From positions 41,245-105,244 of the forward strand of contig JACPKQ010000010.1 in NCBI GenBank assembly GCA_016186995.1: a stretch of 64,000 bases of DNA, read 5' to 3'. Origin of the DNA: Deltaproteobacteria bacterium (GTDB taxonomy: Bacteria > Bdellovibrionota > JACOXK01). Of this stretch, positions 1 to 64,000 are shown piece after piece (position 1 is the stretch's first letter; each line of letters begins with the position of its first letter). The position numbers were made by a program, and so were the translations under genes. The notes under the pieces are model-generated. The model did not search any database and was not told the origin of the DNA. It saw nothing but the letters and a program-made list of their open reading frames with translations.

Positions 1-1
1 T

Positions 2-619
2 GGATTGTCATTCCACGAAACCTTAGGAATTGTACTTCCACCATCGATTATTATTAGCTTAATGCAGGTTTGTGAAGCTAAAGTTCCTTCAAAGGACTAT
101 TTTAAGTCAGAATTTAATAAATTTTGCCTCCCTTTTGTATTAGTGGGAATGGCTATTGCATTGACATTGGCACAATCAGTCGATTTTAAATATTTTGTGG
201 GAATCATGCTCATTATCAGCGGAAGTATAAGGCTTTTTAAACAATTTGAGGCAATCTTAATTAAGGTAATCAAGAAAAACAGAAAACTATATCAAGTGCT
301 AATGGGATTAATTCATGGGTTAACAAATATGGGGGGCGGATTGCTTGTTCTTTTTTCTTCTTCAATGCATCATAATAAATTGGACATACGATCAGGCGTT
401 GCTTATGGATATTTATTTATGGGGACACTTCAATATTTAACTCTCCTTATCTATGATATATCTTTTCTGAAATTTAATATTCTATTTTATATAATAACTG
501 CTACTTTGACCTATGGTGTTTTGGGAAAACGGTTATTTTATAGAACACATGAAAGTATTTTTCAAAAAATGATTACATCAATAATTTTTCTTTATGGCAT
601 AATACTGTTTGTTAAATGA
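2..619 (+). CDS. TauE/SafE-like membrane permease, 5'-truncated by window edge
   Basis: At least 205 residues, almost entirely hydrophobic, with about six membrane segments. The reading frame is open to the first base of the window, so the TTG at 5 is probably internal and the true start lies upstream. The stretch GLIHGLTNMGGGLL near residue 103 resembles the glycine-rich repeat motif of the TauE/SafE (TSUP) family of sulfite or organosulfonate exporters. The family call rests on this motif and the topology; the substrate cannot be deduced. It is followed by a repeat-containing gap and then by genes on the opposite strand, so it ends its transcription unit. It could be another small polytopic permease. 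Confidence 0.55.
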   Translation, partial: GLSFHETLGIVLPPSIIISLMQVCEAKVPSKDYFKSEFNKFCLPFVLVGMAIALTLAQSVDFKYFVGIMLIISGSIRLFKQFEAILIKVIKKNRKLYQVLMGLIHGLTNMGGGLLVLFSSSMHHNKLDIRSGVAYGYLFMGTLQYLTLLIYDISFLKFNILFYIITATLTYGVLGKRLFYRTHESIFQKMITSIIFLYGIILFVK

Positions 620-689
620 AAGATAAATATTAAACGGTGAGTATTACAACATGACCTCGACGTTCTGGGTTCGCTACCTCCGCGGGCGC

Positions 690-749
690 GATGGTGCACA
701 CTTCAATCTAATAAGTGTACCTGGATCCCAGCCTTCGCTGGGATGACAT
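690..749 (-). repeat. Modular palindromic repeat, core plus GTGCACACTTCAA flank
   Basis: The core at 721-749 reads, on the minus strand, TGTCATCCCAGCGAAGG followed by CTGGGATCCAG, an 8-bp stem around a short loop. The same core family recurs at 19685, 45715, 57888 and 63879. The flank GTGCACACTTCAA at 693-705 recurs at 56463 before another palindromic core with similar spacing. The remaining 620-782 gap shows no gene. Confidence 0.85.
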
Positions 750-782
750 GGAATAGATAACAGCATGATTTAGAGCCTGATC

Positions 783-1646
783 TTAAGGAATTTGTCTTAA
801 GAGTTTAGTGTTTTTATAAATTTCTAGAGAGTTAGCGAAAATTTTTATTTTTTCATTAAAAAGTTGTCTTTCTTTTTCAAGGCGTAATATTTCGAGTATT
901 TCTTTGCTCTTTTCCTCCAAGGTAATCGTTCCTTCTGGTTTTGTATCAATGAGTTTGAAAACATGATAACCGTACGATGTTTTAATAACAGGAGATACAG
1001 CTTCTTTCTCAAGGTTAAAAAGGGGAACAAACTCTGGTAAAGCCTCAATACGACTCATCCAAGGAAGATACCCTCCATTTTCTGCTTCCGGAGAATGTGA
1101 GTATTTATGAGCTCTTGAAGTGAATTGATTGGGGCGGTTTTTCAAAAAACTTTGTATTTTTTGTGCTAAAGAGGCATCCTTTACAAAAATATGCTGAAGT
1201 TTAATTCTTTGAGGTGCTATTTTTTCGCTGTAGTGAGAAGAAAAATAGGAATTAATTTCTTCATCAGAAACTTTTATTTTTGATTGTATTTCGTCTTGAA
1301 TGAATTTTTTAATAAGATCTTCTTGAGAGAGGGTTTTGTTTAAGTTTGGATAGGTTTTTGAAGCGCTTAAAAAAAGAATTTTTTGATTAATCAAGGGCTT
1401 AAGGGCCAAATCTTTGACCAATTTTCTTGTTTTTGGGTTTTTGAGGCTTGTTTTTGAATATTCTTTTTTGAATTCATAATATTTTTCTAAAAAATCATTA
1501 AGATAAATTTTTTCTTCACCCACTTGAGCAATAATAACTTGTGAAGTGTTTTTGCTTTTAAACTTCCATATAAGAAATAGGGCGAGGGTACTTAGGAAAA
1601 TGATAAGAATTAAAAGTACTTTTTTATTTTTAAAAAATGGAAGCAT
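783..1646 (-). CDS. PpiC/SurA-type parvulin peptidyl-prolyl isomerase, membrane anchored
   Basis: Periplasmic folding protein of about 287 residues. An N-terminal hydrophobic segment (about residues 10-28, rich in L, I and F) acts as a signal anchor. A SurA-N-like helical region follows, then one parvulin domain near residues 150-245 with the hallmarks QHIFVK, NGGYLPWM and GYHVFKL. The ATG at 1646, directly after the stop of the upstream gene, is preferred; a TTG at 1670 would overlap it. It is the last gene of the minus-strand block and is paired with a second PpiC protein and mfd, a pairing common in delta-type proteobacteria. It probably escorts outer-membrane proteins. Isomerase activity is inferred from the family. 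Confidence 0.85.
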   Translation of the reverse strand: MLPFFKNKKVLLILIIFLSTLALFLIWKFKSKNTSQVIIAQVGEEKIYLNDFLEKYYEFKKEYSKTSLKNPKTRKLVKDLALKPLINQKILFLSASKTYPNLNKTLSQEDLIKKFIQDEIQSKIKVSDEEINSYFSSHYSEKIAPQRIKLQHIFVKDASLAQKIQSFLKNRPNQFTSRAHKYSHSPEAENGGYLPWMSRIEALPEFVPLFNLEKEAVSPVIKTSYGYHVFKLIDTKPEGTITLEEKSKEILEILRLEKERQLFNEKIKIFANSLEIYKNTKLLRQIP

Positions 1647-1647
1647 C

Positions 1648-2493
1648 TTAAGGATTATTAACAATAACAATGTGAGCTTGTTTTTTTAAGTCTTCATAAT
1701 ACTGTTCTTGGGCTTTCATTTGTTTGTAAGATTGCGCTCTAAATTGAAGATCGCCAAGATATTTTTTTTTTATTTCCTCAAAACTAGGTTTTTCTGTAAG
1801 CTTAAAAATGTGAAAACCACGTGAAGATTTTAAAACTTCTGAGATGTCCCCTACTTTTTTAAGTGCAAAAGCTGTTTGAATAAGTTCTGGAAACAAATCT
1901 TCTTTTGTTTTAAAACCAATATCTCCACCCACATTGGCTGAAGGGCCGTTAGAGTGTCTTTTTGCTAAATCTTCAAAAAGGGTTGGAGTTTTTTTAAGCT
2001 CCCCTTTAATATTTTGCGCCTTTGTTTTGGTTTTATTCCACTCTTCTTGGCTGCCTTCTTTTGGAATAAGAACAATTTGAGAAAATTTTAAAAAGCCCTT
2101 TTCTTTGAAAAAAGCTTCTAAATCTTTTTCTTCAACTTTTATGGCGTTTATTTTTGGGGCCAATTCTTGTCTTACAACGAGATTGTGAAGTGTTGTTCGA
2201 AAGGCTTCAATAGCCAAATCGGTTTCATCCAACTTTAATTTTTGTGCGCGTTGTACGGCAAGTTCGACGTTAATCATGTAATCAAGAAATTCTTTTTTGG
2301 AGATTGTTTTATAGGGGCGCCCCTCTGTTGTTAGTTGATATTGTTTTCTAAATTCATCTTCATAAATAGCAACAGAATTAACTTTAACAAGAACTTTGCC
2401 TTCTCTTTTGTGTGAAAACCTAGGGTGTGCCAACAAAAACGTTTGAGATATGAGAGTAAGAAAAAACATCATTAAAATAGTTCTTTGAAGCAC
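1648..2493 (-). CDS. SurA/PpiC-like periplasmic peptidyl-prolyl isomerase
   Basis: 281 residues beginning with a cleavable-looking signal peptide (MFFLTLISQTFLLAHP). A SurA-N-type helical region spans about residues 35-125, then a single parvulin domain about 130-240 with FSQIVLIPK, NVGGDIGFK and RGFHIFKL. It resembles SurA with one isomerase domain instead of two. The start is uncertain: GTG at 2493 gives a long n-region, and ATGs at residues 8 and 9 would also give a good signal peptide. It lies 17 nt after the mfd stop and immediately before the anchored parvulin gene, so the three are probably cotranscribed. The likely role is chaperoning outer-membrane proteins toward the Bam machinery. 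Confidence 0.85.
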   Translation of the reverse strand: MLQRTILMMFFLTLISQTFLLAHPRFSHKREGKVLVKVNSVAIYEDEFRKQYQLTTEGRPYKTISKKEFLDYMINVELAVQRAQKLKLDETDLAIEAFRTTLHNLVVRQELAPKINAIKVEEKDLEAFFKEKGFLKFSQIVLIPKEGSQEEWNKTKTKAQNIKGELKKTPTLFEDLAKRHSNGPSANVGGDIGFKTKEDLFPELIQTAFALKKVGDISEVLKSSRGFHIFKLTEKPSFEEIKKKYLGDLQFRAQSYKQMKAQEQYYEDLKKQAHIVIVNNP

Positions 2494-2510
2494 GACAAAA
2501 TGCTCTCATA

Positions 2511-5500
2511 TTAAACAATATGCTGCAATATTTTTTTAAGCTCTTCGTAGATGTTTAGGGGATCTGTGTTTTCTGTATGAATGATAAACTTTTGAGGTGG
2601 GAGAATTTTGTATTTTTTAGATTGTGTTTGAATAAGCTTAAAAACTTTATCAGGTTGAATGACGTCATTTTTAGCAAAAGAAATGCTTAAAATCTGGTCT
2701 TGAGAGATCATTGCTTCTACTTTCATTTTTTTAAGAAGGTTTTTAATGTTCATAAAATGTAAAAGATTCTCTGTTTCTTCTGGAAGCTTTCCAAATCTAT
2801 CTTGTAGTTCACGTTTCATGTCTTCACTTTCCTCGGGTGTTTCTAAAGAGGCAATTCTTCTATAAAGGGCAAGTCTAAGATGAGAGTCTTTCACATAATA
2901 GTTTGGAATGAGAGCTTTGATTTTCATTTTAATGTCAGGGTCAATTTCTTCCGTAATTTTTTCGCCCCTCAGTTTTTTAGCTTCGGCTTCAAGAAGACGA
3001 GAGTAAAGATCAAGCCCTACAGCAGAAATGTTTCCTGATTGTTTTGAGCCCAAGAGGTTTCCTGTACCCCTAATTTCAAGATCTTGGGAAGCAATATTAA
3101 ACCCCGAGCCAAGTTCTGTGTGGTGTTCAATGGCAGAAAGTCTTTCTTTGGCCTCGGATGTTAGTTTTTGGAGGTGTGGGGTTACAAGATAGCAATAAGC
3201 TTGAGAAGAAGATCTCCCAACGCGCCCTCTTAATTGATAAAGATCTGCTAAACCAAATTTATGAGCCCCATTAATAATAATGGTGTTACAAGAAGAAATA
3301 TCAAGCCCAGATCCAATGATTGTTGAGCACACAAGCACATCAAATTCTTTTTTGAGAAATGAAACCATTCTTTTTTCTAAAACCGTTTTGTTCATCTGAC
3401 CATGTGCACAGAATATTTTTGCTTCAGGAACCAGAGTTTGAATTTCTTCGGTCATTTTTTCAATGGTTTGAACTCGGTTGTGTAAAAAATAAACTTGGCC
3501 CCTCCGCCCTATTTCTTTAAGAATGGCATCTCGAATGATTTTTTCATTAAAAGGGATGATAAAAGTTCTAACAGATTGTCTGCTTAAAGGGGGAGTTGTC
3601 ATAATACTTAAATCTCTTAAAGAAGAAAGTGCCATGTGAAGCGTTCGGGGTATGGGTGTTGCTGAAAGAGTTAAAATATCAATGTTTTCTTGCATTTTTG
3701 TAATTTTTTCTTTTTGAAGAACGCCAAACCTATGTTCTTCATCAATAATAAGAAGCCCTAAATTTTTAAACTGAATATCTTTTGATAAAAGACGGTGAGT
3801 GCCAATAACAATTTCAACAGTGCCTTTTTGAATTTGTTCTTTAACTTGTTTTTGTTTTGATTCAGAAACAAAACGGCTTAAAAGAACAACCTCTACAGGG
3901 AAGTTTTTAAGTCTTGATTTAAAATTTTCATAATGTTGTTGCGCTAAAAGTGTTGTGGGCACGAGAAAGGCTGCTTGTTTATTATCCTGGACAGCTTTAA
4001 ATGCCGCCCGCATGGCTATTTCCGTTTTTCCAAAACCAACATCGCCACAAATAAGCCTATCCATAGGTTTTGGGGAGATCATATCTTGTAATACCTCTTG
4101 AATGCACTTTTCTTGATCAGGCGTTTCTTCATAAGGAAAAGTAGCCTCAAATTCTTCAAAATAAGCATCGGGTTCTGAAAAAGAAAATCCCTCTGAATGA
4201 AGTCTTTTGGCATAAAGTGCAATAAGTTCGCCGGCAATTTTTTTTGCATCTTCTGAAGCCTTTTTCTTTCTGATGTGCCATTTTTGGGTGCCTAGTTTAT
4301 CAAGCGGCACAGACTGACCTGTTCCCACATATTTTTGAACAAGATTGAGTTTATGAATAGGGACATAAAGCTTGTCTTTTTCTGCGTATTCAAGTTGTAA
4401 AAAGTCGGAGTTCATTCCTCCAATTTCAAGTTTTTTAAGACCCACAAATCGACCAATGCCATGGCTATCGTGTACGATGTAATCACCATCTTGAAGCTCT
4501 TGAAGGTTAAGAAATGATTTTTTTCTGGGTTGTTTTTGTGCCCAGCCCCGTTTCTTTTTTCCAAAGATTTCTTCTTCAGTGAAATAGAGTGTTTTTTCCT
4601 CTTCAAAATAAAAACCCTCGGAAAGCTCACCACTTTTAATGGTCATATTTTTATTTTCTATATGTGTTGTTTTAAAAATATGATCTAATCTGTGAGTTTG
4701 TGTTTCTGAACACACAAAAAATATTTTTTGGTCTTTTTGGTTGTAGGTGCACATCAGTTCTTGAAGAGTTGGCAAAATATCTTCTTTTTTTTCCCGTATA
4801 AGGTTAAATTTTTCTTTCCATATGGAAAGCGATTTAAAATTAAAGAAATACTCTCCAAGGGAGCTATCCTTAAATGCTTTTAGGGGAACTTTTTTAAAAT
4901 GATCAATCTCTTTTTTTGTTTGAGATTCATCAAGATGAGTAAGTTCTTTAGTAATACCAAGATCTTCCCCACTGTTTTCTATTAAAGGATAAACAAAGGG
5001 CTCATCATGAAGCAGTAAACTTTCTTTTGGAAGATAAGAAAAAACACTTTCTAGATCAAAAAGAAAGGGTAAGAATGTGTCTGTTTCATGAGAAAAAATA
5101 CCGTTAAGAGGACTTTCTAAAAGTTCATCCCTTGTTTTTTTCGAGATATTATTGTTATCGGCGTGTATTTTAAATTTTTCTTTAAGGGTTTTTTTAGTTT
5201 CAAAGTTTAAAATGGATTCTCTTAAAGGAATAACGAAAAAATTTTCAATTTCATTTCGAGATGTTTGAGATTCAAAATCGAAATGTTTAATGCTTTCTAT
5301 GTTATTTCCAAAAAGCTCTATTCGAACAGGCTTTTCATGGTGTGGCGGGGAAATATCTATAATGTTTCCTCTGATAGCAAAAAGTCCGTTGCCATCGACT
5401 AAAGAAGTTTCTTCATACCCCATTTCTTTTATTTTAAGAACAAAATCATCAAGATCAATTTTAGATTCTTTCTCGATAGATAAACAATATTCTGTGAAAA

Positions 5501-5858
5501 GCTTTAAAGGTGTTGTTTTTTGTGTGAGTCCTTGAAGTGAGGCAATAATAAAAGAAGGTTGTGTGAAAAGAAGATTAAAAAGAGCAACACTTCGTAAAGA
5601 GGCCTCTTCAATAGAAATTTTAGAAGAACTCCAACCGGGTATATAAATGATGTCATTTTTTGATGAGTGGAAAAATGAAAGATCATTATAAAGGTCTGAA
5701 GCCATTTTTTCATCTTGTGTGATGATAATAAAAGGCTTTTCAATTGAGTTTTTTAACTTTGAGAGTATGAATGCTTTTTGTGAAGAGGAAAGAACCCCTG
5801 CAAGAGAAATTGTTTCTCCACTTTTAATTTTATGACTCAGTGTTTCAAATGAAGTCAT
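2511..5858 (-). CDS. mfd: Transcription-repair coupling factor Mfd
   Basis: 1115 residues, the usual Mfd size. The N-terminal half is the UvrB-like damage-recognition region. A CarD-like RNA polymerase interaction domain lies near residues 450-520 (DGDYIVHDSHGIGRFVG). The RecG-like translocase has Walker A GDVGFGKTE near residue 603 and Walker B DEEHRFG near 704. Helicase motifs include LSATPIPRTL and QLRGRVGR, and the TRCF domain is at the C-terminus. Mfd removes RNA polymerase stalled at lesions and recruits UvrA. It follows the sugar epimerase gene by 4 nt and precedes the two PpiC genes. All helicase motifs look intact. Confidence 0.98.
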   Translation of the reverse strand: MTSFETLSHKIKSGETISLAGVLSSSQKAFILSKLKNSIEKPFIIITQDEKMASDLYNDLSFFHSSKNDIIYIPGWSSSKISIEEASLRSVALFNLLFTQPSFIIASLQGLTQKTTPLKLFTEYCLSIEKESKIDLDDFVLKIKEMGYEETSLVDGNGLFAIRGNIIDISPPHHEKPVRIELFGNNIESIKHFDFESQTSRNEIENFFVIPLRESILNFETKKTLKEKFKIHADNNNISKKTRDELLESPLNGIFSHETDTFLPFLFDLESVFSYLPKESLLLHDEPFVYPLIENSGEDLGITKELTHLDESQTKKEIDHFKKVPLKAFKDSSLGEYFFNFKSLSIWKEKFNLIREKKEDILPTLQELMCTYNQKDQKIFFVCSETQTHRLDHIFKTTHIENKNMTIKSGELSEGFYFEEEKTLYFTEEEIFGKKKRGWAQKQPRKKSFLNLQELQDGDYIVHDSHGIGRFVGLKKLEIGGMNSDFLQLEYAEKDKLYVPIHKLNLVQKYVGTGQSVPLDKLGTQKWHIRKKKASEDAKKIAGELIALYAKRLHSEGFSFSEPDAYFEEFEATFPYEETPDQEKCIQEVLQDMISPKPMDRLICGDVGFGKTEIAMRAAFKAVQDNKQAAFLVPTTLLAQQHYENFKSRLKNFPVEVVLLSRFVSESKQKQVKEQIQKGTVEIVIGTHRLLSKDIQFKNLGLLIIDEEHRFGVLQKEKITKMQENIDILTLSATPIPRTLHMALSSLRDLSIMTTPPLSRQSVRTFIIPFNEKIIRDAILKEIGRRGQVYFLHNRVQTIEKMTEEIQTLVPEAKIFCAHGQMNKTVLEKRMVSFLKKEFDVLVCSTIIGSGLDISSCNTIIINGAHKFGLADLYQLRGRVGRSSSQAYCYLVTPHLQKLTSEAKERLSAIEHHTELGSGFNIASQDLEIRGTGNLLGSKQSGNISAVGLDLYSRLLEAEAKKLRGEKITEEIDPDIKMKIKALIPNYYVKDSHLRLALYRRIASLETPEESEDMKRELQDRFGKLPEETENLLHFMNIKNLLKKMKVEAMISQDQILSISFAKNDVIQPDKVFKLIQTQSKKYKILPPQKFIIHTENTDPLNIYEELKKILQHIV

Positions 5859-5862
5859 TCAT

Positions 5863-6825
5863 TTAAGATCGAGCTATTAAATAGTCTTGGTGTTTTAAAA
5901 ACCAGTTTACAGTTTTTTGAAGCCCCTGTTCAAAGGTTGTTTGAGGTTTGAAATCTGTATATTTTTGTATTTGCTCGATACTTGCTTGAGTGTGAAGAAC
6001 ATCTCCAGGTCTAGGGTCTAGGTATTTGGGTTTAATATCTTTTTTTATAAGTTTATTTAATTTTTGAACTAACTCGTTCACAGTTGTTCTATTACCACAG
6101 GCAGCATTAAAAACCTTTCCATTAGCTTTGTTACTTTTAAGAACGCTTTCATGTGCTGCGATGACGTTTTCAACAAAAGTAAAGTCACGACTTTGTTTGC
6201 CATCTCCATAAATAGGAGGAGATTCATTCAAGTTAAGAGATTGAATAAACTTAGGAATAACAACTGCATATTTGTTTTCAAGGCTTTGACGTGGGCCAAA
6301 AACATTAAAGTAACGCAAAGAAACAGTGGGTAAACCAAAGTTTTTAAAGTACATGCGGCAGTAAACCTCAGCATTTAATTTTGAAATAGCGTAAGGAGAA
6401 ATAGGATCTGGATAGTATTCTTCTTTAAGTGGGAGGCTTACGTTGTCTCCATAGACAGAACTTGAAGAGGCAAGAACAAACTTTTTGATTTTATTTTTGA
6501 GAGCTTCTTCTAAAAGAACAATGGTTCCAATGACGTTTATTTTTTCATACCCTGTTGGGTCACCAAATGATTTAGGTACGGATCTTAAGGCGGCAAGGTG
6601 AAAAACAAAATCGCACCCTTTCATGGCGCTCGATACAATAGAAGGATCACAAATATCTCCTTCAAAGAAAGAAACATTATTTTTTATGGTTTCAATATTT
6701 TTAATGTTGCCCGTCGAAAAATTATCAAGAATATTAATGGCATAGCCCTTTTTCAAAAAAGCCTCAGCCATGTTTGATCCTATAAAACCAGCTCCCCCTG
6801 TGATAAGAATTTTAGACATATCCAT
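5863..6825 (-). CDS. NAD-dependent sugar nucleotide epimerase (GalE/WbpP-like extended SDR)
   Basis: 320 residues. The Rossmann motif GGAGFIGSN is at residues 10-18, and the active site has SSSSVYGD with the YAISK tyrosine-lysine pair. RYFNVFGPRQ and SRDFTFVENV are typical of the UDP-hexose and UDP-HexNAc 4-epimerase group, and the sequence looks closest to WbpP/TviC-type UDP-GlcNAc epimerases. That fits the nearby glmU and glmS, which supply UDP-GlcNAc. The start is ATG at 6825, two nt after the helicase stop; a second ATG is at 6819. Product specificity (galactose, GalNAc or uronate forms) cannot be fixed from sequence. It probably makes a sugar precursor for surface polysaccharide. Confidence 0.88.
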   Translation of the reverse strand: MDMSKILITGGAGFIGSNMAEAFLKKGYAINILDNFSTGNIKNIETIKNNVSFFEGDICDPSIVSSAMKGCDFVFHLAALRSVPKSFGDPTGYEKINVIGTIVLLEEALKNKIKKFVLASSSSVYGDNVSLPLKEEYYPDPISPYAISKLNAEVYCRMYFKNFGLPTVSLRYFNVFGPRQSLENKYAVVIPKFIQSLNLNESPPIYGDGKQSRDFTFVENVIAAHESVLKSNKANGKVFNAACGNRTTVNELVQKLNKLIKKDIKPKYLDPRPGDVLHTQASIEQIQKYTDFKPQTTFEQGLQKTVNWFLKHQDYLIARS

Positions 6826-6827
6826 TT

Positions 6828-9002
6828 TTATAGCTTTTCAAGCGGTGTATAGGCAAGAACAAACTTTTTGATTTCACCATTGAGAAATCGAATGGTTGCT
6901 TTATCTTGTGAACAATCCACAATTTCTCCTTTGCCAAAGGCGGGGTGAGAAACTCGTTCACCTCTTTTAAAAGGAGTTGCTATACCTTGAATCGTTTTTG
7001 ACCCAGAAACAAAACTTGTTGGTATTTCGTCATCGTCGTGATGAAATTTTCTTTTTTGAGACTTAAATTGAGGGGCAAGGGATGTAATATCTAATGTTTG
7101 TAGATACTTTTCAGGTATTTCTTCCAAAAACCGTGAGGAATCATTAAATTGGGGTGATCCATAAACTCTTCGATATCGAGTTCTTGTTAAAAAGAGTTTT
7201 TCTTTAGCACGCGTCATACCCACATAAAAAAGTCGCCTTTCTTCCTCAATTTCATCTTCGTCCATCAATGCTTGTGAGTGAGGTAAAAGCCCCTCTTCCA
7301 TGCCTACAATAAAGACATTTGGAAACTCTAACCCTTTAGCAGCATGTGCTGTTAAAAGTTTAATAGTTGGGGTGTTTTCATCAAGGTTATCTAAATCTGA
7401 AGAAAGGGTCACTTGTTCAACAAACCCTGACAACGTTGGGTTTTCGGATCGCTCTTCAAACTCTTGAATAGCAACCATAAGCTCTTCTAAGTTTTCAATT
7501 CGTGATTGTGCTTGAAGAGTTTTTTCGGCTTTTAAAAGAACAAGATATTTTGTTTTTTCACAAACATCCTTAAGAATATCCGAGGGCGGCTTGCTTTTTG
7601 AACTTTGAATTAACTCGCCAATGAGTTTTATAAAATTCTCAAGCCCGGTTCTTTGTTTTTTTTGAAGAACTTGTGTTGGGATAAGGTTTTGAGATGCTTC
7701 ATAGAGAGAAATATTTTTATATGTTGCAAAGGTTGTTATTTTTTCAATACTTGTTTTTCCAATTTTTCTTGCTGGCACGTTTAAAACCCTTAAGAAACTT
7801 ATAGAGTCGTGTGGGTTTAAAATAAGCTTTAGATAAGCAAGAAGATCTTTAATTTCTTTTCTTTCATAAAACCTAAATCCACCAAAAACTTGATAGTTTA
7901 TATTGTTTTTTCTAAGAACGTCTTCTAAAACACGGGAAAGCGCATTAACTCTGTAGAATATTGCACAATCATTATAGTTATAGTTCTCTTCTAAACATAA
8001 TTTTTTGATTTCTTGGATAATAAATTCGGCTTCTGTGTATTCATCATCTACAACCCACACATGAATAGCATCACCCTCATTGTTTTCTGTCCAAAGGGAT
8101 TTAGCATGTCTATCTTTGTTGTGTGAAATCATATGTTTTGCCGCCTCAATAATATTTTTTGTAGATCGATAATTTTGTTCAAGCTTAATAATTTTTGCAT
8201 GAGCATAGTCTTTTTCAAAATCTAAAATATTATTAATATCAGCCCCTCGCCAGCGGTAGATAGACTGATCTTCATCTCCTACGACACAAATATTTTGATG
8301 TGCTTTTGCAATGCTATCAGCAAAAAGATACTGAATGCGGTTAGTGTCTTGATACTCGTCAATAAGAACATATTGGAATTGATCTTGGTATTCAGAAAGA
8401 GTTTCGGGTTTTTGCTTAAAAAGTAAAACAGTTTGTAAAAGTAAATCTCCAAAATCCATGGCATTGTTTTTTTTAAGTTCAGATTGGTACCGCGCATAGA
8501 CTTGAGAAACTTTTTCTTCAAAGAAATTAAGGCTTTTTTGGGCATAGTCTTGGGGCAAAAGCCCCTTGTTTTTGGCTCTATCTATATAGGCTTGAACAGC
8601 CTTTGGGTGAGTTGTGTTTGCATCAATGTTCATTTCTTTAAGGCATGCTTTTACAAGCGAGAGAGAGTCTTGATCGTCAAAAATAGTAAAGGGGTTTGAA
8701 TAGCCCAAAGCTTCAGCATGTTTTCTTAAGATCCGCACACAAGTACTGTGAAATGTGCCTATCCACAGCTTGTCTACAGATCTGTTGATAAGTGAAGACA
8801 CGCGAAATTTTATTTCTTGAGCAGCCTTGTTTGTAAACGTAAGAGCTAGAATATTGAATGGGTTTATTTTATTTTCTTTGATGAGATATGCTATTTTATA
8901 AGTAATAACACGCGTTTTACCACTTCCAGCACCTGCTAAAATGAGTAACGGCCCTTTATTATATTCGACAGCCTCTACTTGTTGTGGATTTAAACCTTGC
9001 AC
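6828..9002 (-). CDS. pcrA: UvrD/PcrA-type superfamily 1 DNA helicase
   Basis: 724 residues with the full 3'-5' SF1A helicase set: Walker A AGAGSGKTR near residue 26, Walker B LIDEYQDTN, VVGDEDQSIYRWRGAD, LEQNYRST, TAHAAKGLEF and FYVGMTRAKEKL. The C-terminus carries the PcrA/UvrD-type small domain (GERVSHPAFGKGEIV), which binds RNA polymerase in PcrA. It acts in excision repair and in clearing replication-transcription conflicts. The start is GTG at 9002, 9 nt after the glmS stop; no in-frame ATG exists nearby. Its place in one block with mfd links two transcription-coupled repair factors. PcrA and UvrD cannot be separated confidently. Confidence 0.96.
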   Translation of the reverse strand: MQGLNPQQVEAVEYNKGPLLILAGAGSGKTRVITYKIAYLIKENKINPFNILALTFTNKAAQEIKFRVSSLINRSVDKLWIGTFHSTCVRILRKHAEALGYSNPFTIFDDQDSLSLVKACLKEMNIDANTTHPKAVQAYIDRAKNKGLLPQDYAQKSLNFFEEKVSQVYARYQSELKKNNAMDFGDLLLQTVLLFKQKPETLSEYQDQFQYVLIDEYQDTNRIQYLFADSIAKAHQNICVVGDEDQSIYRWRGADINNILDFEKDYAHAKIIKLEQNYRSTKNIIEAAKHMISHNKDRHAKSLWTENNEGDAIHVWVVDDEYTEAEFIIQEIKKLCLEENYNYNDCAIFYRVNALSRVLEDVLRKNNINYQVFGGFRFYERKEIKDLLAYLKLILNPHDSISFLRVLNVPARKIGKTSIEKITTFATYKNISLYEASQNLIPTQVLQKKQRTGLENFIKLIGELIQSSKSKPPSDILKDVCEKTKYLVLLKAEKTLQAQSRIENLEELMVAIQEFEERSENPTLSGFVEQVTLSSDLDNLDENTPTIKLLTAHAAKGLEFPNVFIVGMEEGLLPHSQALMDEDEIEEERRLFYVGMTRAKEKLFLTRTRYRRVYGSPQFNDSSRFLEEIPEKYLQTLDITSLAPQFKSQKRKFHHDDDEIPTSFVSGSKTIQGIATPFKRGERVSHPAFGKGEIVDCSQDKATIRFLNGEIKKFVLAYTPLEKL

Positions 9003-9011
9003 TTCATTTTC

Positions 9012-10808
9012 TTATTCGACTGTAACACTTTTTGCAAGGTTTCGAGGTTGATCCACATCTGTGCCCTTAAATCGTGCCATGTAATAGGCGAAAAGTTGAA
9101 TGGGAATAGAATAAAGAAAAGGATTAATATGCCATTGTGCCAGAGGCAAGATAATATTATCGTCTGCAATTTTAATAGGCTTTTGTGAGATAGCAATCAC
9201 GATACCTTCTCTCGCTTTTACTTCTTCAACGTTACTCATCATTTTTTCAAAAATACTATCATTTTGAAGAAGTGCTATAACAGGCAGCTCTTGATCTACA
9301 AGGGCAATAGGTCCATGTTTCATTTCTCCTGCAGGATAACCATGGGCTTGAATATAGGCAATTTCTTTAAGTTTTAGTGCCCCCTCTAATGCTATAGGAT
9401 AAAGAATGTCTCTTCCCATATAAAGTGCTGCCAGTTTTTGATAATATTTAGAAGCAATATTCTTAATTTTTTCAGCTTGGGAGAGAACCTGTTCCATGTA
9501 GGAAGGAATTTTTGTAAGTTCTAAAATCTCTTTTGAAACATTTTTATTTTTTTGGGCTAAATAAAGAGAAAGTAAATTAAAAATAAGAATTTGTGTTGTA
9601 AAAGCTTTTGTTGAGGCAACGCCAATTTCTGGGCCAGCCTCTGTGTAAATAATCTGATCTGCAGCTCTTGCTATAGAACTTTCCTTGGCGTTGCAAATAG
9701 CAAGAGTTTTAATTCCACGCTCTTTGGCTAATTGGAGAGCTGCAAGGCTATCAGCTGTTTCACCTGATTGTGAAGTAACAATGAGAAGATCATTTTCTTT
9801 AAGAATAGGATTTCGATATCGAAACTCGGAAGCTAAATCGATTTCAGCTCGAATATTCGCAAATTTTTCTAAGAGATATTTTCCTATAAGAGAAGCATGC
9901 CAAGCAGTTCCACATGCAATAAGATAAATAGTTTGAACATTATTAAAAAAAGCTTCTTCTAAAGGAAGAAGGACTTTATCGTGATTTTCTGAGAGATTTC
10001 CAGAAAGGGTGTGAATAATAGCTTGAGGTTGTTCGTAAATTTCTTTTAGCATGAAATGTTCAAACCCAGCTTTTTCTATCGTTTGGGCTGACCATGTAAT
10101 TGTTGTTATTTTTTTTGAGATGTGCTCCCCCTTCATATTTTGAAACTCAACACGATGTGGGGTTAAGATAGCAGTTTCATAATCATCCAGATAAGCGACT
10201 TGTTTTGTAAAAGAAAGAAGTGCTGGAATATCTGAAGCAAGAAAATATTCTTTTTTGCCAATACCAATAACAAGAGGAGAAGCTTTTTTAGCTGCAACAA
10301 GTTTTTCAGGCTCAAGCTCATTCATAACGACAATAGCATAAGAGCCTTGCAACTTCCGTAAAGCTTTTTGAACAGATTCTTCTAGAGTTTTAGATTTTTC
10401 AGATTCTTTTTTAATAAGGCATGCTATAACTTCCGTATCTGTTTCTGACTGAAATGTATAGCCCTGAGCACGCAATTCTTTTTTAAGTTCTATGTAGTTT
10501 TCGATAATACCATTATGAACAACAGTAATATTTCCTACTTGATGTGGGTGGGCATTAATAGTTGAGGGTTTTCCGTGTGTAGCCCAACGTGTATGACCCA
10601 GCGCTATCGTGCTTTTGATGCTGACGTTTTTAATTTGGTTTTCAAGTTGTGCAACTTTACCCTTACACTTTTCAATATGAGTTTTTCCATTTTCAAGCCA
10701 GGCAACACCAGCTGAATCATATCCTCTGTATTCAAGGTGTTTTAAACCCGTGAGAAGCACTTCCTTGGGATCGCGAAAAGTACCAATATAACCAACAATG
10801 CCACACAT
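9012..10808 (-). CDS. glmS: Glucosamine-6-phosphate synthase (glutamine:fructose-6-phosphate transaminase)
   Basis: 598 residues. It converts fructose-6-phosphate and glutamine to glucosamine-6-phosphate, the first step toward UDP-GlcNAc. The Ntn-hydrolase glutaminase domain starts MCGIVGYIG with catalytic Cys2 and includes EYRGYDSAG and GHTRWATHG. Two SIS domains follow with TSQSGETADS and the C-terminal tail DQPRNLAKSVTVE. It lies 3 nt after glmU, which uses the downstream intermediate, so the pair forms one metabolic unit. I see no glmS ribozyme-like leader, as expected with so short a spacer. Confidence 0.98.
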   Translation of the reverse strand: MCGIVGYIGTFRDPKEVLLTGLKHLEYRGYDSAGVAWLENGKTHIEKCKGKVAQLENQIKNVSIKSTIALGHTRWATHGKPSTINAHPHQVGNITVVHNGIIENYIELKKELRAQGYTFQSETDTEVIACLIKKESEKSKTLEESVQKALRKLQGSYAIVVMNELEPEKLVAAKKASPLVIGIGKKEYFLASDIPALLSFTKQVAYLDDYETAILTPHRVEFQNMKGEHISKKITTITWSAQTIEKAGFEHFMLKEIYEQPQAIIHTLSGNLSENHDKVLLPLEEAFFNNVQTIYLIACGTAWHASLIGKYLLEKFANIRAEIDLASEFRYRNPILKENDLLIVTSQSGETADSLAALQLAKERGIKTLAICNAKESSIARAADQIIYTEAGPEIGVASTKAFTTQILIFNLLSLYLAQKNKNVSKEILELTKIPSYMEQVLSQAEKIKNIASKYYQKLAALYMGRDILYPIALEGALKLKEIAYIQAHGYPAGEMKHGPIALVDQELPVIALLQNDSIFEKMMSNVEEVKAREGIVIAISQKPIKIADDNIILPLAQWHINPFLYSIPIQLFAYYMARFKGTDVDQPRNLAKSVTVE

Positions 10809-10811
10809 AAA

Positions 10812-12203
10812 TTATTTTTTTTGAAAACCTTTTATTTTCTTAAGTGTTTTGGCGTAGCCTTTAATATTCGTTTGTCGAGTGCGGGCAATAGCTAAATCAT
10901 TTTCTGGGACATTTTTTGTAATAGTAGAGCCTGATCCAACGTAAGCATTTTTCCCAATCTTAACTGGAGCTACAAGTTGAACGTCGCTTCCTATAAAAGC
11001 ACCGTCACTGACTGTGGATTTATGTTTTTGAAAACCATCATAATTGCAGGTGATCACACCACAACCAATATTAACATGCGCGCCGATATGAGCATCACCA
11101 AGATAGGATAAATGGTTTGCTTTAGAGTTTTTACCTAATGTCGTTTTTTTAAGTTCAACAAAATTTCCAACTCGAGCATTTTCTTCAACAATTGAAAGAG
11201 GTCTTAAATGAGCCATGGGCCCAACTGTTACATTCTTTTTAAGGGTACTTTCTTCAATGACACTGCTTTGTTTAATATGACACCCCTCTCCAATTTCTGA
11301 GTTTTCTATAAAACAGTGACTTTCAACAATAGTATTTTTAGAAATTTTTGATTTCCCTTTAAGATGCGTATTTGGATGAATAGTAACATCGTTTTCAATC
11401 TCAACATCATTATCAATATAAATATTTTCTGAGTTAATAAGAGTAACCCCATTTAGCATGTGTTTTTCATTAATATTTTTTTGAATTTGAGAACGAATGA
11501 GTTCTAAGTCTTTTCTGTCATTAACCCCAAAGATCTCTAAGTTGTTTGAAGTTTTATAAACATAAGCTTCTTCAGAAAAAGATACTAAATCTGTTAAATA
11601 GAATTCATTTTTTTTATTTTTATTACTAATATTTTTAATGGCGTGTTTTAGAAATGAAGATTTGACACAATAAATACCAGCATTAACTTCTTTAATGTGT
11701 TTTTCTTCAATTGAAGCATCTTTTTCCTCTACTATTTTGAAAACCTTATTGTGACCTGTTCGTATAATTCTTCCATAAGCGGGAGGTGTTTTAAACTCAG
11801 CTGAAATAAGAGAAATGTCTGCTCGGTTTTCCTCATGAAAAGAAATAAGTTTTTCAAGCGTTTCGTGGCGCAACAAAGGGGCATCGCCATTAATAATAAG
11901 TATATCATTTTCTCCTTTAAACTTAGCTAAGCCTGCTTTAACAGCATCAGCTGTTCCAAGTGCTTTTTTTTGAGGAGCAAAAATAATATTTTTAAAATAT
12001 TTTTTAATAGAAGATTGAAGCTCTTCTTTTTTGTGCCCGACAACAACAATAATTTTATGAATGCCTGCGTCTTGTAAAGCTTTCAAAGGATAAAAAATAA
12101 GAGGCCGCCCACAAACTTCATGAAGCGTTTTTTGTTTTTCAGATTTCATGCGCGTGGAAAGTCCAGCCGCAAGCACAAAAGCCGTAAGTTGTTTTCTTGG
12201 CAT
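10812..12203 (-). CDS. glmU: Bifunctional GlcNAc-1-P uridyltransferase / GlcN-1-P acetyltransferase
   Basis: 463 residues. The N-terminal uridyltransferase domain has LAAGLSTRMKS and KTLHEVCGRP (residues 11-35). The C-terminal left-handed beta-helix of hexapeptide repeats has NHLSYLGDAHIG and CNYDG, containing the acetyltransferase histidine. It makes UDP-GlcNAc for peptidoglycan and LPS. No Shine-Dalgarno sequence precedes the ATG. A TTGACG-N17-TAATCT promoter lies in the 44-nt gap after ssb, with its -10 ending 9 nt before the ATG, so the mRNA probably begins at or within about two nt of the start codon. glmS follows by 3 nt. Confidence 0.98.
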   Translation of the reverse strand: MPRKQLTAFVLAAGLSTRMKSEKQKTLHEVCGRPLIFYPLKALQDAGIHKIIVVVGHKKEELQSSIKKYFKNIIFAPQKKALGTADAVKAGLAKFKGENDILIINGDAPLLRHETLEKLISFHEENRADISLISAEFKTPPAYGRIIRTGHNKVFKIVEEKDASIEEKHIKEVNAGIYCVKSSFLKHAIKNISNKNKKNEFYLTDLVSFSEEAYVYKTSNNLEIFGVNDRKDLELIRSQIQKNINEKHMLNGVTLINSENIYIDNDVEIENDVTIHPNTHLKGKSKISKNTIVESHCFIENSEIGEGCHIKQSSVIEESTLKKNVTVGPMAHLRPLSIVEENARVGNFVELKKTTLGKNSKANHLSYLGDAHIGAHVNIGCGVITCNYDGFQKHKSTVSDGAFIGSDVQLVAPVKIGKNAYVGSGSTITKNVPENDLAIARTRQTNIKGYAKTLKKIKGFQKK

Positions 12204-12212
12204 AGGGGAGAA

Positions 12213-12241
12213 AGATTAACGAGTTCTTATACTTACGTCAA
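12213..12241 (-). promoter_or_regulatory. sigma70-type promoter of glmU, near-leaderless
   Basis: On the minus strand, TTGACG (12236-12241), a 17-bp spacer and TAATCT (12213-12218). The -10 ends 9 nt before the glmU ATG, so a typical start site leaves a leader of 0-3 nt. It lies between ssb and glmU, giving glmU its own promoter. The -10 is a weak match. Confidence 0.6.
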
Positions 12242-12247
12242 TGTCCT

Positions 12248-12703
12248 CTAGAAAGGAATGTCATCATCTGTGGCGCCAAAAGAAGGCTCTGGATTTTTGT
12301 CAAAAACGGAAGCCGCTGTTGTCGTGGCATCATCTTGCATATCAGCATGAGGAGATTTTCCGTTTTCTCCGGAGCCCTTTCCAAGAAACTGCACTGTTTG
12401 TCCCACAACTTCTGTTGTGTAGCGTTTCTGCCCTTCTTTATCTTCCCAAGAACGAGTTTGTATACGTCCTTCAAGGTAAACTTGGCGCCCCTTGCTTAAA
12501 TACTGTCCGCAAAGTTCTCCGAGCTTTCCCCACACAACAACTCGATGCCATTCTGTGCGTTCTTGTCGCTCACCTTCTTGGGTTGCCCAGCTTTCACTTG
12601 TTGCAATACTAAAACGAGCCATTGCTTTGCCATTTTTAGTATAGCGAACTTCTGGGTCTCCACCGAGATGACCTAATAGAATAACTTTATTAACTCCGCT
12701 CAT
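12248..12703 (-). CDS. ssb: Single-stranded DNA-binding protein
   Basis: 151 residues from the ATG at 12703 ([20 protein letters not shown]). The OB fold covers about residues 4-110, with [12 protein letters not shown] and [14 protein letters not shown] flexible tail ends in the acidic tip DDDIPF that recruits repair and replication partners. Two in-frame ATGs further upstream (12715, 12712) are unlikely starts, because the first overlaps and the second lies inside a TATGAT -10 box. The start at 12703 is also where SSB homology begins. No Shine-Dalgarno sequence is seen, consistent with a leaderless message. It heads the block that continues with glmU. Confidence 0.97.
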
Positions 12704-12710
12704 GAAGCCC

Positions 12711-12740
12711 ATCATAGGAGGAAGCTTTCTCGATCGTCAA
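12711..12740 (-). promoter_or_regulatory. sigma70-type promoter of ssb, leaderless
   Basis: On the minus strand, TTGACG (12735-12740), an 18-bp spacer and TATGAT (12711-12716). The -10 ends 7 nt before the ATG at 12703, which would place transcription initiation at or next to the start codon. This promoter decides against the upstream ATGs. Confidence 0.7.
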
Positions 12741-12773
12741 GCGCTTTTATTAAAGCATGTTAAAAAGGTGGCC

Positions 12774-12802
12774 TGGACAATAAAGGCGCTTAAAACTATA
12801 GT
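12774..12802 (+). promoter_or_regulatory. sigma70-type promoter of the TPR-aroQ-accBC unit, leaderless
   Basis: TGGACA (12774-12779), a 17-bp spacer and TATAGT (12797-12802), with the ATG at 12809 only 6 nt after the -10. It is arranged divergently from the ssb promoter in the same 105-bp gap. No Shine-Dalgarno sequence precedes the ATG. Confidence 0.75.
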
Positions 12803-12808
12803 GTTTGT

Positions 12809-13579
12809 ATGGGGTCCCCACGATTTAAAGAACTTGATGTCCTTTTAAAAGTGTATAGAAAAAATCCTCAGTCAAAAATTTTTGCGCCCATTGCAGAAAT
12901 GTATCGAAAAAACGGATTAGTGGATGAGGCAAAAGCATTGTGTGAACGAGGACTTTCTTTTCACCCAGATTATGTGGCAGGCAAAATGGCTCATGCAGCG
13001 GCTCTTGTGGATAACGGAGAGCTTAAAGAAGCTCTTTCAGTGCTTCAAGAAGTTATTGTTGAAAGACCACACAGTATTTTAGCCCACACACTTCTTATAA
13101 AAATATATACTAAGTTGAGTTTAGAAGAGAAATTACAGGAAACAGAAGAACATCTTTCAAAAATCAACCCTTATTTTTCAAAATTAATAAAAACAGAAAA
13201 ACCTCAAAAAACAAAAACCACAACGAGAACTGCAAGTATTGAAGGCTTTCAAGTTCAATCTATTCATAATATTTTTTCTTCTGCAGAACCCCACGAAAAA
13301 GTATTAGCTCCTACACAAGGAGATAAAAAATATTATACTCTTTCATTAGCGCAAATCTATGAGAAGCAAGGTCATTTTGATAAAGCACTTTATATTTATG
13401 AAGATCTTTGTAATCTTTATCCAGACAAGGAAGACTTTTTTCATAAAAAAGAAAGTTTAAAACAACAGCTAAAAAAACAAACCATTATTCCAAATCCTCC
13501 TTCTGAAGACGAAAGAGCCTCTGAAAGAGCTGTAGCGCTCCAAAACATACTCAAAAATATTAAGGATGTTAAACCCTGA
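12809..13579 (+). CDS. Tetratricopeptide repeat protein
   Basis: 256 residues with no signal peptide. TPR-like helices occur near residues 20-130 (MYRKNGLVDEAKALCERG, ALSVLQEVIVERP) and again near 170-210 (LAQIYEKQGHFDKALYIYE). The two blocks are joined by a lysine- and threonine-rich linker. It is a soluble protein-interaction scaffold of unknown partner. It is the first gene of a unit running into aroQ, accB and accC, an arrangement I associate with delta-type genomes. The ATG sits 6 nt behind a -10 box, so translation is likely leaderless. The TPR call is firm; no specific function can be given. Confidence 0.85.
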   Translation: MGSPRFKELDVLLKVYRKNPQSKIFAPIAEMYRKNGLVDEAKALCERGLSFHPDYVAGKMAHAAALVDNGELKEALSVLQEVIVERPHSILAHTLLIKIYTKLSLEEKLQETEEHLSKINPYFSKLIKTEKPQKTKTTTRTASIEGFQVQSIHNIFSSAEPHEKVLAPTQGDKKYYTLSLAQIYEKQGHFDKALYIYEDLCNLYPDKEDFFHKKESLKQQLKKQTIIPNPPSEDERASERAVALQNILKNIKDVKP

Positions 13580-13588
13580 GGTAAGTTT

Positions 13589-14041
13589 GTGATTAAGCTT
13601 TTAGTAGTACATGGACCCAATCTCAATCTTTTGGGACAAAGACAAAAAGATATTTATGGAGATAAGTCCCTTATTTTTATCAATGAAAAAATAAAAGAAG
13701 AGGCTTTAAAAAAAGATGTGCTTCTTGATATTTTTCAGAGCAACTCTGAAGGAAAAATGATCGATTTTATTCAAGAAAAAAAAGTGGAAAGTAGTGGCAT
13801 GATTATTAATCCAGGCGGCTATTCACACACAAGTGTTGCTCTTTATGATGCACTTTTGGCTTATGAAAAACCAGTTATAGAAGTTCATTTAAGTAATCCA
13901 CTCAAACGCGAGACCTTTCGGGAGCCTTTGTTGACTGCGAAAGCGTGTTGTGGTGTTATCCTTGGCTTTGGATGGAGATCCTATATTGTGGGTCTTCATG
14001 AGGTTATAGAGCTTATGAGAAAGGCAAGAAAAAATGGTTAA
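13589..14041 (+). CDS. aroQ: Type II 3-dehydroquinate dehydratase
   Basis: 150 residues, the normal size for the dodecameric type II enzyme of the shikimate pathway. Motifs are [11 protein letters not shown] (residues 8-18, just before the active-site tyrosine in DIYG), [30 protein letters not shown] with the catalytic histidine, and EVHLSNP. It starts with GTG at 13589 behind a GAGGT Shine-Dalgarno sequence, 9 nt after the TPR gene. Its last 8 nt overlap the accB start, implying translational coupling. It dehydrates 3-dehydroquinate to 3-dehydroshikimate in the cytoplasm. Confidence 0.97.
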
Positions 14042-14513
14042 TATTAAACACTTAAAACAGCTTCTCAATCTTCTTCAAGGCACAGACATTTCAGAGCTTG
14101 AGATAGAAGAAAACGGAGAAAAAATTAAAATAAAAAGAGGTTTTTCAGAAGAGAAACCCTCTGTTTGTTATAGTGAACGCCCCTTGAATATTCAAAAGGA
14201 AACGCAAACTCAAAACAGCACTCAAGAGTTCAAGTTAAATTCAGAGAAAAATGGAGAAATAAAAAAAGATTTAGATATTAAATCTCCGTTTGTGGGTACT
14301 TTTTATAGAGCTAACTCTCCCGAGAATGCTCCTTATGTTGAAGAAGGTTCTATTGTTAAAAAAGGAGATGTTCTTTGTATTGTAGAAGCTATGAAACTCA
14401 TGAATGAAATTGAATCAGAGCTTGATGGTAAAGTAACTGCTGTTCTTGTGGACAACGGAAATCCTGTAGAATATGGGCAAAGTTTGTTTCATGTTCGACC
14501 CCTTGAAAACTAA
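14034..14513 (+). CDS. accB: Biotin carboxyl carrier protein of acetyl-CoA carboxylase
   Basis: 159 residues. The N-terminal helical region ([20 protein letters not shown]) and a variable, glutamine- and lysine-rich linker precede the biotinyl domain of about residues 80-159. The motif [11 protein letters not shown] places the biotinylated lysine at residue 121. It carries the carboxyl group between AccC and AccA/AccD in the first step of fatty acid synthesis. Its start overlaps aroQ by 8 nt, and its stop overlaps the accC start by one nt (TAATG), so the three are tightly coupled. accA and accD are not in this window. Confidence 0.98.
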
Positions 14514-15856
14514 TGTATAAAAAAATTCTTATTGCGAATCGTGGCGAAATTGCACTTCGGGTTATTAGAGCCTGTCGGCAGTTAGGCATTAAAACAGTTG
14601 CTATTCATTCTGTGGCTGATCAAGCCTCTTTGCATGTTAAATTAGCTGATGAAAGTGTGTGTGTAGGGCCTGCCGAGGTTTCTAAAAGTTATCTTCATGT
14701 TCCTTCAATTCTTTCTGCTGCTGAGGTAACAGGGAGCGATGCTATTCATCCAGGCTATGGTTTTTTGGCTGAAAACCATGAGTTTGCAGAAAGGTGTGAA
14801 CAATGTGGAGTTCGTTTTATTGGGCCCACACCTAAGAATATAGAGCTTATGGGAAACAAGATTAAAGCAAAGCAGTTGGTAGAGGAACTTGATATTCCCA
14901 CTATTCCCGGAAGCACTACCAAGATGAAATCTGAAAAGGAAGCTGTCTTGGTTGCAAATGAACTAGGCTACCCCATTCTCCTTAAGGCAGCGCTGGGTGG
15001 TGGTGGGCGTGGTATGAGAGTGATTCATAATGAAAACGAACTTAAAAAATCTTTGTCACTAGTTCGAAATGAAGTTCTTGCTCATTTTGGAAATCCGGAC
15101 ATTTATATTGAGAAATATCTTGAAGGCCCTCGTCACATAGAAGTTCAAATTGTGGCTGACCAACATGGGACTGTTCTTCATTTGGGAGAACGCGAGTGTT
15201 CTTTACAAAGAAATTATCAAAAAATTTTAGAAGAAGCCCCTTGTGCTTTTTTAGATCAAGGAATAAGAGAAAAAATTTTGAGAGACGCTGTGAGAATTGC
15301 TTCTACCATTCAATATAAAAATGTTGGAACTATTGAATTTTTGGTTTCAGGACAAGATTACTATTTTATTGAAATGAACACCCGTATCCAAGTAGAACAC
15401 CCGGTTACAGAAATGGTAACGGGCATTGATCTTATAAAAACACAGATTCAGGTTTCTTTGGGCGAAGCGTTGTCTTGGAAGCAAGAAGATATCCATTTTA
15501 ATGGACACTCTATGGAGTGTCGTATTAATGCTGAAGATCCGGAAACAATGATGCCATTTCCAGGAGAAATAAAAGACTATCATGTTCCAGGGGGCATTGG
15601 AGTAAGAGTTGATGCAGCTTTATATGATGGGTGTTCTATTTTACCTTATTATGATTCTTTAATAGCCAAACTCATTGTTCATGGGGATAATAGGGCTGAA
15701 GTAATTAACAAGATGAAACATGCTTTGAATGAGTATATTATTGGAGGTATTAAAACAAACATCCCTCTATTTAAAAAAATACTGGAAAACCCAAGTTTTA
15801 TTGGTGGAGAAGTGAACACCTCCTTTTTAAAAAGGTTTTTACAAAAAACAACCTAA
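14513..15856 (+). CDS. accC: Acetyl-CoA carboxylase, biotin carboxylase subunit
   Basis: 447 residues, standard length. The sequence opens with KKILIANRGEIALRVIRACR, the biotin carboxylase N-terminal domain. The ATP-grasp domain has KAALGGGGRGMRV as the glycine-rich loop and EMNTRIQVEHPVTEMVTG as the metal- and bicarbonate-site region. The C-terminal domain includes ECRINAEDP and PYYDSLIAKLIVHG. It carboxylates the biotin on AccB using ATP and bicarbonate. The start codon overlaps the accB stop. Twelve nt separate it from the following tamB-like gene, so transcription may continue into envelope biogenesis genes. Confidence 0.98.
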   Translation: MYKKILIANRGEIALRVIRACRQLGIKTVAIHSVADQASLHVKLADESVCVGPAEVSKSYLHVPSILSAAEVTGSDAIHPGYGFLAENHEFAERCEQCGVRFIGPTPKNIELMGNKIKAKQLVEELDIPTIPGSTTKMKSEKEAVLVANELGYPILLKAALGGGGRGMRVIHNENELKKSLSLVRNEVLAHFGNPDIYIEKYLEGPRHIEVQIVADQHGTVLHLGERECSLQRNYQKILEEAPCAFLDQGIREKILRDAVRIASTIQYKNVGTIEFLVSGQDYYFIEMNTRIQVEHPVTEMVTGIDLIKTQIQVSLGEALSWKQEDIHFNGHSMECRINAEDPETMMPFPGEIKDYHVPGGIGVRVDAALYDGCSILPYYDSLIAKLIVHGDNRAEVINKMKHALNEYIIGGIKTNIPLFKKILENPSFIGGEVNTSFLKRFLQKTT

Positions 15857-15868
15857 TTTTTTACTGTT

Positions 15869-18800
15869 ATGAAAAGAATCGTTAGCCTTTTTTTAGTGAT
15901 TCTTATTTTATCTTTTTCTAGTTTTGTTTATTTAACAAAACAGCCTTTTTTCCAGCAGTATTTGAAAAGACTTGTTTATGAATATGCCGAAAAAGAGTTT
16001 AAAAGAAAGATAGAATTTAAAACCCTTTCCATAGGGTTTTTGGGCCCTACCATTTATTCTGATGAGGTTTCTGTTTCTAAAAAAAACGAGAGTTTGTTTT
16101 TAAAAAGTATAAAGGCGCGAGTGAGTATTTTAGCCCTTTTAAAGGGGCAATTTAAAATTTCTTCTATTTATGGATATCAAGGAAAATTTCAATCTGTATT
16201 AGAGAATAACAAAGGTCAAGGAAAACCCCCAGATATTTTCGGTAGTTTTTTAATTCCAAAATTTGAATTTGAAAAAATAGATTTTGAAATAAAATCTCAA
16301 AATAGTGATGAAATTTTTATTTCAAACGCTTCTATCGAAGGAAATCAAAAATCTGAAGTTGTTTTCCTCAAATTAAATTTTCCCAAAATAAATTTTAAGT
16401 ATAAAAATCTAGAAAGAACTCATCTCTCCCTCAATGTGAGGGGAGATGTTTCCCCAAAACGGATTTATTTAAAGAATTTTTTGTTAAAAGAGAATAATAA
16501 CAAACTGAACTTAAGTGGATATTATCATTTTAATAAGAAACAAAAGCTTGATATTCAGTTTGATTCAAATTTCGATGTTAAAAGTCTTCACGATATTCTA
16601 CCCCAAGTTAAAATCTTGAGTGGGCATGGAAGATCTGTGGGAAGTCTTAAGGGGATATTAGATGCCCCTGTTCTTCAGTTTTCATCGCAGTTTGAAAGTA
16701 TTTTTGTAGGCCCCCAAGAACTTAAAGAAGCTCAATTTTCTTTTTTGTTAAAGGATAAAGTAATTCAAATTACAAATTTAGAATCCTATAAAACAGTTCG
16801 GGGGGGTGTAGAAATAAAACTGAGCGATCCTTTAAATGTCAGGGGAAGCCTTCACCTTTCCCAAACCCCCCTAGAAAATATTTATTATCTTAAGGAATTA
16901 GGTATTTTAGGTAAGGCAACCGGTCCTGTTAAATTTGTGATTGATGGAAATCAAAAATACCCTGCTTTTTTAGAGAGTGATCTTTTGGTGGAAGGTTTTC
17001 AAAGCCCAGTGGGGCAGGTTGTTGATATTCAAAACTTTCAACTCAGTGCCAAGTATTCTATTGGTGGAGAAGGGCTGTTAGTAGAAAGCGGAAAGATAAA
17101 CCGTGGTAAAACTGTATGGAAGATCAAAAAATCTCAAGTTGGTTTTGGGGCGCGCCCACTTCATTTTGAAATTACCTCGGAAAATTATAGATGGGCAGAT
17201 TTCCCCCTTTCTCCTATTAAAGAAAGTTTTGATGCCCAGGGTCATGTGCGCGTTTTATTTGAAGGAAAAACCAAAGATCTAAAAATAGAAAGTAGTTTTG
17301 ATCTTAATAATATTAAGTTTTTAGGACTTTCCTGTGAGGGACTTCAAAGCAAGATTTCTTTTAATAAGTCTATTCTTACAATTCTTGAAGCAAAAGCATT
17401 TCAAGAAGATTCTTTTTTAAGCCTTAATGGGCAATATGATTTTATAGAAAAAGAATTTAAAAATACAAAGATTCATTCAAACAAAGTTTCTGTAAAAGAT
17501 TTTATCCAGGCGGGTGTAGCTATTCCTTTTTCACTAGAGGGGCTTTTTGAAGTTGATCTTAATGTTCAAGGGTCTCTTACAAGAAAAAATATATTTTTGG
17601 AAGGAGAAATTAAAGGTAGAAACACAAGAATTTTAAAGGAAAGTTTTGAGAAGGTGTCTATTTCTTTTTCTCAAAAAAATGGGAAAACTTTTTTAAAGAA
17701 ATCTCAGTTTTCAAAAGGCGGAGGTGTTTTAAATATAAGTGGTGTTATTTTTGAAAACAATGAGTGTTTGTTAGATTTTAAAACAGAAAACTTTGTTTCT
17801 CAGTCTTTCGATTTTTTATCTCAGTATCCTTTTTTCATTTCTGCCCGCGTTGATTTTTTGGGAAGCTTAAGAGGAAACATTTTTAATCCCAAAGGAAAGG
17901 CAAAACTTCATTTTTCAAAATCAAATCTTAATGGAGAGGCTCTTAAAAACTCAACTTACGAAATGAGTTTAGAGAATAAAAGTCTCAATGTAAAAGGAGA
18001 AGTTTTTGAAGGAGAGGCCTCTTTAACATCTCAAATAAAACTTGATGCCCCCTATTTTTATAAGATACATTTACAAGGGAAAAACTTCAATTTTAAACCC
18101 TTTTACGGGCTTATCAGGGGTTTTGTAAGTGAAGGAGTGGGAATTATTGACGGAAGTATTTTAGCAGAGGGATCTTTGGAATCCCCATTGGTAAATACTT
18201 TAGAAGTTAAAATCAATAAATTTAAAATCAACCTCCCCGGATATTTTTTAGAATCTAAAACCCCTTTTCAAGTTTCTTATAAAAACAACGAGTTAGAGGT
18301 GGGTAAGGTTTATTTTTTTGGAACGGAAACAGAGTTTGTTTTTTCTGGCAAGAAAGATAAAAATGGAACGCTTGATTTTGACGGCAAAGGAGCCCTAAAC
18401 ATTGCCTTTCTCCCCCTCTTTGTAAAAGAAGTAGAAAGGGGAAGTGGACTTTTAAATGTTTCTTTTTCTCTTAAAGGATCTGCAGAAAACCCGCTTCTCT
18501 TGGGGTATGTGAGAACAGAAAATAGTTCTATAAGGTCAAGAACACTGAAACAAGGCATCAGTAATTTAAATTTAGATATAAAACTTCATAACCAAGAAAT
18601 TATTTTTGAAAAAGCTATCTTTGATCTGCCGAGAGGTAAGGCAAAGCTGGGTGGCAATGTTCTTCTTTCTAAAATAAGGGAACCAGAATTTAACATTTCT
18701 CTAGAATTAGAAAAAGGTCGGATTTCTTTTTTTGAAGATCTTTTTTCAACAATGAGTGGAACTTTATTTTTAGAAGGAAAATCGCCTTTTCTTATAAGAG

Positions 18801-19675
18801 GAGACCTAGAAGTTTCAAAAATAGAATATGAAAGATATTTGGATTGGAAAAGCAATATTATACCACTTACAAAAAAAGGAGAAATTAAAGTTTCAGGGGA
18901 AAATAAAGAACCCACGTTTAATTTTGATTTAAAAATAAAAAGTATTAGTGATCTTGAAGTTGAAAATAACCTTTTCCAACTTCAAGGAAGTGGTGTTTTT
19001 GAAATTAAGGGAAATAATTTAAACCCCGTTATCTTGGGGCATTTTGATACACAGAAAGGAAAAATCTTTTTTAAAGATCATACGTTTCAACTTGGGGAAA
19101 GCCAGCTTATTTTAAAAGACAAGACAAAAATAAACCCGTTTTTCTCATTTACTCTTTCGGGTGTGATAAGGGATTATCGCATCACTATTATTGGTCAGGG
19201 AGATTTAGTGAAATATAATATTCAACTTCAGTCAGATCCACCCTTGGCCCAAACAGATATTGTTTCTCTTCTTACACTTGGGGTTTTAACCGCCGAAATT
19301 CAGGGTGAAGAAGCATTAGGTACAACCTCTTTTGAAGCTGCGACGCTTATTTTAAGTCAGTTTCAGGAAAAAATAGCAGTGGTTGCTAGAAAGACACTGG
19401 GGGTTCAGTTTAGACTTGCTTCTTCTTATTCAGATACAAAACATGCTGTTCGTCCGAGGTTGTTTCTTTCGAAAGATCTTTCCGATCGTTTAGAATTGTC
19501 ATTTTCATCAACGTTAGATAGAGAGGGTATTTTTGAAGACAAACTTTTTAACTTAGAATGGCGTTTAAATAGAAGGCTTTCTCTTTTAGGGGTGTGGGAA
19601 GATGAAGGAAGTCAGGAAACAAATCAAGAATCTATTTTTGGATTAGATGTTAAATATAAATATGAATTTGAATAA
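15869..19675 (+). CDS. tamB: TamB/AsmA-like envelope protein (translocation and assembly module family)
   Basis: 1268 residues. One N-terminal membrane anchor (residues 3-22, IVSLFLVILILSFSSFVYL) is followed by an AsmA-like start and a long run of beta-rich repeats, predicted as a periplasm-spanning groove. The C-terminal TamB domain (about 1000-1268) includes DPPLAQTDIVSLLTLG and GTTSFEAATLILSQF. Family members bridge the inner and outer membranes and are implicated in phospholipid transport and autotransporter assembly. The next gene encodes an Omp85 protein and overlaps its end, the classic TamA-TamB pairing in reversed order. No truncation is seen. Confidence 0.92.
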   Translation: MKRIVSLFLVILILSFSSFVYLTKQPFFQQYLKRLVYEYAEKEFKRKIEFKTLSIGFLGPTIYSDEVSVSKKNESLFLKSIKARVSILALLKGQFKISSIYGYQGKFQSVLENNKGQGKPPDIFGSFLIPKFEFEKIDFEIKSQNSDEIFISNASIEGNQKSEVVFLKLNFPKINFKYKNLERTHLSLNVRGDVSPKRIYLKNFLLKENNNKLNLSGYYHFNKKQKLDIQFDSNFDVKSLHDILPQVKILSGHGRSVGSLKGILDAPVLQFSSQFESIFVGPQELKEAQFSFLLKDKVIQITNLESYKTVRGGVEIKLSDPLNVRGSLHLSQTPLENIYYLKELGILGKATGPVKFVIDGNQKYPAFLESDLLVEGFQSPVGQVVDIQNFQLSAKYSIGGEGLLVESGKINRGKTVWKIKKSQVGFGARPLHFEITSENYRWADFPLSPIKESFDAQGHVRVLFEGKTKDLKIESSFDLNNIKFLGLSCEGLQSKISFNKSILTILEAKAFQEDSFLSLNGQYDFIEKEFKNTKIHSNKVSVKDFIQAGVAIPFSLEGLFEVDLNVQGSLTRKNIFLEGEIKGRNTRILKESFEKVSISFSQKNGKTFLKKSQFSKGGGVLNISGVIFENNECLLDFKTENFVSQSFDFLSQYPFFISARVDFLGSLRGNIFNPKGKAKLHFSKSNLNGEALKNSTYEMSLENKSLNVKGEVFEGEASLTSQIKLDAPYFYKIHLQGKNFNFKPFYGLIRGFVSEGVGIIDGSILAEGSLESPLVNTLEVKINKFKINLPGYFLESKTPFQVSYKNNELEVGKVYFFGTETEFVFSGKKDKNGTLDFDGKGALNIAFLPLFVKEVERGSGLLNVSFSLKGSAENPLLLGYVRTENSSIRSRTLKQGISNLNLDIKLHNQEIIFEKAIFDLPRGKAKLGGNVLLSKIREPEFNISLELEKGRISFFEDLFSTMSGTLFLEGKSPFLIRGDLEVSKIEYERYLDWKSNIIPLTKKGEIKVSGENKEPTFNFDLKIKSISDLEVENNLFQLQGSGVFEIKGNNLNPVILGHFDTQKGKIFFKDHTFQLGESQLILKDKTKINPFFSFTLSGVIRDYRITIIGQGDLVKYNIQLQSDPPLAQTDIVSLLTLGVLTAEIQGEEALGTTSFEAATLILSQFQEKIAVVARKTLGVQFRLASSYSDTKHAVRPRLFLSKDLSDRLELSFSSTLDREGIFEDKLFNLEWRLNRRLSLLGVWEDEGSQETNQESIFGLDVKYKYEFE

Positions 19676-22193
19676 AAAAAACAATGTCATTCCAGCGAAG
19701 GCTGGAATCCAGTTTTTAAAAATTTTTATCTTTTTTATTTCTTTGCAGGTTTTTTCTGAGCCACAAGAACTTGTCAAAATAAATAAAATTAACTTTGAAG
19801 GGCTTCATGAATTTTCTGAAGTTATTACCCTCAAAAAAATAAACTTGAGTGAGTATTCTTATGTTGAAAGAGAAGAGATTGAAAAATATGGTAATAAAAT
19901 TAAAGAGCTTTATAAAAGAGAGGGTTTCTTAAAAGCAGTAGTAATCCCTCTTCTTAAAGAAGAGGGGAAAAATGAATTTAATCTTATTTTTAATATTCAA
20001 GAAAAGAACCGCAGTATTGTTCAAAGTATTTTTGTTGAAACAAATAATAAAAAAGAATTAGAAAGCCTTCTTTCTCTTGTTCAAGTAAAAAAAGGCGATT
20101 TTTTTATCTACTTTGAGTTAGAAAAAAATCTAGACATTTTTAAAAATGCACTTTACGAGAAGGGTTATGAAGAAATTGAGGATTTAAGTTTTGGGTATAT
20201 TCAATCTGATAAAGATCCTTATGTTGATGTTAAATTTATTGTTAAAACAGGCCCTAAGTATATTTATCATTTTGAAGATAATGAGACTTTTAAAAACAAA
20301 GAAATTTTAAATTTAAAAAAAGAGCAAAATTGGACGCCTGAAGATTTTGCTGACAAAATTGTCGAGTTTTACAAAAAGTCAGGGTTTCATTTTAGCAAAG
20401 TCTATTTTTCTCTTAAAGAAGATATATCTCAAAAAGAAAAAAATCTGTTCTATAAAATTGAAGAAGGTCCTCTTGTTACAATTGAAGAGGTTTTTTTTCA
20501 CGGGGCCATTTTTAGAAACTCGCTCTTTTACAAAGAGTATTTATTTGAAAAATCTAAGGATTCTCTATCTGTAAAAGCCTTTTATAGAAAATCATTTGAA
20601 TCTGGATTGCCTGTTGTTATCGAATATTTAGGAAACCAAGGATTTTTAAAGGCTCGTATCGATCGTACCCAGTATGATTTTTCTGGAGACAATAAAAAAG
20701 TTAAAATTCATGTTTATCTCTATGAAGGCCATCAAGTTAAAATCTCTAAAATACAGATTCAAGGTATTAAAAAACGTCCCTTAAGTGAAATTATTGATGT
20801 TTTGGGTGTAAAAGAAGGAGATGCATTTAATTTATCTTTTTTGGAAAGGTCTTTAACAAGGCTTAAAAGTTATTATCGTGAATTGGGGTTTTACTACTTT
20901 TCTTTGACAAGTGAAGAAAAAATAATTTTTGCAACCCCAACAAATATCATTCTTGATTTACATTTTAGAGAAGGTCCTCTTGTTACAGTTCGCGAGATCG
21001 AAGTAAAAAACAACCACAGAACTAAATCAAAAGTTATTAGAAGAGAACTCACCTTTAAAAAAGAAGATATTTTGAGATCTTCTTCTCTTTTTGAATCAGA
21101 AAATAAACTTTTACGCTTGGGGCTTTTTCAATTTGTAAATATTTTTGTTGAAAATGAAGGGACTCAAGACGCATCTAAAAATATTGTTGTTGAGGTTCAA
21201 GAAAGAAAATCTGGACTTTTTGAATTTGGCGGTGGAATTAAAACAGAGGAAGGTTTTCAGGCTTTTTCAGGCATTTTTTATAAAAACTTAGGTGGGTGGA
21301 ACAGAACCCTTTCTTTCCACGGAGATTTTAATAGAAAAATTGAGAACCCACAGTTTATTGAAAGAGAAATCAATTTTGGAGCTCAAGAACCTTATCTTTT
21401 TGGAGTTCCCTTTATTATGAGATTGAATGCCCTTAATAAGAAAAAAGATAAAAGAGCTTACGATGTGCATACTTGGGAGGGTATTGTTAGTTTTGAATCT
21501 AAAGTGTGGGATACTTTTCGAATGCTTTTTGAATACCATTTTTCTTTTAGAGATATTTTTAATACACTTAATCCTGCTGATGAAGAAAAAAAATTACTTG
21601 GAGTTATAAAACCCGCATTTTACTTGGACTATAGAAATAACGCTCTTAACCCCTCTAGGGGCACTTTCCATTCTTTTGGGATAGAGTATGCAAGCCCTCT
21701 TCTTGGATCAGATGACAAAAATCATTTTTATAAATTACTTGCTTCAACAAACTGGTATCTTCCCTTTGATCAAGAAGAAAATGTTGTTGTTGCTTTAGCT
21801 TTAAGGGGTGGTTTTGCCCAAAGTCTTTTAACGGGTTCGGGTATTCCTGCTGACCAAAGATTTTATTTAGGAGGGAGATCCACTATTAGAGGTTTTGAAG
21901 AAGATGAGCTGGGTGTTATTAGTACGACAAAAGAAATTACACAAACCTATTTTTTAAATTATAAAACTGAATTAAGATTTCCTCTATTTTGGAAAATAGG
22001 GGGAGCGATCTTTGTTGATGGGGGTAATGTTGCTTTTGGAGGACTTCGAGCGTTTTCTTCAAGAGAGGCTGCTGGTCTTGGAATTCGATATTTATCGCCT
22101 GTTGGACCTCTTTCTTTTGATGCTGGGTATAAATTAGATCGACAGCCCGGTGAATCAGCCTATCAAATCCATTTTTCAATTGGTGTTTTTTAA
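19647..22193 (+). CDS. Omp85-family outer-membrane assembly protein (BamA/TamA)
   Basis: Up to 848 residues. A hydrophobic signal segment (FLKIFIFFISLQVFS) precedes about six POTRA-like repeats (residues 40-490) and a beta-barrel with RFYLGGRSTIRGFEEDELG, the conserved Omp85 motif of strand L6. The last residue is Phe (SIGVF), as in a normal beta-signal. Starts at 19647 and 19662 are both possible; each overlaps tamB. Between the start and the signal core lies NVIPAKAGIQ, encoded by a complete palindromic repeat at 19685-19713, so the n-region was created or rebuilt by the repeat. Length and POTRA number suggest BamA; the pairing with tamB suggests TamA. Confidence 0.93.
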   Translation: MLNINMNLNKKNNVIPAKAGIQFLKIFIFFISLQVFSEPQELVKINKINFEGLHEFSEVITLKKINLSEYSYVEREEIEKYGNKIKELYKREGFLKAVVIPLLKEEGKNEFNLIFNIQEKNRSIVQSIFVETNNKKELESLLSLVQVKKGDFFIYFELEKNLDIFKNALYEKGYEEIEDLSFGYIQSDKDPYVDVKFIVKTGPKYIYHFEDNETFKNKEILNLKKEQNWTPEDFADKIVEFYKKSGFHFSKVYFSLKEDISQKEKNLFYKIEEGPLVTIEEVFFHGAIFRNSLFYKEYLFEKSKDSLSVKAFYRKSFESGLPVVIEYLGNQGFLKARIDRTQYDFSGDNKKVKIHVYLYEGHQVKISKIQIQGIKKRPLSEIIDVLGVKEGDAFNLSFLERSLTRLKSYYRELGFYYFSLTSEEKIIFATPTNIILDLHFREGPLVTVREIEVKNNHRTKSKVIRRELTFKKEDILRSSSLFESENKLLRLGLFQFVNIFVENEGTQDASKNIVVEVQERKSGLFEFGGGIKTEEGFQAFSGIFYKNLGGWNRTLSFHGDFNRKIENPQFIEREINFGAQEPYLFGVPFIMRLNALNKKKDKRAYDVHTWEGIVSFESKVWDTFRMLFEYHFSFRDIFNTLNPADEEKKLLGVIKPAFYLDYRNNALNPSRGTFHSFGIEYASPLLGSDDKNHFYKLLASTNWYLPFDQEENVVVALALRGGFAQSLLTGSGIPADQRFYLGGRSTIRGFEEDELGVISTTKEITQTYFLNYKTELRFPLFWKIGGAIFVDGGNVAFGGLRAFSSREAAGLGIRYLSPVGPLSFDAGYKLDRQPGESAYQIHFSIGVF
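19685..19713 (+). repeat. Palindromic repeat inside the Omp85 signal-peptide region
   Basis: TGTCATTCCAGCGAAGG followed by CTGGAATCCAGT, with an 8-bp stem ATTCCAGC/GCTGGAAT. It is in frame with the BamA/TamA reading frame, encoding VIPAKAGIQ, and lies 9 nt after the tamB stop. Confidence 0.9.
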
Positions 22194-22196
22194 TAG

Positions 22197-23513
22197 CTAG
22201 CACCTCTCAACAGAAATAAATCTTGCTATAAAAAAGCCATCGGGACCTGCTAATAAAGGTGTTGAAAGAAAGCACCCATTCATATCGATAAAAGCGTGGC
22301 AGGGTTTTGGTAGAAAATCTTTTAAGTTTTGAAGCTTGAGTGTTGGATATTTTTTTAAGGTATCTTCAACAAAATCTAAAGTTTCTTCTTTTGAAAAAGT
22401 ACAAACAGCATAAACAAACACCCCTCCTTTTTTCAGAAAGGGCAAAAGATTGTCTCTTATCTTTTTCTGTAACTCGGCCAACTTTTCAATATCTTCTGGT
22501 TTTTGACGCCATTTGATTTCAGGGTGGTGACGTATAATACCCCACCCTGAGCAAGGAGCGTCTAAAAGAATTTTCTCAACTTTGGGTAATAGATCCCCGC
22601 CTTTGCTGGGAGGATAATTATAAAGATCTTTTTTTTGGAATTGAACATTTTTTATGTGAAGACGTTCCATGTTCTCTTTCATTTTTAGACTTTCCTTTTT
22701 GTCTATTGAAAGAATAGTTCCTTTATTTCCCATCATTTGTGAAATATGAGCTGTTTTAACGCCAGGAGAAGCACAAGCATCTATAATCGTTTCATGAGAT
22801 TTTGGATCTAAAGCTAAAGCAACAAGCTGAGAGGCTTCGTTTTGAATAACTAAGTTACCACTTTTAAATTCTGAAAGTTTTAAAAAAGAAATATTTTCTT
22901 GGGTTGTAAAGCTATTTTGGGCCCAAACACCTTCTTTAAGAGAGGGGAGTTTTTTTAAAAGATTGTTTTTTATATTTTGAAATGAATTCTCAAACGAGTG
23001 GATTCTAAAAGTTAAAACAGGGTGCTCATTGTTTATTTTAGAAAGTTCTAATGTTTTTTCAAAATCAAATAATTTATTCCACTTCTCAGTAAGCCAGAGG
23101 GGATGCGAGCATTGTATGCTTATTTCTTCGAGAAAAGAGGGTTTTTTTTGAAATGATTTTTTTTCAAGTTTAGATAGTTTTCTTAAAACAGCATTAATAA
23201 ACCCGCGCTCTTCTTTGGTTTTAGCTAGAGAAACAGTTTCTGAAAGTGCTGCATATTGGGGAACCTTATCAATAAAATAAAGTTGGTAAATCCCCATTCT
23301 TAAAATATTTAAAATATTTTTTTTAGGTTTTTTTCTAGTGAATTGACCAATGATAAAGTCTATAAAAGATTTATTTCTAATAACACCCCAAAAAACTTCT
23401 TTAGCAAAGCGGCGATCTTTATCTAAAGTGATTCTATCGAAGTTAGAGATAATTGAAAAATCTTTCTCAAATTGATTGAGGGCTGAGTTTATAATACTTC
23501 GTCCAGTTTTCAT
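22197..23513 (-). CDS. rsmB: 16S rRNA m5C methyltransferase RsmB (Sun family)
   Basis: 438 residues from ATG at 23513; a TTG at 23567 would add 18 residues and overlap lapA. The N-terminal NusB-like RNA-binding domain (about 1-140, KEVFWGVIRNKSF, MGIYQLYFI) is joined to a Rossmann methyltransferase. IDACASPGVKTAHISQ is the SAM site, LLDAPCSGWG carries the motif IV cysteine and VYAVCTFSKEE the motif VI cysteine. It modifies the small-subunit rRNA at the position equivalent to C967 of E. coli. It is the last gene of the rpsA-side block, converging with the Omp85 gene with a 3-nt gap. The ATG lies in a sequence resembling a decayed palindromic repeat. Confidence 0.94.
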   Translation of the reverse strand: MKTGRSIINSALNQFEKDFSIISNFDRITLDKDRRFAKEVFWGVIRNKSFIDFIIGQFTRKKPKKNILNILRMGIYQLYFIDKVPQYAALSETVSLAKTKEERGFINAVLRKLSKLEKKSFQKKPSFLEEISIQCSHPLWLTEKWNKLFDFEKTLELSKINNEHPVLTFRIHSFENSFQNIKNNLLKKLPSLKEGVWAQNSFTTQENISFLKLSEFKSGNLVIQNEASQLVALALDPKSHETIIDACASPGVKTAHISQMMGNKGTILSIDKKESLKMKENMERLHIKNVQFQKKDLYNYPPSKGGDLLPKVEKILLDAPCSGWGIIRHHPEIKWRQKPEDIEKLAELQKKIRDNLLPFLKKGGVFVYAVCTFSKEETLDFVEDTLKKYPTLKLQNLKDFLPKPCHAFIDMNGCFLSTPLLAGPDGFFIARFISVERC

Positions 23514-23532
23514 GGGAATGACTTTGTTGTTA

Positions 23533-23961
23533 TCAGAGAATTTCTTCAGATTCTTGAGGAGTGTCAAAATCTTCTACTTCTTCATATTGAGCCTCTTCGT
23601 AAGAGGCATCTTCATTTTGGGGCGCTTCTACTTCTTCTTCTGTGTATTCTTCTTCCTCCTCTTCAATTTCTTGGGAAGCGGAAAAACTTCCACGTTTTTT
23701 GCATTGTTTTTTAAGCTTTCTTATTTCCCATTGCATTTTCATCATTTCAGAAAAGCAGACAAAAATGGAAAGAATGGATCCAGCTAAGAAAGAGCCCATA
23801 ACTACAATCCAAAGAGGCACTTGAAGATGGACAGCATATTTTTTTGAAAACCCAAGCAAAGCAATAGTTACTTCTTGGATATTTTCTGTGCCAAACATAA
23901 TCCCTAAAGAGAGAAGACACAGGAAAAGCATGAAATAAAGAAGTAATCTTATTGCCCGCAT
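23533..23961 (-). CDS. LapA-domain (DUF1049) inner-membrane protein with acidic tail
   Basis: 142 residues. Two membrane segments (residues 5-24 and 47-70) flank a short periplasmic part, the layout of LapA/DUF1049 proteins. A basic juxtamembrane helix (WEIRKLKKQCKK) follows, then an unusually acidic, glutamate-rich tail of about 50 residues (EEEEEYTEEEVEA). In E. coli the homologue LapA works with LapB in LPS control, but the acidic extension is not part of that family. It overlaps the HIT gene by 13 nt and is followed by rsmB. The family call rests on topology and length and is moderate. Confidence 0.7.
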   Translation of the reverse strand: MRAIRLLLYFMLFLCLLSLGIMFGTENIQEVTIALLGFSKKYAVHLQVPLWIVVMGSFLAGSILSIFVCFSEMMKMQWEIRKLKKQCKKRGSFSASQEIEEEEEEYTEEEVEAPQNEDASYEEAQYEEVEDFDTPQESEEIL

Positions 23962-24443
23962 ATTATTTTTTTAAGCGCCTCAAATTTAGGTAAAAGGGAA
24001 CTGTGCACTTCTGTAAGGTCTGCCGATAAAACCTTGGTTTCTCCAATAACAGGCATGAAATTACCATCACCCATCCATCGAGGAACAACATGGAAATGAA
24101 GGTGGTCTTCAATACCAGCACCTGCAGCACGACCTAAATTAAGTCCTATATTAAATCCCATAGAGTTCATGGCTTCTTTAAGAATACTTGTACTTTTCTG
24201 TAACAGCAAGCCTATCCTATTCATCTCATTGGGGGCCAATTCTTCTAGAGAGGCTTTGTGGGTATTGGGGCAAATAAGTATATGCCCGTTGGTATAAGGG
24301 TACTTATTGAGAACAACAAAGCATAAATCATCTTGGTAAAGAAGGGTGTGATTCTCTTTTAAAACATTACAGAGAATACATCCATTTTTCTTTTTATCGC
24401 TTTTAATATATTTAAGTCTCCAAGGAGCCCATATTCTATCCAT
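23949..24443 (-). CDS. HIT-family nucleotide hydrolase or phosphorylase
   Basis: 164 residues. The histidine triad DHLHFHVVPR (near residues 110-119) is complete, and an N-terminal CILC pair suggests a zinc-binding HIT subtype like mycobacterial AP4A phosphorylase. MDRIWAPWRLKYI at the start is typical of this group. Substrates in the family include Ap4A and adenosine phosphoramidates; the exact one is unknown. It begins one nt after the sppA stop and overlaps lapA. It is soluble and cytoplasmic. Confidence 0.93.
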   Translation of the reverse strand: MDRIWAPWRLKYIKSDKKKNGCILCNVLKENHTLLYQDDLCFVVLNKYPYTNGHILICPNTHKASLEELAPNEMNRIGLLLQKSTSILKEAMNSMGFNIGLNLGRAAGAGIEDHLHFHVVPRWMGDGNFMPVIGETKVLSADLTEVHSSLLPKFEALKKIICGQ

Positions 24444-24444
24444 A

Positions 24445-25347
24445 TTAATACATCCATGCGGGAAGAGTTTTTGTATAAAGGAAAAGTCTTGAAGTTATGT
24501 TTTCTACAAGGTTCTCCGACTCTAAAATATAGCTTAAAAGAGAATGCTTTTTCTTTTTTGGGTAAATAACATGGGGTTTTCCTGTAATACCGGCTAACTT
24601 TTGTGCTTCATAAACAGCATCTTCTAAAGTGCCCAAAGAATCAACAAGCCCCACTTGGTGGGCTTGTTCTCCTGTCATCACCCTTCCATCTGCAACTTCA
24701 GAAAGCTTTTGTTCATCTATTTTTTCTTTTCTGGATTCTAGAACAGTGTTTTTGAATTGCTGATAAATATTTTCAATCATATCTTGTAGAAGTTTCTTTT
24801 CTTCGGAAGACATTTCTCTGTTAGGAGAACCAACGTTTTTAAACTTTCCACTTGTGAGAGTATAAGGTTTTATTTTCGCCCACTTGTAAAATTCTTCAAG
24901 ATTAGCAAAATCCATTTTAACTCCAATACTTGCTGTAAGAGTACCAGGGCTTGCTACAATGGTATCTGCGGCACAGGCAATATAATATCCCCCACTTGCT
25001 GCAATAGTTTCCATGGAGGCTACCACAAATTTTAAATTGTCTTCTTTAAGGCGCTTAAGTTCACGGTAAATTTCCTGAGAGGGAGCTACAAGCCCTCCAG
25101 GAGAATTAATGCGAATAATAACGGCTTTAATATTTTTATTTTCTTTAATATTCCTAATTTTTTCTAAAATTTCTTCGCTTTCAGTAATAATCCCTTCTAC
25201 TTTAAGAATAGCAATGCTGTTGGGCCGAGCCCCTGCATAATCTGTTTCTTCGGATAAGAAGGATGTGAACAAAAATTTTATAAGAAGAAAAAAAGAAACG
25301 AGAAGAACACAAACAACAATCCACTTTCTTTTTTTTGGGTTTGCCAC
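24445..25347 (-). CDS. sppA: Signal peptide peptidase SppA, short (36K) type
   Basis: 300 residues with one N-terminal membrane anchor (residues 9-27). The ClpP-like serine-protease fold has IIRINSPGG as oxyanion region, catalytic Ser near residue 118 in AASGGYYIA and general-base Lys near 167 in SGKFKNVGSP. This is the Ser-Lys dyad arrangement of the Bacillus-type single-domain enzyme. It degrades cleaved signal peptides in the membrane. The start is GTG at 25347, with no clear Shine-Dalgarno sequence. It follows rpsA by 55 nt and precedes the HIT gene by one nt. Confidence 0.95.
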   Translation of the reverse strand: MANPKKRKWIVVCVLLVSFFLLIKFLFTSFLSEETDYAGARPNSIAILKVEGIITESEEILEKIRNIKENKNIKAVIIRINSPGGLVAPSQEIYRELKRLKEDNLKFVVASMETIAASGGYYIACAADTIVASPGTLTASIGVKMDFANLEEFYKWAKIKPYTLTSGKFKNVGSPNREMSSEEKKLLQDMIENIYQQFKNTVLESRKEKIDEQKLSEVADGRVMTGEQAHQVGLVDSLGTLEDAVYEAQKLAGITGKPHVIYPKKKKHSLLSYILESENLVENITSRLFLYTKTLPAWMY

Positions 25348-25402
25348 AATGGTTTTATTATAGATTTTTTTGGAATTAAAGACAATAGGAGAAGCCTAAA
25401 AC

Positions 25403-27112
25403 CTATTTTTCTTTTTTTCCTTTTTTCTTTTCTTTTTTAAAGATGTCGCCCAAAGTTGCTTTGGAGCCAGGTTGTTCTGACAGATATTTATCAAAGTCTT
25501 CCTCGTGAAGAGCCTTTATACTTACAGCTATTTTTCTTTCAGTAAGATCAAGGTTAATAACTTTGCCTTCAAGGGTGTCCCCTTCTTTGAGAAGATCTTT
25601 AGGGTTTTCATCCTTATCTTTGCCCGAAACAAGCTCCCCACTTCGAACTAAAGCCTCAACACCGTCTGGAAACTCAATAAAAACGCCAAAATCAGTTATT
25701 TTAACAACCGTACCTTTGACTTTTGTTCCAACAGCATATTGCTCGCTAGCTTCTTGCCATGGATCTTGAGTGAGTTGTTTAACCCCTAATGAAAACTTCT
25801 CATGGAACTTATCAACATTAAGAACAACAGCTTCAACTTCTTGATCTTTTGCGTAAAGATCTTGAGGTACAGCCATTTTTTTTGTCCAAGAAAGATCAGA
25901 GACATGGATAAGACCATCAACAGGTGAATCAGGAACCCCCACAAAAATTCCAAAATCAGTTATATTTTTAACTTTGCATTTAACTTTAATACCCGGTGTA
26001 TATTTTTCTTCTAAAATATCCCATGGGTTAGGTTCTAATTGTTTGAGTCCTAGAGATATACGTCTACTATCCGGATCTATATCAAGAACAATACTTTCAA
26101 CCTCGTCATCTAGTTTCAAGGTTTGGGATGGATGGGTAATTTTTTTTGTCCAAGACATTTCAGAAACGTGAACAAGTCCTTCAATACCAGGAGAGAGTTC
26201 GATAAAGGCACCATAATTAGTGAGACTGACAACTTTTCCTTTCACTTTTTGGCCTACATTAAATTGGTCTTCTACTTTCTCCCAAGGATCTTCACTGATT
26301 TGTTTAAGTCCCAAAGATACTCTTTCTCGATCTGGATCATATTTGAGAACCTTAACGTCAATGGAATCCCCAACCTTGCATATTTCACCTGGATGTTCAA
26401 CGCGTCCCCATGACATATCAGTGACGTGGAGTAAACCGTCAATACCACCCAAATCTACAAAAGCACCGTATTCAGTAATATTTTTGACAACCCCTTTAAC
26501 AACTTGTCCTTCTTCAATGTTTTCAAGAACTTTTTGTTTTATAGAATCTCTTTCATTTTCTAAAAGAGCACGCCTAGAAAGAACAATGTTTCCTCTTTTT
26601 TTATTAAATTTTATAATTTTAAACTGAAATTTTTTACCAACATAAGGATCTAAATTTTTTGGTGGGCGTAAATCTACTTGTGAACTGGGTAAAAAGGCTT
26701 GTACGCCGATATCAACAGTAAGCCCACCCTTTACTTTTTTAATAACTTTTCCTTCTATAATAGAATTTTCTTCACAGACTTTGCTAATATCGTCCCAGGC
26801 TTTAAGAGATTTTGCTTTATCTTTTGATATTTGGACGGTACCTGATTCATCATCAATTCTTGCAATGTAAACTTCAATTTGCTGACCTACTTCTAAATTT
26901 TGAGCTTCTTCCCCAAATTCTGTTCTATCTAGATAACCCTCTGATTTAAATCCGACATCGACGAGAATAGCTTTTGGGGTAATTTCAAGGATGGTGCCTT
27001 TAACAACTTGTCCTTCATTAAGTTCAACTTTTTTAAAACTTTCTTCTAGTAATTGTGCAAATTCCTTGCGTGTGTTGTTTGTGTCACCACTCATATTTAA
27101 GTTCTCAGACAT
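25403..27112 (-). CDS. rpsA: 30S ribosomal protein S1
   Basis: 569 residues with six S1 RNA-binding domains in tandem. The last four have the regular signature GAFVDLGGIDGLLHVTDMSW and its variants about every 85 residues, and the first two are the divergent ribosome-docking domains. The C-terminus is lysine-rich (KKEKKKGKKEK). S1 captures mRNA on the 30S subunit, chiefly by binding 5' leaders. That is relevant here because many genes seem to lack leaders. rpsA itself has an SD-like purine run and a leader, with a perfect TTGACA -35 upstream. Confidence 0.98.
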   Translation of the reverse strand: MSENLNMSGDTNNTRKEFAQLLEESFKKVELNEGQVVKGTILEITPKAILVDVGFKSEGYLDRTEFGEEAQNLEVGQQIEVYIARIDDESGTVQISKDKAKSLKAWDDISKVCEENSIIEGKVIKKVKGGLTVDIGVQAFLPSSQVDLRPPKNLDPYVGKKFQFKIIKFNKKRGNIVLSRRALLENERDSIKQKVLENIEEGQVVKGVVKNITEYGAFVDLGGIDGLLHVTDMSWGRVEHPGEICKVGDSIDVKVLKYDPDRERVSLGLKQISEDPWEKVEDQFNVGQKVKGKVVSLTNYGAFIELSPGIEGLVHVSEMSWTKKITHPSQTLKLDDEVESIVLDIDPDSRRISLGLKQLEPNPWDILEEKYTPGIKVKCKVKNITDFGIFVGVPDSPVDGLIHVSDLSWTKKMAVPQDLYAKDQEVEAVVLNVDKFHEKFSLGVKQLTQDPWQEASEQYAVGTKVKGTVVKITDFGVFIEFPDGVEALVRSGELVSGKDKDENPKDLLKEGDTLEGKVINLDLTERKIAVSIKALHEEDFDKYLSEQPGSKATLGDIFKKEKKKGKKEK

Positions 27113-27147
27113 TCACTGAGGTACCCCCTTTTGGTTAAGATAGAACA

Positions 27148-27177
27148 CTCTTACTAAAGTAACCTTCTTATTGTCAA
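27148..27177 (-). promoter_or_regulatory. Possible promoter of rpsA
   Basis: A perfect TTGACA lies on the minus strand at 27172-27177, but the expected -10 position has only a weak match (GTAAGA or TAAGAG). An AAGGGGG run upstream of the ATG may serve as the Shine-Dalgarno site, with a longer leader than at neighbouring genes. Confidence 0.45.
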
Positions 27178-27191
27178 GCTACGGCCGTTCG

Positions 27192-28154
27192 TCAGGCAAT
27201 GGAAACTCGGTTTCTACTAGAATCTTTTCCACAATACATAGCATCATCAGCAAGTTTTAAAATTTCTTCTTTTGTTTTTGAGTGTTCTGGGAAACTTGCG
27301 ATACCAATACACACTGTAATTTTAATGTTGGCATTGGTTTTAACTTCAAAAACAGTTTCTTCAATTTTTTTACGAATCCTTTCAGCTATAATGTGTGCTT
27401 GTTGTGTGTTACTATGAACAAGAATAACAGCAAACTCATCCCCACCATATCTAAAAACTTTGTCTTTAGATCGGCAGCTTCCTCGAATAACAATCCCTGT
27501 TTCTTTGAGAAGCGCATCCCCTGCAAGGTGACCATGAGTATCATTTACTTTTTTAAGGTAATCGATATCGATAAGGAGAACAGAAAAATAATCACCTGAT
27601 CTTCGAGCTTGCGAATAGGTTTGGTCTAAAAACATTTTAAAAGCACGAGAATTATAAAGCCCTGTCATGTCATCTATAAAAGCAAGATTTTGAGTGTGCA
27701 AAGAACGAAGGGTGATCTTAATTTGTCTTAAAAAAAGAGAAAGTTTCTTTTTAAAATTTTCAACATGGAAGTCTCTTTTAACGTTCATAATAACAATAGT
27801 AGCAACCCTTTCCCCTTGTGTTTCTACAGGGATGACAAGCATGGATCCAAGGGTAATTTTAGAATTATCTTCAAATTGTGGTTTTTCTACCCATGCTGTT
27901 TCAGAAAAGGAACTTGCAATTTTTTTGATATTAAGGGTTTCTGTTTTTGAAAACTCGTAGGTACTGTCCTTTTTGAAAAAAAATGTGTCTTTAGCAGGGA
28001 GGTGTGAGGTTTTCCAAAAAATTGAATTTTCAGCATGGTTAAACCAGTAAGCATATTGCCCTTCAACTTCCTCGATAAGGGTTTCTAAGGCTAAAGAGAA
28101 AAACTCTTGTATATTAAAATTAACAGTGGGAACTTGTGTTATCAAATTCGTCAT
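27192..28154 (-). CDS. Diguanylate cyclase with N-terminal GAF-like sensor domain
   Basis: 320 residues. The C-terminal GGDEF domain (about 155-320) has an intact active motif YGGDEFAVIL and an RSKD inhibitory site five residues before it, so it should make cyclic di-GMP and respond to product inhibition. The N-terminal 150 residues contain a GAF-like region (TLGSMLVIPVETQGERVATIVIMN). No membrane segments are seen. It starts 9 nt after the degenerate receiver protein gene, suggesting a shared signalling unit. The GAF ligand is unknown. Confidence 0.92.
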   Translation of the reverse strand: MTNLITQVPTVNFNIQEFFSLALETLIEEVEGQYAYWFNHAENSIFWKTSHLPAKDTFFFKKDSTYEFSKTETLNIKKIASSFSETAWVEKPQFEDNSKITLGSMLVIPVETQGERVATIVIMNVKRDFHVENFKKKLSLFLRQIKITLRSLHTQNLAFIDDMTGLYNSRAFKMFLDQTYSQARRSGDYFSVLLIDIDYLKKVNDTHGHLAGDALLKETGIVIRGSCRSKDKVFRYGGDEFAVILVHSNTQQAHIIAERIRKKIEETVFEVKTNANIKITVCIGIASFPEHSKTKEEILKLADDAMYCGKDSSRNRVSIA

Positions 28155-28163
28155 TTTAAATAC

Positions 28164-29009
28164 TCAAGCACTTTTTTTTGTTTTGTCGAGGTCTTCTTGG
28201 GCACCTTCAAGTTGTGTAATAGCTAGCTTAAGGGCTTTTAAAGAGCGGGAGGATTTATTTTGCCACTCGTCCATTTTTTCATGAGAGTTTTTGAGTCTTT
28301 GAGAGATCTCTGATAACTCAAGCTCTAAGGCATCAATTTTTCTTTTGAGATCAAGAATTTTTTTATCTTTTGCTTGTAGAAGAACTTGAGAATCTCTTTT
28401 TAAAATATCGATTTTGTGTTCAAGTTCCCGATGGTTGGTTCCCTCTTTCTCTTCTTGTTTTTTCTTAGATTCTTTTTTAAATTTTTCGCTTTCTTGTTTT
28501 GCTTTTTCGAGTTGTTCTTCTAAATCACTCACAATGCTTTTCAAAGGCACAGATTTTGTATTTATTTTCACTTCTTCTTTTTGTTCTGGCTGTTTTTCTT
28601 CACCAAGAAGTTCTTTAAAAACCTCATCAAAAATATCCTCTTCTAAGAAAGAGGTTTGGGATTGTTTTTTTTGAAGAAGAAATTGAATTTTCTCTACTTT
28701 AAGGGGTGGTTCAAAAGAAAAAAGTCCCATAGAGATATATTTTTGTGGGTGATTGGTAACCACACAGATAGGAATTTGATGGGTTGTGACTGATGCTTGT
28801 AGTTCTTTTGAGAGTTCAGAAATCTCTTCATCTTCAAATTTATCTGAGAGAATAATAAGGTCAGGAAGGGTTAAATGAGTTTCATCCAAAGCATCCTGAA
28901 TAGACTTAAAAGCCGAAATAACATGCCCTAATTGTTCGAAATCTTCTGAGAGTTTTAAAAGCGTGTGAGAATCTGGATCAATGAGGAAAATTTTTTTCAT
29001 ATTAACCAT
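28164..29009 (-). CDS. Degenerate receiver-domain protein with C-terminal coiled coil
   Basis: 281 residues. Residues 4-115 look like a CheY-type receiver (KKIFLIDPDSHTLLKLSEDF, LPDLIIL). However, the canonical phospho-acceptor position after LIIL is Ser, with Asp one residue later, and the usual KP dipeptide is replaced by PP. It is therefore probably a pseudo-receiver that does not phosphorylate normally. Residues about 150-280 are a long charged coiled coil (KAKQESEKFKKESKKKQEE). The gene has a strong sigma70-type promoter and precedes the diguanylate cyclase gene, so it may be that enzyme's scaffold or regulator. Confidence 0.7.
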   Translation of the reverse strand: MVNMKKIFLIDPDSHTLLKLSEDFEQLGHVISAFKSIQDALDETHLTLPDLIILSDKFEDEEISELSKELQASVTTHQIPICVVTNHPQKYISMGLFSFEPPLKVEKIQFLLQKKQSQTSFLEEDIFDEVFKELLGEEKQPEQKEEVKINTKSVPLKSIVSDLEEQLEKAKQESEKFKKESKKKQEEKEGTNHRELEHKIDILKRDSQVLLQAKDKKILDLKRKIDALELELSEISQRLKNSHEKMDEWQNKSSRSLKALKLAITQLEGAQEDLDKTKKSA

Positions 29010-29032
29010 TAAAAGAGGTGAAACACAGCTTA

Positions 29033-29061
29033 AATATAATGCATTTCTGAGGGGTTGTCAA
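29033..29061 (-). promoter_or_regulatory. Strong sigma70-type promoter of the pseudo-receiver/GGDEF unit
   Basis: Minus strand: TTGACA (29056-29061), a 17-bp spacer and TATATT (29033-29038). The ATG lies 23 nt after the -10, giving a leader of about 16 nt, longer than at most other first genes here. Confidence 0.8.
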
Positions 29062-29162
29062 AAAAATGAATAGTTAATGAATATTCAGCTTCTATACAAA
29101 ATTAATTTATGTCTGGGCTTTTTTTAACCGAAAAGAAAATAAGTTATTGATAAGGAGATTTT

Positions 29163-30134
29163 ATGTCTAAGTATTTAAAATTATTTTATTTTTTCTGTTT
29201 TGTCCTCACTTCATCTTCTTTTGCCTCATCGAACAACTTAAGTTGGGAAGCATGGGTTATGGGTAAAAAGCTTATGAATATTGAGGTTGATTCAAAAGGT
29301 AATATTCATGTCGTTCTGTATAATGAGGATAAAGAACTTGAATCCAAATATTACTATACAACACAGGATTATACCTGTGCACAAAGTCTTAAAAAAGATT
29401 TTGAAGCGGATTGTCAAAGCACATGTTTTCCTTCTTATAATCAGAAAGGAATAGATTTCTTTTTAACCCTTCCTGACCAAGCAGAAACAGTATGTACGCA
29501 GAAAGTAGAGGACATAAAGTATGAGGGTTATAAAAGTAAACTTTATGAAATTGAATGTCCTATTGGAAAGGCCTATGTCACTGTTATTCCGGAGTTAGGT
29601 GAATACCAAGATCTTATTCATCAAGGGAGTAATAATTATTTTAAGAATGCTGCGGAAGTTCTAAAAATTAAAGGATTTATTTCTCAAGTAAAAATGCAGG
29701 ATAAAAATCGTGAAACCACTATGTTTTTTTATGAAACTAAAAATTTGAAATTAAACTCCAATACATCTCTTATTCATCTTCCCCAAGGGTTTCATATTAT
29801 AGAAACAGGACCCTTTATGAAAAAAATGCAGGAAATAGAAAAAAAAGTTATGATCAGGGGGCAAAAGTACATGAATGAGCTTTTCCAGCAAGAAGATGCC
29901 CAAGTAAAATTGGAGCTCCTAGCGGTTAAAAACGAATGCAAAACAAGATATCCAGCCCATCAGGATGAAATACTACTTATGGAAGTTTGCCGACAAAATC
30001 CAGAAATGCGTATGAAAATTGAAAACTCTGTAGGGGACTGGAAAAACAAGATTAGAAATAAAGTGAATACTGATATTAAAACAGAATTTACCAAGGAAAC
30101 AGCACAAGCTCTTGAGGCATTTTGTAAGAAATAA
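29163..30134 (+). CDS. Secreted protein of unknown function
   Basis: 323 residues. The N-terminal signal peptide (LKLFYFFCFVLTSSSFAS) is probably cleaved after residue 21 or so. The mature part has at least six cysteines in the first 150 residues (including CQSTC), which suggests disulfides in the periplasm. The C-terminal third is helical and charged. I recognise no family. A clear AAGGAG Shine-Dalgarno sequence precedes the ATG. It converges with ald so tightly that the two stop codons are adjacent. It could be a periplasmic or outer-membrane-associated lineage-specific protein. Confidence 0.75.
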   Translation: MSKYLKLFYFFCFVLTSSSFASSNNLSWEAWVMGKKLMNIEVDSKGNIHVVLYNEDKELESKYYYTTQDYTCAQSLKKDFEADCQSTCFPSYNQKGIDFFLTLPDQAETVCTQKVEDIKYEGYKSKLYEIECPIGKAYVTVIPELGEYQDLIHQGSNNYFKNAAEVLKIKGFISQVKMQDKNRETTMFFYETKNLKLNSNTSLIHLPQGFHIIETGPFMKKMQEIEKKVMIRGQKYMNELFQQEDAQVKLELLAVKNECKTRYPAHQDEILLMEVCRQNPEMRMKIENSVGDWKNKIRNKVNTDIKTEFTKETAQALEAFCKK

Positions 30135-31247
30135 TTAAATCTTGTAGGTTCTGTAAGGTAAATGGAGATCTTCTGCAACTCTTTCACAAGTTACATACCC
30201 GTCGCAAATATTAAGTCCTTTATAAAGGGCTGCATCTTGTTCGAGTGCTTTTTTAAAACCACAATTTGCTATTTTAAGCGCGTAAGGAAAACTTGTGTTT
30301 GTTAAAGCATAGGTTGCTGTATGGGGAACGGCACCTGGAATGTTAGTAACACCATAATGGAGAACCCCTGCATATTTAAAAACAGGTTTGTCATGTGAAG
30401 TGGGCTTCATTGTTTCTATACATCCGCCTTGATCAATGGAAACATCAATGACAACAGAACCTTCTTCCATAGACTCAATCATTTTCTCTGTTACAAGTTT
30501 TGGAGCCGTTCCTCCTGTAATAAGAACTGTTCCTATAAGAAGATCTGTGTGAGGAATTATTTCCTCAATATTAGTGATGTTACTCATGAGTGTTGTCACT
30601 CTGTTTCCAAAAATATCATCTAAATAAGCAAGCCTCTTTGTGTTTATATCTAAAATGGTAACCTTGGCTCCTAATCCAACAGCAATTTTGGCAGCATTTG
30701 TTCCTGCAACCCCCCCACCCAAAATAGTGACCCTTCCATTTTTAACCCCAGGCACTCCACCTAAGAGTAAACCCTTCCCCCCTTCTTCAGGGGCTTTTTG
30801 AAGAAGATAGGCTCCAATTTGGGTAGCCATGCGTCCTGCAATTTCACTCATAGGCATCAGAACCGGAAGTGAATTATCGACGAGCTGAATGGTTTCATAA
30901 GCAATAGCCCGCACTTTTTTTTCAATTAATTTTTTAGCTAGTTGTGGAACCGCTACAAGGTGAAGAAAAGTATAGAGAATCTGATTTTCTTGGAGAAGAA
31001 GAGCTTCTTCTGTGGTGGGTTCTTTAACTTTCATGATGAGCTCAGCTTCTTTAAAAACTTTTTGGGCAGAGCTAACAATGCGGGCCCCTGCTGCTTCATA
31101 GGCTTCGTCCGAAATACCACTTCCTAGCCCTGCACCCTTTTCAATAAGAACCTCATGCCCGTATTGAGTTAAGGTTCTTACTCCAGCTGTGACAAGAGCA
31201 ACTCGATTTTCATTGGTTTTAATTTCTTTAGGAACCCCAATAATCAT
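30135..31247 (-). CDS. ald: Alanine dehydrogenase
   Basis: 370 residues, standard length. It starts [19 protein letters not shown] with the substrate-binding arginine and lysine region, has [14 protein letters not shown] and the NAD Rossmann motif [19 protein letters not shown]. It reversibly deaminates L-alanine to pyruvate and ammonium with NAD. It is transcribed alone, diverging from slt and converging with the secreted unknown with no intervening base between stops. The Ald signature regions are complete. It may feed carbon and nitrogen from alanine released by peptidoglycan or protein breakdown. Confidence 0.97.
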
Positions 31248-31353
31248 TGGAAGTTATGTACTTTTTGGGGAGTTTCTTGTCAATCACTGTCACCTGCAGA
31301 CTCCAATTCTTGAAATGGGATAATAAGAACCTTGGTTCTGAGTAGGGAGGGTG

Positions 31354-31362
31354 TGTTATAAT
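31354..31362 (+). promoter_or_regulatory. Extended -10 promoter of slt
   Basis: TG-T-TATAAT is a perfect -10 hexamer (31357-31362) with the TG extension. No good -35 is seen at 17 bp. The slt ATG lies 11 nt after the -10, so the leader would be about 4-5 nt and no Shine-Dalgarno sequence is present. Confidence 0.6.
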
Positions 31363-31373
31363 GATGGCTCTGC

Positions 31374-33503
31374 ATGAAAAAAAGATGTTTTGTACATTGG
31401 TTTTTGTGCAGTACCTTTTTTTTTCTTGGTCCCAATTTTCAAGTATTTTCAAGCACAAATCAACTCTCTTCCATAAGGCAACGCATTATTAAAAATGATT
31501 ATTATGAGATTTTTGAGATTCTAGACTCTCTTAAAAAGGATCTTAAAGAAGAGGAAAAAATATTTTTGGAAGGGTTTAGCTTTTTTAAGCTTCATAAATG
31601 GAATCAGTCTATTTCACGATTATTATTACTTAAAGATAAAAAAGAGTTTTTATTAAGGGATTATGTTCTTTATTTACTGGGACAAAATTATTTTCAGAAA
31701 GATGTTTTAAAGCTTTCTATTTTTTATTTTGAAAAGCTTTTTAAAGAATACCCTACTTTTTTATTAAAAAAAGAAACACAAGAATATTTAGCTGAGGCTT
31801 ATTTTTTGAGTTTCAAGTATGAAAAATCAGCTCCACTTTATTATAAAATTTATGAAACAAAGAAAAATTTTCAGGATAGGGTTTTGGCTTTATTTTATTC
31901 AGCATACTCTTACGAAAAACTAGGAAGAACTAAAATTGCGAGCTCTCTCTATAAACAATTTTGGATAAAGACCCCTGGTCGCAGGCTCAATTCTTTTGCC
32001 AAAGATCATATTTTAAGTTTAGGTGGAAGGTTAAACATTGAAGATTGGTATCAATATTATATTCATATTGGAGATATTTCTAAAAGACTTGAAAAACTTC
32101 TTTTACTTTTAGAAAAAACATCTTTAAAAGGGTTTCAAAAAATAAAACCAAAAATTTTATTTCAAATAGCACAATGCCATCAAGCCCTTGGAGAATACGA
32201 AAAATCTAAAGAGCTTTTTTCTTCTTATTATAAGGAGTACGGTTCTCCGTTGGCACTTTATAGGTTAGCAAGAATTCACTCTAAGTTAGAAGAAAAAGAA
32301 GAGGCAACAAGATATTATTGGTTACTAGCAACAAAGTTTAAAAAATCTTCACTTGCTGCAAAAGCTTTATATTTAGCTGCTTTTCTGCAGTTTGAAGAAA
32401 AGAATTTTGAAAAAAGTAGGTATTATCTTGGCTTACAGCTAAAATGGTTTCCGTATTCAAGTTTTAAGGAATCAACAGCTTGGTATATAGGCTGGAGTTA
32501 TTACCTAGAAAAAGATTTTGAAAAATCAGCACATGTTTTCGAAAGTTTCTTAAAACAATATCGAAAATCAGAGCTTAAAGAACAAGTTACATATTGGTTA
32601 GCCCAATCTTATTTTAAAAATGGAAAAAATGAAAAAGCACACGGGCTTTTAAATGATATTTTTGAAAGCAATCCCCATGGGTATTATGGTTTTTTATCCG
32701 AAGAAATTTTTGGGAATCCCCAACTTGGATCGCGAGGATCTGAGACCGACAAGGAAATCATGTCTGACTTAAACATTCAATCTTTTGAAAATTATCAAAA
32801 AGCACAAGTTTTTAAAAAATGTGGACTCAGTGAATGGGCTAGTCTTGAATTGGAAAAAGTAAAATCCAAAAATCTCAAAAATAAGAAAGTATTACTTTAT
32901 TTAGCACAAGAGTTTTTAGAAACAGAAGATTATTATAATGCCCATGCACTTGTTGAAATTTATCTTCCTCATGTTTTTGGGAATAAAATAACAAAAGAAA
33001 ATTCAAAAATTTGGGAGATAGGCTTTCCTCTAGCCTATAAGGAAGATGTTTTTAAAGCTGCAAAAGAATTTAATGTTGATCCATTTTTAATTTTAGCACT
33101 TATGAAAGCAGAAAGTAATTTTAGACCCCGTGTTGTTTCACATGCAGCTGCTTATGGTCTCATGCAAATTATACCTGAAACAGCCAGGGAAATTGCGAGC
33201 GGGCTTCATCAAAAATATGAGTTAGAAAAACTCTATGAACCTAAGATCAATATTCGTTATGGGGCGTGGTATATTCACCATCTTCTTAATAAATTTAATA
33301 ATAACAAATACTTAGCAATTCCTAGTTACAATGCTGGGCCTCATCGAGTAGAAAATTGGAAAGAGATTTTTGATACAAGAGAGATAGATCAATTTGTTGA
33401 ACAAATTCCCTTCAAAGAAACCCGTCACTATGTTAAAAAAGTTCTAAGGAATTATTTCATTTACAAGAAGTTGTATGGAGAAGAATTTCCAAGCACTTCT
33501 TAA
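31374..33503 (+). CDS. slt: Soluble lytic murein transglycosylase (Slt70-like)
   Basis: 709 residues. A signal peptide (residues 1-27) leads into an alpha-helical solenoid with TPR-like repeats (about 30-530), the doughnut of Slt70. The C-terminal SLT domain is at about 560-690. Catalytic Glu is residue 580 in MKAESNFRP; AAAYGLMQIIPETA and IPSYNAGPHRVENW complete the fold. It cleaves the MurNAc-GlcNAc bond in the periplasm, producing anhydro-muropeptides. A peptide transporter cluster follows 37 nt downstream, which could take up released peptides. Confidence 0.95.
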   Translation: MKKRCFVHWFLCSTFFFLGPNFQVFSSTNQLSSIRQRIIKNDYYEIFEILDSLKKDLKEEEKIFLEGFSFFKLHKWNQSISRLLLLKDKKEFLLRDYVLYLLGQNYFQKDVLKLSIFYFEKLFKEYPTFLLKKETQEYLAEAYFLSFKYEKSAPLYYKIYETKKNFQDRVLALFYSAYSYEKLGRTKIASSLYKQFWIKTPGRRLNSFAKDHILSLGGRLNIEDWYQYYIHIGDISKRLEKLLLLLEKTSLKGFQKIKPKILFQIAQCHQALGEYEKSKELFSSYYKEYGSPLALYRLARIHSKLEEKEEATRYYWLLATKFKKSSLAAKALYLAAFLQFEEKNFEKSRYYLGLQLKWFPYSSFKESTAWYIGWSYYLEKDFEKSAHVFESFLKQYRKSELKEQVTYWLAQSYFKNGKNEKAHGLLNDIFESNPHGYYGFLSEEIFGNPQLGSRGSETDKEIMSDLNIQSFENYQKAQVFKKCGLSEWASLELEKVKSKNLKNKKVLLYLAQEFLETEDYYNAHALVEIYLPHVFGNKITKENSKIWEIGFPLAYKEDVFKAAKEFNVDPFLILALMKAESNFRPRVVSHAAAYGLMQIIPETAREIASGLHQKYELEKLYEPKINIRYGAWYIHHLLNKFNNNKYLAIPSYNAGPHRVENWKEIFDTREIDQFVEQIPFKETRHYVKKVLRNYFIYKKLYGEEFPSTS

Positions 33504-33540
33504 AAAGTAAACCTTTCGTTAAAATTCTTTAGAAGGCTTT

Positions 33541-34461
33541 ATGGTGCAGTTTGTTATAAAACGTTTATTTTTGGGTATCGTTGTTCTTTGGGTTCTCATT
33601 ACACTTACCTTTTTTATTCTTCGATTTCTTCCAGGTGGGCCCTTTGATTCTGATAAAAAGCTTCCACCACAAGTGCTTCAAAATTTACAGAAAAAATACA
33701 GATTAGATTTATCACTTGAAAAACAGTATTTTTTTTATTTAAAAGATCTTGTTTTTCATTTCGATTTAGGGCCTTCTTTCAAAAACCCCGATCGTTCTAT
33801 TAATGAAATGATTGCGGTTTCTTTTCCTATTTCCTTACAGTTGGGAATGTGTGCATTGTTAATTGCTTTTTTAGTGGGAATTCCTTTAGGTCTTCTTGCT
33901 GCTTATCATCACAATACAAAGTGGGATCATATTTTTATGATTTGTGCTATCAGTGGGGTGAGTCTTCCTGCTTTTCTTTCAGGAAGTATTCTCATCCTTA
34001 TTTTTTCAAAATTTTTATCTCTACTTCCAGCAGCGAGGTGGGATGGACTTTCTTATATGATTCTTCCAGCCCTTACTTTAGGGCTTCGCCCAGCTGCTAT
34101 TATTGCACGTCTTATGAGAGGTTCTGCACTAGAAGTGATGGATTCTGATTATATCCGAACTGCCCGAGCTAAGGGGTTAAGTGAATCCCAAGTTGTTTAT
34201 AAGCATGTTTTAAAAAATTCAGTATTGCCTGTGCTTACTTTGGCAGGCCCTTTATCAGCAAGTATTATTACAGGATCTTTTATTGTTGAACTTATCTTTG
34301 CGATCCCTGGCATGGCAGATTATTTTGTTGATGCTGTTTTCAATCGAGATTACACCCTCATTATGGGGGCTACTATTGTTTATGCCTTCTTTTTGATAAG
34401 CGCTAATATTTTAGTAGATGTTTTATATCGTTTTATTGATTCAAGAATGCAGGTGACTTGA
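33541..34461 (+). CDS. oppB: Oligopeptide/dipeptide ABC transporter permease OppB/DppB
   Basis: 306 residues with six membrane segments and the BPD_transp_1 EAA-loop region (DYIRTARAKGLSESQVVYKHVLKNS). The N-terminus (MVQFVIKRLFLGIVVLWVLI) matches the OppB/DppB family. The start ATG follows an AGAAGG Shine-Dalgarno sequence. Normally it pairs with OppC and a binding protein, both downstream, but a 250-bp repeat-filled gap separates oppB from oppC. No ATPase genes (oppD, oppF) are in the cluster, so they must be elsewhere or shared. Confidence 0.95.
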   Translation: MVQFVIKRLFLGIVVLWVLITLTFFILRFLPGGPFDSDKKLPPQVLQNLQKKYRLDLSLEKQYFFYLKDLVFHFDLGPSFKNPDRSINEMIAVSFPISLQLGMCALLIAFLVGIPLGLLAAYHHNTKWDHIFMICAISGVSLPAFLSGSILILIFSKFLSLLPAARWDGLSYMILPALTLGLRPAAIIARLMRGSALEVMDSDYIRTARAKGLSESQVVYKHVLKNSVLPVLTLAGPLSASIITGSFIVELIFAIPGMADYFVDAVFNRDYTLIMGATIVYAFFLISANILVDVLYRFIDSRMQVT

Positions 34462-34509
34462 GAGTATCTTTTGATGAGATTGCGAGGCAAAGCTGGCAAG
34501 GATGGAAAT

Positions 34510-34692
34510 TTCGTAACTATGTTCGGAAATGGTCAGTGTCTGGAGCGGAAGTAGAGCGCAGCCCATGTTTGCAAATATTGAGAACTCTCTCATCCCGGAC
34601 AGTGCTTTAGCATTTACGGGATAACGAAAAATCCGGCATGACAAGTGTAGCGAGCCATGAAGCGGAAGATAGTAACCATTTTAAGAACCTAA
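34510..34692 (-). repeat. Mosaic repeat between oppB and oppC
   Basis: Read on the minus strand, it aligns over about 180 bp with 45650-45820. Shared blocks include TTAGGTTCTT, CGCTTCATGGCTCGCT and CTTCCGCT-CAGACACTGA. The central palindromes differ: here TTATCCCG...CGGGATGA, there ATCCCCG...CGGGGAT. The distal part at 34470-34500 carries GCAATCTCATCAAAA on the minus strand, also found next to the GIY-YIG gene. No reliable coding potential is seen in the 34462-34711 gap. Confidence 0.85.
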
Positions 34693-34711
34693 GTTTCGAA
34701 AAGGAGGGTGA

Positions 34712-35563
34712 GTGAGAGAGGTTTGGAAAAGGCTTAAAAAAAATAAATTAGCTTTGGCAAGCTTTATTTTTATTTTAGGAGTTCTTGTTCTTGCGATACT
34801 GGCTCCTTTGTTGAGCCCCTATTCTTATGATGTATCCACAGGGGAAAGACTTCTTGCTCCTTTTTCAAAGGGACATTTACTGGGAACTGATTTTCTTGAA
34901 AGAGATCTTTTAAGTCGTCTTCTTTTTGGAGCCAGAATGTCTATGCTTGTAGGTTTTGCAACAGCCTTTTGTGCGCTTTTTTTTGGAACCTCTTATGGTG
35001 CTTTATCGGGTTATATAGGAGGACGAACAGATAACTTTCTCATGCGTATTGTTGATATATTTTATACTTTTCCCTCTATTGTTCTTATTATTTTAGTCAC
35101 CGTTATTTTTGGGCGTGGGATGTTTGGTATTCTTTTAGCCCTTACTCTTATTGGTTGGGCTGATGTTTCTCGTCTTGTAAGAGGACAGATTCTTCAAACT
35201 AAAGAAGAGGTTTATGTTTTAGCTGCAAAAAGTGTAGGGCTTTCACATTTTCAGATCGTTCTTAAGCATATACTTCCTAACATTGTGGGCCCACTTGTTG
35301 TGACTCTTACTTTTCAGATTCCTACAGCTGTGCTTGGGGAAAGCTTTTTGAGTTTTATTGGTTTAGGGTTAAAACCCCCTTATGCAAGTTGGGGTACTTT
35401 GGCTCATGATGCTTGGAAAAGCGGGGCTTTAAGATATGTTGAGTATTCTTATTTGATATTGGTTCCTTCTTTGGCTATATTTTCAAGCATGTTAGCTTTT
35501 AATCTTTTTGGTGATGGATTAAGAGATGCCCTTGACCCAAAACTTAAACGGAGTCGTTCATGA
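34712..35563 (+). CDS. oppC: Oligopeptide/dipeptide ABC transporter permease OppC/DppC
   Basis: 283 residues. The OppC-type N-terminal segment (residues 14-35) is followed by LLGTDFLERDLLSRLLFGARMS and the EAA loop EEVYVLAAKSVGLSHFQIVLKH, then ESFLSFIGLGLKPPYASWG, which is diagnostic of DppC/OppC. It starts with GTG at 34712 behind a strong AAGGAGGG site. It overlaps oppA by four nt (ATGA), indicating translational coupling. It forms the membrane channel with OppB. Confidence 0.95.
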   Translation: MREVWKRLKKNKLALASFIFILGVLVLAILAPLLSPYSYDVSTGERLLAPFSKGHLLGTDFLERDLLSRLLFGARMSMLVGFATAFCALFFGTSYGALSGYIGGRTDNFLMRIVDIFYTFPSIVLIILVTVIFGRGMFGILLALTLIGWADVSRLVRGQILQTKEEVYVLAAKSVGLSHFQIVLKHILPNIVGPLVVTLTFQIPTAVLGESFLSFIGLGLKPPYASWGTLAHDAWKSGALRYVEYSYLILVPSLAIFSSMLAFNLFGDGLRDALDPKLKRSRS

Positions 35564-37143
35564 AAAAAATATTTAGGGTAGCGTTTGTTGTTTTTATTAT
35601 TTCTTTTGTATTTCTTATTTTTATCAATAAAGATAAAAAACCAACACAGCAGAATATTTTTCGTTTTAGTATTACTTCTGATCCACCAACGCTTGATTGG
35701 TCTAAGGCAACTGATCATGTTTCTATTGATCTTATCGAAAATATTATGGAAGGGCTGGTACAATATGACGAAAAACTTCAACCCATTCCTGCTATCGCCC
35801 AAAGTTGGGATGTCTCAAAAGATGGGAAGAAATATATTTTTTACTTAAGAAAAGATGTTACGTGGACAGATGGTGTAGCTCTTACAGCACATGATTTTGA
35901 ATATGCCTGGAAAAGGCTTTTAAACCCCGAAACAGCGGCTGAGTATGCTTATTTTCTTTTTGATGTCGAGGGCGCTGAAGACTTTAATTTAGGAAACACA
36001 AAAGATCCAAACACTGTTGGAGTGCGTGCACTTAACGACTCTACTTTAGAGGTGAAACTGAGAGCCCCTGCCAGCTATTTTCTCCACATTCCAGCGTTTA
36101 TGGTAACTTACCCTATGCGTAAAGATGTTGTTGAAAAACACGAAGATCATTGGACCCATCCAGAAAATATTATTACATGTGGTCCTTTTAAACTTAAAGA
36201 ATGGCAGCACAAAAATAAAATTACCTTAGTAAAAAACGAAAAATATTACGATGTTCAACCCAAGCTAGAAGAAATTCATGCGCTTGTTGTTAAGAACGAT
36301 CAAACTGCTGTGGATTTATATGAAACCGGAAAGATTGATATTTTAAGAAAAATGCCTCCTTTAACGATTGAGCAGTATAAAGATCATCCACAATATATCA
36401 ATCACCCTTTTCTTCGTGGTTATTATTATGGTTTTAACATTGAAAAGAAACCCTTTAACGATGTTCGTGTAAGAAAAGCCTTTGCTCATGCTATTGATCA
36501 CAAAGTTTTTCCAGAAATTCTTAAAGGGGGGCAAATCCCTGTAACCTCTTGGGTTCCTCCTGGGATGTTGGGTTATGAGCCAGATGTTGGATTAGGGTTT
36601 AATGTTGAACTTGCACAAAATCTTTTAAAAGAAGCGGGTTATCCCGATGGAAAAGGTTTTCCAAAAACAATAGCTTTTTTTGATAGTCGAGATGATAATA
36701 AAGAAATTGCTGAAAAACTCCAACAAATCTGGAAAGAAAATCTTAATGTTCACATCGATATTGAAAATCAAGAATGGAAGGTCTACTTAAAACAACTTCA
36801 TGTAGATCCGCCCCCACTTTTCCGTTTAGGATGGGGAGCTGACTTTCCAGACCCAGATAATTTTTTAAGACTTTTTACATCAAATAGTGGAAATAATAAT
36901 ACACGTTGGAAGAGTTCTTCTTTTGACCAACTCATTTTTAAAGCTGCATCTGAAATGAATATACAAAAGAGACTTGAACTTTATAAAAAGGCCCAGAAAA
37001 TTTTGTTAGAAGAAGATGTAGCTATTATGCCGCTTTTTGTTGAAAGTTTGAACTATGTCGTTAAACCACACGTTAAAGGTTTATGGGTTAATTCTATGGA
37101 ACGTCTCATTCTTAAGAAAATCTGGATTGATCAAAAATCTTAA
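35560..37143 (+). CDS. oppA: Peptide ABC transporter substrate-binding protein (OppA-like)
   Basis: 527 residues, SBP_bac_5 family. The N-terminus (KIFRVAFVVFIISFVFLIF) is a hydrophobic anchor without a lipobox cysteine, so the protein is probably tethered by an uncleaved segment rather than lipidated. Family motifs include WTDGVALTAHDFEYAWKRLL and FNDVRVRKAFAHAIDH, and a C-terminal region is typical of OppA. It binds peptides in the periplasm for OppBC. It is coupled to oppC by a 4-nt overlap and to selB by one nt. Confidence 0.94.
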   Translation: MKKIFRVAFVVFIISFVFLIFINKDKKPTQQNIFRFSITSDPPTLDWSKATDHVSIDLIENIMEGLVQYDEKLQPIPAIAQSWDVSKDGKKYIFYLRKDVTWTDGVALTAHDFEYAWKRLLNPETAAEYAYFLFDVEGAEDFNLGNTKDPNTVGVRALNDSTLEVKLRAPASYFLHIPAFMVTYPMRKDVVEKHEDHWTHPENIITCGPFKLKEWQHKNKITLVKNEKYYDVQPKLEEIHALVVKNDQTAVDLYETGKIDILRKMPPLTIEQYKDHPQYINHPFLRGYYYGFNIEKKPFNDVRVRKAFAHAIDHKVFPEILKGGQIPVTSWVPPGMLGYEPDVGLGFNVELAQNLLKEAGYPDGKGFPKTIAFFDSRDDNKEIAEKLQQIWKENLNVHIDIENQEWKVYLKQLHVDPPPLFRLGWGADFPDPDNFLRLFTSNSGNNNTRWKSSSFDQLIFKAASEMNIQKRLELYKKAQKILLEEDVAIMPLFVESLNYVVKPHVKGLWVNSMERLILKKIWIDQKS

Positions 37144-38651
37144 TGAGACCTCTTCTTTTAGCAACTTCTGGCCACGTTGACCATGGTAAAACGAGCCTTA
37201 TTAAAACACTGACAGGTGTTGACACGGATCGGCTTCCAGAAGAAAAAAAAAGAGGGATGACCTTAGATTTAGGTTTTGCTTCTTTCACACTTCCCAGTGG
37301 AAGAGTGTGTGGGGTTATTGATGTTCCCGGCCATGAAAGATTTATTAAGAACATGGTTTCAGGAGCTTTTAGTGTTGATCTTGCTTTATTGGTCATTGCG
37401 GCGAACGAAGGTATCAAACCTCAAACAAAAGAACATCTTAAAATATTAGAGTTATTCCATATTCCAAACTTAATTGTTGTTGTGAGCAAAGCCGATGTGG
37501 CTACTGATCTTGAAAGGGAAGATAGGAAAAAAGAAATAAAATCTTTTTTAGAAAATTCTTTTTTTAGAGAGGCTCCTCTCGTATTTGTTTCTTCTCTTAA
37601 CAAAGAAGGTTTTGAAAACTTACTTGAATGTATTGATCGGGTAAGAGCCCAAACGCGCAGTCTGGAAAAATCTTTTAGAATGTATGTGGATCGTGTTTTT
37701 TCACTCAAGGGTTATGGAACTGTTATCGCTGGAAGTATTTTAGAAGGAAAAATTAATAAGTGTGATGTTATTTATCTTAATAATAACAAAAGCCCTTGTC
37801 GAATACGTTTTTTGCAAAGTTATGGGGTAGAGAGAAAAGAAGTTTTAGCTGGAGAAAGGGTAGCTATCAATTTACGAGGGATAGAAAGAAAAAGCATGAC
37901 TCGTGGTACCCTTGTTCTTACAAAACCTGAAGCAAAAGAAACCGATGTTATAAATGTTTCTTTGAATATTTTAGATAATAGAAAAAATGAGAAGATGAAT
38001 ACATTTCAATTGCATATTCATTCCAACAAAACTGTGTGCCGTATAACTAAAAAAATAGTTGATAAAGACAATGTTTTTTATCGTTTGAAACTCGATGCTC
38101 CATTGTATGTGTACAAAGGGGATCGATTTATCTTAAGAAATTTTGATTATAGCTCACAAGATGGCTCTGTTGTGGGTGGGGGTGTTGTTTTTGACCCCCA
38201 CCCAATTTTGCGCGTTCAGAATAAAACTGTGCTTAATAAACAGCGCATTCCTCAAGAACATAATGTAGTTTTTAACCATGCGTACCTGCCTCAAGTTGAA
38301 AAACATATTTTTGAGTCACAACTGAAATTTTTAGATAGAGAATCCTTAGAAAAAATAACATCTTTGGATCAAAAGACTCTTAAAGAGGTGCTCTTGAATC
38401 TTGAAAAAAATAAAAAAGTTCTTCAGATAAAAAGTGGGGTTTATATCCATGCAGATTGTTTTAAAAAACTTGGGCATAAAATAATGGATGCATTTCAGAA
38501 GCATGACTCACTCAGCATTTCTCAACTTAAAGAGATTGTAGGAGAGAGTCGAAAATATACAATTCCACTTGTAGAGTACTGTGATCGAGTGATGCTTACT
38601 TTGAGGCGATCTGATAAAAGGATTTTAAATCCCCGGTTTGTAGATTTATGA
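37143..38651 (+). CDS. selB: Selenocysteine-specific elongation factor SelB, short form
   Basis: 502 residues. The GTPase domain has GHVDHGKT (residues 10-17), DVPGHERFIKNMVSG and VSKAD. Domains II and III follow to about residue 350. The C-terminal winged-helix region is short: a linker of about 45 residues plus about two modules, ending in the WH4-like RKYTIPLVEYCDRVM and LRRSDKRIL. SelB from E. coli has about 614 residues with four modules, so the first two seem missing. It delivers Sec-tRNA at UGA codons with a SECIS hairpin. selA, selC, selD and a selenoprotein were not seen here. It overlaps oppA by one nt and rluD by four. Confidence 0.93.
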   Translation: MRPLLLATSGHVDHGKTSLIKTLTGVDTDRLPEEKKRGMTLDLGFASFTLPSGRVCGVIDVPGHERFIKNMVSGAFSVDLALLVIAANEGIKPQTKEHLKILELFHIPNLIVVVSKADVATDLEREDRKKEIKSFLENSFFREAPLVFVSSLNKEGFENLLECIDRVRAQTRSLEKSFRMYVDRVFSLKGYGTVIAGSILEGKINKCDVIYLNNNKSPCRIRFLQSYGVERKEVLAGERVAINLRGIERKSMTRGTLVLTKPEAKETDVINVSLNILDNRKNEKMNTFQLHIHSNKTVCRITKKIVDKDNVFYRLKLDAPLYVYKGDRFILRNFDYSSQDGSVVGGGVVFDPHPILRVQNKTVLNKQRIPQEHNVVFNHAYLPQVEKHIFESQLKFLDRESLEKITSLDQKTLKEVLLNLEKNKKVLQIKSGVYIHADCFKKLGHKIMDAFQKHDSLSISQLKEIVGESRKYTIPLVEYCDRVMLTLRRSDKRILNPRFVDL

Positions 38652-39595
38652 AAATAAAAATAAAAGAAAATGAAGCTGGATTAAGACTTGATGTTTTTTT
38701 ATCACAAAAATTCAAAGACATAAGTCGTTCGCAGATTCAAAAAAAGTTAAAAGAATGCATTCGTGTAAATTCAAAAAAAGTTAAACCTTCTTGTGTTTTA
38801 AATAAGGGGGATGAAGTTGAAATATCTGATACTTTTAATTCGCTGGTTTCTATAAAACCAGAAGAAGGAAAACTTGATAAGCTTTATGAAGACGATGACA
38901 TACTTCTTATTAATAAACCAGCTGGGCTTTTAGTTCATCCTACCGCTTCTCAAAAGAGAGATACTTTGGCGCAGCGGCTTTGTTTTCATTATAAAAACCT
39001 TCCAACTCTTCAGGGTGAAGATCGTCCCGGTATTGTACATCGACTTGATCGAGATACTTCTGGAATTATGGTGATTGCAAAAAAAGAACCTATTCAGAGA
39101 TTTTTCATTCAAGGGTTTAAGGAAAGGAAAGTTGAAAAAACTTATCTAGCCCTTGTTTTTGGGATTATGGATGAAGAAAAGGGGGAAATTGTTTCTCAGT
39201 TAGCACGCTCAAAAAAACATAGAGCAAAAATTGTTTCTCAAAAAGTGGGACGAGAAGCCATAACACAGTGGAAACTTTTGGAAGAGTTTGAAGAGTTATC
39301 TTTACTTGAGATTCATCCTCAAACGGGAAGAACACATCAAATTAGAACTCAACTTACACAGATTGGGCACCCTATTGTTGGAGATAGACTTTATAAAGTT
39401 TATGATTGGAAGCACAATATTAAAAAACCAAAATCAAAACAAGTTATTGCAAGTTTTGAAAGACATATGCTTCATGCATGGAAACTCCTTTTTATTCACC
39501 CCACAACACACAAAAGAATGGAATTTAAAGCCCCTTTGCCAGAAGATTTTAAAAAAGCACTCTCTTTGTTAGAATCAAATTATGACATTATCTAA
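38648..39595 (+). CDS. rluD: Ribosomal large subunit pseudouridine synthase, RluD family
   Basis: 315 residues. An N-terminal S4 RNA-binding domain (about 1-65, GLRLDVFLSQKFKDISRSQI) is followed by the RluA-type catalytic domain with HRLDRDTSG, which contains the catalytic aspartate, and HPQTGRTHQIRTQL. This is the layout of RluD/RluC enzymes that modify 23S rRNA. The exact target cannot be read from sequence; RluD is most likely because it pairs with the pgeF/yfiH gene as in many bacteria. It overlaps selB by four nt and pgeF by 14 nt. Confidence 0.93.
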   Translation: MKIKIKENEAGLRLDVFLSQKFKDISRSQIQKKLKECIRVNSKKVKPSCVLNKGDEVEISDTFNSLVSIKPEEGKLDKLYEDDDILLINKPAGLLVHPTASQKRDTLAQRLCFHYKNLPTLQGEDRPGIVHRLDRDTSGIMVIAKKEPIQRFFIQGFKERKVEKTYLALVFGIMDEEKGEIVSQLARSKKHRAKIVSQKVGREAITQWKLLEEFEELSLLEIHPQTGRTHQIRTQLTQIGHPIVGDRLYKVYDWKHNIKKPKSKQVIASFERHMLHAWKLLFIHPTTHKRMEFKAPLPEDFKKALSLLESNYDII

Positions 39596-40316
39596 AAAAA
39601 TAAGTTTTTATAAATCTTCACTGTTGGAGACGCACTGGGTCGCCCATGGGTTTTCCCCTTATTTTTCTATAAATAAAAAACCTCTTGATTTAAGTTTTGA
39701 AGGGCTTGATCGGAATCTTTTCCTAGATGAACTTAAAATTTCATCTAAAGAACTTTGTGAGGTTAAACAAGTTCACGGTGGTGAAGTAAGAATTTTAAAA
39801 TTTAGAAGTGAGATTCAAGGTTTTAGAAAGATAGAGTGCGATGGAATTATAACCCAAGAACCGGGAGTTATTGTGGCCATTAGAACCGCAGACTGTATCC
39901 CTCTTCTTTTGTTTGATGCACCAACAAAAACGGTTGCAGCTGTGCATGGTGGTTGGAGAAGTTGCACCCAAAAGATAGTCGTAAGGGCGATTTCCATGAT
40001 GGAAAAAGAAATGGGGGTGGAGCCTCAAAACCTCAAGGTTGCTTTAGGCCCGGGTATTTGTCCCCGCTGTTTTGAGGTGGGACCAGATGTGATTGTAAGG
40101 TTTGAAAGAGATTTTTACACAAGAAAAAATGAAGATAAATTTTTAGTGGATTTATATGAGGCTCACAAAGCTCAGCTATTATCAAGTGGAGTTTTAGTAG
40201 AAAACATAGAAACATTACGTTATTGTACTTTTCATCAAGAGAATTCTTTCTTTTCTTATCGAAGAGATAAGACAGAAAAAAGACATTTAAATTTTATTGG
40301 AATAAAAGGTATTTAA
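39582..40316 (+). CDS. pgeF: Peptidoglycan editing factor PgeF (YfiH, multicopper polyphenol oxidase family)
   Basis: 244 residues. The family motifs are complete: VKQVHGGEV, RTADCIPLLL, AVHGGWRSC and LGPGICPRCFEVG, containing the conserved histidines and cysteines of the metal-binding site. In E. coli the protein keeps L-Ser out of murein stems, and other members act on purine nucleosides. It follows rluD with an overlap of 14 nt. Its 3' end overlaps the convergent hldD gene by 30 nt. Confidence 0.93.
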   Translation: MTLSKKISFYKSSLLETHWVAHGFSPYFSINKKPLDLSFEGLDRNLFLDELKISSKELCEVKQVHGGEVRILKFRSEIQGFRKIECDGIITQEPGVIVAIRTADCIPLLLFDAPTKTVAAVHGGWRSCTQKIVVRAISMMEKEMGVEPQNLKVALGPGICPRCFEVGPDVIVRFERDFYTRKNEDKFLVDLYEAHKAQLLSSGVLVENIETLRYCTFHQENSFFSYRRDKTEKRHLNFIGIKGI

Positions 40317-41282
40317 TTTTTGAATATACTTTTTAATTCCTTCTTCAAGTGATGTGAAGGGTTTTTCATAGCCTTGTTCTCTAAGGCGCGCCATCGAAGC
40401 TTGAGTAAAATATTGATACTGATCTCTAATGTGAAGAGGTGTGTCAATAAAAGTGATATTGTCTTGTTTATTAAGCGCCTTAAAAACAGATTTTGCTAAA
40501 TCAAGAAAAGTTCGGGCTTCTCCTGTACCAAGATTGTAGATACCACGGTGAATTGGTTTTTTTATGGCAAAATTGATAACATCAATAACATCTTCAACAT
40601 AAATAAAATCACGTTTTTGTTCTCCATGAGCAATATCAGGTCTATGGCTTTTAAAAAGTTTTACCTGTCCCACTTCCCCAATTTGAACAAACGCGTGCAG
40701 TACCGTACTTCGTGACATTTTATTTTTATGACGTTCTCCAAAACCATATACATTAAAAAATTTAAACCCACACCACGTAGGTGGGTGAGAATCTTTCTGT
40801 TCTTGCTTAAGTGCCCATAAGTCAAACTCTTGTTTGGACTTACCATATAAACTTAGAGGCTTTAGTTTTGGAATGAGGTCTTCATTATCATCGTAACCTA
40901 TTTCACCAGAACCATAGGTAGCCCCCGAACTTGCATAAATAAAAGGAATTTTATGAAGAGTTGCATAATCCCATATGTTTTTTGAATAATCGATATTCAT
41001 TTTTTTTAAATATGAAGCGTTTTTTACAGATTGATCAGAACAAGCTCCCATGTGGATAATGGCAGAGAGAGAAGGTTTTTTTACATTAAGCCACTCAAAT
41101 AGTTTTTCTCTCTCAATAATGGTTCCGAAATTTATACCTTTGTGTTCGTTTCTTTCTTGAAAACAGCTCAGTTCATCAACAGAAATAACAGACTGATGAA
41201 TGCTGTTACAGTAAGAGACATATTGAGAACCGATAAAGCCAGCAGCGCCTGTAACAAGAATGGGTTTGGAAGAGTTCTTCAT
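40287..41282 (-). CDS. hldD: ADP-L-glycero-D-manno-heptose 6-epimerase
   Basis: 331 residues. Extended SDR with VTGAAGFIGSQYV (residues 10-22), IIHMGACSDQS, which is characteristic of HldD/RfaD, SSGATYG and a YGKSK tyrosine-lysine pair. It inverts C6 of ADP-D-glycero-D-manno-heptose for the LPS inner core. One base separates it from the heptose kinase gene upstream. Its final 30 nt overlap pgeF tail to tail. The presence of the pair implies heptose-containing LPS in this organism. Confidence 0.95.
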   Translation of the reverse strand: MKNSSKPILVTGAAGFIGSQYVSYCNSIHQSVISVDELSCFQERNEHKGINFGTIIEREKLFEWLNVKKPSLSAIIHMGACSDQSVKNASYLKKMNIDYSKNIWDYATLHKIPFIYASSGATYGSGEIGYDDNEDLIPKLKPLSLYGKSKQEFDLWALKQEQKDSHPPTWCGFKFFNVYGFGERHKNKMSRSTVLHAFVQIGEVGQVKLFKSHRPDIAHGEQKRDFIYVEDVIDVINFAIKKPIHRGIYNLGTGEARTFLDLAKSVFKALNKQDNITFIDTPLHIRDQYQYFTQASMARLREQGYEKPFTSLEEGIKKYIQKLNTFYSNKI

Positions 41283-41283
41283 G

Positions 41284-42297
41284 TTAAAGTGAGAGATCTA
41301 CTTTGGGTTTAAAAGAATGGATGTAATTTTTGAGTTCTTCTGAATGAATGGCAGCAGTTCCCATTTTTTGAACTACAATTCCTGCCGCTGCATTAGCTAG
41401 AGTCAAAGAGGTTTTAGTAGGAATATGGGCACAGAAAGAAAGTGTTAATACAGCTATAGCTGTATCCCCAGCCCCACTAACATCAAAAACCTCTCTTGTG
41501 AAAGTTGGAAGTTTAAAATAACCTTTTTTCTGGTCAAACCACGCCATTCCTTGAGCCCCCAAAGTGATCACAAGATTTTCACATTGGGTAAGATCTAGTA
41601 TTTTTTCTCCTGCTTTAATAAGTGTTATTTCATTTTCAATATGAATACCCGAAAAATAAGAGGCTTCTTTTTCATTAGGAGTGAGTAAAGAAATATTTTT
41701 ATACAAATGAAAATTTCTTTCTTTGGGGTCGACTGAAATGAATTTATCTTTTTTCCTTTTTAAATCATGAATCTGATTTAAAAGATTTTCATCAATGGTT
41801 CCTTTGGCATAATCAGAAATAATAACAGCATCATATTCATTCCATGTTTTTCCAAGAAACAATTTTATTTTTTGAAAATCATTTTTTGAAAGTGAAGAAG
41901 CATCTTCTTCATCAATACGTACAATTTGCTGTCTGTCAGCGATGAGACGTGTTTTTTTGATAGTGGGTTTTTCTGATGTTATAATAATACCTTGTGGGTT
42001 GATTTTTGAATTTTTAATATTTTTGAGAAGAACTTTTGCATTATTGTCTTTTCCAACATAACCACAAAGAGTGACTTGAGCGCCTAAGGTAGAAAGATTG
42101 TGGGCAAGGTTGGCTGCCCCACCTAGAACAAACTCTTCTTTTTGAATGTTAAGAACAGGAACAGGAGCTTCAGGACTAATACGATTAACCTTGCCCCAGA
42201 TATAAGAATCCAGAATAAGGTCTCCAACAACAAGGATAGATTTTGATTTGAACTGATCAACATATCTTCCAAGTTGTTTTGACTTAAAATGAGCCAT
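41284..42297 (-). CDS. hldA: D-glycero-beta-D-manno-heptose-7-phosphate kinase (HldE N-domain type, stand-alone)
   Basis: 337 residues, PfkB/ribokinase family. VNRISPEAPVPVLNI near residue 38 and GGAANLAHNLSTLGAQV are typical of the kinase half of HldE/RfaE. DVSGAGDTAIAV holds the catalytic aspartate. The nucleotidyltransferase half of HldE is absent, so a separate HldC would be needed. It phosphorylates heptose-7-phosphate at C1. The ATG follows a -35/-10 pair with the -10 ending 7 nt upstream, and no Shine-Dalgarno sequence is present. hldD follows after one base. Confidence 0.93.
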   Translation of the reverse strand: MAHFKSKQLGRYVDQFKSKSILVVGDLILDSYIWGKVNRISPEAPVPVLNIQKEEFVLGGAANLAHNLSTLGAQVTLCGYVGKDNNAKVLLKNIKNSKINPQGIIITSEKPTIKKTRLIADRQQIVRIDEEDASSLSKNDFQKIKLFLGKTWNEYDAVIISDYAKGTIDENLLNQIHDLKRKKDKFISVDPKERNFHLYKNISLLTPNEKEASYFSGIHIENEITLIKAGEKILDLTQCENLVITLGAQGMAWFDQKKGYFKLPTFTREVFDVSGAGDTAIAVLTLSFCAHIPTKTSLTLANAAAGIVVQKMGTAAIHSEELKNYIHSFKPKVDLSL

Positions 42298-42304
42298 CTA
42301 GCAC

Positions 42305-42333
42305 GTCGTAGCATTTGTAGAAATTTGAGTCAA
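42305..42333 (-). promoter_or_regulatory. Promoter of hldA-hldD, leaderless
   Basis: Minus strand: TTGACT (42328-42333), a 17-bp spacer and TACGAC (42305-42310), a weak -10. The -10 ends 7 nt before the ATG, matching the spacing at ssb and the thioesterase gene. The rest of the 42334-42455 gap shows no gene. Confidence 0.55.
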
Positions 42334-42455
42334 AAAAATTTAAAAGAGGGCGTTCAAAATATCATCCTTAGGGGTAGGGAAGGCCTGGCCTGGGTAGTTA
42401 AGAAAAACCCATTTTTTTACGATAAGTTGTTGAAAATCTTTAAAAAGAGGGCCTA

Positions 42456-43802
42456 ATGAAAAAATCTAATATATTCGATAAGATAAGCTTATACCTTTCT
42501 CATACTATTTGGGATTTAGACCTCCAAAGCATGTTTTTCCCTAAAAGGGTTATTTTTTATATTTTAAGACTTTTTTACCTTGTTAATGAAGGTCTTATAA
42601 AAAATAAATGTGCTGTGTGGACAACAAGCCTTGCTTTTACAACTCTGTTACAAATTGTTCCCCTTTTAGCTGTTATGTTTTATGTGTTTCAAATGATAGG
42701 TGGCATGGAATCAGTTCCAGCAACAAAGTTTTTTGAAAATTTTATTCTCAGTAATTTGACAGTAGGTGCTGGAGAACAAGTACGAGAATATTTAAGAAAT
42801 TTTTCTGGGAGAATTCATTCAGGAGTACTCGGTGTTGCAGGAGTTGTTTTTCTTATACTTACAGTAGTGACCCTCATGTCTACTATTGAAAAAGCATTTA
42901 ATAATATTTGGGGTGTACAAAAACATCGTAGCTTTTTTGTACGAGTCAGTGTTTATTGGAGTCTTATTACTATAGGCCCCTTACTTGCTGTACTATCATT
43001 GAGTCTTACGGCTTCTTTTCAAAGCGAATTTCTTATTCAGAAAGTTTTAGAAATTAAATGGTTAAGCTCTGGTTTTGTTTTTACATTGCCATACATTTTT
43101 TCTTCTTTGGCTTTAACTCTTCTTTACATCTTTATGCCCAATACGAAAGTAAAAATAAAATCAGCTTTAACGGGGGGTATTATAGCAGGGATTTTATGGG
43201 AGTTTTCGAAAGTTGGTTTTAGCTATGCAACCCAGCATGTGTTTACCTATGACAAGGTTTATGGTGCTATGGCTTCTTTCCCTGTCTTTCTTCTTTGGCT
43301 GTACATTACATGGCTTATTGTTTTGCTGGGAGCTGAAATTAGTTTTGCAGATCAACATATGAAAAGTTATGGAAAAGAAAAACAGGTTGAAAATGTTAAT
43401 TTTGAGTTTAAAGAATATTTAGCTCTTCATATCATGCGTTATATGGGAAAACGTTTTCATTTAGGGCATGCAGAGGTTTCTGTTTCACAGATGAGTAGTG
43501 ATATGAATATGCCTGTAAGGCTTGTAAATGAGATCTGCTACTATTTGTCAGAAGCCCATCTTGTCCAAGAAATTTCTCCAGATGAAGAGACTTATCAAGT
43601 GGCTCTTCCCCTTGAAAGAATTTCTGTCCAAAAAGTTTTAGATGCTCTTCGTAAACGAGGAATAAGGTTAGAAATGGAAAGCACACAAGAAAGTAAATAT
43701 TTAAGAAGTTTTCTTGAAAGGCTTGAGTTAGCAACTCACAAGATGACTCAAAATACTACCTTTCTTGATATTATAAAACTCAGTATTCGAAAAAAAAACT
43801 AA
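42456..43802 (+). CDS. YihY/BrkB-family membrane protein with C-terminal winged helix
   Basis: 448 residues. The YihY (UPF0761) core at about residues 30-310 has six membrane segments with CAVWTTSLAFTTLLQIVPLLA, FNNIWGVQ and the helix GAMASFPVFLLWLYITWLIVLLGAE. The last 130 residues form a winged-helix-like domain (VSVSQMSSDMNMPVRLVNEI), present in the longer members of the family. The function is unknown; the old annotation as RNase BN is wrong for this family. A GAGGG Shine-Dalgarno sequence precedes the ATG. It is a single gene, diverging from hldA and converging with the acyl-CoA dehydrogenase gene. Confidence 0.9.
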   Translation: MKKSNIFDKISLYLSHTIWDLDLQSMFFPKRVIFYILRLFYLVNEGLIKNKCAVWTTSLAFTTLLQIVPLLAVMFYVFQMIGGMESVPATKFFENFILSNLTVGAGEQVREYLRNFSGRIHSGVLGVAGVVFLILTVVTLMSTIEKAFNNIWGVQKHRSFFVRVSVYWSLITIGPLLAVLSLSLTASFQSEFLIQKVLEIKWLSSGFVFTLPYIFSSLALTLLYIFMPNTKVKIKSALTGGIIAGILWEFSKVGFSYATQHVFTYDKVYGAMASFPVFLLWLYITWLIVLLGAEISFADQHMKSYGKEKQVENVNFEFKEYLALHIMRYMGKRFHLGHAEVSVSQMSSDMNMPVRLVNEICYYLSEAHLVQEISPDEETYQVALPLERISVQKVLDALRKRGIRLEMESTQESKYLRSFLERLELATHKMTQNTTFLDIIKLSIRKKN

Positions 43803-43820
43803 GAAAGTGGCTTAAGTTTT

Positions 43821-45548
43821 TTAAGCGGGAAGAACATCAAGATCATAACCTTGTTTTTCATAGGCATAGCGTGCTATTTCTTTAATTTCTTCATCGTCAT
43901 TATGATCTGCTCTTTTGAGATTCATTTTAATTCTGCGAAGTGAACGTTTACAAATTGCTTTTGTAATAAGGATGTGTGGTTTAGCTTTTTCAATGCCACA
44001 TTTTTCAATATTAGAAGTAGCCCTCATCAGAGTTGCAATCATCATGTAAATTTCAATAGAAATTTCACTAATTCTTTCTAAAGCAAATTGTTTATCCACT
44101 ACATTTTTACCATGTCTGGCAAGAACGCTTTCTGCTTTTTGAGCAAGATCGTGAATGTATTCCTCAAGGTGGGTTGTCATGTTTTTAAAAATAGGGTGTA
44201 TTTTTGAAAAACGATCAATGGAAAGAGATTTTTTTACTTTTCGAACCGCAAATTCTGAAATAAGGCCGATAGATTTAATAGGTTCTTTCATAGCTTGACT
44301 TACTTCTTTAAGCCTATCTGCTGGATCTTTCATTCCAGATAAAGCAATAAATATTCTTAAAATTTCGTTCGTACCTTCAAAAATCATATTAATACGACTG
44401 TCTCTTAAAATTTGCTCATAAGGATATTCTTTCATGTAGCCATTGCCTGCACAAATTTGAAGAGCTTCATTGACCGTTCTCCATAAAGCTTCTGAGGCAA
44501 AAACTTTTGAAATAGCTGATTCTAGAGAATAGTCTGTGACCCCTTGATCAATAAGACCTGAGGTAAGATAAGTAAGGCTTTCTGTTGCATAAGCTTCTCT
44601 CATCATTTGGGCGATTTTTTTCTGAATAAGGCCATATTCACTAATGGATTTACCAAATTGTTTTCTTTCAAGGGCGTATTGGGTGCAAAGTTTAATAAGT
44701 TTTTTTTGAGCCCCTAAAATACCAGCTGCAAGGCCACCCCGGCCCGAATTTAAAACGCTCATGGCGATCTTAAAGCCTTTGCCCTCTTCCATGAGAAGAT
44801 TTTCTCTAGGAACTTTGCAATTATTGAAATTCACACTTGCCGTAGAAGTACCTTTAATCCCTAGTTTTTCTTCTTCCCTTCCAGTTGAAAATCCTTCCAT
44901 ATCTCGTGTGACAATAAAAGTAGAAATTCTGTCTTTACCATCTTCACATTTAGTTTGAGCAAAAACAGTAAAAAAACTTGCATGATTAGCATTAGTAATC
45001 CAAATTTTAGTTCCATTAAGAATATAATGTTTACCATCGGGTGTTAGCTCAGCTCTTGTTTTAATACTAGCGGCATCACTTCCTGCAGTGGGTTCGGTAA
45101 GAGCGAAGGCTCCGATCATTTCTCCTGTTGCAAGTTTTGGGAGATATTTCTTTTTTTGTTCTTCGGTTCCAAAAAATAAAAGCCCTTTAATACCTATTGA
45201 AGAATGTGCCCCTGCTGTGAGAGCTATAGAGGCATCGTAAGCAGCAACTTTTTCAAGTGTTTGTTCATAGGCCGTTTGTGAGAACCCAAACCCACCATAT
45301 TTTTCTGGAATAATAAGTCCAAAAAGTCCAAGTTCTTTCATTTTATCGATGGTTGTTTGCGGTATTTTAGCCTCTTTATCAATCTTATGACTATCAACGT
45401 GTTCTTCTGCAAACTTATGAATGGATTCAAAGAGAAGCTGAAGGCTTTCTTTTTCTTGAGGATTGATTTCAGGATAGGGATAAACCATATCTTCTAAAAC
45501 ATCTCCAAAAAAGAGAGCTTTAGTAAAGCTAATATGTTCGGATTTCAT
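43821..45548 (-). CDS. Acyl-CoA dehydrogenase
   Basis: 575 residues. The FAD-dependent acyl-CoA dehydrogenase fold (about 30-420) has FALTEPTAGSDAASIKTRAE, KIWITNANHA, QICAGNGYMKEYPYEQILRD and RINMIFEGTNEILR, with the catalytic Glu in the YEQILRD region or the FEGTNE loop depending on subfamily. A C-terminal helical extension of about 150 residues makes it resemble VLCAD/ACAD9-like bacterial proteins. It probably starts beta-oxidation. It is transcribed alone, from a TTGACT-N17-TAGCTT promoter whose -10 ends 10 nt before the ATG. Confidence 0.95.
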   Translation of the reverse strand: MKSEHISFTKALFFGDVLEDMVYPYPEINPQEKESLQLLFESIHKFAEEHVDSHKIDKEAKIPQTTIDKMKELGLFGLIIPEKYGGFGFSQTAYEQTLEKVAAYDASIALTAGAHSSIGIKGLLFFGTEEQKKKYLPKLATGEMIGAFALTEPTAGSDAASIKTRAELTPDGKHYILNGTKIWITNANHASFFTVFAQTKCEDGKDRISTFIVTRDMEGFSTGREEEKLGIKGTSTASVNFNNCKVPRENLLMEEGKGFKIAMSVLNSGRGGLAAGILGAQKKLIKLCTQYALERKQFGKSISEYGLIQKKIAQMMREAYATESLTYLTSGLIDQGVTDYSLESAISKVFASEALWRTVNEALQICAGNGYMKEYPYEQILRDSRINMIFEGTNEILRIFIALSGMKDPADRLKEVSQAMKEPIKSIGLISEFAVRKVKKSLSIDRFSKIHPIFKNMTTHLEEYIHDLAQKAESVLARHGKNVVDKQFALERISEISIEIYMMIATLMRATSNIEKCGIEKAKPHILITKAICKRSLRRIKMNLKRADHNDDEEIKEIARYAYEKQGYDLDVLPA

Positions 45549-45558
45549 AATTTATTTA

Positions 45559-45587
45559 AAGCTATGTTTGACCTCTGTAAAAGTCAA
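45559..45587 (-). promoter_or_regulatory. Promoter of the acyl-CoA dehydrogenase gene, near-leaderless
   Basis: Minus strand: TTGACT (45582-45587), a 17-bp spacer and TAGCTT (45559-45564). The -10 ends 10 nt before the ATG at 45548, so the leader would be about 3-4 nt. Confidence 0.55.
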
Positions 45588-45606
45588 GAACGGCTATTAA
45601 TAGGGA

Positions 45607-45937
45607 GTTGCGATGAGCATGTGTGATGTTATCCACATATTTAAGCAGATTAGGTTCTTGAAATGACAGTGTCTTGCGCTTCATGGCTCGCTGTAGCTGT
45701 CCCAACGAACTCTCTGTCATCCCCGCGAAGGCGGGGATCCAGTATTCTATTTTATTACAAACCTTGGGCTCCGCTTTACTTCCGCTTCAGACACTGATCA
45801 TTTCTTCACATATTATGAAGTGTTTATTGAATAAAAAAAACATACTGCATACGCAATAGGGGGGGGGTAAGTGGGAGGTTTTGAATATAAGATATCTGAT
45901 ACAAGCTACCCAGACTTATTTACAGCTCATCGCAACA
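45607..45937. mobile_element. MITE-like unit with 12-bp terminal inverted repeats
   Basis: GTTGCGATGAGC at 45607-45618 and its exact reverse complement at 45926-45937 bound 331 bp without a gene. Inside lie the mosaic repeat (45650-45820, homologous to 34510-34692), a palindromic core (45715-45743) and a run of nine G (45859-45867). No transposase and no clear target duplication were seen. It fills the 394-bp gap 45549-45942. Confidence 0.55.
45715..45743 (+). repeat. Palindromic core TGTCATCCCCG...CGGGGATCCAGT
   Basis: 29-bp copy of the same core as at 19685 and 63879, with compensating changes in the stem (CCCCGC with GCGGGG). It sits inside the MITE-like unit. Confidence 0.9.
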
Positions 45938-45942
45938 ACCTT

Positions 45943-47433
45943 TTAAGGTTTGTTGTTGAAATCTTTGATAAAGGCCGATCTTAAAGAAGCCCTTCCATCA
46001 CGAGTTTCAGAAATGAGAAATTGAATTAAATTAGGTTCTTTATTATCTAGCTGTGTTTTAAAGAAATAAACGCTCGCAGCATAATTAACTTTTTCGTAAA
46101 TATCATGATTGACTTCTTCTATAAGAGGTAATTGGTCTACGAAACTTTTATTAAAATGATTGGGGCGTTCTGCATCAATCCATCTTTGATAAGTGCCATT
46201 ATGTCCTAAATTGTAAAAAACAAGAACAAACTTCCACATTTCTTCTTGTGAAATACCTGGCATATAGCATTCTGATTCTGCGGTTTTGGTTTTTTCAAAA
46301 ATAAATCTTAAATAAGCAGCTCCATAAAGAAGATTGTTTTGATATTGGATCCATTTTTTTTCTGAGGGTTTGATATTTGCATTAAAGGTGCCATCTGCAT
46401 TTTGATAGCGTAATTGAAAATCTCTGGATAGAAATCTACCTTCTTTTATAGCAAAATATTTATTATCGAGCTCTTCTTTGGCTGTGTCTTTTCCCATTTG
46501 AGCAATTCCTTGAAACTGACTGTCAGGTTGGTAAGGAGCTACATTAAAACGACTTTCTTGAAAGAGAAGAGCTACAAAAAGATGAAGTGGAATGTCATAA
46601 CTACGAGCTGCAAAAATAATGGCTTGTGCTAATTGTTTATCACTCACGTTTTGAGCAGTATTGGTATCAGCAGCATTTTGTGTTTTAGAAAGAAGAATGA
46701 CCTCTTCAATTTTTTCTTCTTGGGTGAGAGGAAGAAAACCTGTGATAGAGCTTACAACCCCTTCGTGACCTAAAAGAGCTACTGTAATATGCCAGTAATT
46801 TCTATCGGTTTCAACAAGAACATTAAACTGATAACCTAGTGGTTTCCAGTGTTCTTGGAAGCGAATAGGCCCTTCGATCATTCTTGAATCATAAATACCG
46901 TTATTATTAAAAATAGCATGAGCTAAAACTTCACTTTCATTTTTTACAAGAAAACCAATGTAACTTGTCTGAAGAAGCCCTTCTCCATCTGGCCAAGGAA
47001 GAGTAAATTTTACAGGACGCCACTTCCATTCAATTTTTGGATTTAATAAAGTGGTGTATACAACATCCGTTTGTTGGAGTTGAACTTTAATTTGAATTTT
47101 TTTCTTTTCAATAATTTTTGTTTCAAGATAACAAGTGACTAGAAGCTCAGGAGAAAGTCTCACGCTAATAGGAAATGCATACTTTCCATTTGTTTCCTCA
47201 TATTTTTGGGCAGAATGAGGAAGGTGAATAAAATATTTTTGAATATTGTTTTGATAGTCGAGTGTGTAACCAATATCGATAGAAGAAGTTACATATCCCC
47301 CTTTAGGAAGAGGAATGCCGTATTCGTATCTTTCCCAAAGAACGGTTGTTTCGTTCGGTGTTTCACTAAAAGCTTGGGCTTGTACAAAGTACACAGCTAA
47401 AATAATGAGAATAAAACTTTTTAGAAACTTCAT
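45943..47433 (-). CDS. Secreted lytic transglycosylase-like protein
   Basis: 496 residues. The signal peptide (FLKSFILIILAVYFVQAQAF) is followed by about 240 residues of an unrecognised beta-rich domain. A C-terminal region (about 270-430) resembles the SLT fold: LFQESRFNVAP with the candidate catalytic Glu at residue 293, QGIAQMGKDTA in place of GLMQI, and LVFYNLGHNGTYQRWI in place of YNAG. Peptidoglycan cleavage is inferred. It is the last gene of a minus-strand unit after the FabL-like gene (7-nt gap). The N-terminal domain could bind the cell wall or another envelope component. Confidence 0.75.
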   Translation of the reverse strand: MKFLKSFILIILAVYFVQAQAFSETPNETTVLWERYEYGIPLPKGGYVTSSIDIGYTLDYQNNIQKYFIHLPHSAQKYEETNGKYAFPISVRLSPELLVTCYLETKIIEKKKIQIKVQLQQTDVVYTTLLNPKIEWKWRPVKFTLPWPDGEGLLQTSYIGFLVKNESEVLAHAIFNNNGIYDSRMIEGPIRFQEHWKPLGYQFNVLVETDRNYWHITVALLGHEGVVSSITGFLPLTQEEKIEEVILLSKTQNAADTNTAQNVSDKQLAQAIIFAARSYDIPLHLFVALLFQESRFNVAPYQPDSQFQGIAQMGKDTAKEELDNKYFAIKEGRFLSRDFQLRYQNADGTFNANIKPSEKKWIQYQNNLLYGAAYLRFIFEKTKTAESECYMPGISQEEMWKFVLVFYNLGHNGTYQRWIDAERPNHFNKSFVDQLPLIEEVNHDIYEKVNYAASVYFFKTQLDNKEPNLIQFLISETRDGRASLRSAFIKDFNNKP

Positions 47434-47440
47434 ATTTCAC

Positions 47441-48208
47441 CTACCCTACATTATTTTCGCCACCGTCAATTCCTATGACATTTCCTGTTAACCATGGGTT
47501 ATCAGGTTCAGAAAGAGCTGCTAAGTGGCAGGCAATATCTTCGGGGGTTGTGAGTCGCTTCCCAGGATTTCTTTTTTGGCACTCTTCAACTATTTTTTCA
47601 TGGCCTGGAATTTTTCTCAAGGCTGGAGTATTTGTGACCCCCGCTCTTAATGCGTTAGCCGCAATACCATAGGGAGCTAGTTCTAAGGCTATTTGTCTTA
47701 TATGACTTTCAAGCGCGGCCTTGGCAGAAGAAACAGCCCCATAACTTTCCCATACTCTTTCTCCACCTGCGCTTGTCATAGCAAAAACTTTACTTCCTTT
47801 TCCTAGTAGCTTCGCTTGAAAAAGATCTTGGGTCCAATAAACAAGGCTGTGTGCCATCACATCTAAAGTCATATTCATTTGTGATGACGTTATAGAGTTT
47901 TCGGCAAAAAAAGGTTTTAAACTTCCAAATGCAAGAGAGTGAAGAAAAATCTTTATGAAACAACCCTGCATGTGAGATATAACTTCTTTACGTTTTTCTG
48001 GATCTGAAGCATTAATATTAAAAAATCTTACTTCAACTTTTTTATTTTTAAGTTCTTGAACAAGTTTTTCAACCTCTGGCAGTGTTGCTTTTCGATCTAA
48101 GTGGACGCCACAAATATTCATGCCTTGGTTAGCTAGTTCACGTGCACAAGCGTGCCCCATACCGCTCGAAGCCCCAAGAATGAGAGCCCATTTATTTTTA
48201 AGTGACAT
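47441..48208 (-). CDS. Enoyl-[acyl-carrier-protein] reductase, FabI/FabL-like SDR
   Basis: 255 residues. A Rossmann SDR with LGASSGMGHACARELA at the N-terminus and HSLAFGSLKPF, typical of enoyl-ACP reductases. The active site is YGAVSSAK, with Tyr and Lys separated by six residues as in FabI/FabL rather than three as in classical SDRs. The region from SAKAALESHIRQIALELAP onward looks closest to Bacillus FabL. It would reduce enoyl-ACP in fatty acid elongation. It shares a unit with a GDPD and a 7-TM protein, a lipid-flavoured context. Another SDR function is possible. Confidence 0.75.
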   Translation of the reverse strand: MSLKNKWALILGASSGMGHACARELANQGMNICGVHLDRKATLPEVEKLVQELKNKKVEVRFFNINASDPEKRKEVISHMQGCFIKIFLHSLAFGSLKPFFAENSITSSQMNMTLDVMAHSLVYWTQDLFQAKLLGKGSKVFAMTSAGGERVWESYGAVSSAKAALESHIRQIALELAPYGIAANALRAGVTNTPALRKIPGHEKIVEECQKRNPGKRLTTPEDIACHLAALSEPDNPWLTGNVIGIDGGENNVG

Positions 48209-48212
48209 TATA

Positions 48213-49100
48213 TTAAAACCCCCTCTCTAATAAACTTTTTAACAAAGTAGGTCTGTCGGTGATAATACCATCAACTCCCATAGAGATCAGCTCTCTCATT
48301 TCAGATTCTTCATTAATCGTCCAGACCTGAACTACAAAACCTCTTTCTTGCATAGCAGCCACCCACCTGGGTGTCACTATTGTGAGATTTTCATGACGTA
48401 GAGGAACTTGCACAGCAGAAGCCCTTGGTTTGTAAAAAGGGAGTAACCATAAATAATAGAAAGTTATGATATTTTTAATTTCTTTTTCAGCTGCGTTTGT
48501 TGCTACACGGGGTTCAAGTATCCTAACCCTTTCAACGACATTTTTAAAATTAGAAGAAAAGCATACTTGGTGAAGAAGGTTTCTTTCTTTAACCAGGGTA
48601 AGAAGTTGTTCTTGATAATCCGCATCTTCGTTTTTAATTTCTAATATCCACTTTATATTTTGGAATTTATCTAAAGCTTCTTTAACTCGAGGAATTTTAA
48701 TACCCTTTCCTCGGAAAGGGAAAGTTTTTCCATTGTCTTGTGAAAAATAGAAACCAGCATCAAGTTTTTCTAATTCAGCCCAGGTTTTATCTTTGAGCAG
48801 ACCTTTTCCGTTTGTGGTTCTTTCTAGAATATGATCATGAAAAAGTACGAGCACACCGTCTTTTGTTGTATGAATATCTGTTTCAATGGCTTGAACGCCC
48901 AGTTTGACCGCATTTTCGAAAGCTAAAATGGTATTTTCGGGTGCTTCAAAAGAGCCTCCTCTATGAGCTATGATTTCTAGAGGGACTACTTTTTGTACAA
49001 ACGACTTTTTGTTTTGAATACGAGTGAAAGGGGCAGCTGCATATCGAGCTAAGAGAAAAACAATAACAATTAAAAACAAAATAAAAAGCATGTGTTTCAT
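48213..49100 (-). CDS. Glycerophosphodiester phosphodiesterase, membrane anchored
   Basis: 295 residues. One N-terminal membrane segment (residues 3-20) precedes the GDPD TIM barrel. Catalytic motifs are IAHRGGSFEAPENT (residues 44-57), ETDIHTTKDGVLVLFHDH and the C-terminal WTINEESEMRELISMGVDGIITDRP. It hydrolyses glycerophosphodiesters to glycerol-3-phosphate and an alcohol, probably facing the periplasm. Its start overlaps the upstream 7-TM gene by four nt, and the FabL-like gene follows 4 nt downstream. Confidence 0.95.
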   Translation of the reverse strand: MKHMLFILFLIVIVFLLARYAAAPFTRIQNKKSFVQKVVPLEIIAHRGGSFEAPENTILAFENAVKLGVQAIETDIHTTKDGVLVLFHDHILERTTNGKGLLKDKTWAELEKLDAGFYFSQDNGKTFPFRGKGIKIPRVKEALDKFQNIKWILEIKNEDADYQEQLLTLVKERNLLHQVCFSSNFKNVVERVRILEPRVATNAAEKEIKNIITFYYLWLLPFYKPRASAVQVPLRHENLTIVTPRWVAAMQERGFVVQVWTINEESEMRELISMGVDGIITDRPTLLKSLLERGF

Positions 49101-49699
49101 TTATAAGTAAACTTCCAAGCTAGAAAGAAAAATAATAATGCTACCATTTCTACAATATGAAAAACATCATTATGTCCTAGTGAGCCTAGTCTTACTTTGA
49201 AAATTTGTAAAAGTGCCGCAATGGCAGACACAACAAAACCTATAAAAAATAAAATACTTAATTGTTTGAAGCCTAGAGAAAATAAATGGTAGGCGAGCAT
49301 GAGGCACAACCCTAGTGAAAAGACCTCATAAATAAGAAGGTGCAAAAATTGAGAACTTCCTAGAAAAACTGTCCAGAGAGCTAAACATAAGACCCCGACA
49401 GCAATGTAGTAACACCAAAAAGGAAGATAAGGCTCTTTGAAAGAATAAAGGGCTAAAGGCAAAAGTGTGAAAGCTATAACAAGGGTGAAATTAACCCCCT
49501 TCCAAATAAGAGGCATGTTATCCCATGAAAACCCGTGATAAAGACTTCCTAAAAAAGCCCCTAGTGCTATAAATAGAAAGAAAAAAGCCCACAGATAAAT
49601 ATTAGGTGTTTTAGGGGTGGTTGAAAAAATAAGATAACAAAAAAAAGAACTTTCAAGAACAATCAAAAAATCAGTTATAGCGGTTAAGGATTCGTTCAT
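49097..49699 (-). CDS. Seven-transmembrane protein, possible CREST-superfamily member
   Basis: 200 residues with seven predicted membrane helices and very short loops. TM2 ends GSLYHGF and TM7 begins GHNDVFHIVEM, placing Ser and His near the end of TM2 and paired histidines at the start of TM7. This resembles the conserved Ser-His and histidine-pair pattern of the CREST hydrolases (alkaline ceramidase, PAQR and hemolysin III relatives). That is inference; I know no experimentally characterised close relative. It overlaps the GDPD gene by four nt (ATGA), so a role in lipid turnover is plausible. It is the first gene of the four-gene minus unit. Confidence 0.6.
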   Translation of the reverse strand: MNESLTAITDFLIVLESSFFCYLIFSTTPKTPNIYLWAFFFLFIALGAFLGSLYHGFSWDNMPLIWKGVNFTLVIAFTLLPLALYSFKEPYLPFWCYYIAVGVLCLALWTVFLGSSQFLHLLIYEVFSLGLCLMLAYHLFSLGFKQLSILFFIGFVVSAIAALLQIFKVRLGSLGHNDVFHIVEMVALLFFFLAWKFTYK

Positions 49700-49778
49700 A
49701 ATTTTTTATTCTCATACATCAAGGTGCCTATCAAGACAAATCACTCATGAAGCTATAGTACAGGGTTTACAAAGATTG

Positions 49779-49804
49779 TGAATCTTGTTAGTAACAAGGA
49801 TTCA
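49779..49804. promoter_or_regulatory. Dyad overlapping the peroxiredoxin promoter
   Basis: TGAATCTTGTT and AACAAGGATTCA form an 11-bp dyad with a 3-nt centre and one bulged G. It covers the -35 (TTGTTA 49785-49790) of a TTGTTA-N17-TATTTA promoter whose -10 is at 49808-49813. A redox-responsive operator is possible but not proven. Confidence 0.4.
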
Positions 49805-49813
49805 GGTTATTTA
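49785..49813 (+). promoter_or_regulatory. Promoter of the peroxiredoxin gene
   Basis: TTGTTA (49785-49790), a 17-bp spacer and TATTTA (49808-49813). The leader would be about 50 nt. Downstream, 49816-49830 read on the minus strand gives TTATAATTATTGTGG, which matches 11 of 14 positions of the PerR box TTATAATNATTATAA. Confidence 0.45.
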
Positions 49814-49871
49814 TTCCACAATAATTATAATTCTGTTTGTTTTTTTGAAACACACAGAGAGGGAGGAAAAA

Positions 49872-50450
49872 ATGAGTCTTGTTCAAAAAAAAGCACCTGA
49901 TTTTAAAGGTCAGGCGGTTGTTGGAAAAGCTTTTAAAGAAATCAAATTGGAGGATTATAAAGGAAAATGGTTAGTTCTTTTTTTCTATCCACTTGATTTT
50001 ACTTTTGTATGCCCAACAGAAATTACAGCTTTTAGTGATTCATATGATAGGTTTAAAGAACTGAACACTGAGGTTGTGGGGTGTTCTGTAGATAGCCATT
50101 TTACACACCTTGCTTGGATCAATACTTCTAGAACTCAAGGTGGACTTGGAGAATTAAAGTATCCTTTGCTTGCAGACCTTTCTAAAAAAATCGGTGCTGA
50201 TTATGGAGTGCTTCTTCCAAGTGGTATTCATTTAAGAGGGCTGTACATTATTAATCCAGAAGGAGTTGTTCAATATCAAGTTGTTCATGATTTAGGTATT
50301 GGTCGAAGTGTTAATGAAACCCTTCGCGTGCTTGAAGCTTTACAACAAGTAAAAAAAACTGGTGAAGTGTGCCCAGCTAATTGGACGCAGGGTGGAAAAA
50401 CAATTGTTCCTAATCCTGAAAAATCAAAAAATTACTTTCAATCAGTATGA
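49872..50450 (+). CDS. Typical 2-Cys peroxiredoxin (AhpC/Prx1)
   Basis: 192 residues. The peroxidatic cysteine is in DFTFVCPTEITAFSD and the resolving cysteine in GEVCPANWTQGG, so it is a typical 2-Cys enzyme of the AhpC/PrxQ-independent class. It reduces hydrogen peroxide and organic peroxides. The start is ATG at 49872 behind a strong GGGAGG site; an in-frame TTG further upstream is not needed. A strong intrinsic terminator follows the stop. No AhpF-like reductase gene is adjacent. The next gene encodes a COG2509-type flavoprotein. Confidence 0.96.
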   Translation: MSLVQKKAPDFKGQAVVGKAFKEIKLEDYKGKWLVLFFYPLDFTFVCPTEITAFSDSYDRFKELNTEVVGCSVDSHFTHLAWINTSRTQGGLGELKYPLLADLSKKIGADYGVLLPSGIHLRGLYIINPEGVVQYQVVHDLGIGRSVNETLRVLEALQQVKKTGEVCPANWTQGGKTIVPNPEKSKNYFQSV

Positions 50451-50464
50451 TAATACTGGGTTAA

Positions 50465-50501
50465 AAGGGCTGCTCATAAAAAAAGCAGCCCTTGCTTTTT
50501 T
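50465..50501 (+). terminator. Rho-independent terminator after peroxiredoxin
   Basis: AAGGGCTGCT (50465-50474) pairs perfectly with AGCAGCCCTT (50484-50493), a 10-bp stem with a 9-nt loop, followed by GCTTTTTTG. It is the clearest intrinsic terminator in the window. Confidence 0.9.
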
Positions 50502-50557
50502 GCTATCTATTGTTGCACCCTTTTTAAATTCATGCTTAAGTGTCAGCTGGTATTGTT

Positions 50558-51943
50558 ATGTATGACGTAATATCAATCGGTTCTGGCGCAAGTGGTATTT
50601 TCCTTGCTCTCACCTTAATCGAAAAAGACCCACATCTTAAAATTCTTGTTTTAGATAAAGGTAAAACCCTTTCATCAAGAAACCGTAAAAAAGGCGCTGA
50701 TGTTGTTGAAGGTTTTGGTGGGGCTGGTTCTTTTTCTGACGGAAAGCTCGTTATGAGTATCGAGCGTGAATATGGTGGAAATCTTCAAGACTATATTCAT
50801 GACCTCAATCTTTTTCAAAGACTTATGAATCGAGTGGACGAAACCTACATGAGGTTTTCTGACAATAAAGAAATTCGTGTTTACGGTGATGCTGATAAAG
50901 ATATTGAAAAAATTAAAATGAGAGCAGGTCGTGCCGGACTTCACCTTTTATCTGCACGTATTCGCCATTTGGGTACAGATAACAATTACGACATTTTAGA
51001 AAAGATGTTTGTTTATCTTAAAGATAAAGTAGACATCCGATTTGAAACTGAAGCTTGCTGGGTTGTGCCTCAAGAAAAAGGTTTTAAAGTTGGCATTAAA
51101 GATCTTGCCAATAATAATGAATATCAAGAAGAGTCTAAATACTGTGTGATGGCGCCCGGGCGTCGTGGCATGAAGTTTTTTAAGAAAATTGCAAAAGATT
51201 TAGATCTTCCACTGATTAACAACCAAGTTGATATTGGGGTTCGCGTTGAAATGCCAAATTGGGTGATGAAAGATTTGTGTGATGTTGTTTATGAACCCAA
51301 ACTTGTGGCGCGCACACCTAAAACAGATCTTCGTGCAAGAACTTTTTGCGTCAATTATGGCGGAGAAGTGGTTCAAGAAGAAGTAGACGGCCTTGTAACT
51401 TGTAATGGGCATAGTTATCATGATGATACTAAGAAAACGCCCAACACCAATTTTGCACTTCTTGTTTCAACACAATTTACACAGCCTTTTGATGACCCTT
51501 TTGGTTATGGGCAGGCGGTTGCAAGACAGTGTAATGCTTTAGGAGAAGGGGTTATTGTTCAAAGGCTTAAAGACCTTAAAGAAAACAGAAGATCTACTCC
51601 ACGCAGAATTGTTGAAATGAATATTCAACCTACTTTAAAAGAGGCCACCCCTGGCAATTTGGGTTATGCACTGCCTTATACCCAACTTCAGGCTATTCTA
51701 GAAATGATCGAGCTTTTGGATAAACTTATGCCTGGAATAGATGGGCCAGACACCCTTCTTTATGGCCCTGAAATTAAGTGGTACTCAAGCCGAACAGAAT
51801 TACATTCCAACCTTGAAACCCTCAAATACACAAATTTCTACTGCGCAGGAGATGGCGTGGGTATTACCCGTGGCATTGTTCAAGCTGCTATGTGCGGTAT
51901 CATCATTGCTGAAGACATTTTAAATAAAGAAAATGCTGGTTGA
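50558..51943 (+). CDS. FAD-dependent dehydrogenase, COG2509 family
   Basis: 461 residues from ATG at 50558 (MYDVISIGSGASGIF); a GTG at 50540 would add six residues without homology. The dinucleotide motif GSGASG is at residues 8-13 and VEGFGGAGSFSDGKL is the family signature. LPYTQLQAILEMIELLDKLMPG and the FAD-closing YCAGDGVGITRGIVQAAMCG are near the end. The family comprises uncharacterised NAD(P)/FAD-utilising dehydrogenases of unknown substrate. No Shine-Dalgarno sequence or convincing promoter was found right before the start. Confidence 0.88.
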   Translation: MYDVISIGSGASGIFLALTLIEKDPHLKILVLDKGKTLSSRNRKKGADVVEGFGGAGSFSDGKLVMSIEREYGGNLQDYIHDLNLFQRLMNRVDETYMRFSDNKEIRVYGDADKDIEKIKMRAGRAGLHLLSARIRHLGTDNNYDILEKMFVYLKDKVDIRFETEACWVVPQEKGFKVGIKDLANNNEYQEESKYCVMAPGRRGMKFFKKIAKDLDLPLINNQVDIGVRVEMPNWVMKDLCDVVYEPKLVARTPKTDLRARTFCVNYGGEVVQEEVDGLVTCNGHSYHDDTKKTPNTNFALLVSTQFTQPFDDPFGYGQAVARQCNALGEGVIVQRLKDLKENRRSTPRRIVEMNIQPTLKEATPGNLGYALPYTQLQAILEMIELLDKLMPGIDGPDTLLYGPEIKWYSSRTELHSNLETLKYTNFYCAGDGVGITRGIVQAAMCGIIIAEDILNKENAG

Positions 51944-51992
51944 CCTTTTTTTAAACATTTGTTAAAACACCTCAGTCTTTAAAGCCCCTTAA

Positions 51993-52024
51993 TGTCATTC
52001 CACGGTTTAACCGGGGAATCCATT
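51993..52024 (+). repeat. Variant palindromic repeat upstream of thiI
   Basis: TGTCATTCCACGGTTT followed by AACCGGGGAATCCATT. It keeps the TGTCATTCC...GGAATCCA ends of the core family, but the inner stem is a different inverted repeat (CGGTTTAACCG). It ends 7 nt before the thiI GTG. Confidence 0.8.
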
Positions 52025-52031
52025 TTTTATA

Positions 52032-53195
52032 GTGAAAAACATATTTCTTATAAGGTATAGTTCCGAGCTTGCTTTAAAGGGTAAAAATCGAAAAGATTTT
52101 GAAACCCTCCTTGTCCAAAATATTAAAGATAAGTTTCCTAAAAGAACAATTCAATTTAAAAAAGAACATCGGCGTCTTTTTCTAGAGACAGATCTAGATC
52201 AAGAAACGGTTAAAGAAAAACTTTTAAACTTCATAGGAATTGCTTCTTTTAGTCCCGTTACTTTAGCTCCACTTGTACTTGAAGACATTATTGAAACAGC
52301 CTTGTGTCTTGTAAAACCACATTTAAAAACGGCAGATCGAACAAGTTTTAGAGTTGAAACAAAAAGACCTAATAAAAATTTTCCTTTAAGCTCTCCTGAC
52401 ATGAATGGCATTTTGGGTGCTGCTCTTCATAAACAGTTTCCAGAGATGATGGTTGATTTTGACAATCCAGATATTACTTTAGGGGTCGAAATTAGAGATG
52501 ATGCAGCCCATCTTTATTTAGAAAAAATTCAAGGTGGAGGTGGTTTACCTACAGGGTCTTCTGGAAAAATGGTAAGTCTTCTTTCAGGAGGAATTGATTC
52601 ACCCGTTGCTTCCTGGTTTATGATGCGCAGAGGGGCAGAAGTTGTTTTTGCAACTTATCATTCACCACCTTTTCTTGAAGAAGAGGCTTATAATAAAATT
52701 TTGTCTTTAGCGAAAAAGTTAAGTGAGTTTCAAACAAGAACGAAAGTTTACCAAGTTTATTTTACGGATGTTCAAAAAGCGATCAAGCTTAATGTCCATG
52801 ATCGTTATCGAACCCTTATGTATCGACGTTTTATGCACCGTATTGCTTCACGCATTGCTGAAAAAGAACAAGCCCAGGCTCTTATTACAGGCGAAGCCTT
52901 AGGACAGGTTGCAAGCCAAACCTTAGAAAATTTGATTTGTATAGGGAGTGCAACAAACTATCTTGTGATGCGGCCTTTGATTGGGTTCGATAAAGAAGAA
53001 ATTATAAAAACAGCTCGAAAGATTGGAACCTACGATATTTCAATACAACCTTATGGTGATTGCTGCACCCTTTTTGCACCACAAAACCCTGCTACGAAGG
53101 GCAGATTAGAAGATATTTTAGAAATCGAAAAAAGTCTTAATGTTGAAGAATTGATCTTGAATGCTCTTGAAAAAACAAAAATCATCACTTTCTAG
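52032..53195 (+). CDS. thiI: tRNA 4-thiouridine synthase ThiI, without rhodanese domain
   Basis: 387 residues. The N-terminal ferredoxin-like and THUMP domains (about 1-165, RYSSELALKGKNRKDFE) precede the PP-loop adenylation domain with LLSGGIDSPVASW near residue 180. YGDCCTLFAPQNPATKG holds the cysteine expected in ThiI. The C-terminal rhodanese domain of the E. coli enzyme is absent, as in many bacteria, so the sulfur carrier must be separate. It thiolates U8 of tRNAs and may supply thiamine thiazole sulfur. The start is GTG at 52032, preceded closely by a palindromic repeat and with no Shine-Dalgarno sequence. Confidence 0.95.
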   Translation: MKNIFLIRYSSELALKGKNRKDFETLLVQNIKDKFPKRTIQFKKEHRRLFLETDLDQETVKEKLLNFIGIASFSPVTLAPLVLEDIIETALCLVKPHLKTADRTSFRVETKRPNKNFPLSSPDMNGILGAALHKQFPEMMVDFDNPDITLGVEIRDDAAHLYLEKIQGGGGLPTGSSGKMVSLLSGGIDSPVASWFMMRRGAEVVFATYHSPPFLEEEAYNKILSLAKKLSEFQTRTKVYQVYFTDVQKAIKLNVHDRYRTLMYRRFMHRIASRIAEKEQAQALITGEALGQVASQTLENLICIGSATNYLVMRPLIGFDKEEIIKTARKIGTYDISIQPYGDCCTLFAPQNPATKGRLEDILEIEKSLNVEELILNALEKTKIITF

Positions 53196-53260
53196 ACGCG
53201 AGATCTCTCACTTTTGAATTCATTAGAAAAGCAGGAAAAGGACACTCTGATTTTTTCATT

Positions 53261-53307
53261 CCCCCCCCTTTCTATGTTTTTCAAAACTATATACTTATCG
53301 GGGGGGG
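53261..53307. repeat. C8...G8 hairpin upstream of the toxin-antitoxin pair
   Basis: Eight C (53261-53268) and eight G (53300-53307) could pair across a 31-nt loop. The G tract ends 10 bp before the -35 of the antitoxin promoter. Homopolymer runs of this length stand out in an AT-rich genome and are prone to slippage. Confidence 0.6.
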
Positions 53308-53317
53308 CGTAAGTTTA

Positions 53318-53346
53318 TTGACAAGTTTCAATTATAAAGGTATTAT
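53318..53346 (+). promoter_or_regulatory. Consensus promoter of the toxin-antitoxin operon, leaderless
   Basis: TTGACA (53318-53323), a 17-bp spacer and TATTAT (53341-53346). The ATG at 53353 follows 6 nt later and no Shine-Dalgarno sequence is present. It is the best -35/-10 pair among the leaderless starts. Confidence 0.8.
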
Positions 53347-53352
53347 AAAAGT

Positions 53353-53607
53353 ATGAAATATAATACAAATAAAAAATCTAGTATTACTCTTCCACCCCAA
53401 GAGCTTGAAGTTGTCAAAAAACTTATGAAATCTTTAAAGGTTAAAAGTAAGGTTGAAATTATTAGAAAAGGGCTTTTTATGCTCAAAGCTCAAACAGATC
53501 GTAAAGAACTTAAAAAAGCTTTTGCAGAGGCCGCAAAAATAACTAGAAAAGAGCTTAAAAAAGAGATTGAAGAGCTAGATCACCTCAGTGGCGAAGGGTT
53601 AGATTAA
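53353..53607 (+). CDS. Antitoxin-like protein, ribbon-helix-helix type
   Basis: 84 residues. An N-terminal strand (SSITLPP) and two helices (ELEVVKKLMKSLKVKSKVEIIRKGLFML) match a ribbon-helix-helix DNA-binding fold. The C-terminal half is a charged helix (KELKKAFAEAAKITRKELKKEIEE), a plausible toxin-binding tail. It is directly followed by a MazF-family gene whose GTG start abuts its stop, the usual antitoxin-first order. It would repress its own promoter and neutralise the toxin. The fold is inferred from pattern, not from a recognised family member. Confidence 0.7.
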   Translation: MKYNTNKKSSITLPPQELEVVKKLMKSLKVKSKVEIIRKGLFMLKAQTDRKELKKAFAEAAKITRKELKKEIEELDHLSGEGLD

Positions 53608-53949
53608 GTGGAAATCTCTCATGGCTATCTCTACCTGGCAGATTTGAGTCCTCGCTTTGGAAGCGAATCTGGTAAAGTTCGACCCGTTCTTGTCATACAA
53701 ACAGATTTACTTAATGAAGAAATTCACCCATCAACATGGATTCTCCCTTGCACTACGAGACTAGCCGGGGAAAATATATTAAGGGTGACGCTGCCAAAGA
53801 ATATTGCTGGAAACAGTGAAAGCTGTGAAATTATGATTGATCAGAGTAGGGCTATTGATAATAAGCGTTTTAAGAAAAAACTTAAACCTCTTCCCAAAAT
53901 TGTTCTTAAAGAAGTTAAAGAAAAACTTAAGTTTTTAGGTGAGCTTTAA
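53608..53949 (+). CDS. MazF/PemK-family toxin (endoribonuclease)
   Basis: 113 residues. The MazF beta-barrel fold is indicated by HGYLYLADLSPRFGSESGKVRPVLVIQTD with the conserved GKVRPVLV loop, PCTTRLAGEN and CEIMIDQSRAIDNKRF. Family members cleave mRNA at short motifs. It starts with GTG immediately after the antitoxin stop (TAAGTG), so translation is coupled. Length and motifs look complete. It forms a two-gene unit just downstream of the C8/G8 hairpin and upstream of an MFS-PlsC gene with its own AGAAGG site. Confidence 0.9.
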   Translation: MEISHGYLYLADLSPRFGSESGKVRPVLVIQTDLLNEEIHPSTWILPCTTRLAGENILRVTLPKNIAGNSESCEIMIDQSRAIDNKRFKKKLKPLPKIVLKEVKEKLKFLGEL

Positions 53950-54021
53950 AGTATCGTTTTTCTTTAACTTGTAACTTTTAACCCTTTCATATAGGTATTT
54001 GAGCCACGTAAGAAGGCTTAA

Positions 54022-55866
54022 ATGGAAACCTATAAAAAACCTCTTCTTAAGGATAGACGTTTTTGGCCTAGCTTTTGGACTCAGTTTGCAGGAGCATTTA
54101 ATGATAATGTTTTCAAAAATGCCCTTGTTATTCTTATCACTTATAAATCTTATACTTTATCTTCCTTAACTCCAGAACAAATGGTGGCACTTTGTGGTGG
54201 GCTTTTTATTGTACCATTTTTTCTTTTTTCTGCATTAGCGGGGCAGCTTTCGGACAAGTTTGCAAAACACAAGCTTATGGTTTGGGTGAAGGTGGGTGAA
54301 ATATGTTGCATGATTGTGGGTGCTTTTGGATTTTATTGTGAAAGTATTAATCTTTTACTACTCACCCTCTTTTTTATGGGAACACAGTCGGCTTTTTTTG
54401 GCCCAGTCAAATATAGTGTATTGCCCGAGCTTGTTCGCGAAGAAGAATTAGTACAGGGAAATGCTTTAGTAGAGTTAGGAACCTTTTTAGCTATTCTTCT
54501 CGGAACTATTACAGGTGGTATTCTCATTGGGGTGAAGGTGGGTGCTCTTTGGGTAAGTGTCATTACAATAGTCATTGCGATTCTTGGTACGTGGACTTCT
54601 TGGTTTGTAAACCCATTGCCTCCAAGAAACCCAATGCTTCACATTCGTTATGGTCTTATAAAACCAACATGGGAAATCATTAAAATTGCTAAAGAAGTTA
54701 AAAGTATTTGGCATTCTGTTCTAGGAATTTCGTGGTTTTGGTTTTTAGGAGCTGCCCTTCTTTCTATGTTTCCTATTTATGTCAAAGATGTACTTCATGC
54801 AGATGAAAAAGTTGTAACTCTTTTTCTTGCTATGTTTAGTGTGGGCGTGGGTGTTGGATCTATGCTGTGTGAAAAAATGAGCCGAGAACGATTAGAACTA
54901 GGTTTAGTTCCATTGGGTTCTATTGGAATGAGTTTTTTTGTGATTGATCTTTTCTTCGTAGGAAAACCAAGCTGGGCTTTAAGTGAGGGCCCTCTTTTTA
55001 CTTTAAGCCAGTTTGTTTTCTTTCCCTCTGGGTGGAGGATACTTCTCGATTTACTTTTGTTTTCTGTTTTTGCTGGGTTTTTTATTATTCCGCTTTATAC
55101 TTTTATTCAACAGCGTTCTGAAACAAAAATTCGTTCTCGAGTCATTGCGGCCAACAATATTATCAATTCACTTTTTATGGTTGGAACAAGTATTGTTTTA
55201 GCAGTTCTTTATGGTTTTGGATTTAATGCCATAGAACTCTTTTTATTTTTTGGTGTGTTAAATATTCTTGTTGCTATTTATATTTACACAGTTATCCCCG
55301 AGTTTTTGCTCCGATTTGCCTGTGTTATTATGACACGGCTTGTTTATAGGCTTGAAGTAAAAGGAATTCGTAACATTCCACAAGAGGGCCCTGCTGTTAT
55401 TGTTTCAAATCATGTTACTTTTATTGATTGGCTTTTTATTGCCGCTGTCGTTAAACGGCCCGTTCGTTTTGTCATGCATTATGAATGTGCTAACATGCCT
55501 TTACTTAAATTTCTTTTTCGTAATGAGAAAGTCATTCCTATTGCAGGACACAAGGAAGACCCACACATTTTAGAAGAAGCATTGAAAAAAATTTCTATAG
55601 AATTAAGTTCGGGTGAGCTTGTGTGCATTTTTCCAGAGGGTATGATTACTCGTATTGAAAAAATTATAGCTCAAAACCCAGTTCCTGTTATTCCACTTAC
55701 TCTTCATGGACTTTCTAAACCAAGCGTTGCTTTGAAAAACATATGGCGCAAAGTGGGTATTCACATAAACTCGCCCATTCACCCCCAAAACGTAACGGCA
55801 GGTAGTTTAGAAGAAATGGCACGAGCTTCACTTAAAGAAGTTCAAGAAAGTATACAGGTTTCTTAG
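54022..55866 (+). CDS. MFS transporter fused to PlsC-type acyltransferase (LplT-Aas-like, no acyl-ACP synthetase)
   Basis: 614 residues. The N-terminal 420 residues form an MFS permease of about eleven or twelve helices (FWTQFAGAFNDNVFKNALV is typical of the LplT group). A PlsC-type acyltransferase (about 430-610) has NHVTFID (the HX4D site) and IFPEGMITR. In other bacteria LplT flips lysophospholipids inward and Aas reacylates them, and three-domain fusions also carry an acyl-ACP synthetase, which is missing here. It probably recycles lysophosphatidylethanolamine with an external acyl donor. The start ATG follows an AGAAGG site. Confidence 0.92.
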   Translation: METYKKPLLKDRRFWPSFWTQFAGAFNDNVFKNALVILITYKSYTLSSLTPEQMVALCGGLFIVPFFLFSALAGQLSDKFAKHKLMVWVKVGEICCMIVGAFGFYCESINLLLLTLFFMGTQSAFFGPVKYSVLPELVREEELVQGNALVELGTFLAILLGTITGGILIGVKVGALWVSVITIVIAILGTWTSWFVNPLPPRNPMLHIRYGLIKPTWEIIKIAKEVKSIWHSVLGISWFWFLGAALLSMFPIYVKDVLHADEKVVTLFLAMFSVGVGVGSMLCEKMSRERLELGLVPLGSIGMSFFVIDLFFVGKPSWALSEGPLFTLSQFVFFPSGWRILLDLLLFSVFAGFFIIPLYTFIQQRSETKIRSRVIAANNIINSLFMVGTSIVLAVLYGFGFNAIELFLFFGVLNILVAIYIYTVIPEFLLRFACVIMTRLVYRLEVKGIRNIPQEGPAVIVSNHVTFIDWLFIAAVVKRPVRFVMHYECANMPLLKFLFRNEKVIPIAGHKEDPHILEEALKKISIELSSGELVCIFPEGMITRIEKIIAQNPVPVIPLTLHGLSKPSVALKNIWRKVGIHINSPIHPQNVTAGSLEEMARASLKEVQESIQVS

Positions 55867-56005
55867 AAAACTCAGAGTAAGTTGCTAAACTAAAAAAATA
55901 TAATTTAGAACCCTTTCAAGAATATAAAAAAAGAATGAACTCTCATTGTTTTTAGTTATCTATTACATGCTGGTATCGACACCTCGTCATTGCGATTGTT
56001 CTCTC

Positions 56006-56069
56006 TGTCATTGCGAGCGCAGCGAAGCAATCTCATCAAAATGAAAGCTGACAAGCTTTTATTTTGATG
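56006..56069 (+). repeat. Left repeat module of the GIY-YIG unit: palindromic element plus hairpin
   Basis: TGTCATTGCGAGCG...GAAGCAATCTC (56006-56034) is followed by CATCAAAATGAAAGCT (56034-56049), GACA and AGCTTTTATTTTGATG (56054-56069), a 16-bp stem with one mismatch. A partial copy GTCATTGCGA lies at 55986-55995. The rest of 55867-56005 holds no gene. Confidence 0.85.
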
Positions 56070-56084
56070 TAATACAAGGCGCTA

Positions 56085-56369
56085 ATGAAGAATGGGTATG
56101 TTTATATTTTAACAAATAAATTCAATAGGGTTCTTTATATTGGCGTTACAAGTAACTTGAGTAGAAGAATGGAAGAACACAAATTAAAGTTAGTTGAAGG
56201 CTTTACTAAGAAGTATAACCTCTCGAAATTAGTATATTTTGAAGAGCTTCCAAGTATTATTGAAGCTATAGAAGCTGAAAAGAAAATTAAAGCAGGTTCA
56301 AGGAAAAAGAAACTAGAACTGATTAAAAAAGTGAATCCTCAATGGACTGACTTATCACAATCATTATAA
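56085..56369 (+). CDS. Single-domain GIY-YIG endonuclease-like protein
   Basis: 94 residues, the whole of a GIY-YIG (UPF0213/YhbQ-like) domain and nothing more. The YVYILTN and VLYIGVTSNLSRRMEEHK segments carry the two tyrosines and the catalytic arginine. EAIEAEKKIKAGSRKKKLELI holds the metal-binding glutamate, and NPQWTDLS is the common end. Proteins of this type are weak DNA nucleases of unclear role. The gene is framed by inverted palindromic elements and two strong hairpins. A possible promoter (CTGACA 56048-56053, N16, TAATAC 56070-56075) lies in the left hairpin, 9 nt before the ATG. AAGG nearby could act as a Shine-Dalgarno site. Confidence 0.88.
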   Translation: MKNGYVYILTNKFNRVLYIGVTSNLSRRMEEHKLKLVEGFTKKYNLSKLVYFEELPSIIEAIEAEKKIKAGSRKKKLELIKKVNPQWTDLSQSL

Positions 56370-56372
56370 ACA

Positions 56373-56440
56373 AATCTCCTAGAATCTTTTCAAGATTCTA
56401 GGAGATTGCCACGTCGCCCTTTGGGCTCCTCGCAATGACA
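56373..56440 (-). repeat. Right repeat module of the GIY-YIG unit: perfect hairpin plus inverted palindromic element
   Basis: AATCTCCTAGAATCTT (56373-56388), TTC and AAGATTCTAGGAGATT (56392-56407) make a perfect 16-bp stem with a 3-nt loop. The reverse complement of 56402-56440 begins TGTCATTGCGAGGAG and ends GTGGCAATCTC, an inverted copy of the left element with a different centre. The hairpin lacks a T-run, so it is not a classical terminator. Confidence 0.9.
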
Positions 56441-56462
56441 AACAAAAACACACAATGACGGG

Positions 56463-56544
56463 AGTGCACACTTCAACTAGAAGCAGAGACGACGAGATCC
56501 CCGCTGGAGCCTGTCCTCGACCTGATCGGGGACGGGGATGGCAT
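56463..56544 (-). repeat. Composite palindromic repeat with GTGCACACTTCAA flank
   Basis: GTGCACACTTCAA (56463-56475) matches the flank at 693-705. The core 56496-56544 begins GATCCCCG and ends CGGGGATGGCAT, with further internal dyad symmetry (GTCC...GGAC). The 56370-56635 gap is almost entirely repeats. Confidence 0.8.
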
Positions 56545-56599
56545 AAAAAATTTCAGCCTGTTGTTCATGCATTTTTAGTAAGGAAAAAACTGCTGCTGA

Positions 56600-56628
56600 T
56601 TGATTTATTGTTTTTCCTCGGGTATTTA
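56600..56628 (+). promoter_or_regulatory. Promoter of the thioesterase gene, leaderless
   Basis: TTGATT (56600-56605), a 17-bp spacer and TATTTA (56623-56628). The -10 ends 7 nt before the ATG at 56636, with no Shine-Dalgarno sequence. Confidence 0.55.
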
Positions 56629-56635
56629 AAAACAT

Positions 56636-57103
56636 ATGTCTCAAGAAAAAAGCTTACAAGAAAAATATGCACCCAAGTCTATTTGCTTTGGTTGTGGTCC
56701 GGCCAATGAGAAAGGTTTAAGAATCAGAAGTTTTCCAAAGGATGATGTGGTGGTTTGTGATTTTAAACCAGAAGAACACCACAGGGCTTTTCCGGGTATG
56801 CTTAATGGTGGCATTGCAGGGGCTCTTTTAGATTGTCATTCTAATTGGGCGGCTGCGTGGCATTACATGCAAGTAAACAAATTAGAAAAACCAAATAGCA
56901 CAGTGACAGCTGAGTTTTCTGTAAGGCTTTTAAAACCCGTTCCTTCCGATAAAGTTCTTCATTTAGAAGCAAGGGTGGTTGAAAATAAAGGGCGAAAAAT
57001 GAAAGTTGATGCAGAGCTTAAAGCCGACGGTGAAACATGTGCGACGTGCAAAGGTCTTTTTGTTGCTGTAAAGCCGGGTCACCCAGCTTATGATCGTTGG
57101 TAA
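56636..57103 (+). CDS. PaaI/4HBT-family hotdog thioesterase
   Basis: 155 residues. The N-terminal CFGCGPANEKGLRIR segment is typical of a PaaI-like subgroup with a CxxC-like lead, followed by a single hotdog domain (about 45-145). HHRAFPGMLNGGIAGALLDCHSNWAA carries the HGG-equivalent loop and the acidic residue of the central helix. It probably hydrolyses an acyl-CoA thioester; the substrate is unknown. The ATG is 7 nt after a -10 box without a Shine-Dalgarno sequence. It converges with the ThyX-like gene with a 10-nt gap. Confidence 0.88.
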   Translation: MSQEKSLQEKYAPKSICFGCGPANEKGLRIRSFPKDDVVVCDFKPEEHHRAFPGMLNGGIAGALLDCHSNWAAAWHYMQVNKLEKPNSTVTAEFSVRLLKPVPSDKVLHLEARVVENKGRKMKVDAELKADGETCATCKGLFVAVKPGHPAYDRW

Positions 57104-57113
57104 TCGGAGAGAT

Positions 57114-58694
57114 TTAAATGAGTCTCTTATATTCTTTAATTTCTTTTCTCCACACAGGAACCCCGCAGTAACGATCCCCTTCAGGGCAATAGGGTTTTTT
57201 CTCTGCCTGTTTTCGAAGATAACAAGGCGCAAGAATGTGTTTTCCTATAAGAGGAAAAACTTGATTTACTTGAACAAGCTCATCAATGCTTGAATAAAAA
57301 ATTTCTTCTTGTGCGTTATAACATGTTCTTAATTTCCACTTATGATGAAAGTTTAAAAGATCTCCTGATTCTTCAAACCGAATAGCATGAGCATTAGGTA
57401 AAAGATAATGTGCATTTTCAAAGCTTTCACCTTTTTCTAAAAGTTGGTTGATGGCTTTATAAGAATTTTCCATTGTTTTTTCATAAACCTCTTCAGCCTG
57501 AGGAGTTTGTTTGATAACAAGTGGCGTAATGTAATCGGGCTTTCCATGATAGTGCGTTTCAAGCACAGGGCGAGAGCCGGGGGTCATTCTATGACGTTGT
57601 TCTTGCGAATCGGCTGTGTGGCTTAGTTTTTTTCTAAAAGTAAAATGAACATGGCACAGTGCACGAGAAAGCTTTGTGTGCATGTTTGGATTTAAAGTAT
57701 CAGAAAGATAAGGATTGTATTTTGGGTTTAACACCCTTTCGATGGCCTCATGGTCTGGAAGATTTTTGTGAGGAATACCCAAGATAGTTCTTACAGACCT
57801 TGCTAAGGTATGTTCTGCATTTATTTTATAATCAATGAGTTTCGACCAACGCCCTTCAAGTGTGTGATCAAATTCTTTTGTAAAACTACTGGATTCCAGC
57901 TTTCGCTGGAATGACATAGAGGGTGTTGTTCCAAACTCTTCCATCAGTTTAAATTCTGGAGTTGCTTCAAGTGGATAAGGATCTTGCAATTCTTTTTCAA
58001 AAAGTGGGTCGTGTTTTCTAACTTCACTAATCATTTGATCGATCACAAGTTTTTGCTCGCAGGGTGTGTCAAAGATGGAAGCCATTTTATAATAACGCAT
58101 TAAGGTAAGGGCACTAATGGTGTGATAAAGATAAGCATGCGTTGCGATGGGTAAACAATAACGGGCGACTTCGTAAGTTTTTTTAAGAACAAGTGGGCCC
58201 CACTTTTCTCTATTTTTAAGTCTGTGTGGAAATATTTTGTAATATTCTTTTTGAATAGTTGGTTTTACAAGTTCAATCAGTTGATTATAATTTTCCATTT
58301 GCATGGAAAGTGCATCTTCATAAATTTTTAGGTTTTCACTTTTAAGATCTGGAATATGAAAGTTATCAGGTTGCACCCTTACATATCTTTGAGAAACCTG
58401 TTCTGAATTATAAAATGGGTGAGAGTGCAAAAAACTCCAAATAAAACTTCGTGACACGGCATCCATACTAAAAACAAAGTGGGCATGCTGGCGTGTTGTG
58501 AGGTGCCCTGCTTCAAGTGTGCTTTGCGCAATGCGGTCTCTTAAGGCACGTGATTTTTCATCTTTATCAACTTCTTCTGGAGTAATAATACCCTTTGATG
58601 AATAGCAGGTTCTTGCTGTAGCTATGGAAAGATTGTAGGGTTTTGGAATGATCTCGATCAACTTGATTTTGGGAGATTTACGATTGAATTCCAT
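57114..58694 (-). CDS. Double ThyX-like protein (FAD-dependent thymidylate synthase family)
   Basis: 526 residues, about twice a normal ThyX. The N-half has EAGHLTTRQHAHFVFSMDAVSR and SEQVSQRYVRV, matching the second part of the ThyX signature. The C-half repeats the fold with LCHVHFTFRKKLSH and EQRHRMTPGSRP, which contains the RHR part. Neither half alone has the full RHRxxSxNExSxR motif. Residues 260-270 (SMSFQRKLESS) are encoded by a palindromic repeat in the linker. ThyX makes dTMP with methylene-tetrahydrofolate and FADH2; whether this long form does so is uncertain. No thyA is seen. Confidence 0.85.
   Translation of the reverse strand: MEFNRKSPKIKLIEIIPKPYNLSIATARTCYSSKGIITPEEVDKDEKSRALRDRIAQSTLEAGHLTTRQHAHFVFSMDAVSRSFIWSFLHSHPFYNSEQVSQRYVRVQPDNFHIPDLKSENLKIYEDALSMQMENYNQLIELVKPTIQKEYYKIFPHRLKNREKWGPLVLKKTYEVARYCLPIATHAYLYHTISALTLMRYYKMASIFDTPCEQKLVIDQMISEVRKHDPLFEKELQDPYPLEATPEFKLMEEFGTTPSMSFQRKLESSSFTKEFDHTLEGRWSKLIDYKINAEHTLARSVRTILGIPHKNLPDHEAIERVLNPKYNPYLSDTLNPNMHTKLSRALCHVHFTFRKKLSHTADSQEQRHRMTPGSRPVLETHYHGKPDYITPLVIKQTPQAEEVYEKTMENSYKAINQLLEKGESFENAHYLLPNAHAIRFEESGDLLNFHHKWKLRTCYNAQEEIFYSSIDELVQVNQVFPLIGKHILAPCYLRKQAEKKPYCPEGDRYCGVPVWRKEIKEYKRLI
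57888..57917 (-). repeat. Palindromic repeat inside the ThyX-like coding region
   Basis: On the minus strand TGTCATTCCAGCGAAAG then CTGGAATCCAGT, nearly identical to the copy at 19685. It is in frame and encodes the linker peptide MSFQRKLESS between the two ThyX-like halves. Confidence 0.92.
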
Positions 58695-58701
58695 GGCTTA
58701 T

Positions 58702-58730
58702 AAAGTAATCAATGAAGATGGGTACTGCAA
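58702..58730 (-). promoter_or_regulatory. Possible promoter of the ThyX-like gene, leaderless
   Basis: Minus strand: TTGCAG (58725-58730), a 17-bp spacer and TACTTT (58702-58707). The -10 ends 7 nt before the ATG. Both hexamers are weak, so the call leans on the spacing shared with other genes here. Confidence 0.4.
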
Positions 58731-58774
58731 GGGCTTACTTGCAATTAACATAGGTTTTGATAATAAAGAAAGCA

Positions 58775-59194
58775 ATGCAAAGAACGATGCTTAAATCCAA
58801 AATTCACAAAGCAACCGTGACAGATGTTCATCTTCACTATCAAGGAAGTATGTCTATTGATCCTCTCTTAGCGAGAGAGGCCCACATTCTTCCCTTTGAA
58901 AAGATTAATATTTATAACATTACAAATGGAGAACGCTTTAGCACCTATGCTATTTATGGCGAAGAAGGAAGTGGCGAGATCCATGTAAATGGTGCTGCTG
59001 CATGGAAAGCACATAAAGGAGATCTTGTTATTGTTGCCACTTACGCCAATTACGAACAAAAAGAGCTTCATGATTATGCACCTAAACTTGTTTACGTTGA
59101 TAATAATAATCATATTATAAATACAGCTTCTCACATTGATTCACCTATCATGCCTTTAGATGAAAGAATCAAAAATCTTGCCCCACGTGGATAA
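58775..59194 (+). CDS. panD: Aspartate 1-decarboxylase
   Basis: 139 residues from ATG at 58775 ([20 protein letters not shown]); an upstream TTG is unnecessary. The pyruvoyl enzyme precursor has the self-cleavage site HYQGSMSID, with Gly24-Ser25 as in the characterised enzymes. Lys9, Tyr22 and the NGAAA segment are conserved. It forms beta-alanine for pantothenate and coenzyme A. The C-terminal 35 nt overlap polX, so the pair is coupled, although the functions are unrelated. Confidence 0.96.
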
Positions 59195-60899
59195 AAACGA
59201 AATTGCCAATATTTTAGAAGAAATAGCTATTCTTTTAGAACTTAAAGGTGAAAATCCTTTTAAAGTAAGAGCCTTCCAAAATGCTTCGCGCACAATAGAA
59301 ACCTTATCCGAAAATATTGAAGTTTTAGTCAAAGAAAAACGTCTTACCTCATTTAAAGGCATTGGAGAAGGTATCGCAGGGGTTATTACAGATCTTGTTA
59401 CTAAAGGAAAAAGCAAAGAATATGAAGCCCTTAAAAAAGGCCTACCCGAAGGGCTTTTTGAAATGCTTAAAATTCCAGGCCTGGGGCCAAAAAAAGTTAA
59501 AAAACTTTATGATGTTTTGCACATTAAATCAGTTGGAGAACTTGAATATGCTTGCAAAGAAAACAGACTTTTAAAGCTTGAAGGTTTTGGAGAAAAAACG
59601 CAGAGTAAGATTTTAGAAGGTATCGGGCATTTTAAAAAATTTCAAGGTCAGTTTCTTTTTCCTCATGCTTACTTTGAAGCCCTTCAAGTGGTAGATATTC
59701 TTAAAAAAAATAAAAATGTTAAGCGCATTGAAATAGCTGGAAGTTTGCGTCGTAAAAAAGAACTTGTGAAAGATATTGATATTCTTATAAGTTCTCCACG
59801 TTGTGGAGATGTGATGGATGCTTTTGTAAAAATGAAGATGGTTAAAAATGTGGTTGCTCAAGGTGAAACAAAATCAAGTATTCATTTAACATCAGGTATT
59901 CAAGTTGATGTACGTTGTGTGAAAGACGAAGAATTTCCTTATGCACTCCAACATTTTTCAGGAAGTAAAGAGCACAATACAGCTTTACGTTCCTTAGCTA
60001 AGAAAAAAGGTTTTAAAATGAATGAATACGGTTTGTTTAAGGGAAATAAAAACACACCCTGTACATCGGAAGAGGACATTTATAAAAAATTAGGACTTTC
60101 TTTTATTCCACCCGAGCTTCGTGAAAATATGGGTGAAATTGAAGCGGCTCTTAAGGGCACTTTACCAGAGCTTGTTTCATTTAAAGATATCAAAGGTGTT
60201 TTTCATGTGCACACCGATATGAGTGATGGAAATGCCTCTTTAGAAGAAATGATTAAAGCCTGCGAGGAATTAGGCTTTGAATATGTAGGTATTTCTGATC
60301 ACTCTCAATCTGCTGTTTATGCACATGGGTTAAAACCGAAGGATGTTAAAGAGCAACACAAACTCATTGATAAACTTAATAAAAAATTAAAAAACATGAC
60401 TATTTTAAAAGGCATTGAGTCTGACATTTTAAAAGATGGGTCACTTGATTATAAAAACGATGTACTTTCTTCTTTTGATTTTGTGATTGGTTCTATTCAC
60501 TCGCAATTTAATATGCCCGAAAAAGATATGACCAAGCGCCTTACAAAAGCACTGCAAAACAAATATTTAACGATGATCGGGCATCCTACAGGAAGGCTTA
60601 TTTTAGGTCGTAAGGGTTATCAAGTAAATGTGAAAGAACTTATTAATACAGCCTCTCAAGAGGGTAAAATTTTAGAAACAAATGCAAATCCACATCGTTT
60701 TGATTTAGATTGGCGATGGGGACAGTATCTTAAAGAAAAAAAGGTGCTTACAAGCATTAATCCAGATGCACATAGTAAAGAGGGTTTAAAAGATTACGTT
60801 TTAGGAGTGGGAATTGCGCGCAAAGCATGGCTTGAAAAGAAAGATATATTAAATACAAAAAGTTTAAAAGAAGTCATGAAGTATTTAGATGTTAAATAA
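59160..60899 (+). CDS. polX: Family X DNA polymerase with C-terminal PHP domain
   Basis: 579 residues. Helix-hairpin-helix motifs ([26 protein letters not shown]) and the polymerase beta-like nucleotidyltransferase core (about 180-310) carry the metal site in KDIDILI and [14 protein letters not shown]-terminal PHP domain (about 345-575) starts [12 protein letters not shown] with the metal-binding histidines. In Bacillus and Thermus this architecture does gap filling in base excision repair, and the PHP part is a 3'-5' exonuclease. It overlaps panD by 35 nt and nth by 11 nt. Pairing with endonuclease III fits a base-excision role. Confidence 0.96.
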
Positions 60900-61518
60900 A
60901 AATACGAGGGCGAAAAAAATCATTCAACTTTTAAAAAAGGAATATCCAGAGGCAAAGTGTGCTTTAAGGCATAAAAACCCTTTAGAACTTCTTATAGCAA
61001 CCATTCTTTCAGCACAATGCACAGATGAAAGGGTTAATATCGTTACAGAAAAACTTTTTAAAAAATATAAGAAGGCAGAAGACTATGCACGTGTTTCTCA
61101 AAAAGAATTAGAAGAAGATATCCACTCTACTGGATTTTATAGAAACAAAGCCAAAAATATTAGAGCCTGTACCAAAGATATTGTAGAAAAACATAAGAAC
61201 AAAGTTCCTAACACTATGGAAGAGCTTGTTTCACTTTCTGGAGTTGGAAGAAAAACTGCTAATGTTATTTTAGGAAATGCCTATGAAACACCAGGGTTAG
61301 TGGTAGATACCCATGTTAAAAGGCTTTCCAATCGAATGGGGCTTACGAAACAAAAAGATCCTGTCAAAATAGAATTCGATCTTCACAAAGTGATACCTCA
61401 GAAAGATTGGACGATGTATTCACATCTTCTCATTTGGCATGGAAGAAAAGTGTGCACAGCCCGCAAAGCTAAGTGCGATGAGTGTTGTATTAACAAACAT
61501 TGTCCAAAGATTATTTAA
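60889..61518 (+). CDS. nth: Endonuclease III
   Basis: 209 residues, HhH-GPD glycosylase. LSAQCTDERVN, the hairpin LVSLSGVGRKTANVILGNAY with the catalytic lysine, and VVDTHVKRLSNRMGL with the catalytic aspartate are complete. The [4Fe-4S] cluster ligands follow at the end as C-x6-C-x2-C-x5-C in VCTARKAKCDECCINKHC. It removes oxidised pyrimidines and cuts abasic sites. It overlaps polX by 11 nt, forming a repair pair, and converges with the PTPS gene with an 8-nt overlap. Confidence 0.97.
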   Translation: MLNKNTRAKKIIQLLKKEYPEAKCALRHKNPLELLIATILSAQCTDERVNIVTEKLFKKYKKAEDYARVSQKELEEDIHSTGFYRNKAKNIRACTKDIVEKHKNKVPNTMEELVSLSGVGRKTANVILGNAYETPGLVVDTHVKRLSNRMGLTKQKDPVKIEFDLHKVIPQKDWTMYSHLLIWHGRKVCTARKAKCDECCINKHCPKII

Positions 61519-61903
61519 TTTTTTCACACACTGTGTAGTATTCGGGGCCTTCCCAAAGAATCACTTTTTCAACCCACGCTCTTTTGCTATCGATGACCTC
61601 GGCCATCTTATCAAAAATGTAAGTACAAATATGTTCTGTTGTGGGGTTAGTTTTATCAAAAGGGGGAATGTTATTAATATACCTGTGATCCCAAGGGGCA
61701 ATAATCTCATCCAGAGCTTTTTTTACAGGAATGTAATCGAGTGCCATACCTTCATGATCTAGCTTTGGAGCCCTTACAAAAACCTCTGCTTTCCACGTGT
61801 GTCCATGAAGAGGTTCTTCAACACCGTGATATTCACGAAGATTATGAGCCGCCTCAAAACGACGTTCTACTCGGATAAGAAATGTTTTATTTTCTATGTT
61901 CAT
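61511..61903 (-). CDS. 6-pyruvoyl-tetrahydropterin synthase family protein lacking the QueD cysteine (PTPS-III-like)
   Basis: 130 residues, T-fold. Zinc-site histidines are in FEAAHNL and LHGHTW, with the conserved TTEHICTYI region. In QueD the HGH motif is preceded by a catalytic cysteine (CExLHGH). Here the segment reads VEEPLHGH, with Glu in place of Cys but the ExxHGH pattern kept. That pattern marks PTPS-III enzymes, which make 6-hydroxymethyl-dihydropterin for folate and replace FolB. Position next to queG would suggest QueD. The family is certain; the branch is open. It overlaps queG by 17 nt. Confidence 0.85.
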   Translation of the reverse strand: MNIENKTFLIRVERRFEAAHNLREYHGVEEPLHGHTWKAEVFVRAPKLDHEGMALDYIPVKKALDEIIAPWDHRYINNIPPFDKTNPTTEHICTYIFDKMAEVIDSKRAWVEKVILWEGPEYYTVCEKIK

Positions 61904-62813
61904 GTTGGTTCCTTAAAGCATTTTTTATGTTTCTCATCAAGCCTTTGAGTTTAAGACGTTTAAGTGGGCTTTTTCTAAAGTTTTCTCTAAAATCACTTTC
62001 TGTCATGTACTGCCATGTTTCTAAAGGAGGGTTGTTAAAATCTTTTCGTGGGTAGAAAGATGTTTCTTTTGATACTTTCACTTTACTGTTCCAGGGGCAC
62101 ACATCTTGGCAAATATCACAGCCTACAATGTGGTTTCCTATTTTTTTTTCCACTTCTTTTGGAAAGTTTTCTCCTTTGTATTCTAATGTCCAATAAGAAA
62201 TACATTTTGTTGAATCTAAAACACCAGGACGAGGAAAGGCTTGTGTTGGGCACGCATCAAGACACGCTGTACAAGTACCACAATGGTCTAAAACAGGTTT
62301 ATCATAATCAAGCGTTAGATCTGTAAGAATTTCACCTAAAAATAAGTAAGACCCCTTTTCTTTGTTGATAAGACAGGTATTTTTTCCAATCCAACCCAGC
62401 CCTGCTTGTGCGGCATAGCTTCTTTCCAAAATGGCACCTGTATCAACATATTCTTTTGTCTGAATATTCAAACTTAATTCTTCTTTCATAAAGTTTGAAA
62501 GTTGTTTTAATTTTTCTAAAAGAATATCATGATAATCATCCCCCCAAGCATAGTTTGAAATTTTTTGTTGAGAAGGTTTTGTATAATAATTCATGCCACA
62601 GCAGATAATAGATTGAACTTCTTCTAAAATATGATGAGGGTTTTCTCGTCGTTCTTGTTTTTTGTACATATATTGAATGTCTGCTGCATAGCCTTTATCA
62701 AGCCACCATTTAAAAAAATGAAAATCTTTTTCTAGAGGACGAGCAGACGTGATACCTACAACATCAAAGCCTAAACTTAAAGCTTTGGTTTTTATTTTTT
62801 GGGTGATTGTCAC
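61887..62813 (-). CDS. queG: Epoxyqueuosine reductase
   Basis: 308 residues. An N-terminal cobalamin-binding catalytic region has VDTGAILERSYAAQAGLGWIG, containing the catalytic aspartate. Two [4Fe-4S] motifs follow: CGTCTACLDACPTQAF and CDICQDVCPWNSK. The C-terminal HEAT-like domain of longer homologues is short or absent. It converts epoxyqueuosine to queuosine in tRNA, the last step. It starts 2 nt after the idh stop and overlaps the PTPS-family gene downstream. Confidence 0.95.
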   Translation of the reverse strand: MTITQKIKTKALSLGFDVVGITSARPLEKDFHFFKWWLDKGYAADIQYMYKKQERRENPHHILEEVQSIICCGMNYYTKPSQQKISNYAWGDDYHDILLEKLKQLSNFMKEELSLNIQTKEYVDTGAILERSYAAQAGLGWIGKNTCLINKEKGSYLFLGEILTDLTLDYDKPVLDHCGTCTACLDACPTQAFPRPGVLDSTKCISYWTLEYKGENFPKEVEKKIGNHIVGCDICQDVCPWNSKVKVSKETSFYPRKDFNNPPLETWQYMTESDFRENFRKSPLKRLKLKGLMRNIKNALRNQHEHRK

Positions 62814-62815
62814 GA

Positions 62816-63820
62816 CTAGAGATTTTTTATCACAGCATCAGTAAATTGGAGGGTTGAAGCGTTACCTTTTAAATCAGGAGTGAGAACTTTACCTTCTTTA
62901 AAAGTTTTTAAAAGGGCTGTTTTAATTTTTTGAGCTGCCTTTTCCATTTGAAGATAATTAAGCATTAAACAGGCAGAAAGTAAAAGTGCTGAGGGATTTG
63001 CAATGCCACGCCCGGCAATATCAGGAGCAATGCCGTGGACAGATTCAAAAATAGCAACTTTATGCCCCATATTAGCTGAGGGGGCTAAACCCAAACCACC
63101 CACAAGGCCTGAAGTAAGATCTGATAAAATATCTCCAAAAAGATTGGTAGAAACAATCACATCAAATTGATGAGGGTTGATCACAAGCTGCATACACATA
63201 TTATCAATGATTTTTTCATCAAACTCTATGTTTGGGTATTCTGGTGCAATTCTTCGCCCCGCTTCTAAAAAAAGACCGCTTGTAGCCTTTAAAATATTTG
63301 CTTTGTGTACAAGAGTTACTTTTTTTCTTTTATTCCTTATTGCGTAATCAAAAGCCCAACGAATGATTCTTTCACTTCCTTTTTTTGTAACAACAGAAAC
63401 AGTTTCAGCAGATTCTTTATTGGGAGAAGTGTAACGTTCAATACCTGAATACAATTCTTCAGTATTTTCTCGAACGACCACAAGATCAATATTGTTATAG
63501 CGTGTTGGCACACCCTCAAAAGATTTTGTAGGTCTTAAATTAACATAAAGATCAAAGTGTTTTCTAAAAGCAAGATTAATACTTTTAAATCCTTCAATGG
63601 TGGGTGTTTTGAGAGGCCCTTTAAGAGCAATTTTATTTTTTTGGATGGATTCAAGTGTTTTTTCTGGCAGCGGGTTTCCGATTTTATCAAAAGCTGTTTG
63701 CCCAGCAATGTGAGTTTCCCAATCAATAGGTACTTTGGCCGCTTCTAAAACTTTGCATGCAGCCTCTGAAATTTCAGGACCAATACCATCCCCTGGTATA
63801 AGAGTTATTTTTATTGTCAT
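62816..63820 (-). CDS. NAD-dependent isocitrate dehydrogenase
   Basis: 334 residues of the isocitrate/isopropylmalate dehydrogenase family. ITLIPGDGIGPEI starts the fold; NLRPTKSFEGVPTRYNNIDLVVVRENTEELYSGIE is characteristic of the NAD-type IDH group. STNLFGDILSDLTSG carries the metal-binding aspartates, and SVHGIAPDIAGRGIANPSA the cofactor region. It decarboxylates isocitrate to 2-oxoglutarate in the TCA cycle. Homoisocitrate or isopropylmalate activity is less likely. It is the first gene of the idh-queG-PTPS unit. Confidence 0.88.
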   Translation of the reverse strand: MTIKITLIPGDGIGPEISEAACKVLEAAKVPIDWETHIAGQTAFDKIGNPLPEKTLESIQKNKIALKGPLKTPTIEGFKSINLAFRKHFDLYVNLRPTKSFEGVPTRYNNIDLVVVRENTEELYSGIERYTSPNKESAETVSVVTKKGSERIIRWAFDYAIRNKRKKVTLVHKANILKATSGLFLEAGRRIAPEYPNIEFDEKIIDNMCMQLVINPHQFDVIVSTNLFGDILSDLTSGLVGGLGLAPSANMGHKVAIFESVHGIAPDIAGRGIANPSALLLSACLMLNYLQMEKAAQKIKTALLKTFKEGKVLTPDLKGNASTLQFTDAVIKNL

Positions 63821-63878
63821 AGAGGTTCCACATCCTCAGTTTAGCACTTTTTTGCATGATAGTGTTCAAAAAGCCCTC

Positions 63879-63907
63879 TGTCATCCCTGCGCAGGCAGGG
63901 ATCCAGT
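63879..63907 (+). repeat. Palindromic core TGTCATCCCTGC...GCAGGGATCCAGT
   Basis: 29-bp copy of the core family with a CCCTGC/GCAGGG stem. The following ACAACCTTGG at 63918-63927 also follows the core at 45715 in a similar form. The rest of 63821-64000 holds no gene I can support. Confidence 0.9.
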
Positions 63908-64000
63908 ATTGAGAATACAACCTTGGTTCTTGGTGGTCACCTCATATAAAGTTCCCTAGTATATTTTTCAGGCACAGCGGTTGTTTTCCCCTGCGAGAAA

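Follow-up and report, generated by a model that had tools for sequence, protein, structure and literature searches.

The window, i.e. the whole 64-kb stretch of DNA that was analysed, contains at positions 56006–56440 (forward strand) a unit of 435 bp, which starts with TGTC, ends with GACA and is built as palindrome, hairpin, gene, hairpin and inverted palindrome, an architecture shared by its relatives. The gene (56085–56369, plus strand, stop codon included) encodes a GIY-YIG nuclease of 94 amino acids (PF01541, E 1.2e-15). On its left side lie a CGTC-like REP element TGTCATTGCGAGCGCAGCGAAGCAATCTC (56006–56034, plus strand) and hairpin 1 (56034–56069, no strand assigned), the 16-bp arms of which have one mismatch (94% complementary). 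On its right side they are mirrored by hairpin 2 of the CTCCTAGAAT..ATTCTAGGAG type (56373–56407, again without strand), with 16-bp arms that are 100% complementary, and by an inverted CGTC-like REP element GAGATTGCCACGTCGCCCTTTGGGCTCCTCGCAATGACA (56402–56440, minus strand). Both elements have the stem ATTGC/GCAAT and a TGTC tag facing outward, and an additional degenerate copy of the tag, CGTCATTGCGAT (55986–55996, plus strand), is situated immediately outside the unit. The symmetrical bracketing of the gene, claimed in the preliminary description, was thereby confirmed, and the coordinates and sequences given there for the gene, elements and hairpins all proved correct on recheck. As single-stranded DNA both hairpins are far from chance (z −6.3 for 56034–56069 and −6.6 for 56373–56407). 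The left element of 29 nt folded alone was not beyond chance (z +0.7), which leaves a stable single-stranded hairpin unsupported; its palindrome is for this reason read as a short one, consisting of a 5-bp outer stem, a mismatch and a 12-nt interior that includes a weak inner stem.

The protein is a single domain and has the conserved catalytic residues expected for membership in the GIY-YIG fold (Y7, Y18, G20, R28, E65 and N84), which together with H32 are invariant in 44 relatives. Its AlphaFold2 model has a pLDDT of 96. The nearest solved folds are those of the UPF0213 protein BH0048 and Slx1, followed by UvrC and I-TevI; UPF0213 structure 1zg2 was matched with E 2e-4 by sequence and Z 7.2 by structure, Slx1 with Z about 7 over 92 residues. 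Slx1 cuts branched DNA. The Slx1-like fold of the model would suit a hairpin or a cruciform as a target, though the fold does not prove the function and DNA cleavage by this protein is only inferred.

Framing of related nuclease genes across bacteria

Scanning of GTDB genomes registered more than 500 relatives of the nuclease, the best 80 of which have 50–66% identity and are spread over the bacterial domain. An element was counted if GTCA[TC] with three further stem bases and a complementary end was found within 250 bp of the gene. A stricter stem rule (AT plus 4) was replaced by AT plus 3 before the tests on stems and trees, because stems mismatch after five pairs and the stricter rule misses most elements. 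The preliminary description had proposed checking whether homologues are consistently framed by the same elements, and the answer turned out to be positive: for 89 relatives with enough flank an outward-facing element was found on the left in 71, on the right in 66 and on both sides in 56, versus 0/296 pairs (7/296 per side) in control windows taken 800–2400 bp away and 0/1780 framed pairs in dinucleotide shuffles. Both controls were scored with the strict GTCAT rule and 200-bp flanks, for which the relatives gave 48/89 pairs. At least one element in any orientation was present in 82 relatives, and the remaining 7/89 had none by the pattern used. Framing was likewise demonstrated for the loci from the genome collection, 51/76 of those with enough flank being framed on both sides and 74/76 having at least one element; these 76 loci represent 24 named phyla plus unassigned genomes. 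In the same loci 37/69 nuclease genes versus 8/269 other open reading frames were framed, and none of 16 other GIY-YIG genes (14 YhbQ-like ones of the phylum and two more of the window's genome) had elements on both sides.

In Azospirillum lipoferum 4B, Novosphingobium aromaticivorans and Sinorhizobium meliloti the gene adjoins repeats of the CGTC type, which are perfect inverted palindromes of 29 bp in N. aromaticivorans and CCTC-tagged in S. meliloti. Long perfect stems are found in palindromes of Azospirillum and Shinella. The homologue of Neisseria gonorrhoeae is located among ATTCCCGC..GCGGGAAT repeats, which resemble dRS3. A separate observation concerns some Flavobacterium species, where the palindrome end CGCAATGAC appears to provide the following gene with its ATG start (right flanks of L169 and L171).

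Dispersed repeats and presence of the gene

The repeat core GTCATTGCGAG has 80 exact copies in the 1.68-Mb genome of the window, while its reversed control has 0. Just two exact copies fall within the window and both of them frame the GIY-YIG gene. In several contigs a repeat copy lies no further than about 100 bases from the start (C2:95, C7:37 and C15:43 in G000), so that the assembly may break at palindromes and the true copy number may exceed 80. Related palindromes with other stems are scattered through the window, as the preliminary description stated: 16 matches to the pattern were found, against a mean of 6.8 and a maximum of 12 in shuffles, and about six look genuine. Palindromes of the same plan with the stems TTCC or TCCC occupy positions 725–747, 19686–19708, 45716–45738, 51994–52019, 57893–57915 and 63880–63902. 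The genome therefore has more than one repeat family, and no more than one close nuclease homologue was detected in it.

Organization of the repeats was analysed in 30 loci of the window's genome, which do not represent the whole genome. Adjacent palindromes had tags facing outward in 18/25 pairs, and the typical dimers, of 72–107 bp, have a hairpin at their centre (TGTC-palindrome-hairpin-inverted palindrome-GACA). Central hairpins of dispersed dimers include the type observed at 56373–56407; the hairpins at the gene are, hence, not unique to it. Since dispersed dimers share their plan with the ends of the gene unit, the latter looks like a dimer carrying a gene inside. Among 147 distinct outward dimers from all loci retrieved, lengths cluster at 70–99 bp and the base preceding GTC is T in 98 cases and C in 38. 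The outermost bases of the two ends agree in 110/147 dimers (T/T in 85 and C/C in 25), and no target-site duplication of 2–9 bp was detected above permutations in this set.

The preliminary description had proposed testing whether the number of elements correlates with the presence of the gene, and this correlation was observed. A close homologue (E below 1e-20) is present in 10/97 genomes of the phylum, belonging to at least four separate lineages, and the repeat numbers in these ten are 12, 13, 29, 51, 58, 67, 74, 80, 85 and 461. Without the gene 85/87 genomes hold 0–5 repeats (Fisher p 5e-12). The two exceptions, with 15 and 17 repeats, are 61–71% complete, and a sister in the genus has the gene. 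Across 160 genomes of Flavobacterium the median repeat number was 16.5 where a close homologue is present, 5 where there is a family member, 2 where there is only a weak one and 1 where there is none (p 7e-9 for close homologue versus none); many genomes with a family member hold few repeats. Neither test, for the phylum or for Flavobacterium, was corrected for shared ancestry. In one Flavobacterium genome (G245) 25 repeats were registered and no small GIY-YIG gene was found, which may mean that the gene was lost recently, that the genome is incomplete or that it is a counter-example. Another exception is the repeat-rich G264, the two small GIY-YIG genes of which are of the tRNA-side type described below.

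Stem specificity, empty sites and alternative explanations

In 35/56 loci the nearest stem on the left is the same as that on the right, with a permutation mean of 14 and a maximum of 25. If stems are classified as TTGC or other, the protein tree of 86 loci requires 9 changes of class, versus 28.4 upon free shuffling (minimum 20) and 22.7 upon shuffling within phyla (minimum 15). Horizontal spread is evident from the same tree, on which the host phylum changes 49 times. As stem class follows the protein tree across all these changes, the palindrome and the nuclease have therefore moved between phyla together. The trees were built on 96 columns and many of their forks are thus weak, the shuffle controls being run on identical trees. 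The match between nuclease clade and stem was demonstrated within Flavobacterium alone as well, where 3 changes were counted for 58 loci versus 19.5 in shuffles (minimum 14) and paralogue clades carry separate stems (TTGC, TTCC, TTTC or TGCT), often in one genome. Paralogues of the same genome are 70–79% identical, i.e. old and diverged, and differ in their stems. Such divergence rules out the gene as a multi-copy proliferating insertion sequence. It rather behaves like RAYT, with about one enzyme for each family of repeats and with many small repeats. The exception is one closer pair of genes in repeat-rich contig ends (G277).

Empty sites, which the preliminary description had suggested looking for, were found in two genera. 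In A. lipoferum the unit is located between sufB and sufC, which are adjacent and free of the unit in A. ramasamyi, A. oryzae and strain B510 (91–93% identical DNA). A Flavobacterium unit of 386 bp separates a pair of genes which in many congeners adjoin each other directly or almost directly. The gene and the palindromes are missing together from the empty sites of both genera, and with its inverted ends and its insertion at an empty site the unit satisfies one of the criteria applied to insertion sequences. Its boundaries are known only to a few bases, since the genomes with empty sites are 7–30% diverged. Strains of Planktothrix agardhii differ in another manner: No.66 has the gene within an array of palindromes, and two others have the array without the gene. 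In Shinella PSBB067 the same sufB-sufC gap contains a different member of the family with a different stem, hence an independent insertion. The sharing of this gap by distantly related GIY-YIG units (L148 and L215) may be a matter of chance or of a preferred site. Carriage of the gene by phages found no support, with 0 matches in 50,697 phage records.

Three alternatives can be proposed, each of which fails on at least one result. According to the first one, the gene is homing: a selfish nuclease cuts its own palindrome and copies its gene into existing dimers, and the palindromes spread in some other way. The position between two palindromes is that of a homing gene in its own recognition site, the closest PHROGs to the nuclease are homing endonucleases, and the array of P. 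agardhii occurs both with and without the gene. However, homing predicts the same gene in many dimers of a genome, in place of about one gene per stem type and the diverged paralogues observed, and it does not agree with the almost complete lack of palindromes in genomes without the gene or with their absence along with it from the empty sites of Azospirillum and Flavobacterium. We consider this explanation improbable.

Even less credit can be given to hitch-hiking, in which RAYT or another transposase moves the palindromes, the GIY-YIG gene being merely carried along as a passenger or encoding a trapped housekeeping nuclease. Intergenic DNA does commonly hold palindromes, and genes for Y1 transposases are present in 7/10 repeat-bearing genomes, but a search for Y1/RAYT transposase (PF01797) gave 0 matches across the window's whole genome and a Y1 transposase is missing from two of its repeat-rich relatives too; no transposase flanked by CGTC repeats was reported by Di Nocera et al. 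in 2013 (PMC3733652). A passenger also leaves the match of stems to the nuclease tree unexplained, and framing of the nuclease gene far exceeds that of other open reading frames. Finally, a host nuclease that resolves cognate hairpins at replication and is kept near palindromes without spreading them would be consistent with the Slx1-like fold and would equally predict sequence matching and co-occurrence, but it predicts neither packaging of the gene inside palindromes nor insertion into empty sites nor joint exchange between phyla, and is hardly tenable.

Relation to known systems and possible mechanism

The explanation that we favour, and regard as probable, is that the unit represents the member carrying the enzyme in a REP-like system, in which a partnership of the REP/RAYT kind is maintained with an unrelated Slx1-like nuclease, mobilisation of the repeats being inferred. 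The preliminary description had compared the layout to REP elements with RAYT; the layout itself, the framing, the copy number and the empty sites support this likeness, but a catalytic role in the spread of palindromes remains an inference. In both systems (REPtron and REPIN for REP/RAYT: PMC2817692, PMC3116915, PMC3733652) inverted palindromes frame one enzyme gene, every family of repeats is paired with an enzyme of its own, non-autonomous dimers are dispersed and several pairs may coexist in a genome, so the GIY-YIG system meets the RAYT/REPtron criterion of a gene framed by inverted, repeat-specific REPs. REP/RAYT, in contrast, relies on an HUH Y1 transposase and a GTAG tag, instead of GIY-YIG (PF01541) and YGTC. 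Because the class of enzyme and the tag differ, the unit is REP/RAYT-like by architecture and yet not a member of REP/RAYT.

The repeats themselves are closely akin to CGTC-tagged REPs, described as dimer-forming palindromes with a CGTC or TGTC tag (CCTC in Sinorhizobium) and a stem starting with AT, in hosts including A. lipoferum, N. aromaticivorans and S. meliloti, and apparently without a dedicated transposase (PMC3733652). The window repeats meet both the criterion of a terminal unpaired tag (CGTC, TGTC or CCTC) and that of the AT stem. The published families 1–4, in contrast, have an 8–9-bp stem and a 4–5-nt loop, whereas the window element has a 5-bp outer stem and a larger loop; the tail is CTC instead of CCA, the latter being seen in Azospirillum. 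As stem length and tail of the four families are not matched, the repeats are, on sequence criteria, designated only as CGTC-like, close kin of CGTC-tagged REPs outside families 1–4. Among proteins, UPF0213/YhbQ-like ones have the same size and fold, but examples of the phylum are not framed by palindromes. Slx1 shares the fold, whereas the bacterial protein of 94 residues has neither a RING domain nor an Slx4 partner. With GIY-YIG homing endonucleases of the I-TevI type it has in common the catalytic domain and a selfish context, but it lacks their separate DNA-binding domain (a criterion thus unmet), is associated with no intron or intein and is not copied to many sites. No earlier description of the GIY-YIG/palindrome pairing was found in open-access literature; preprints and most subscription papers were outside the scope of this search, so novelty is provisional.

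For a REP-like system of this kind the following scheme can be proposed. Short YGTC-tagged palindromes are scattered in the genome chiefly as dimers of the above-mentioned 72–107 bp, one of which contains the cognate nuclease gene. The nuclease would recognise its palindrome through both the tag and the stem, the DNA probably being extruded into a hairpin or a cruciform, as suggested by the Slx1-like fold, and would nick or cut it at or near the YGTC tag; replication or repair of the host might then copy or insert the short dimer elsewhere. The version with the gene would follow this route too, though seldom, and would reach other species through horizontal transfer. Both the mobilisation of the repeats by the nuclease and the way in which it happens are inferred, in the absence of biochemical evidence. 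Since GIY-YIG enzymes are hydrolytic and do not rejoin DNA strands, no catalyst is known here for the insertion step. Whether palindromes of the CGTC type are indeed mobilised by a dedicated GIY-YIG nuclease and host repair, with no recombinase needed, we consider an evenly balanced question. If they are, transposition can be driven by a lone hydrolytic structure-specific nuclease in a minimal element, and enzyme and palindrome have co-evolved across the bacterial domain.

Bacterial genomes abound in short palindromic repeats. The enzyme of their GTAG class is RAYT, and now the CGTC class has a candidate too. Since the pairing recurs in at least 24 phyla and tracks repeat abundance, the GIY-YIG nuclease is a strong candidate for the agent, missing until now, by which a large class of bacterial palindromes is spread. 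This predicts that each nuclease prefers the stem of its own palindrome. If correct, it would explain the spread of the whole repeat class and make available natural combinations of a nuclease of 94 residues with a short target DNA; it would also raise the question of how a nuclease on its own suffices for an element to spread.

Two further sets of nuclease genes were noticed in the course of this analysis. Genes with a DUF559 endonuclease domain adjoin palindromes of another type, CCCCTCCC..GGGAGGGG or CCCTCACCCTAACCCTCTCCCC.., at 6/6 plasmid loci (L216:801–1211, L223, L224, L225, L226 and L227), mostly lying between them. This was judged by eye and is unquantified, but the DUF559 genes may form a second family of nucleases that has palindromes of its own. 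The sufB-sufC gap of Sphingomonas contains one of these genes. In Flavobacterium, distant small GIY-YIG genes (30–40% identical) directly adjoin tRNA genes (L278:1420–3202, L281, L286 and L292); this set looks like a tRNA-targeting relative without palindromes of the YGTC type. At several of these genes the 3′ end of the tRNA and the terminator are duplicated past the gene, and in one Flavobacterium genome tRNA-Pro is followed by five copies of 350 bp in tandem.
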